From positions 1 to 21,635 of IMG/VR virus record IMGVR_UViG_3300033149_000056: a stretch of DNA of 21,635 nt; one strand, written 5' to 3'. The notes beneath the pieces were generated by a model. That model saw only the letters and a program-made list of their open reading frames with translations. It was not told the origin of the DNA and ran no database searches. Below are positions 1-21,635 of this stretch, one piece after another. Within the stretch, counting starts at the first letter, position 1. The number at the start of each line of letters is the position of its first letter. Made by a program: the position numbers and the translations under genes. Source of the DNA: a virus.

Positions 1-1
1 A

Positions 2-1123
2 GTAGGTAGGCAAATGCCTAAGATGAAAGTTTATGACTTTTTAATCAACCTATTTAAAATGTTTAATTTAACGGTTTATAAGGACGGGGATATTTTGAGA
101 GTTGAAACATTAAATGACTTTTATAACTCGGGTGGTTCTTATGATATAACGGAGTATGTTGATGTAAACACTAGCAATATTGGTAAGCTATTACAGTTTA
201 AAAATATGAAGTTTAGATACAAAAGCAAAAAGACCGTTATTGTATCTAAGTCTGACGAAATACAAGGAGTTAAGTTTTCAGAGGAAAGCTATGGTAATGA
301 TAGTTGGGATGGTGGAACTTATAATGTTGAGGTTGACTTTGAAAAAATGATGTATGAGCGTTTAGCAAATGGAACTACATTAACCCCTGTTTGTCAGGGT
401 ACTTTCTTAGATACTAAACTAGAACCAACAATAGGTAAGCCTTTATTATTGTATTGTATTCCAACAGACCCAGATAACTACATTGATTTTCATAATGGTG
501 GCACTACTACACTAAGTAGCTATATGCGACCAAGCCAAGTGTTAAACGATAATACAGGAAATACAAGTCTGAATTTTGGTTTAGAAATGGACGAGTACTT
601 ATTGGAAACGTATGGCACTAATTTATATGCTCATTATTATAATTCTTACATTGAAGGTATATTTAACAAACGAGCTAGAAAGTTTAATATAAGTGCTTAT
701 TTGCCTTTACAAATTATATTGAATTACAATCTAAACGATAGCTTTATTATCAACGGTAAATCATATAGAATAAACACTATAAAGACAAATCTATTAACAA
801 ACAAAACAGATTTAGAATTATACAACAACACCATAACGGTTGAGGAATTACAACAAAGAGTTAATCCTAAAGGAGAGAAAACATCTGACATATTCACAAC
901 GGGTAAAACTGCTGGTAGCATCTCAATAACTTGGGCTGCTGTTACTGGTGCAACTGCATACAGTATTTATTTGGATGATGTATTTATAGTTGGATTAATT
1001 GGTGGTATTACAAGCTACACATATACAGGGTTAAAAACTAATACAACTTATAAGCTAGGGGTAAGAACGGAGTTCCCATCTTATTTCTCGCCTACTAAAG
1101 AAAAATTTGAAACAACGTTATGA
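2..1123 (+). CDS. Tail/baseplate-type structural protein with C-terminal fibronectin III domain (5' partial)
   Basis: The reading frame is open from the window edge. The first ATG is at position 14, but no stop precedes it and the protein there already reads like the middle of a domain, so the true start is probably upstream. Counting from that Met there are 369 residues. The last ~75 have fibronectin III features: a buried Trp in SISITWAAV, then YTYTGLKTNTTYKLGVRT. The segment before it (SFIINGKSYRINTIKTNLLT) matches, from memory, a family of tail or baseplate proteins in Bacteroidota phages. FnIII domains are common on phage tail proteins and are thought to help surface binding. The stop overlaps the next ATG as ATGA. 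The tail role is fairly safe; the exact position in the virion is not known. Confidence 0.65.
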   Translation, partial: VGRQMPKMKVYDFLINLFKMFNLTVYKDGDILRVETLNDFYNSGGSYDITEYVDVNTSNIGKLLQFKNMKFRYKSKKTVIVSKSDEIQGVKFSEESYGNDSWDGGTYNVEVDFEKMMYERLANGTTLTPVCQGTFLDTKLEPTIGKPLLLYCIPTDPDNYIDFHNGGTTTLSSYMRPSQVLNDNTGNTSLNFGLEMDEYLLETYGTNLYAHYYNSYIEGIFNKRARKFNISAYLPLQIILNYNLNDSFIINGKSYRINTIKTNLLTNKTDLELYNNTITVEELQQRVNPKGEKTSDIFTTGKTAGSISITWAAVTGATAYSIYLDDVFIVGLIGGITSYTYTGLKTNTTYKLGVRTEFPSYFSPTKEKFETTL

Positions 1124-1260
1124 TAAAATTAATACTTGATTGTTTGAAATACGCAAACGGAGAAACAGAAACTATCCGTATAGCACAAGGTAAACATAAA
1201 TTACCTACAACAATAAAAGAAGGTTATAAAGCACTTAAACAAGAGATAAAATGGCAATAG
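1120..1260 (+). CDS. 46-residue protein of unknown function between tail genes
   Basis: This is a small reading frame (MIKLILDCLKYANGETETIR...) coupled at both ends. Its ATG overlaps the upstream stop as ATGA, and its last ten bases cover the start of the tape-measure gene. I do not recognise the sequence. It is basic, with no membrane segment or metal-binding motif. The double overlap in a dense tail operon is the main argument that it is translated. A role as a tail-assembly chaperone would fit the position directly before the tape measure, but nothing in the sequence shows it. Confidence 0.6.
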   Translation: MIKLILDCLKYANGETETIRIAQGKHKLPTTIKEGYKALKQEIKWQ

Positions 1261-2801
1261 AAAAAACAATAGATATTACGGTTGACAATAAAGATGCTAT
1301 AAAGGGCATTAATCAAATCAACGATAAATTAGGGGATATTGATGTTAATAGTAAAGATGCTGCCGATGGCGTAAAGGGAATTGCTAGAAGTTTTAAGGGA
1401 TTAGGAACTGCAATCAAGGCTGCTGGTATAGGTTTAGTAATTGGAGCTTTAGCTAAGTTGCAAGAAATATTTATGCAGAACCAACAAGCTGCTAATTTCT
1501 TTAACACCGCTTTTGAAGCTGTGAGTATAGCGTTTAATGATTTTGTTAATTTCGTTGTAAACAATGCAGGGTCAGTAATTGATTTTTTCAAAGGTATATT
1601 TAACGACCCGTTACAAGCTGTAAAAGATTTTGGAAAGGCTATACAGGATAATATTGTAGAAAGGTTTAATAGTTTCTTAGATACTCTTGGATTTTTAGCA
1701 AGTGCTGTTAAAAAGGTATTTAGTGGAGATTTTGCTGGTGCTTTAGATGATGTTAAAAATGCAGGAAAAGAAAGTCTTGATGTTTTAACTGGTGTAAATG
1801 ATACGTTTGAAAAAGGAACTGAACTTGTAGAAAAAACCGTTAAAGCGGTTACTAATTATGCTAAAGAAACTATAAAAGCAGCAGAAGCCAATACGGAGCT
1901 AAACAGACAAGCTGAAATAGGTATAGCAAAAAATAGGTTGTTATTAGAACAATACGATAGACAAGCCGAGTTACAAAGACAAATAAGAGATGATGAAAGT
2001 AAAACAATAGACGAGAGAATAGCAGCTAATGAAAGATTAGGCGAATTATTAGCAGAGCAAGAAAGATTAATGTTAGCTAATGCGGATGCACAGGTTCAAG
2101 CTGCCGAAGCTCAATTCTTAAAATTAGAAAATGATGAGAATGAAATAGCATTATTAGAGGCTAGAGCCGAAAAAGAAGGTGTATTGGCTCAAATTGCTGG
2201 TTTGCGTTCAGAACAATTAACTAATATTAATTCATTAGAAAGAGAAAGACAGGATTTAATAGATGAAAATCTTGAAAAAGAAACAGAGGCAAAACAAAAG
2301 GAAATAGACCTTGCAAACGCTGTAAAAGATGCAAAGATAGGTATTGCAAAAAATACACTAAAATTAGTAAGCGAAGTTGCAGGGGAAGGCAGTAAAATAG
2401 GAAAAGGAGTTGCATTGGCACAAGCTACAATAAGTGGAATAGAGGGTGTGCAAAACGCATACACAACTGCTCAAGGCTCTCCGATAACAGCTTTATTCCC
2501 TGCCTATCCTATTGTACAGGCTGGTTTGGCAGCAGCGTTTTCTTCTTTGCAAATCAAAAAAATAGCTTCAACAAATCCATCAAAAGGAACATCGGCTAGT
2601 GGAGGTGGAAGCGTTGGTGGTGGAGGTGGAGTAACACCAGCAGCTCCAAGTTTCAATGTTATTGGTGCAACGGGAACAAGTCAATTAGCTGATGCAATAG
2701 GTGGTCAAACACAAGAACCAGTTAAAGCCTATGTAGTATCGAATGACGTTACCTCCGCACAATCATTAGATAGAAATATTGTTGAGGAAGCATCTATATA
2801 A
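1251..2801 (+). CDS. Tape-measure-like tail protein
   Basis: The protein has 516 residues. The N-terminus (MAIEKTIDITVDNKDAIKGI) reads as the usual opening of tape-measure proteins. A hydrophobic Gly/Ala/Ile-rich stretch follows at about residues 50-70, then a long charged helical region at about 190-350 rich in Glu, Arg, Leu and Ala and probably coiled coil. Near residues 445-465 there is a Gly-rich linker, and the C-terminus has AYVVSNDVTSAQSLDRNIVE, which I recall from Bacteroidota phage tape measures. Such proteins set tail length and pass into the host membrane at infection. At ~500 residues it would imply a short siphovirus tail. An internal virion protein of a short-tailed phage is the main alternative. 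The start overlaps the upstream small gene. Confidence 0.75.
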   Translation: MAIEKTIDITVDNKDAIKGINQINDKLGDIDVNSKDAADGVKGIARSFKGLGTAIKAAGIGLVIGALAKLQEIFMQNQQAANFFNTAFEAVSIAFNDFVNFVVNNAGSVIDFFKGIFNDPLQAVKDFGKAIQDNIVERFNSFLDTLGFLASAVKKVFSGDFAGALDDVKNAGKESLDVLTGVNDTFEKGTELVEKTVKAVTNYAKETIKAAEANTELNRQAEIGIAKNRLLLEQYDRQAELQRQIRDDESKTIDERIAANERLGELLAEQERLMLANADAQVQAAEAQFLKLENDENEIALLEARAEKEGVLAQIAGLRSEQLTNINSLERERQDLIDENLEKETEAKQKEIDLANAVKDAKIGIAKNTLKLVSEVAGEGSKIGKGVALAQATISGIEGVQNAYTTAQGSPITALFPAYPIVQAGLAAAFSSLQIKKIASTNPSKGTSASGGGSVGGGGGVTPAAPSFNVIGATGTSQLADAIGGQTQEPVKAYVVSNDVTSAQSLDRNIVEEASI

Positions 2802-2836
2802 AATACAAAATATTTAAAAACTAGTTATATATTATT
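2802..2836 (+). promoter_or_regulatory. Late two-block element, copy A (candidate promoter of the protease gene)
   Basis: AATACAAAAT lies 35 to 26 bases before the ATG at 2837, and TTATATATTA lies 12 to 3 bases before it. Copies B (before 4608) and C (before 6906) have the same blocks at identical distances, while the ~13 bases between differ. It begins directly after the tape-measure stop. It lacks a host TAnnTTTG box. Promoter function is inferred. Confidence 0.5.
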
Positions 2837-3883
2837 ATGAGAATAGTCGAACTAATATTAGACGAAGAACAAGAAATAGGGATAGAAGCAATTAGCGTTG
2901 TAGAAAGCCCAGCGATAGAGGAAGATTTTATTGCACTTAAAACACAAGAGTTTAAACTTGCAGAGGTTGACAAAGAGAAAAGAATCCTTATGGGTGCTTT
3001 ACTTATACCAAACAAACCCATATATAGACGTAATGGCGAAGATGAGTATTATATATATTTCTCAAAAGATACTGTCTTAAAAGCCTCTCAAATGTATTTG
3101 ATGCAAGGTAAACAAAACAACTCAACATTAGAACACCAATACGACATTAACGGACTTAGCCTTGTAGAATCTTGGATTGTAGAAGATAAGGTACACGACA
3201 AGTCTGTAAAGTATGGAATGGATTTACCAGTTGGTACTTGGATGGGTACGGTTAAGGTAAACAATGAAACTATATGGAATGAGTTTGTTAAGACGGGTAA
3301 GGTTAAAGGTTTTTCAATAGAAGGTTACTTCGCTGATAAAATGGAACGTCCTAAGGAAAAAATAAATGATTTTAGTTCAGACCAACTATTAAAAGAAATA
3401 GACCAAGACGAGGCTGAATATTTACTTAGTGAAGTTAGGGCAATTATCAAAAACGATAAACGTGTAAAGGGTGGTAAGAAAATGATATTAGAGAGCTACA
3501 CCGATTACCCTGATGCGGTTAAAAACAATGCTAAGCGTGGATTAGAGCTTAACAAGAAGGTAGATAATAAATGTGCTACACAAGTTGGTAAAGTTCGTGC
3601 AACACAACTAGCACAAGGGAAACCAATTAGCGTAGAAACAATAAAACGTATGTATTCTTATTTGTCAAGAGCAGAGGAATATTACGATGAAAGCGATACA
3701 AAGGCTTGTGGTACTATTTCTTATTTACTATGGGGTGGAAAAGCAGCTAAACGTTGGGCTGAAAGTAAATTAAAAGAATTAGACTTAATAGACCTTAAAG
3801 CACCTTGCCAAGCAGGTTACGAGCAATACGGTATGAAAATGAAAAACGGAAAACTAGTACCTAACTGTATTCCTATAAAATAA
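2837..3883 (+). CDS. XkdF-type prohead maturation protease with extra C-terminal domain
   Basis: The protein has 348 residues. Residues ~1-180 match the XkdF / Peptidase_S78_2 prohead protease family: the opening AISVVESPAIEEDFIALK, then LIPNKPIYR, a YFSKDTV segment, a probable catalytic His100 in STLEHQYD, and a probable nucleophile Ser160 in KGFSIEGYF. This enzyme cleaves scaffold and capsid precursors inside the procapsid. Residues ~216-320 are a second domain (YTDYPDAVKNNAKRGLEL ... YLLWGGKAAKRWAESKLKEL) that I recall attached to phage head proteins, without a known function. The C-terminus is a two-cysteine tail (GMKMKNGKLVPNCIPIK). Scaffold and capsid genes follow closely, as expected. 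Its ATG is preceded by late element A. Confidence 0.85.
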   Translation: MRIVELILDEEQEIGIEAISVVESPAIEEDFIALKTQEFKLAEVDKEKRILMGALLIPNKPIYRRNGEDEYYIYFSKDTVLKASQMYLMQGKQNNSTLEHQYDINGLSLVESWIVEDKVHDKSVKYGMDLPVGTWMGTVKVNNETIWNEFVKTGKVKGFSIEGYFADKMERPKEKINDFSSDQLLKEIDQDEAEYLLSEVRAIIKNDKRVKGGKKMILESYTDYPDAVKNNAKRGLELNKKVDNKCATQVGKVRATQLAQGKPISVETIKRMYSYLSRAEEYYDESDTKACGTISYLLWGGKAAKRWAESKLKELDLIDLKAPCQAGYEQYGMKMKNGKLVPNCIPIK

Positions 3884-4029
3884 TGAAAAAGCTATTTAGA
3901 TTTATTACGCCAAGTAGAACAAGCCCTAAAGGTGGTCGTAGAGGTTGCTTATGTAAAGACGATACGTATAAAATAAAGTGTTGTGATGGAAGTTTACACG
4001 CACAGGGAGTAGGAAAAACATCTAATTAA
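3883..4029 (+). CDS. 48-residue CxC...CC mini-protein
   Basis: The gene overlaps the protease stop by one base (TAATG). The protein is basic, with a hydrophobic start (MKKLFRFITP) and four cysteines in GCLCKDDTYKIKCCDGS. The pattern CxC-x8-CC followed by a conserved-looking HAQGVGK is one I recall from small proteins of flavobacterial phages. The cysteine spacing could hold a metal ion or form disulfides in the virion. Its place inside the head operon suggests a structural or assembly role, but the function is unknown. Confidence 0.7.
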   Translation: MKKLFRFITPSRTSPKGGRRGCLCKDDTYKIKCCDGSLHAQGVGKTSN

Positions 4030-4043
4030 TTAAATATATAAAA

Positions 4044-4571
4044 ATGAGAAATTACAAAAAAGCTTTAAAGCATATTAATCAGTTTAATGTAAAGTTTAAT
4101 AAAACAGAACTAACAACACAAAAAGTTGAGTTAGGAATTATTGATGACTTAAACAATGTTCTACAACAATCAGACACAATTATAAAAGAATTAAAAGATA
4201 ATGAAAATATTGTTGCAAGAAATCAAAAACTACTTAAAGAAAGAGAAAAAAATCAATCTAAACTTATCACTAATTCAGATAAATTCAGAAAAGAGTTTTT
4301 TGATTTAAGAGATAAGTTGGAAAGTGCAAAACAAAAAAGCGAAAGAGCAGACAAAGAACTTGATACAAACACAAAGGGCATTAAAGAGGTTCAAAAAAAT
4401 ATTGATAAATTAAATAAAAAAATATCTCCACAAATAAAACAAGCCAAGAAAAACATTTCAACTTTTGATAAACTTATTGCACAAGCAGAAAAAACAGCAC
4501 AAGAATTAGGTGTAAAAATTCCTACTGCTTCTTTTTCTAAAATGAAAGATAGATTGCGTAAATTTATTTAA
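4044..4571 (+). CDS. Coiled-coil protein in the head operon, function unknown
   Basis: The protein has 175 residues, is Lys- and Glu-rich, and is nearly all helical by composition. Long heptad-like stretches run from about residue 45 to 155. There are no cysteines, membrane segments or catalytic motifs. The C-terminus (KMKDRLRKFI) is basic. It lies between the prohead protease and the acidic scaffold-like gene, so an assembly or internal head role is plausible. It could be a second scaffold component, but I cannot name its family. Its ATG lies 14 bases after the upstream stop in an A/T-only leader. Confidence 0.7.
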   Translation: MRNYKKALKHINQFNVKFNKTELTTQKVELGIIDDLNNVLQQSDTIIKELKDNENIVARNQKLLKEREKNQSKLITNSDKFRKEFFDLRDKLESAKQKSERADKELDTNTKGIKEVQKNIDKLNKKISPQIKQAKKNISTFDKLIAQAEKTAQELGVKIPTASFSKMKDRLRKFI

Positions 4572-4572
4572 A

Positions 4573-4607
4573 AATGCAAAATTAATTTTTAACACTTATA
4601 TATTAAT
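4573..4607 (+). promoter_or_regulatory. Late two-block element, copy B (candidate promoter of the scaffold-like gene)
   Basis: AATGCAAAAT begins exactly 35 bases before the ATG at 4608, and TTATATATTA again ends three bases before it. Compared with copy A the upstream block has one change (A to G) and the TTATATATTA block none. It fills almost the whole 36-base gap after the coiled-coil gene. Confidence 0.5.
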
Positions 4608-5243
4608 ATGAACACGAACGATATGATTAGTAAAATCAAAGATGTTCTTAATCTTAGCGAGGAAGTTAAGCTTGAGCAACAGAAGTTAGAAAACGGAACT
4701 GTATTAGAAGCAGATGCGTTTGAAAGTGGCAACGAAGTTTTTATCGTTACCGAAGATGAGAAAGTAGCTGTACCAGTTGGAGAGTATGAACTCGAAGATG
4801 GTCGTTTACTTGTAGTAGCCGAAGAGGGTCTTATTTCAGAAATTAAAGAAGCAGGGGAAGAAGTAGAAGAAGAAACACCTGCCGAAGAAGAAGAAGTAGA
4901 AGCATCAGAAGATGTAGCACTTGAAGAGGAAGAAGAACTTGGATATGCTACTAAAGAGGAACTAGCAGAGGTAAAAGAAATGATTGAGGAAATCAAAGCA
5001 ATGCTAGAACCAAAAGAAGATTTAAGTGCTGATGAACTCGGTAACTTAATGACAGAGGAATTAGCTAAACACGAAAGAACAGAGCTTAGCGAAGTGCCAC
5101 AAGAGGTACAAGCGGAACTTAACGAACCAGCTGCCGAGCCAATTCAAGCTAATCCAGAATCAAAACAAAACCTATCTAAATTCAATATCTCACAAAACAG
5201 AAGAATGAGTACATTGGATAGAGTAATGGCAAAATTCAATTAA
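4608..5243 (+). CDS. Acidic scaffold-like head protein
   Basis: The protein has 211 residues. Residues ~27-80 form a compact, probably beta-rich domain (LENGTVLEADAF, EVFIVTEDEKVAVPVGEYEL) of a kind I recall in phage head scaffold proteins. A very acidic segment at ~80-112 is dominated by Glu, followed by a helix at ~115-135 and a short basic end (RRMSTLDRVMAKFN). A charged, helical body with a basic C-terminal capsid-binding tail is typical of scaffolding proteins, and the gene stands between the protease and the major capsid gene. A decoration protein is a less likely alternative. It is preceded by late element B. Confidence 0.7.
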   Translation: MNTNDMISKIKDVLNLSEEVKLEQQKLENGTVLEADAFESGNEVFIVTEDEKVAVPVGEYELEDGRLLVVAEEGLISEIKEAGEEVEEETPAEEEEVEASEDVALEEEEELGYATKEELAEVKEMIEEIKAMLEPKEDLSADELGNLMTEELAKHERTELSEVPQEVQAELNEPAAEPIQANPESKQNLSKFNISQNRRMSTLDRVMAKFN

Positions 5244-5270
5244 TTAATAAACAACTAAAAACCAAATAAA

Positions 5271-6203
5271 ATGAGTGTATCAATCACATCAACTTATGCA
5301 GGAGAATTTAGTGGCAAGTACATTGCTGCTGCATTGTTATCTGCTGACACATTAGACAAAGGCTTAATTACAGTTATGCCTAACATCAAGTTCAAGTCTG
5401 TTATCAAAAAGGCTTCTACTGATGACATCGTAAAAGATGCTACTTGCGATTTTCAAACTGACCAAGGAACTTTAACTCTTACAGAGAAAATCCTTCAACC
5501 AGAAGAATTTCAAGTAAATCTTGACATTTGCAAGAAAGACCTTCATTCTGACTGGGAAGCTGCTCAAATGGGATATTCTGCATTTGACAACCTACCTCCT
5601 AACTTTTCTGATTTCGTATTGGCTCACGTTGCTGCTAAAGTAGCTGACCGTACAGAAAGAAACATATGGAGTGGTTCTACTGTAACTTCTGGTCAATTTG
5701 ACGGTTTCGCTACATTGTTAGCTGCTGATGGAGACTTACCTGCTGGACAAGATATTACTGGAACTGCTGTAACAGCTGCAAACGTAGTTGACGAATTAGG
5801 GGATGTTGTAGATGCTATTCCTACTGCCGTTTATGGTTCAGAGGATTTAATTATCTATGCTGCTTCTAACGTTATTCGTGCTTATACTCGTGCTTTAGGA
5901 GGATTCCAATCAGGAGGACAAGGTGCTAACGGTTACGAAAACAAAGGAAACAACCAATCATTAGGAAACCTTTTCTTTGATGGTATTCCAGTTGTTCCTG
6001 CTCGTGGTGCTGCTGACGATGTTATCATCGCTGCTGAAAAATCTAACTTATTCTTCGGTACTGGTCTTTTATCTGACCAAAACGAAGTAAGAGTTATTGA
6101 TATGGCTGAAACTGACGGAAGTCAAAATGTACGTGTAGTAATGAGATTTACTTCTGGTGTACAGTACGCTCAAGTTACTGACATCGTTTACAGACACGTA
6201 TAA
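5271..6203 (+). CDS. Major capsid protein
   Basis: The protein has 310 residues and the size, composition and position expected for a HK97-fold major capsid protein. It shows a central segment with DLHSDWEAAQMGYSAFDNLP, a helix around VADRTERNIWSG, a strand-rich P-domain-like part around EDLIIYAASNVIRAYTRAL, and an ending with FDGIPVVPARGAADDVIIAA and VRVVMRFTSGVQYAQVTDIVYRHV. Codon use looks selected for high expression: alanine is encoded mostly by GCT, unlike the GCA-rich neighbours. The gene follows the scaffold-like gene and ends 22 bases before a strong terminator. Confidence 0.88.
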   Translation: MSVSITSTYAGEFSGKYIAAALLSADTLDKGLITVMPNIKFKSVIKKASTDDIVKDATCDFQTDQGTLTLTEKILQPEEFQVNLDICKKDLHSDWEAAQMGYSAFDNLPPNFSDFVLAHVAAKVADRTERNIWSGSTVTSGQFDGFATLLAADGDLPAGQDITGTAVTAANVVDELGDVVDAIPTAVYGSEDLIIYAASNVIRAYTRALGGFQSGGQGANGYENKGNNQSLGNLFFDGIPVVPARGAADDVIIAAEKSNLFFGTGLLSDQNEVRVIDMAETDGSQNVRVVMRFTSGVQYAQVTDIVYRHV

Positions 6204-6225
6204 TAAATAACTAATCAATTTTAAG

Positions 6226-6257
6226 AAGGGGTGGGGAAATTTGCCCTACCCTTTTTT
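6226..6257 (+). terminator. Rho-independent terminator behind the capsid gene
   Basis: AAGGGGTGGGG (6226-6236) pairs with CCCTACCCTTT (6244-6254), giving 11 base pairs of which two are G-T. The loop has seven bases and a run of six T follows. In such A+T-rich DNA this G-rich stem is conspicuous. Confidence 0.85.
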
Positions 6258-6278
6258 ATTTAAAAAAACTATATAACT

Positions 6279-6806
6279 ATGGCTTGTTCATTAACTACTG
6301 GTAGAAAAGTGCCTTGCAAATCTGCGGCAGGTGGTATAAAAACCATTTACTTTGCTGATTATGGAACACTTGGAGATGCTACCATTGCAGCAGGGGAAAT
6401 TACCGCTTTAAGTGGTTCTCCTGAATGGTTTCAATTTGATGTAAAAGGAAACTCATCTTTAGAAACCGCAATCAACTCATCTCGTGAAAACGGTACTACA
6501 TTTTATGAAAGTACTTTAAATTTAACTTTGACATTCCAAGACAAAGCAACACAAGAAGAATTAAAACTAATTGCTCACGCTAGACCTCATATCGCTGTTG
6601 AAGATTACAACGGAAACTATTTCCTTATGGGATTAGAAAACGGTGCTGACGTAAATGGAGGTAGTATTACTACTGGTGCTGCTATGGGAGACTTGACTGG
6701 ATATACAATCACAGCCGTTGCACAAGAAACTGCACCACCTTATTTTGTTACTGGTTCAGTTATTACTGCTGATGCTTCTGCTTCACAAATCGACCCAACT
6801 GCTTAA
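6279..6806 (+). CDS. Probable major tail (tube) protein
   Basis: The protein has 175 residues. It starts with MACSLTTGRKVPCKSAAGGI and contains SSLETAINSSRENGTTFYES and an ending around AVEDYNGNYFLMGLENGADV and TGAAMGDLTGYTIT. From memory this matches a family of abundant virion proteins in Bacteroidota phages, most likely the tail tube: beta-rich, about the right size, lying just after the capsid gene. GCT and ACT codon preference resembles the capsid gene and fits high expression. Own terminators stand before and after it. A head decoration protein is the alternative. The ATG lies 21 bases after the T run of the upstream terminator, so it is expressed by read-through or by a very close promoter. 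Confidence 0.6.
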   Translation: MACSLTTGRKVPCKSAAGGIKTIYFADYGTLGDATIAAGEITALSGSPEWFQFDVKGNSSLETAINSSRENGTTFYESTLNLTLTFQDKATQEELKLIAHARPHIAVEDYNGNYFLMGLENGADVNGGSITTGAAMGDLTGYTITAVAQETAPPYFVTGSVITADASASQIDPTA

Positions 6807-6829
6807 TTTAACTAAAGGGTTTTAAAATT

Positions 6830-6860
6830 AGGGGTTATCTTAACGGATAGCCCTTTTTTT
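6830..6860 (+). terminator. Rho-independent terminator behind the tail-tube gene
   Basis: AGGGGTTATC (6830-6839) pairs with GATAGCCCTT (6846-6855) around a six-base loop, with two G-T pairs, and the T run extends to 6860. Late element C starts only ten bases later, so the downstream gene seems to need its own promoter. Confidence 0.82.
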
Positions 6861-6870
6861 ATGCTTATAC

Positions 6871-6905
6871 AATACAAAATAATTTGTTTTTGTTTATATA
6901 TTAAT
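6871..6905 (+). promoter_or_regulatory. Late two-block element, copy C (candidate promoter after a terminator)
   Basis: AATACAAAAT begins 35 bases before the ATG at 6906, and TTATATATTA ends three bases before it, as in copies A and B. This copy sits directly behind a terminator, which is the best argument that the element starts transcription. Confidence 0.6.
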
Positions 6906-7274
6906 ATGCAGATATTAAATACAAGCGGTACTTATACACTAAGGGTTATTCCTAGAAAATTCGACATTACGAGTGGTAAGATAAAACTCAACAACGATAG
7001 AAACGCTGATAGTTACTCTACAACAGCCCCCTCTAGTATTTCAATAGATGGTAATTATTTAAAGTTAGACTTTTCACTAAGCCCAACTAACCAACTAATT
7101 GAAGGGGAATTTTATAAACTTGAGGTTTGGGATAGTCAAAATAAAGTTAATTATATGGACACTATTTTTTGTACAGACCAAGATATTAATCAATCTGATA
7201 ACGAATACTATAACATAAATGAAAATCAATACATTCCAAACAATCAGAATGATAATGATTACATAATAATATAA
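6906..7274 (+). CDS. Small structural protein before the portal gene, function unknown
   Basis: The protein has 122 residues starting MQILNTSGTYTLRVIPRKFD. An in-frame ATG at 6861 exists but lies right at the terminator T run and upstream of late element C, so I prefer 6906. It looks beta-rich (YLKLDFSLSP, EFYKLEVWDSQNKVNYMDTI), then has a conserved-looking FCTDQDI and a very Asn-rich acidic tail ending in DNDYIII. I recall similar proteins in flavobacterial phages next to head and tail genes, but no function. Position between the tail-tube and portal genes suggests a virion or assembly protein. The gap to the portal gene is two bases. Confidence 0.7.
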   Translation: MQILNTSGTYTLRVIPRKFDITSGKIKLNNDRNADSYSTTAPSSISIDGNYLKLDFSLSPTNQLIEGEFYKLEVWDSQNKVNYMDTIFCTDQDINQSDNEYYNINENQYIPNNQNDNDYIII

Positions 7275-7276
7275 AT

Positions 7277-9094
7277 ATGAACGATTTAAGAATAGTAAAT
7301 TTAAGCACTTATACAACACCTGATATTGTTGAGAAATCAAACAAAGATTGGGTGGCTTATGGTAGTGATAACAACTACTTTCAATATCTTATAGACCGTT
7401 ACAATGGTAGCCCAACAAATAACGCTATTATAAACGGTGTTAGCGAGATGATTTACGGAAAAGGGTTAGATGCATTAAACTCTAATAAAAAGCCCGAGCA
7501 ATACGCTAAAATGATTTCTTTGTTTCATAAAGATTGTGTAAGAAAATTATGTTACGACCTAAAATTAATGGGGCAATGTTCAATGCAAGTTATTTATTCT
7601 AAGGATAGAAAAACAATTGCACAAGTTGAGCATATACCAGTAGAGAATTTAAGAGCTGAAAAGTGTAACGAAAAAGGAAAGATTGAGGCTTATTACTATT
7701 CAGATAATTGGAGTAAAGTTAAGAATGTTAAAGATTGCACTAGAATACCTGCTTTTGGTTGTTCTAATGAATCAATAGAAATAGTATATGTAAAACCATA
7801 TAGAGCAGGATATAAGTATTATTCAAGTCCTGATTATGCAGGTGGTTTACAATATAGTGAACTAGAAGAGGAAATATCAAACTACCACTTAAATAATATA
7901 CTAAACGGATTAGCTCCGTCAATGCTTATCAACTTTAACAATGGTACTCCAAATGCAGAGGAACGCCAAATGTTAGAAAACCGTATATATTCCAAGTTTT
8001 CGGGAAGTAGCAACGCAGGTAAATTCATACTAGCGTTTAACGATAACCCTGAAAGTGCTGCAACTATTGAGCCAATACAGTTAAGTGATGCACATAACCA
8101 ATACCAATTTTTATCTGACGAAAGTTCTAAAAAAATAATGGTAGCACATAGAGTTGTTAGCCCAATGCTTTTAGGAATTAAAGATAATAGCGGATTAGGA
8201 AATAATGCTGACGAACTAAAAACAGCATCTATACTTATGGATAACACTGTTATTAGACCATTTCAGACACTTTTAATAGATGCATTTGATAGTATTTTAT
8301 CTTATAATGGTATATCATTAAAACTTTATTTTAAGACACTACAACCCCTTGAATTTACTGATTTATCTAATGTAGAGGATGAGGAAACTAAAGAAGAGGA
8401 AACTGGTGTAAAATTAAGCCAAGATTTACCCGATGAGCTAGGGAGTGATATTGCAGATGCTTTAATTGATTTAGGGCAAGATGAAGAAGAACTACTAAAA
8501 GAATATGAAGTAGTAGATGAAAGCGAAGTTAATTACGAACTAGACGATGAGTTAGACGGTGTAATAAACGACCTAAACGAAGAAACTAAAAAAGATGAGA
8601 CGGTACTATCTAAAATATGGAATTTTGTTAGTACTGGTACAGCTAGACCTTATTCAAGAAGTAAACAAGACGGTAAGTCTAAACAAGAAAGCCAAAAGGG
8701 TGTTGAATTTCTAGTACGTTATATGTATGCACCACAAAGAACAAAAGCTACTTCAAGACAGTTTTGTTCTAAAATGGTAAGTGCCAAAAAGGTATATCGT
8801 AAAGAGGACATTGTGGCTATGAGTGATAAAGTAGTTAATGAAGGTTTTGGCAAAGGTGGTTCAAACACTTATAGTATATGGCTCTACAAAGGTGGTGCTA
8901 GATGCAATCATAAATGGTTTAGAAAAACATACCAAATAAAAGACGGTAAACGTAGTGAAATAACAAGCGGTCAAGCTAAAAGCAAAGGGTTTAAAGCACC
9001 TAAAAATGCTCAAAAAGTACCAGTTGCGCCAAAGGATATGAAGTATAAAGGTTATACTGCTGAATACTGGAATAAAATGAAATTCAAAAATTAA
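7277..9094 (+). CDS. Portal protein with acidic linker and extra C-terminal domain
   Basis: The protein has 605 residues. Residues ~1-360 look like a phage portal: an N-terminal TTPDIVEKSNKDWVAYGSDN segment, YLIDRYNGSPTNNAIINGVS, a helical core, and an ending around SPMLLGIKDNSGLGNNADEL. Portals form the ring through which DNA enters and leaves the head. A strongly acidic linker at ~366-445 leads to a second domain at ~476-555 (FLVRYMYAP, SRQFCSKMVSAKKVYRKEDI, TYSIWLYKGGARCNHKWFRK). I recall this domain attached to head proteins of other Bacteroidota phages. Its Cys and His residues could bind metal. Its function is unknown. The basic end (KDMKYKGYTAEYWNKMKFKN) is distinct too. The portal lying downstream of the capsid gene is unusual. 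Confidence 0.75.
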   Translation: MNDLRIVNLSTYTTPDIVEKSNKDWVAYGSDNNYFQYLIDRYNGSPTNNAIINGVSEMIYGKGLDALNSNKKPEQYAKMISLFHKDCVRKLCYDLKLMGQCSMQVIYSKDRKTIAQVEHIPVENLRAEKCNEKGKIEAYYYSDNWSKVKNVKDCTRIPAFGCSNESIEIVYVKPYRAGYKYYSSPDYAGGLQYSELEEEISNYHLNNILNGLAPSMLINFNNGTPNAEERQMLENRIYSKFSGSSNAGKFILAFNDNPESAATIEPIQLSDAHNQYQFLSDESSKKIMVAHRVVSPMLLGIKDNSGLGNNADELKTASILMDNTVIRPFQTLLIDAFDSILSYNGISLKLYFKTLQPLEFTDLSNVEDEETKEEETGVKLSQDLPDELGSDIADALIDLGQDEEELLKEYEVVDESEVNYELDDELDGVINDLNEETKKDETVLSKIWNFVSTGTARPYSRSKQDGKSKQESQKGVEFLVRYMYAPQRTKATSRQFCSKMVSAKKVYRKEDIVAMSDKVVNEGFGKGGSNTYSIWLYKGGARCNHKWFRKTYQIKDGKRSEITSGQAKSKGFKAPKNAQKVPVAPKDMKYKGYTAEYWNKMKFKN

Positions 9095-9095
9095 T

Positions 9096-9596
9096 ATGGC
9101 AACAGCGTTATTTATAAATAGAACGGATTTAGTTAGAAACTCTATAATTGACGGGAATGTTGATTTGAATAAGTTTATACAATTTATCAAAATCGCACAA
9201 GAGATAGACATTAGAAACCTAACAGGTACGGACTTATACAATAGAATAAGTACTGACATAGAAAATGGAACGCTAACAGGCGATTATTTAACCTTAGTAC
9301 AAGATTATATACAACCAATGTTAATATGGTTTGCACAGGTTAACTATATTCCTTTTGCAGCGTATCAAATAAAACAAGGTGGCATTTACAAACACACAAG
9401 CGAAACTGCTGAAACGGTTAATAAAAACGAAGTAGATTATTTAGTTGGTAAGGCTAGAGAGTATGCAAACTATTACTCGACTAGATTTGTTGACTATATG
9501 TGCTTTAATCAATCTTTGTTTCCTGAATATACAAGTAATACAAATGATGATATTAGCCCCGATAGAGATACAACATTTAACGGTTGGGTTTTATGA
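9096..9596 (+). CDS. Head-tail connector / head-completion candidate
   Basis: The protein has 166 residues and is mainly helical. It starts MATALFINRTDLVRNSIIDG and contains FIKIAQEIDIRNLTGTDLYN, LTLVQDYIQPMLIWFAQVNY and FVDYMCFNQSLFPEYTSNTN. From memory this is a family always seen just after the portal in flavobacterial phages (I think DUF6712). A size near 160 residues, the helical pattern and the position behind the portal fit adaptor proteins that seal the portal ring, but that role is inferred. Only one base separates it from the portal stop. Its own stop overlaps the next ATG as ATGA. Confidence 0.6.
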   Translation: MATALFINRTDLVRNSIIDGNVDLNKFIQFIKIAQEIDIRNLTGTDLYNRISTDIENGTLTGDYLTLVQDYIQPMLIWFAQVNYIPFAAYQIKQGGIYKHTSETAETVNKNEVDYLVGKAREYANYYSTRFVDYMCFNQSLFPEYTSNTNDDISPDRDTTFNGWVL

Positions 9597-9727
9597 GATA
9601 TAAAGTAAAAACAATAAATTTAAAAAAATTAAAATCCTATATTAATGCCGATACCAAAACCAAAAGCCAACGAGAAGCAAAACGAATTTATGATGAGATG
9701 TGTGGCGAGTATAGGAAAGGAGTATAA
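9593..9727 (+). CDS. 44-residue basic ORF overlapping the next gene out of frame
   Basis: The ATG overlaps the connector stop as ATGA, a strong coupling signal. The protein (MRYKVKTINLKKLKSYINAD...) is basic and probably helical, and I do not recognise it. The last 83 bases are shared with the gene starting at 9645, read in another frame. It may be a real small protein, or its translation may mainly carry ribosomes to the next start. Confidence 0.45.
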   Translation: MRYKVKTINLKKLKSYINADTKTKSQREAKRIYDEMCGEYRKGV

Positions 9728-9776
9728 AAAACAACAAGCAATAGCAATTTGCTATAAAACGTGGAAAGATAAATAA
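9645..9776 (+). CDS. 43-residue MPIPKP-type phage protein
   Basis: The protein starts MPIPKPKANEKQNEFMMRCV and ends with QAIAICYKTWKDK. This matches a widespread short phage motif that I know both as a free protein and as an appendix of head proteins: MPxPKP, then a pair of conserved Cys in RCV and ICY, then an aromatic residue. Its function is not known to me. The start lies inside the preceding small ORF in a different frame. The stop overlaps the next ATG by one base (TAATG). Confidence 0.75.
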   Translation: MPIPKPKANEKQNEFMMRCVASIGKEYKKQQAIAICYKTWKDK

Positions 9777-10990
9777 TGGAAAATCCAAAGTTAGCATTAA
9801 TACCAAGCGGATATAAGACAAGTAAGGTTTATTCCATATTGCCTAATAGTGGCGATGGGGATTTTGACTTTAGTCGTGCTTCGTCTGGAACTAGGGTTAC
9901 AAGAGATGGTTTAATTGAAACCGTTGGTAATAATGTTCCTAGATTAGATTGGTTAAACAGAGATTGTCCTGTTTTACTATTAGAAAAAGAATCCACTAAT
10001 TTACAAGTTTATAGCGAAGATTTTTCAAATGCTGCTTGGAGTAAAAATTCTGCTTGTACTATGACATCAAATACTTCGGTAGCACCTGATGGAACTTTGA
10101 CAGCAGACACTTTAGTAGGCGATGGAAGTACTACTAGTTATGTTTTTGATAGTTATTCTGTAAGTTTTGATGATTTATACGCTATATCTGTATTTGTAAA
10201 AAAAATAAACGTATCTAATTTTGAGATAAGAGTTTTTGGTACAAATGGTGGTTTTGTTACTTTTGACTTAGATGCTAAAACTTCATCAACATCATCTTCT
10301 GTAATGGAAAGTCATAAGATAGAGGATTATGGAAATGGTTGGCTTAGATGTTCTGTGGTTTACAATCCACCGAGTTCATTTACTATGAGTTATGGTTTTG
10401 GCGTTCAAGATTATGATGGAGAACACTATTACTTGTGGGGAGCGCAATTGGAATATTTAGAATTAGCCACAAGCGGATTTGCTTCTAGCTATATAAAAAC
10501 AGAGGCTAGTTCAGTAACAAGAAGCGAGGATGTCTGTGATGATGGAGGGAATGCAACTTTATTTTCTAGTATTGAAGGAACTATGTTTGTTGATTTAGAG
10601 GAAGCTTTTAAAGATAGCAGTTTAGGTAGAATATCAATATCAGACTCATCAACATCAGATAGATTAGTTATTGGTAAAGAAAGCAATAACACTCAATTTA
10701 GAATGTTTATACAGTCATCTGGCTCTCTAGTTGCTCAACGTTATGTAACAGCTGATTTTGATGTTAGAAATAAACTAGCTATAACATATAGAAATGATGA
10801 GTTTAAATTTTATCACAACGGAGTTTTACTAAGTACTGATACTTCTGGGGATGTTCCAACAGGATTAAATGCTTTTTCATTTAACGAGAATAATTTAGGA
10901 AGTCAAGATTTTTTTGGACTTATAAACGAAGCAAGATATTACGATAGAGTATTAACAGAAGCGGAAGCAAAACAATTAACAACAATATAA
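9776..10990 (+). CDS. LamG-like tail or adsorption protein
   Basis: The protein has 404 residues. The N-terminal motif series SGDGDFDFSRASSGTRVTRD, PRLDWL, CPVLLLEKESTNLQVYSEDF is one I know well from phage proteins with carbohydrate-binding, jelly-roll modules. A first beta-sandwich module covers about residues 75-235 (YNPPSSFTMSYGFGVQDYD, GAQLEYLE). A LamG/concanavalin-like module follows at about 255-404 (EGTMFVDLEEAF, LAITYRNDEFKFYHNGVLLS, FGLINEARYYDRVLTEAEAK). The last motif is typical of LamG domains. It probably binds host glycans as a tail fibre or spike component. The next gene starts directly after its stop. Confidence 0.75.
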   Translation: MENPKLALIPSGYKTSKVYSILPNSGDGDFDFSRASSGTRVTRDGLIETVGNNVPRLDWLNRDCPVLLLEKESTNLQVYSEDFSNAAWSKNSACTMTSNTSVAPDGTLTADTLVGDGSTTSYVFDSYSVSFDDLYAISVFVKKINVSNFEIRVFGTNGGFVTFDLDAKTSSTSSSVMESHKIEDYGNGWLRCSVVYNPPSSFTMSYGFGVQDYDGEHYYLWGAQLEYLELATSGFASSYIKTEASSVTRSEDVCDDGGNATLFSSIEGTMFVDLEEAFKDSSLGRISISDSSTSDRLVIGKESNNTQFRMFIQSSGSLVAQRYVTADFDVRNKLAITYRNDEFKFYHNGVLLSTDTSGDVPTGLNAFSFNENNLGSQDFFGLINEARYYDRVLTEAEAKQLTTI

Positions 10991-11173
10991 ATGGCAAACG
11001 AAATATATAATAGTAGCTATTGGGGAAACGGTGTTTGTGATAACACAATAGACTGGGGTAAATCTTATAAGGATTGGGCTGGTTGCACACCTCCAATAGT
11101 TGGTGGTTTTATAATTGCTGAAAATGGCGATTACGTATTAGCAGAAAATAACGACAATTTAATAATAGAATAA
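10991..11173 (+). CDS. 60-residue protein between adsorption genes
   Basis: The protein starts MANEIYNSSYWGNGVCDNTI, a sequence I recall as a conserved small protein of flavobacterial phages near tail-fibre genes. It has two cysteines and several Trp and Tyr residues, and ends in a near-repeat (GDYVLAENNDNLIIE). No function is known to me. A small virion part or fibre chaperone would fit. The gene begins at the base after the upstream stop. Confidence 0.7.
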   Translation: MANEIYNSSYWGNGVCDNTIDWGKSYKDWAGCTPPIVGGFIIAENGDYVLAENNDNLIIE

Positions 11174-11183
11174 AAATAAAAAA

Positions 11184-12926
11184 ATGGCAAACAAAAAATT
11201 TAGTGAATTTACTTTAAAAACCAACTCGGCAGATGTTGATTTTGTTGTTGGTTATGATGGCTCGGATAATGTAAGAATAGACCCAGCAAACTTAGGTGGA
11301 GCTGTTGCTTTTCTAACACCTGAATCACAAGGTACTGTTAGTAGCGTAACTCTAGGTACTATATCTACTATGATGGTAAACGAATGGAGCAATTATGGTT
11401 CAACAGGAGAACTTTATACTAATGCTGCTGGGGAAGCTCTAGTTAGTGTTGGGGATAATTTAATGTTACGAAGTCTAAATGGCAACTACACAACACCAAT
11501 GGTTGAGGTTAGTGGCACTACTGGATGGGGAACAATTAATTACAACGGAGATTTAGGCTTAGTTTCTTTAATGCAAGCCGAGGGATTTACCTCTTGGAAT
11601 AATGACAATTTAGATGCCATAGTAAATTCGACCTCAACTTTAAGTTTCGTAACTACAAATGGAGTTTTATATGTTACTGAAAGTGGAATTAATTTTACTG
11701 GTAATGGAACAAACACTGTAAGCGCAGTTTTAAGTGTTAACGATAAAGTTTACTTAAAAAGTATAGCTTTAGTTGACGGAGGAAACGCATTATACGACCC
11801 TTTAACTGGAAAGTATAACGATGCTGGTCAATTAAAACAAATAACAGAAAGTGGAAATACAGGGTACAGAATTTATAATGAAAATTTTGTAAATTACTAT
11901 GGAACTATTGGTAATAACGCTATTGACTTAACAATACAAGATTATCAACAAAACAGGGGTGCTACTGGTCAAGAATCTTTTGCAGCTGGTAAGGGTTCAC
12001 ACGCTAGTAATTACAACTCAACAGCTATTGGTTTTAATGTACAAGCAACTGGTAACAGTTCATTTGCAGCGGGAATGGGTGGTCAAGCGAGTGGTTCAAA
12101 CTCGGTTGCTATTGGAACAAGTAACAACGCAACTGCGGGTAATTCAGCATCTATTGGTCATAATAACACAGCTAGTGGAAGCCAATCATACGCTATTGGG
12201 TATGCCAATCAATCAACAGTAGCAGATAGTTACACTTTTGGTAGGAACAATAGGTCAACTGGTTCAAAGGCAGTATCAATTGGTTATGATAATGATGCAT
12301 TAATAGCAGAGGGGATTTCAATTGGTAATGGAAATGTTGTTACTTCTAATTCAGGTATATCTATCGGAAAAAGCTCAACATCTTCTGGAGCTTTTAACTC
12401 AATATCTTTAGGGAATCTTAACACAGCATCAGGAAATACCGCAGTAACGATAGGTACTCAAAACCAAGCTACTCAACAATCATCTGTTGCTTTAGGTATT
12501 CAATGTTGGGCAACTCAATCAAACTCTGTTGCAGTTGGAACATTAGGCAGAGCAACTGGTTCTACGTCAAGTGCTTTTGGTTACAATGCTAAGGCTACTA
12601 ATGAAAGAACAACATCAATAGGAGCTTTTAGTGAAGCTAATGGTTTTCGTTCTACCGCTGTTGGATATGATGCAGTAGCTAATGAGACCGAACAAATAGT
12701 AATTGGTAATGAAAACTTAGATAGTGCAGATGCTCATTTTATAATTGGTAACGGTAGTGGTGGAGCTAAATCTAATGTTTTTGAAATTTTAAATGATGGA
12801 ACTGTTGTTTTTATTGATTTACCAAGTTCTACAAGTTATTCAAATGATGCTGATGCTGCTACTGGTGGAGTTCCAGTTGGGGGTATTTACAGACATAATA
12901 ATGATTTAAAAGTAAGATTAACATAA
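11184..12926 (+). CDS. Tail fibre with YadA-like beta-roll
   Basis: The protein has 580 residues. The N-terminus (KKFSEFTLKTNSADVDFVVG) resembles the virion-anchor part of phage fibres. Residues ~265-522 are tandem 14-residue repeats of the YadA head / Hep_Hag type (SVAIGTSNNATAGN, STAIGFNVQATGNS), expected to form a trimeric left-handed beta-roll. The C-terminal ~55 residues (SKSNVF... RHNNDLKVRLT) form a separate end. Such fibres are likely receptor-binding proteins, and the repeat fold is shared with bacterial trimeric adhesins. No bacterial-type membrane anchor or signal peptide is present. Adsorption genes surround it, so a fibre role is well supported; the receptor is unknown. Confidence 0.8.
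   Translation: MANKKFSEFTLKTNSADVDFVVGYDGSDNVRIDPANLGGAVAFLTPESQGTVSSVTLGTISTMMVNEWSNYGSTGELYTNAAGEALVSVGDNLMLRSLNGNYTTPMVEVSGTTGWGTINYNGDLGLVSLMQAEGFTSWNNDNLDAIVNSTSTLSFVTTNGVLYVTESGINFTGNGTNTVSAVLSVNDKVYLKSIALVDGGNALYDPLTGKYNDAGQLKQITESGNTGYRIYNENFVNYYGTIGNNAIDLTIQDYQQNRGATGQESFAAGKGSHASNYNSTAIGFNVQATGNSSFAAGMGGQASGSNSVAIGTSNNATAGNSASIGHNNTASGSQSYAIGYANQSTVADSYTFGRNNRSTGSKAVSIGYDNDALIAEGISIGNGNVVTSNSGISIGKSSTSSGAFNSISLGNLNTASGNTAVTIGTQNQATQQSSVALGIQCWATQSNSVAVGTLGRATGSTSSAFGYNAKATNERTTSIGAFSEANGFRSTAVGYDAVANETEQIVIGNENLDSADAHFIIGNGSGGAKSNVFEILNDGTVVFIDLPSSTSYSNDADAATGGVPVGGIYRHNNDLKVRLT
11976..12749 (+). repeat. Coding 42-bp periodicity (14-residue beta-roll repeats)
   Basis: The invariant Gly of each repeat falls at fibre residues 269, 283, 297, 311, 325, 339, 353, 367, 381, 395, 410, 424, 438, 452, 466, 480, 494, 508 and 522. 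All steps are 14 except 395 to 410, which is 15. The DNA of the units is strongly diverged. Confidence 0.85.
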
Positions 12927-12945
12927 ATATATAAAATAATAAATT

Positions 12946-13284
12946 ATGAGTTGGAATGTATTAAGAATGCAACATAAAACAAACGATGGATTTGTCGTAC
13001 AAGTTGTATCATCATACGAGAGCGTAGATGGTGTTGGATATGCTAGGCAAGTTTATATGACTGAATTTACAGAATCAACGCCAGACTTTATTCCTTATGA
13101 GGATTTAACAGAAGAAATTGTTATTGAATGGGTTAAAGAATCTCTTGGTGCTGATGTTGTGGCTCAAACAGAAGCTGTTGTTAATGCACAATGTCAAGAA
13201 ATGAAACAAAGGATAGAACAACCAATAACAGAAGATGGTTTACCTTGGTTATCAGAAGAAGAGCCAGAAGCGGAAACAGAATAA
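12946..13284 (+). CDS. Acidic tail-region protein of unknown function
   Basis: The protein has 112 residues. It starts MSWNVLRMQHKTNDGFVVQV and contains DFIPYEDLTEEIVIEWVKES, then a helix and a PW motif (EDGLPW) with an acidic end. I recall a family of short marine-phage proteins with this build (W-x-V start, IPYEDLTEE..V..WV, final LPW) beside tail-fibre genes. I believe it is a DUF family and give no function. Its place directly behind the fibre suggests a fibre-assembly or tail role. Confidence 0.65.
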   Translation: MSWNVLRMQHKTNDGFVVQVVSSYESVDGVGYARQVYMTEFTESTPDFIPYEDLTEEIVIEWVKESLGADVVAQTEAVVNAQCQEMKQRIEQPITEDGLPWLSEEEPEAETE

Positions 13285-13285
13285 T

Positions 13286-13615
13286 ATGAAAATAGGCAAA
13301 TACGAGTTTATAGACGAGGAAGCGGTAGATACTAAGGTCAAGGCTTTAGGTGTTGAGGTTGACGAAGATGGTAACGAATATCGTACTCATAGTCATTGTA
13401 TTGTTAAGCTAGGATATGTAATACTAGAAAAAGGCGAATACGATGAGGATATGAATGTTATTAAAGAACCAGTGTTAAGCGACAAATATCACGTTGATGT
13501 GCTTTGGGATGGATTAGAATCACACCCTTATGGTTGGAAGTCGTATGCCATTACACCAAGTGAAAACTTTTTACATAGTTTTTGGAATGTTGATTATTTA
13601 GAAAATAAAATATAA
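13286..13615 (+). CDS. Conserved-looking protein between fibre and lysis genes, function unknown
   Basis: The protein has 109 residues starting MKIGKYEFIDEEAVDTKVKA. An earlier in-frame ATG at 13235 lies deep in the upstream gene, whereas 13286 is one base after its stop, so I chose 13286. The sequence is acidic and mixed alpha/beta, with HSHCIVKLGYVILEKGEYDE, VDVLWDGLESHPYGWKSYAI and a final FLHSFWNVDYLENKI. I recall similar proteins in flavobacterial phages at this place, without a function. The stop overlaps the next ATG by one base. Confidence 0.7.
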   Translation: MKIGKYEFIDEEAVDTKVKALGVEVDEDGNEYRTHSHCIVKLGYVILEKGEYDEDMNVIKEPVLSDKYHVDVLWDGLESHPYGWKSYAITPSENFLHSFWNVDYLENKI

Positions 13616-13779
13616 TGAGTATTGAAGATATAAAATTAGGATTATTTAACGTTATTACATTAGGTATAAGTTTTACAACAATAGAAAACAGTTTAAAGTT
13701 ACTATTACTTTTAGTTTCTATTATATACACAATTCAAAAAATATACGATACTCATAAAAAGAATGACAAAAAACTTTAA
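13615..13779 (+). CDS. 54-residue membrane protein of the lysis cassette (holin-like)
   Basis: One hydrophobic segment (about residues 27-41, SLKLLLLLVSIIYTI) is followed by a basic tail (KKNDKKL); the preceding part (FNVITLGISFTT) is mildly hydrophobic. The gene overlaps the upstream stop by one base and the peptidase start by 17 bases. Small size, membrane segment, charged end and position next to an endolysin gene fit a holin or a holin partner. The clearer holin candidate lies two genes downstream, so this may be an antiholin or regulator. Confidence 0.6.
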   Translation: MSIEDIKLGLFNVITLGISFTTIENSLKLLLLLVSIIYTIQKIYDTHKKNDKKL

Positions 13780-14134
13780 AATAGAAGAGTTTGAATGTAA
13801 GGGTGGTTGTGAAATGCCTTGTGATGTTTATGATAATATTATAAAACTAGCTTCACAGTTACAGTTTCTTAGGGATTATACAGGGAGACCAATAACAATT
13901 AATAGTGCTTATCGTTGTCCAGAACATAACGCTAAAATTGGTGGTAGTAAAACAAGCCAACATTTATTAGGCAAAGCAGCTGATATAACTATACAAAGTT
14001 TAAAACCAGCAGAAGTGTATAAATTAATAGAAGAACTTATTGATATGGGTCATTTATTACAAGGTGGGCTTGGTCTTTATGATACTTTTGTACATTATGA
14101 TATAAGAAAGAAAAAAGCACGTTGGAATGGGTAA
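13763..14134 (+). CDS. M15-family peptidase, endolysin
   Basis: The protein has 123 residues, the size of a single Peptidase_M15 (M15_3) domain. Visible catalytic features are YRCPEHN (Arg51), SQHLLGKAAD with zinc ligands His67 and Asp74, and FVHYD with His111. These enzymes cut peptide bonds in the cell-wall stem peptide; as the only lytic enzyme beside two membrane proteins it is the likely endolysin. There is no signal peptide or added wall-binding domain, so it needs a holin to reach the wall. The N-terminal FECKGGCEMPC motif has three cysteines. The end overlaps the holin gene by eight bases. Confidence 0.85.
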   Translation: MTKNFKIEEFECKGGCEMPCDVYDNIIKLASQLQFLRDYTGRPITINSAYRCPEHNAKIGGSKTSQHLLGKAADITIQSLKPAEVYKLIEELIDMGHLLQGGLGLYDTFVHYDIRKKKARWNG

Positions 14135-14603
14135 GTATAAAGATAAGAATGGAACTACAAGGGTTGGAGATGCTTTGAGGTGGTTATTAAAGCAAGGGAA
14201 AGAAGTTGCACCAGAACTCCTTAAAATAGCTGGTAATATAACAGGCGTTGAAGCATTAGAGAAATTAGCACAAAAGATAGGTGCTGATGAGAAACTAAGC
14301 GAAGTTGATAAACAACTATTGTTGGAAGAATTAAAGTTTGATAAAATCGAGATGGAAGAAACTACTAAAAGGTGGGTTTCAGACAATCAAACCGACAGTT
14401 ACTTAACACGCAATATAAGACCATTAACACTAGCTTTTTTAACAGCAACCCTATTTATATACATAATATTAGATAGTTCATTAGAGGGCTTTAAAATAGA
14501 CCCTAATTGGATTGACTTATTATCTTCACTTTTACTTTTAGTTTACGGAGGTTATTTTGGTATGCGTTCTGCTGAAAAAATAACTAAAAATTGGAAAAAG
14601 TAA
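14127..14603 (+). CDS. Holin with two C-terminal membrane helices (GTA_holin_3TM-like)
   Basis: The protein has 158 residues. The N-terminal ~90 are amphipathic and charged (VGDALRWLLKQGKEVAPELL). Two membrane helices follow at about 99-116 (LTLAFLTATLFIYIILDSS) and 129-144 (IDLLSSLLLLVYGGYFGM), then a basic end. The RNIRPLTLAFL and YGGYFGMRSAEK motifs match the 3-TM holins of gene-transfer-agent and siphovirus type. It would form the membrane hole that frees the endolysin. It is the last gene of the late block. Confidence 0.78.
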   Translation: MGKYKDKNGTTRVGDALRWLLKQGKEVAPELLKIAGNITGVEALEKLAQKIGADEKLSEVDKQLLLEELKFDKIEMEETTKRWVSDNQTDSYLTRNIRPLTLAFLTATLFIYIILDSSLEGFKIDPNWIDLLSSLLLLVYGGYFGMRSAEKITKNWKK

Positions 14604-14618
14604 TATTTCTTTTTTTTT
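14595..14618 (+). terminator. Weak terminator candidate at the end of the late block
   Basis: AAAAAG (14595-14600) can pair with CTTTTT (14609-14614), and a T run continues to 14618. Only one G-C pair supports the stem, so it is far weaker than the other terminators here. Confidence 0.3.
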
Positions 14619-14634
14619 ATTGAAAATAAATATA

Positions 14635-14642
14635 TAACTTTG
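14635..14642 (+). promoter_or_regulatory. Host-type -7 box of the ninG promoter
   Basis: TAACTTTG is a full match to the Bacteroidota -7 consensus TAnnTTTG. A clear -33 TTTG is absent: a TTG at 14620 is too close, and the usual place is a T run. Transcription would start near 14649, about 110 bases before the gene. Confidence 0.5.
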
Positions 14643-14665
14643 CATTATTTATTATTAGATGTTAT

Positions 14666-14679
14666 TCTAAATATTTAGA
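14666..14679. promoter_or_regulatory. Perfect 14-bp palindrome, operator candidate
   Basis: TCTAAATATTTAGA is its own reverse complement. Additional half-sites TTAGA (14655-14659) and TCTAAAT (14694-14700) flank it. It lies just downstream of the predicted ninG transcription start, where a repressor could act. Confidence 0.35.
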
Positions 14680-14756
14680 TATAAAAATATATTTCTAAAT
14701 AAATAAAAATATAAAAAATAGTATAAAATAAATATAAGACTTCTGAACCCTATTCA

Positions 14757-15149
14757 ATGGCGAAAAAAACCAAAAGACAAAGGCTTGTAGCAAAACTTGA
14801 TAAGGTTTTTAGTATATATATAAGGCGTAGATATGCTAAGAATGATATTGCTGAATGCTTTACTTGTGGTAAGCAAGACCATTGGAAGAAACTACAAAAC
14901 GGACATTTTCAATCACGTAAACACTATGCGACTAGATGGCACGAAGATAACTGTCAGGTTCAGTGTTCGGGCTGTAATGTTTTTAGATACGGCGAACAAT
15001 ATAAATTTGCTAAGAACCTAGATAAAATAAAAGAGGGATTAGCAGATGAAATGTATATAGAATCTAAAAAGACCGTTAAGTACGATAATATAGATTTAGA
15101 AATGTTAATAACTAAGTATCAAGAATTGATTGATGAACTAGATAAATAA
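14757..15149 (+). CDS. ninG: NinG-like recombination nuclease
   Basis: The protein has 130 residues and matches the phage lambda NinG (Rap) family. It shows ECFTCGK (Cys34, Cys37), KLQNGHFQSRKHYATRW (His50 in NGH), DNCQVQCSGCN (Cys66, Cys70, Cys73) and FRYGEQYKF. The cysteines probably hold zinc in an HNH-like fold. Lambda Rap is a structure-specific endonuclease that cuts branched recombination intermediates such as D-loops and Holliday junctions. It seems to form its own transcription unit, with a promoter region upstream and a terminator 54 bases downstream, between the late and early operons. Confidence 0.85.
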   Translation: MAKKTKRQRLVAKLDKVFSIYIRRRYAKNDIAECFTCGKQDHWKKLQNGHFQSRKHYATRWHEDNCQVQCSGCNVFRYGEQYKFAKNLDKIKEGLADEMYIESKKTVKYDNIDLEMLITKYQELIDELDK

Positions 15150-15159
15150 GTTATATTTG
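15130..15159 (+). promoter_or_regulatory. Host-type promoter behind ninG
   Basis: TTG (15130-15132) stands 19 bases before TATATTTG (15152-15159), a full TAnnTTTG match followed by TATA. It overlaps the end of ninG. The transcript would run into the terminator at 15203 after about 65 bases. Confidence 0.45.
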
Positions 15160-15162
15160 TAT

Positions 15163-15230
15163 AGTCTTTGTTTTTTGTTTTAGACTGCTAACTAGTCAAA
15201 TTAAGCCACCTCAAAAGGGTGGTTTTTTTT
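15163..15230 (+). ncRNA. Candidate short RNA (~65 nt) with competing hairpins
   Basis: It lies between a -7 box and a strong terminator. AGACT (15182-15186) can pair upstream with AGTCT (15163-15167), or its GACT can pair downstream with AGTC (15194-15197) around a seven-base loop. No ORF is present. The RNA is inferred only from promoter, hairpins and terminator; the region may simply be ninG 3' end. Confidence 0.3.
15203..15230 (+). terminator. Rho-independent terminator downstream of ninG
   Basis: AAGCCACC (15203-15210) pairs with GGTGGTTT (15218-15225), with one G-T pair, around a seven-base loop, and the T run continues to 15230. Confidence 0.85.
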
Positions 15231-15257
15231 GTTTTTAGAAAAAAAGTTTGTTTATAA

Positions 15258-15290
15258 TTTGTATATATCAATTTTATTTCGTTAAATTTG
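15258..15290 (+). promoter_or_regulatory. Host-type promoter of the replication/recombination operon
   Basis: TTTG (15258-15261) is followed after 21 bases by TAAATTTG (15283-15290), both full matches to the Bacteroidota -33/-7 pattern. Transcription would start near 15297, leaving a ~20-base A-rich leader before the ATG at 15318. TTAAATT (15282-15288) and AATTTAA (15300-15306) form an inverted repeat around the likely start, a possible operator. Confidence 0.65.
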
Positions 15291-15317
15291 TATATTATTA
15301 ATTTAAACAAAGACAAA

Positions 15318-15512
15318 ATGAATTTATTAAAAAGATTAAAACCACACTACAAAGAGTTGTTGGAGGTTAAAAATCAAAAGTACCCAACACTAGTTGGTCA
15401 AGTATCAACTATTTTAGAAAGCAATAATGATGTTTTAAACCTTAGATACGAAACCGTATTAAACTTAAACGCATTATTTAACAGCAACAGTCCATTTAAT
15501 TATTTCAATTAA
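15318..15512 (+). CDS. 64-residue first gene of the early operon, function unknown
   Basis: The protein starts MNLLKRLKPHYKELLEVKNQ. An upstream in-frame TTG at 15288 falls inside the -7 box and cannot be the start of a transcript made there, so 15318 is used. The protein is basic and helical, with no metal-binding or membrane features. Being the first gene after a clear promoter and a short leader, it should be expressed early and strongly. I do not recognise it; a small DNA-binding or host-takeover protein is possible. The stop overlaps the next ATG by one base. Confidence 0.65.
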   Translation: MNLLKRLKPHYKELLEVKNQKYPTLVGQVSTILESNNDVLNLRYETVLNLNALFNSNSPFNYFN

Positions 15513-15655
15513 TGACTTATATTGAAGATGTTAAACGGGCAGCCTCAACAGACACTATCGACTATTTAAACGCTAGAGTACAAGCGTTAGAAAATAGAGT
15601 AAATTTTTTAGAATCAATATTAGAAGTAGAATATTTAAACAACACAAATGAATAA
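15512..15655 (+). CDS. 47-residue coiled-coil protein of the early operon
   Basis: The protein has a DYLNARVQALENRVNFLESI segment with leucine/valine heptads, so a short coiled coil is likely. It overlaps the upstream stop by one base (TAATG) and the next gene by eight bases, which supports translation. I do not recognise the family. A small dimerising partner of the recombination proteins is a guess only. Confidence 0.6.
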   Translation: MTYIEDVKRAASTDTIDYLNARVQALENRVNFLESILEVEYLNNTNE

Positions 15656-16055
15656 GCAGAAATTAAAAGACTTATACGAAAAGTATAATTTAGAAAAAGA
15701 TGATTTTTTTAAACATCAACATTACACAATTATCACTAGACAGGGTATTGATAAAATACAAGCTGTTGAAAAGATATTTATTAATTACGATGTTATAAGG
15801 TGCGAACCAAACTACGCAGTATTTAAGGCTATTGCTAGTAAAGGTGCAACAACAATAGAAACCTTTGGTAGTGCTTTAAAAGGTGCTAACTATAAAGACG
15901 GTACAACTAATAGTTATTACGTTGCTGAAATGGCAGAGAAACGTTCTATGAGTAGGGCTGTTCTTAAATTAACAGGCTTCTATGAATTAGGAGTATTTGG
16001 AGAGGACGAATCCGAATCATTTAAAAGACCAAAAACAGAATTTAAAACCCTTTAA
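15648..16055 (+). CDS. Candidate Rad52-like single-strand annealing protein
   Basis: The protein has 135 residues. The region FGSALKGANY ... YYVAEMAEKRSMSRAVLKLT (about 73-110) resembles the conserved helix of Rad52/ERF-type annealing proteins, in which an AE-x-R-A-x-x-R-A pattern follows a strand-rich core. The core contains NYAVFKAIASKGATTIETFG. These proteins coat single-stranded DNA and anneal it to complementary strands during phage recombination. The gene lies 12 bases before an SSB-like gene, and a RecE-like exonuclease gene follows in the operon, which supports the call. It is short for the family, so a divergent or accessory protein remains possible. Confidence 0.5.
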   Translation: MNKQKLKDLYEKYNLEKDDFFKHQHYTIITRQGIDKIQAVEKIFINYDVIRCEPNYAVFKAIASKGATTIETFGSALKGANYKDGTTNSYYVAEMAEKRSMSRAVLKLTGFYELGVFGEDESESFKRPKTEFKTL

Positions 16056-16067
16056 TATTTATAAATA

Positions 16068-16370
16068 ATGAGTGCATTAATTAATTTTAGTTTAAACGTA
16101 GCAAAGCTACCAAAAGAGAAGTTTATCGCAGGTAAAGACGGAGCAGTCTATATTAACCTAACGATGAGTGTAAATGACGAAACAAGATACGGTAACAATA
16201 CTGGTATTTTTGTTAGTCAAACACAAAATGAACGAGAAGCTGGAAAACCAAAAACTTACTTAGGAAATGGTAAGGTTGTTTGGAACAATGGAACTATTGT
16301 GAATGCTGAAAAGCAAGAACAACAAGAGCAAGCAGCTCAAGAAGAAGAATCAGAGGGATTGCCATTTTAA
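16068..16370 (+). CDS. Single-stranded-DNA-binding-like protein with acidic tip
   Basis: The protein has 100 residues. Residues 1-80 are beta-rich (NFSLNVAKLPKEKF, VYINLTMSVNDET, TGIFVSQTQNEREAGKPKTY) and compatible with one OB-fold. A Gln/Glu linker leads to the end EEESEGLPF, which imitates the acidic Pro-Phe tip by which bacterial SSB recruits partner proteins. It would protect single-stranded DNA and bring the recombination enzymes to it. The annealing-protein candidate lies directly upstream. A strong terminator 13 bases downstream separates it from the ATPase gene. Confidence 0.65.
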   Translation: MSALINFSLNVAKLPKEKFIAGKDGAVYINLTMSVNDETRYGNNTGIFVSQTQNEREAGKPKTYLGNGKVVWNNGTIVNAEKQEQQEQAAQEEESEGLPF

Positions 16371-16382
16371 TTTTTTTTTAAG

Positions 16383-16409
16383 AAAGGGGGCTTAATTGCC
16401 CCTTTTTTT
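16383..16409 (+). terminator. Rho-independent terminator behind the SSB-like gene
   Basis: AAAGGGGGC (16383-16391) pairs with GCCCCTTTT (16398-16406), with one G-T pair, around a six-base loop, and T continues to 16409. A weak -7-like TACCTTTA at 16411-16418 follows and may restart transcription. Confidence 0.85.
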
Positions 16410-16445
16410 ATACCTTTATAAAACAAAAGACAAAACAAAATAAAT

Positions 16446-17312
16446 ATGACAGAGGAACAAACCACACAAAATATGCTAATGGAACTCATAAAAGAAGAGT
16501 GTTCAATTGACACTACCGAAGTTATGGAGTACCCACCAACTGCATTGAGTTTAGGGGAAAAAACAATACAATCAAAAGGAGGGGATATAACCTTCCCAAT
16601 ACCTATTGGAACTTATGGAAACTTTAGCTTCGTACAAGCTCCACATAAAACCAAAAAGACATTTTTTATATCTTTATTATCATCAGTATATTTAAGTGGT
16701 GGTAACAACTTTGGAGGTAAAATGATTGGACATAGAGATGATAAATGCTTAATACATTTTGATACGGAGCAAGGGCATTGGCATAGTCAAAAAGTATTTA
16801 AAAGAGTACAAGATATGTCAGGTATGAAAGACTTTGGTTGTTATCAAACATACGCTTTAAGAACTATTAGCTATAAGCAACGAATGGAGTTTATAGAATA
16901 TATACTAAAAGAAAATGGTGACAAAAATGGTCTTGTTGTTATTGATGGAATTGCTGACTTAGTTTCAGACGTTAATAATTTAGAGGAATCAAACTTATGT
17001 GTGCAAAAAATAATGGAATGGAGCGCAAAATTTAAATGCCATATAGTTACTGTAATACATAGTAATTATGGTAGCGACAAACCAACTGGACATTTAGGTA
17101 GTTTTTTAATGAAAAAAACAGAAACACAAATACAATTAGAAGCTAACACGGTTAATAAGGATTGGATAACAGTGAGTTGTAAAACTTCAAGAGGTTACTC
17201 TTTTGAAACGTTTAGCTTTAGCATAAATGAATATGGACTACCTTTTGTAGTTGGCGAGATATACGACCCATTAGAATATTATGTGCCTAAAAAATTAACA
17301 CCGAATAAATGA
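16446..17312 (+). CDS. RepA/RecA-type ATPase, probably replication helicase or loader
   Basis: The protein has 288 residues and a RecA-like core. The Walker A position is APHKTKKTFF (residues 65-74), with Lys in place of the usual Gly before the catalytic Lys-Thr. Walker B is NGLVVIDGIADL (Asp167). FDTEQGHWHS (105-114) and VTVIHSN (201-207) fit the remaining ATPase motifs. The build resembles RepA-like hexameric helicases (AAA_25) of Bacteroidota mobile elements and phages. It likely acts in phage DNA replication, as helicase or loader. The leader (AAACAAAAGACAAAAC, 16421-16436) resembles the leader before 15318. It overlaps the next gene by four bases. Confidence 0.7.
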   Translation: MTEEQTTQNMLMELIKEECSIDTTEVMEYPPTALSLGEKTIQSKGGDITFPIPIGTYGNFSFVQAPHKTKKTFFISLLSSVYLSGGNNFGGKMIGHRDDKCLIHFDTEQGHWHSQKVFKRVQDMSGMKDFGCYQTYALRTISYKQRMEFIEYILKENGDKNGLVVIDGIADLVSDVNNLEESNLCVQKIMEWSAKFKCHIVTVIHSNYGSDKPTGHLGSFLMKKTETQIQLEANTVNKDWITVSCKTSRGYSFETFSFSINEYGLPFVVGEIYDPLEYYVPKKLTPNK

Positions 17313-17800
17313 AAACACTTTTAGAACTAGCGTATGACAAACACAAAGACTGGATTAGTATCGTAAAATCATTTGGTTGCAATCCTAGTGTGGCAGAGGA
17401 TATAGTGCAGGAGATGTACATACAGTTGCACCTAGATATAAACAAGGGATTGGATTTATCATATAAAAACGATATAAACCATTATTATTGTTATAAGGTT
17501 CTAAGGGGAATTTATTGTAATATATTTAAAAAGGAATCAAAACAAATTAAACTATATTTAGAAGATATAAACGAATTAAAACAAGCGGAGGATTTAGGTA
17601 TTGATGAGGTGGAATACGCTCAACGAAAAGATAAACTTGATGGGGTGCTAGACGATATGTATTGGTATGATAGAAAAATATTTGAAATTGTCGCTAGTGG
17701 TAAATCAATAGCTGCATTAAGTAGGGAAACCAATATAAGCTACTACTCGTTATACAACACATATACAAACGCAAAGAAACATATAAAAAACAAGTTATGA
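17309..17800 (+). CDS. Sigma-factor-like protein (ECF type)
   Basis: The protein has 163 residues, close to the size of small ECF sigma factors. A region-2-like segment lies at about residues 28-70 (SVAEDIVQEMYIQLH, with the DIVQE signature at 31-35; then HYYCYKVLRGIYCNIFKKES). A region-4-like helix-turn-helix fills the last ~33 residues (SIAALSRETNISYYSLYNTY). It lacks obvious extra domains. Such a protein would join host RNA polymerase and direct it to phage promoters. It is the only transcription factor candidate in the window, which makes it the natural reader of the late element found at 2802, 4573 and 6871. A non-sigma DNA-binding protein with the same HTH is the alternative. It overlaps both neighbours by four bases (ATGA). 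Confidence 0.65.
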   Translation: MKTLLELAYDKHKDWISIVKSFGCNPSVAEDIVQEMYIQLHLDINKGLDLSYKNDINHYYCYKVLRGIYCNIFKKESKQIKLYLEDINELKQAEDLGIDEVEYAQRKDKLDGVLDDMYWYDRKIFEIVASGKSIAALSRETNISYYSLYNTYTNAKKHIKNKL

Positions 17801-18222
17801 TACAAACTTTTAAAAGAGATTTAAAAAGAGGTAAACACCACGAGAACGTTGTTTTAAATTATATTAAAGCTAAATATAAAAACGCTTATATTAAAGATGG
17901 TTATTATAAAGAATACGATATTTTTATCCCAGAGGTTAATTTTGGGGTTGAAGTCAAGTCAGATGAAAAAAGTAAATACACTAACAATATAGTTATAGAA
18001 ATAGAATTTAATAATAAACCATCAGCATTAATGACAACTAAGGCTAAGTTTTGGGTTATTTATGATGGGTATAGTTATAATTGGTTTTTAACAGATAAAA
18101 TAAAAGACTGCATAAAAGACAATAATTTAAGGTATGCAGAATTTATAGGTAAAGGAGATACTAAAAGTAAAAAAGCATATTTAATTAAAAAAGAACTTTT
18201 ATATAAATACAAAGAATTATGA
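17797..18222 (+). CDS. PD-(D/E)XK nuclease candidate, possible junction resolvase
   Basis: The protein has 141 residues, basic. A PD-(D/E)XK core is visible: GKHHENVVLNYI helix (Glu16), YDIFIPEVNFGVEVKSDEKS with Asp41, Glu52 and Lys54. The remainder is strand- and helix-rich (ALMTTKAKFWVIYDGYSYNW). Nucleases of this fold and size often cut branched DNA or nick at replication forks. Recombination genes around it support a DNA-repair or resolvase role. The precise substrate cannot be read from the sequence. It overlaps the sigma-like gene by four bases and the next small gene by four (ATGA). Confidence 0.6.
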   Translation: MIQTFKRDLKRGKHHENVVLNYIKAKYKNAYIKDGYYKEYDIFIPEVNFGVEVKSDEKSKYTNNIVIEIEFNNKPSALMTTKAKFWVIYDGYSYNWFLTDKIKDCIKDNNLRYAEFIGKGDTKSKKAYLIKKELLYKYKEL

Positions 18223-18371
18223 GATTAGGGGATTTAGTTTATTACATTACTTATTATACAGGCATACATTGGCTTGTAAAGAAGGTAAGCAACGCACTTG
18301 GAAAAGACTGTGGTTGCGACCAAAGAAGAAACGATTGGAATGATATTGATTTAGATTTATGGAACAAATAG
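18219..18371 (+). CDS. 50-residue CGC mini-protein
   Basis: The protein (MRLGDLVYYITYYTGIHWLV...) ends with GKDCGCDQRRNDWNDI. I know this pattern from many phage small proteins: a G-D start, a short TGIxxxVK helix, then the DCGC-x-x-R tail. It occurs near structural and replication genes alike, and its function is not known to me. The two cysteines could bind metal with a partner. ATGA overlap upstream and a 13-base overlap downstream support translation. Confidence 0.65.
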   Translation: MRLGDLVYYITYYTGIHWLVKKVSNALGKDCGCDQRRNDWNDIDLDLWNK

Positions 18372-18565
18372 ACAGACAACGTTGGGGTGTTTTAAAGGAA
18401 GATGTATCTCAACACCAAAAGTTATCAAAGGAAAATTACAGGTTGTTGTGTAGGTTACACGCTAAGTATTTTAATCATAAATATTATGAGCCTTGTAGTT
18501 GCCGACCTAAAGAGTTAAAACGTTGGATTGCCGACATAGATAGAATATATGATAAAGAAAATTAA
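18359..18565 (+). CDS. 68-residue basic protein with CxC motif
   Basis: The protein has a helical N-terminus (RQRWGVLKEDVSQHQKLSKE), then LCRLHAKYFNHKYYEPCSCR and a helix ending LKRWIADIDRIYDKEN. A Cys at LCRL and the CSC pair, together with His residues, could bind zinc. I recall similar short proteins in Bacteroidota phages but no function. It overlaps the gene before it by 13 bases and the nuclease gene after it by 17. Confidence 0.65.
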   Translation: MEQIDRQRWGVLKEDVSQHQKLSKENYRLLCRLHAKYFNHKYYEPCSCRPKELKRWIADIDRIYDKEN

Positions 18566-18998
18566 TCAATGGGAAAAAGCAGTTGTTTTATTATTAAACG
18601 CTGACGGATGGAATCTTGAACATACTGGCAATGGTTACGATAGTTGGGATGCTATGGGTACTACACCAAACGGTAACGAATGCGTTATAGAGATGAAGTT
18701 TCGCAAAACGTACTACAAAGAAAAGATGATTGAAAAGTTTAAATACGATAAACTAATCGACACAGGAAAGGTTGCTTTGTATTTCGTAAACGACCCAAAA
18801 GGGAATTATTTATTTTGGCTAAACGAATTAAAAAACCTCAACACAAAAGATATGTATTGCCCTGATACAACGCTTTGGACTAAGAAAAAAGTTCTTAAAC
18901 CTTGCTATTTACTTGACGAAAAACAAGCAACGGTAATAAATTTAAACGAGCAACCTAAGAAGGGAGCTTGGGATAATTACTTTAAAAACAAAAAATAA
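18549..18998 (+). CDS. Second small PD-(D/E)XK nuclease candidate
   Basis: The protein has 149 residues. Residues ~30-55 read YDSWDAMGTTP and NECVIEMKFRKTYYKEKM, with Asp34, Glu48 and Lys50 as the probable catalytic D...ExK series on adjacent strands. Then follow IDTGKVALYFVNDPKGNYLF, typical of the third and fourth strands of this fold, and a Lys-rich end. The N-terminal helix (NQWEKAVVLLLNADGW) carries a Glu that may complete the site. A role in DNA processing or as restriction-like nuclease is likely; the substrate is unknown. A promoter follows directly behind its stop. Confidence 0.6.
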   Translation: MIKKINQWEKAVVLLLNADGWNLEHTGNGYDSWDAMGTTPNGNECVIEMKFRKTYYKEKMIEKFKYDKLIDTGKVALYFVNDPKGNYLFWLNELKNLNTKDMYCPDTTLWTKKKVLKPCYLLDEKQATVINLNEQPKKGAWDNYFKNKK

Positions 18999-19008
18999 TT
19001 GTTAATAA

Positions 19009-19040
19009 TTTGTTTGTAATTAAAATAAAGTTGTATATTG
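19009..19040 (+). promoter_or_regulatory. Host-type promoter before the 63-residue gene
   Basis: Two TTTG boxes (19009-19012 and 19013-19016) precede TAAAGTTG (19026-19033) and TATATTG (19034-19040). The stretch 19026-19039 matches the promoter at 15283-15296 in 13 of 14 bases. TTTG at 19009 to TATATTG has a 21-base spacing. GTATATT is repeated at 19033 and 19043. Confidence 0.5.
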
Positions 19041-19063
19041 CGGTATATTAATAAAACAATATT

Positions 19064-19255
19064 ATGAAAAAAACAGAAATAGGACTTATCGGAAATTACT
19101 ACGGTTGTTTAAATGTAATGACCTTAGACGGAAAATTTTACTGGTGTATTGAAAATTATGATACTGACTTTGAAGATTTAGAATATTGGGAAGAAATAAA
19201 CGAGGAACTTTATAACTCAATAATAAAATTTTACAATAGCCTTGAACAATTTTAA
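19064..19255 (+). CDS. 63-residue acidic protein, function unknown
   Basis: The protein starts MKKTEIGLIGNYYGCLNVMT and is rich in Tyr, Asp and Glu (ENYDTDFEDLEYWEEINEEL). It looks like a small beta/alpha fold. I do not recognise it. It is the first gene behind a candidate promoter, and strong acidity in an early phage gene is typical of DNA mimics or inhibitors of host proteins, though that is a guess. A four-base gap leads to the membrane-protein gene. Confidence 0.6.
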   Translation: MKKTEIGLIGNYYGCLNVMTLDGKFYWCIENYDTDFEDLEYWEEINEELYNSIIKFYNSLEQF

Positions 19256-19259
19256 AATT

Positions 19260-19448
19260 ATGAAAAAAACAAAAACAGGATTACATATCCAAACACGCAA
19301 AAACAGAATAGAGGTTTACACCGAAAAGGAATTAGCTAAGAAAAGAAAAGACCTTCAAGACAAAAGAGACTTAATTGTTATGTTATTTTTTGCAGGGGTT
19401 TGTGGGTTGCTACTTTTAACTGGTTATTTTATAGGTGTTAATAGCTAA
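19260..19448 (+). CDS. 62-residue membrane protein of the early operon
   Basis: The N-terminal ~37 residues are highly basic (MKKTKTGLHIQTRKNRIEVY, then KKRKDLQDKRD). One membrane helix follows at about 38-60 (LIVMLFFAGVCGLLLLTGYF). An in-frame TTG at 19242 gives a longer version but lies in the preceding gene; the ATG at 19260 is preferred. By the positive-inside rule the N-terminus stays in the cytoplasm. Early small membrane proteins of phages often alter the host envelope or block superinfection, but nothing here shows which. It overlaps the next ATG by one base. Confidence 0.6.
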   Translation: MKKTKTGLHIQTRKNRIEVYTEKELAKKRKDLQDKRDLIVMLFFAGVCGLLLLTGYFIGVNS

Positions 19449-19828
19449 TGAATCATCTACAAAATCAATCATACAACCTTTGGTTTAACTTCCTAGCGGA
19501 TAAGATAATGGAGTGGCGAGATGCTAAACCATTAAACAATGAACTTAAAAATTGTATTAAGGGAATGAATGAGGTCGGGCAGTATGTTAATCAACTAAGG
19601 GTTGAGAATCAAGTTTTGGTTAAACGAATTAGTATGATACGAAACGATAAAAACGAAATCATACAAAGCTATAAACAACAAATACAAGAATTAGAAAACA
19701 AATTAAAACAATACAATATGGACTACATAGACGAAGCTGACGAAATAACTAGATGTTGGCATTGCGACAATGAAACAGATGGGGAAGCCTATTGCTCAAA
19801 AACCTGTAAAGATTATGACCTTGAATAA
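19448..19828 (+). CDS. Coiled-coil protein with C-terminal zinc-ribbon motif
   Basis: The protein has 126 residues. A helical N-terminus (NLWFNFLADKIMEWRDAKPL) leads to a coiled coil at about residues 45-92 (YVNQLRVENQVLVKRISMIR ... QELENKLKQY). The end has CWHCDNETDGEAYCSKTC, two CxxC-like knuckles expected to bind one zinc ion. The layout suggests an oligomeric nucleic-acid or protein-binding adaptor. I do not recognise the family. Its last 14 bases overlap the exonuclease gene. Confidence 0.6.
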   Translation: MNHLQNQSYNLWFNFLADKIMEWRDAKPLNNELKNCIKGMNEVGQYVNQLRVENQVLVKRISMIRNDKNEIIQSYKQQIQELENKLKQYNMDYIDEADEITRCWHCDNETDGEAYCSKTCKDYDLE

Positions 19829-20594
19829 AATAAAATTATTAGACGGTAAACAATACGATAGAGTTGAACTGCTAGAGCGTATGAATGACGATAGTTTTTA
19901 CTATGGAGAACTAAACAAGTTGGCGTTAAGTAGTAGTAGTCTTAAAACGCTTCTATCAAGCCCTAAGACTTATTCTTATACGCAAAAGTATGGTACACCA
20001 GAATCACAACCGTTAAGAGATGGTTGGCTGTTTCATACCGCCATATTAGAACCCGATGTATTTTCTGCACAGACATTTATTGATGTTCAATCAAAGAACA
20101 CAAAGAAGTTTAGAGAGGCTAAATTAGAGTTGGGTAGGGTATTCACTATGAAAGAAAAGAACAACGCAGAGAGGTTGGCGGATGCGTTCTATAAAAACGA
20201 ACACGCATTAAAATTAATAACTAAATGCGACTTTGAAATTCCTGCCATTGATAATGTTATGGATATGCCCTTTAGGGGTAAAGCTGATGTTCTGTCTAGT
20301 GATAGAATAGTTGATTTAAAAACAACAACAGATATCAAAGGATTTCCATACGCAGCTAAGAAATACGGTTATGATGTGCAATGTTATTTGTATTGTAATT
20401 TATTTAATAAGACACACGACCAATTTAAGTTTATCGCATTGGATAAAGGTTCATTAGATATTGGTATCTTTGACTGTTCGGAAGAGTTTTATTTCGCAGG
20501 AGAGGAAAAGGTGGAAAAAGCAATTGACTTATATAATAAGTTCTTTGTTCAAGGCTACGATTTAGATAACTACTGTTTAAGTGGGGTTCTATGA
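19815..20594 (+). CDS. RecE/YqaJ-like PD-(D/E)XK exonuclease
   Basis: The protein has 259 residues. The features fit the phage exonuclease family PF12684 (PDDEXK-like, related to RecE): the start motif ALSSSSLKTLLSSPKTY, LRDGWLFHTAILEPDVF (His74), FRGKADVL (Asp148), IVDLKTTTDI (Asp157, Lys159) and a Gln/Tyr helix with YGYDVQCYLYC. Such enzymes degrade one strand of double-stranded DNA ends so that the annealing protein can pair the exposed strand. An in-frame ATG at 19770 would overlap the zinc-ribbon gene by 59 bases; 19815 gives a 14-base overlap and matches the family start. With the annealing and SSB candidates it completes a phage recombination set. Confidence 0.75.
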   Translation: MTLNKIKLLDGKQYDRVELLERMNDDSFYYGELNKLALSSSSLKTLLSSPKTYSYTQKYGTPESQPLRDGWLFHTAILEPDVFSAQTFIDVQSKNTKKFREAKLELGRVFTMKEKNNAERLADAFYKNEHALKLITKCDFEIPAIDNVMDMPFRGKADVLSSDRIVDLKTTTDIKGFPYAAKKYGYDVQCYLYCNLFNKTHDQFKFIALDKGSLDIGIFDCSEEFYFAGEEKVEKAIDLYNKFFVQGYDLDNYCLSGVL

Positions 20595-20644
20595 TTAGAT
20601 TTGTAAATGATTTAAACATAGTCTTAGAAGCGATAAACAATTAG
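20591..20644 (+). CDS. 17-residue ORF coupled to the exonuclease stop
   Basis: The ATG overlaps the exonuclease stop as ATGA and reads MIRFVNDLNIVLEAINN before TAG. It is the only ORF in the short gap before the methyltransferase-like gene. It is helical and amphipathic. So short a frame can arise by chance; the ATGA context is the only support. Confidence 0.25.
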   Translation: MIRFVNDLNIVLEAINN

Positions 20645-20674
20645 GATTATGAAGATACAAAGGAAATAAGAAAA

Positions 20675-21175
20675 ATGGCATCAACAAATTTAAAAATGTT
20701 AAAAATAACAGGCGACAGTTCGGAGTCTGACGAGTGTTACACACCTCCATCTGCGGTATCTCCATTGTTGGAGCACCTAGACAAAGACTTGGTGTACTAT
20801 GAAGCCACTAGTGGCGTAAGTAGTAGCATAGTTTCTTTTATGCGCTCACAAGGGTTCAATGTAGTATCTAGCGAAGGCAGAGACTTCCTTAATGACGAAC
20901 TACCTTATTTTGATGTCGTCTTGACTAATCCACCCTATTCAATAAAAGACAAATTTATAGAGAGGTGCTACAGCTTAAATAAACCTTTCGCTCTGCTTCT
21001 TCCTGTTTCTTCTGTTCAGGGTAAGAAAAGGGGTTCTATGTTTTCAAAAAACGGTTTAGAGCTATTAGTTTTAAATAACAGAGTTGATTTCACAGGAAAG
21101 GGCTCTCCGCATTTCGGCGTGGCTTGGTTTTGTAGTGGAATTTTAAACGAAAAAATAATCTTTACAAACAATTAA
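20675..21175 (+). CDS. DNA methyltransferase-like protein (NPPY motif)
   Basis: The protein has 166 residues. DECYTPPSAVSPLLEHL at the start is typical of phage adenine methyltransferases. Motif IV is FDVVLTNPPYSIKDKF (Asn85-Pro-Pro-Tyr88), and the end has PFALLLPVSS, NNRVDFTGKG and FGVAWFCSGIL. Motif I, which should bind S-adenosylmethionine, is poorly kept: EATSGVSSS (43-51) instead of a Gly-rich loop. The fold and family are fairly clear; activity is uncertain. Base composition looks slightly richer in G and C than the neighbours. It may modify phage DNA against host restriction. The ATG lies 30 bases after the tiny ORF. Confidence 0.65.
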   Translation: MASTNLKMLKITGDSSESDECYTPPSAVSPLLEHLDKDLVYYEATSGVSSSIVSFMRSQGFNVVSSEGRDFLNDELPYFDVVLTNPPYSIKDKFIERCYSLNKPFALLLPVSSVQGKKRGSMFSKNGLELLVLNNRVDFTGKGSPHFGVAWFCSGILNEKIIFTNN

Positions 21176-21190
21176 ATAAAAAATACGATT

Positions 21191-21298
21191 ATGGCAAATA
21201 AGAAAAAAGGTAAGATAAAACATCTTGGATATTTTACAGACGAGAAAGAAGCAGCACAAGCATATAAAAATCAATTAACTAAAATAAATAAACTATGA
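21191..21298 (+). CDS. 35-residue AP2-like mini-protein
   Basis: The protein includes KIKHLGYFTDEKEAAQAYKN. This matches the second half of an AP2/ERF DNA-binding domain: the strand with LGxF followed by the helix with EEAAxAY. The first strands and any nuclease domain are missing. AP2 domains on phage HNH nucleases bind DNA. The full small gene with ATGA overlap to the next gene argues against a decaying remnant. DNA binding is inferred. Confidence 0.6.
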   Translation: MANKKKGKIKHLGYFTDEKEAAQAYKNQLTKINKL

Positions 21299-21465
21299 AA
21301 TTTGATTTAAAGATTGACTACTTAGGTAAAAAAGAAAACAAACACGATACAGACAAGGATATGTATCATCTATCTTTTAAAACGTACAACGCAGAAATAA
21401 ACGGTAAATTTGAACGAAGCGAGATACGACACCTTATTGAACAACTAGATAATGCAATAGTATGA
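21295..21465 (+). CDS. 56-residue protein of unknown function
   Basis: The protein starts MKFDLKIDYLGKKENKHDTD and continues to FERSEIRHLIEQLDNAIV. A strand-rich first half precedes a C-terminal helix. It is linked to both neighbours by ATGA overlaps, which makes translation likely. I do not recognise a family. Confidence 0.6.
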   Translation: MKFDLKIDYLGKKENKHDTDKDMYHLSFKTYNAEINGKFERSEIRHLIEQLDNAIV

Positions 21466-21635
21466 GAGCAACATATTTACACTATGAAAACGGAAAGGGC
21501 TACGATGTGATAGACTTCATAAAAGATTATAACTTAAACTTCAATAGGGGTAACATAATTAAATACGTTTGCCGAGCAGGTAAAAAAGAAAGTGAATTAA
21601 AAGACTTAGAAAAGGCAGCGGATTATTTAAGACGA
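21462..21635 (+). CDS. DUF3310 protein (3' partial)
   Basis: The first 58 residues are in the window. They show YDVIDFIKDYNLNFNRGNII followed by KYVCRAGKKESELKDLEKAA and YLRR. This is the signature of DUF3310 (PF11753), sometimes annotated as nucleotide kinase and common in phage early regions. Its real role is not well settled. The start overlaps the preceding stop as ATGA, and the window ends inside the gene. Confidence 0.8.
   Translation, partial: MRATYLHYENGKGYDVIDFIKDYNLNFNRGNIIKYVCRAGKKESELKDLEKAADYLRR

Follow-up and report, generated by a model that had tools for sequence, protein, structure and literature searches.

A two-block element fixed to the start codons of late genes in flavobacterial phages, very likely the promoter of a phage ECF-like sigma factor

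Results

Three genes in the capsid region share a two-block element

The window analyzed here is the whole of a 21,635-base virus fragment. Its source is a marine flavobacterial phage, and the three genes considered below sit in its capsid region. They encode a head maturation protease, an acidic scaffold-like protein and a product of unknown function, and each is preceded by an exact copy of the element AATRCAAAAT-N13-TTATATATTA, which ends 2 nt 5′ of the ATG (Table 1). Copy A starts right after the stop codon of the upstream gene (end at 2801) and copy B two bases past that of its own upstream gene (end at 4571), the intergenic gaps of about 35 bases being entirely filled by these two copies. 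Copy C lies just past a terminator-like stem with a T run, and a similar structure is found past the probable major capsid gene, into which the operon behind copy B continues. The gene behind copy C is followed by the portal gene. The profile weakly matched by the scaffold-like protein, phrog_24921, also matches the protease.

Table 1. Positions of the elements, genes and terminator-like structures in the window
Feature	Position	Strand	Basis or remark
Putative late promoter, copy A	2802-2834	+	Exact match; conserved in protease-gene homologues
Copy A parts	Block 1 (-35) 2802-2811; block 2 (-10) 2825-2834; ATG 2837	+	
Head maturation protease (XkdF-like), behind copy A	2837-3883	+	Pfam PF14550, E=1.1e-13
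Putative late promoter, copy B	4573-4605	+	Exact match; conserved in homologues
Copy B parts	Block 1 4573-4582; block 2 4596-4605; ATG 4608	+	
Acidic, scaffold-like protein, behind copy B	4608-5243	+	ORF; weak phrog_24921 match
Probable major capsid protein	5271-6203	+	Position only
Terminator-like stem and T run past the capsid gene	6228-6258	+	
Terminator-like (intrinsic) stem and T run 5′ of copy C	6830-6860 (stem 6830-6855)	+	
Putative late promoter, copy C	6871-6903	+	Exact match; conserved in homologues
Copy C parts	Block 1 6871-6880; block 2 6894-6903; ATG 6906	+	
Function unknown, behind copy C	6906-7274	+	Start 6906 conserved in 74 homologues
Portal	7277-9094	+	phrog_33693, E=2.7e-117
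ECF-like sigma factor, 163 aa (Q39, G67, N71), proposed reader of the element	17309-17800	+	PHROG, homologues, fold

When up to 3 mismatches were allowed, the element gave 3 matches against 0.12 expected in shuffled sequences; the three copies are real and above chance. No fourth copy was found in the record. Since relatives carry further element-bearing genes (see below), the missing copy probably lies off the fragment. A scan for sigma-70 type hexamers (TTGACA-N16-18-TATAAT-like) returned 12 sites versus 15.8 expected, none of them at the elements.

The original prediction, made from sequence alone, had described three exact copies with a fixed geometry before these genes, a terminator upstream of copy C, no fourth exact copy in the window, and an element that does not resemble the TAnnTTTG promoter of the host. 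All of these claims held, the host -7 element TAnnTTTG being absent from all three copies. It had also described a weak partial copy before the gene at 6279; this claim was not supported, as homologues of that gene differ from the element at 10 or more of its 20 positions.

The distance to the start codon is nearly invariant in relatives

A pattern scan of viral contigs yielded at least 119 stretches. Among the distinct hits in relatives, all 147 exact copies had a 13-base spacer, and in 146 of these block 2 stopped 2 bases short of the ATG; copies with a 13-base spacer and one (n = 30) or two (n = 70) mismatches all ended 2 bases before the ATG. The search of relatives for both blocks at fixed spacing, as the original prediction had proposed, therefore placed 246 of 247 distinct copies (spacer 13, at most 2 mismatches) exactly 2 nt before an ATG opening a long frame. 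The genes behind this set form three homologous groups, with one additional case before a 4044-type gene, and the products of all these genes can be aligned to the window proteins without a shift in register.

Because this set had been partly ascertained by the motif itself, conservation was determined again on loci found via the 5271 protein, without a motif filter. Upstream of the three genes, conservation was highest in the blocks, with 1.7-2.0 bits per column, compared to 1.2-1.5 for the spacer and 0.7-0.9 for the upstream flank. Present in the homologues of the three genes, the element was absent at the fixed position from about 20 other gene families.

Three near-identical blocks within 4 kb might be the remains of a recent duplication or a functionless mobile repeat, and a spacer as well conserved as the blocks had been named beforehand as the sign of such an event. 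Between genes of one genome, however, identity was 77% and 89% in the two blocks but only 42% in the spacer, close to the expectation from composition (0.42 versus 0.41), and 30% in the flank. As the element is also conserved over hundreds of contigs, this explanation is all but ruled out.

Of the 153 cases scored in 43 genomes, 137 had the first -10 base exactly 12 nt upstream of the ATG. The remaining distances, as scored, were 13 (7 cases), 14 (4 cases) and 24 nt (5 cases), and none was shorter than 12. Four of the 13- and 14-nt values are misreadings of a TTATATA overlap, their true values being 15-16, and all five 24-nt cases belong to one gene, which would hence have a 12-nt leader. In some orthologous elements the ATG is shifted 1-4 nt further downstream, two elements sit 22-27 nt upstream of small ORFs, and not all copies have a strong block 1.

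Further late genes of relatives carry the element

A comparison of all gene starts in a fixed register, made without use of the motif, ranked the pairs formed by the three copies highest in the window and yielded additional genes in relatives. These encode a ParB-like protein, the terminase small subunit and the product of a conserved late gene that precedes the protease gene by about 7.5 kb (functions named by eye from the sequence). Of 30 large contigs, 27 contained the motif TATATAWNADTATG, with nearly all occurrences on a single strand and none in the backwards control. Relatives carry 2-6 copies, and both in the window and in relatives the element is confined to late, packaging, head and tail genes.

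The phage encodes a predicted ECF-like sigma factor

The original prediction did not connect the element with its probable reader, an ECF-like sigma factor encoded in the window (Table 1). The protein has a PHROG sigma factor match (E=1.9e-4). Pfam Sigma70_r2 was found in 21 of 57 homologues (best 2.3e-5), the window protein itself reaching only 0.028, and Sigma70_r4 gave no Pfam match for the sigma factor or for the homologues searched. An AlphaFold2 model (pLDDT 84.9) shows helical N- and C-terminal domains joined by a low-confidence linker. Its top Foldseek matches are ECF sigma factors (SigH, SigL, sigmaE and SigW; probability 0.99-1.0), none of them at E 0.001 or better, but the domains superposed closely on ECF sigma factors, with an rmsd of 1.6-1.8 Å for sigma4 and 2.9-3.0 for sigma2. 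At 163 aa, the protein fits the description of ECF group 4, namely only two helical domains (sigma2, linker, sigma4) in about 160-200 aa. A profile search of solved structures gave only a marginal SigR match (E 0.53), which served for residue mapping only.

Each of the 30 large contigs tested encoded a homologue of the sigma factor. Some of these contigs had been picked via the sigma factor, and every contig picked via the motif or the 5271 protein also had it. Three contigs lacked the window-type motif, and their sigma factors were only 47-50% identical to that of the window. These contigs carry a variant element, in which CGT or CGA replaces TTA at positions -12 to -10 while the register is kept.

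The -10 triplet changes in concert within each genome

The triplet at -12 to -10 falls into the classes TTA, CTA, CGT and CGA, and later scans added a fifth, TAT. Each genome uses one triplet: elements of different genes in the same genome agreed in 185 of 193 pairs (43 genomes). The 8 discordant pairs came from 4 genomes in which an overlapping TTATATA inside CGTTATATA had been parsed, although the sequence reads CGT. The scaffold element of record G047, which has AGT, was left out of triplet scoring. The element finder returned 122 hits, compared to none on reversed sequence. We argue that sites independent of one another within a genome have changed together, which requires a common reader. 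In the sigma tree, TTA and CTA each form one clade with full support, and CGA forms two separate lineages. The protease tree gives the same groups, so the history of the sigma factor cannot be fully separated from that of the phages.

Three sigma residues track the bases at -10 and -11 across 89 loci. Residue 39 is Q, L or Y with A at -10 and K or R with T at -10; residue 67 is G in 54 of 54 loci with A at -10 and S or T in 35 of 35 with T at -10. Residue 71 is D in 30 of 30 loci with G at -11 and N, A, Q or S with T at -11; in the TAT class, which has A at -11, it is Q. The covariation is not unique to these positions: columns 43 and 92 also split the -10 classes, and columns 92, 102 and 107 the -11 classes. 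Because sigma family and phage phylogeny run together, no more than about five independent changes underlie the correlation. In the loci from two later scans, the -10 base expected from residues 39 and 67 was present in 36 of 39 elements; the other three have no good block 1 and may be chance occurrences. Residue 39 alone was rejected as a predictor of the whole triplet, as it failed for eight TAT-class elements, which have Q71. Some contigs encode a sigma factor with M39, and these have so far yielded no elements.

By HMM alignment, with a low score, residues 67 and 71 align with asparagines of SigR (1h3l), which we take, by orthology, to correspond to N88 and N92 of SigH. In Mycobacterium tuberculosis SigH, N88 hydrogen-bonds T-10 and N92 contacts the -11 pair of the consensus G-11 T-10 T-9 (PMC6411747). 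Residues 67 and 71 may read -10 and -11 in the same way, an inference based on covariation only, without binding data.

The covariation also bears on two other explanations. In the first, the blocks would be a translational or RNA-level signal, bound by the ribosome or a regulator in the leader, rather than a promoter. In its favor, the distance to the start codon is fixed, and A at -3 favors initiation in Flavobacterium (PMC6847099). On the other hand, the three sequences folded no better than shuffled ones (z 0.24, 0.03 and -0.32), the element is intact even at distances of 12 nt or more from the ATG, it is missing from the ordinary genes of these phages, and its -10 and -11 bases covary with residues of a sigma factor; we regard this reading as very unlikely. 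In the second, a host sigma factor of the TAnnTTTG type, or another host factor, would read the element and the phage sigma factor would serve otherwise. Early genes must indeed be transcribed by the host polymerase, and TAnnTTTG sites occur in the early intergenic gaps at 14635, 15152 and 15283, a placement that is only suggestive; in the host-promoter scan, TAnnTTTG occurred 17 times versus 16.5 expected, that is, at chance level. Against this view, no copy contains TAnnTTTG, the -10 triplet follows the phage sigma factor, with two separate CGT/CGA splits showing the same residue changes, and the Polaribacter phage P12002L, which has no annotated sigma factor, shows no such shared start-codon element. 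There is thus very little room for a host reader.

Discussion

The element is very likely the late promoter of the phage ECF-like sigma factor and probably gives rise to leaderless or near-leaderless mRNAs for most of these genes, although neither binding nor 5′-end data exist. That the two blocks are -35 and -10 elements, as originally predicted, is supported, and the leaderless geometry is supported by position, the transcription start itself being inferred. In our model, the sigma factor, whose gene sits in the early (DNA-metabolism) region, would join the host core RNA polymerase to read the -35 and -10 elements; its domain 4 would bind AATRCAAAAT, and domain 2 would melt and read TTATATATTA. 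The transcript would begin on the A of the ATG or no more than about 2 nt from it, and the protease, scaffold/capsid and 6906/portal operons would hence yield leaderless or near-leaderless mRNAs. For copy A, the start is predicted at the A of the ATG at 2837, no 5′ ends having been mapped. Sigma binding, binding of and initiation by core polymerase, the exact start, late timing and leaderless initiation of translation are all inferred.

In published work, leaderless genes are recognized by a -10 signal lying about 10-12 nt upstream of the start codon (PMC3160421), a condition that the element fulfills. In CGT-class elements, positions -11, -10 and -9 relative to the A of the ATG read G, T and T, which is the register of SigH promoters numbered from the first base of the RNA (+1). 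The absence of distances below 12 fits a -10 element that fixes the start, with no ATG allowed upstream of it. Leaderless late operons would be unusual for this host group, because Flavobacterium mRNAs are mostly leadered (87% with more than 10 nt, mean 33 nt; PMC6847099) and, among 37 Bacteroidetes/Chlorobi genomes, a single one showed leaderless-type -10 signals (PMC3160421). An alternative is that the phage sigma factor does read the element but transcription starts a few bases upstream, leaving a leader of roughly 3-10 nt, and that the fixed distance is inherited compactness. In some orthologous elements the ATG is displaced downstream by 1-4 or 12 nt, which shows that an ATG at +1 is not strictly needed for function. 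However, the same distance recurs across several sigma clades, upstream of five or more unrelated genes, and also in the cultured phage P12024L (see below), it was never below 12 in the 153 scored cases, and ECF numbering (G-11 T-10 T-9) places +1 on the A. We therefore consider the short leader unlikely and retain the start at the ATG. Since the ATG lies further down in some natural variants, a leader of zero length is probably usual, though not obligatory, for these genes; this is an inference, as no transcript ends have been mapped.

A bolder reading, which we consider likely, is that in a widespread group of flavobacterial phages the -10 specificity of an ECF-like sigma factor has changed on at least four occasions (CGT, CGA, CTA, TTA, TAT) through a few residues (39, 67 and 71), all late promoters being rewritten together each time while their position relative to the start codon was kept, leaving most late operons without leaders in a bacterial phylum that has few leaderless genes. 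Phage late sigma factors and leaderless phage genes are each already known; no account of their combination or of this promoter was found in the literature searched, which left out most subscription journals. Such phages would provide a natural experiment in which a factor and all its sites change together, with five promoter classes, a few candidate residues and hundreds of contigs. The model predicts leaderless late mRNAs in Bacteroidetes phages, whose host group has no Shine-Dalgarno sites and few leaderless genes, and late phage translation may then start by a route unlike that of the host. It also supplies a rule by which promoters can be annotated in a common group of marine phages.

Several known systems resemble parts of this arrangement. 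The Bacteroidetes TAnnTTTG (-7) promoter (PMC6847099) operates in the same host group but has another sequence, a weak -33 element and a mean leader of 33 nt. In phages T4 (gp55, TATAAATA) and SPO1 (gp28, gp33-34), a phage sigma factor redirects the host polymerase to late genes; these systems are not known to be of the ECF type or to be placed at start codons, and T4 late promoters lack a -35 block and need the sliding clamp. Transcription starts at the start codon in phiKZ late transcription and at the lambda cI promoter PRM, but phiKZ uses its own multisubunit polymerase and PRM the host sigma70. M. tuberculosis SigH promoters (PMC6411747) are closer: they are read by a two-domain sigma factor with rigid spacing, the -10 element being read at -11, -10 and -9, and their G-11 T-10 T-9 is in the same register as the CGT-class phage elements. 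SigH promoters differ in their -35 element (GGAAYA, versus AATRCAAAAT in the phages) and 17-bp spacer, and the -10 element of the window clade is AT-rich; moreover, SigH is a bacterial stress sigma factor that is not phage-borne.

A DNA search of the cultured-phage collection with positions 2700-7300 and a protein search with the window sigma factor gave no match, and a search of bacterial genomes with the capsid region gave one Bacteroidetes MAG fragment without detectable elements. By contrast, a search of cultured phages with the portal protein led to the Nonlabens (Persicivirga) phages P12024L and P12024S (genus Inhavirus; NC_018272 and NC_018271), distant cultured relatives whose portal is 37% identical. 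No report on their promoters was found in the literature searched. P12024L gp35 is annotated with Sigma-70 region 2, and seven genes of this phage carry AAAACAA-type blocks with CGTTA before independently annotated starts, the C lying at -12 in six and at -11 in one. Like the window phage, P12024L thus combines a sigma factor with two-block elements in the same start-codon register; unlike it, its -10 triplet is CGT, not TTA, and its sigma factor has K39, N67 and D71, as expected for CGT. P12024L is therefore a cultured phage in which the model can be tested directly.

Gene starts, leaders and promoter classes

Automatic ORF callers lengthen the gene at 6906 through its promoter, copy C of the two-block late element, because an in-frame ATG lies upstream (window 6861–6905); in homologues of this gene, 6906 is the start. 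In relatives, natural shifts were observed that leave the element intact but place the ATG 12 nt further on, behind a leader beginning AAG, or 2 nt further on, and leaders of 22–27 nt separate the element from 89-aa ORFs of the MDNRKNNGG/MDKRKNNGG type at two loci. TAT at positions −12 to −10 defines a fifth promoter class, the partner of which is a predicted sigma factor with K39/T67/Q71. One 36-kb record (G001) carries the scaffold and 6906 genes in two versions, each with elements, at its two ends, which may reflect either assembly redundancy or true duplication. A single 53-kb record (L339 and L342) contains two proteases and two sigma genes and could represent two phages joined.

Coordinates of elements, sites and loci
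Feature	Record or locus	Position
In-frame upstream ATG	Window	6861
TAnnTTTG sites, early-region intergenic gaps	Window	14635, 15152, 15283
ATG shifted by 12 or 2 nt	L272; L286; L282	9438; 242; 5146
Elements before 89-aa ORFs (record coordinates)	L285; L287	24862; 27877
TAT class	L438, L450, L452, L453, L456, L457, L463, L464	
Two gene versions (record coordinates)	G001: L266 vs L267	1579 and 3872 vs 31752 and 34046
Late elements back to back with minus-strand ORFs	NC_018272	around 2980–3031, 5365–5412, 25945–26011

Host-type sites and late elements

Intergenic gaps in the early region of the window hold three sites of the host type, TAnnTTTG. The total across the window is at chance level, and the placement of these three is consistent with use of the host sigma factor by early genes. 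In the cultured Nonlabens phage P12024L (L512), the genes gp05, gp08 and gp45 have late elements that back onto small minus-strand ORFs (gp04, gp07 and gp44). Host-type sites (TATATTTG/TATATTGC) upstream of these ORFs are near or overlap the late −35 block, and early and late promoters might therefore compete there.
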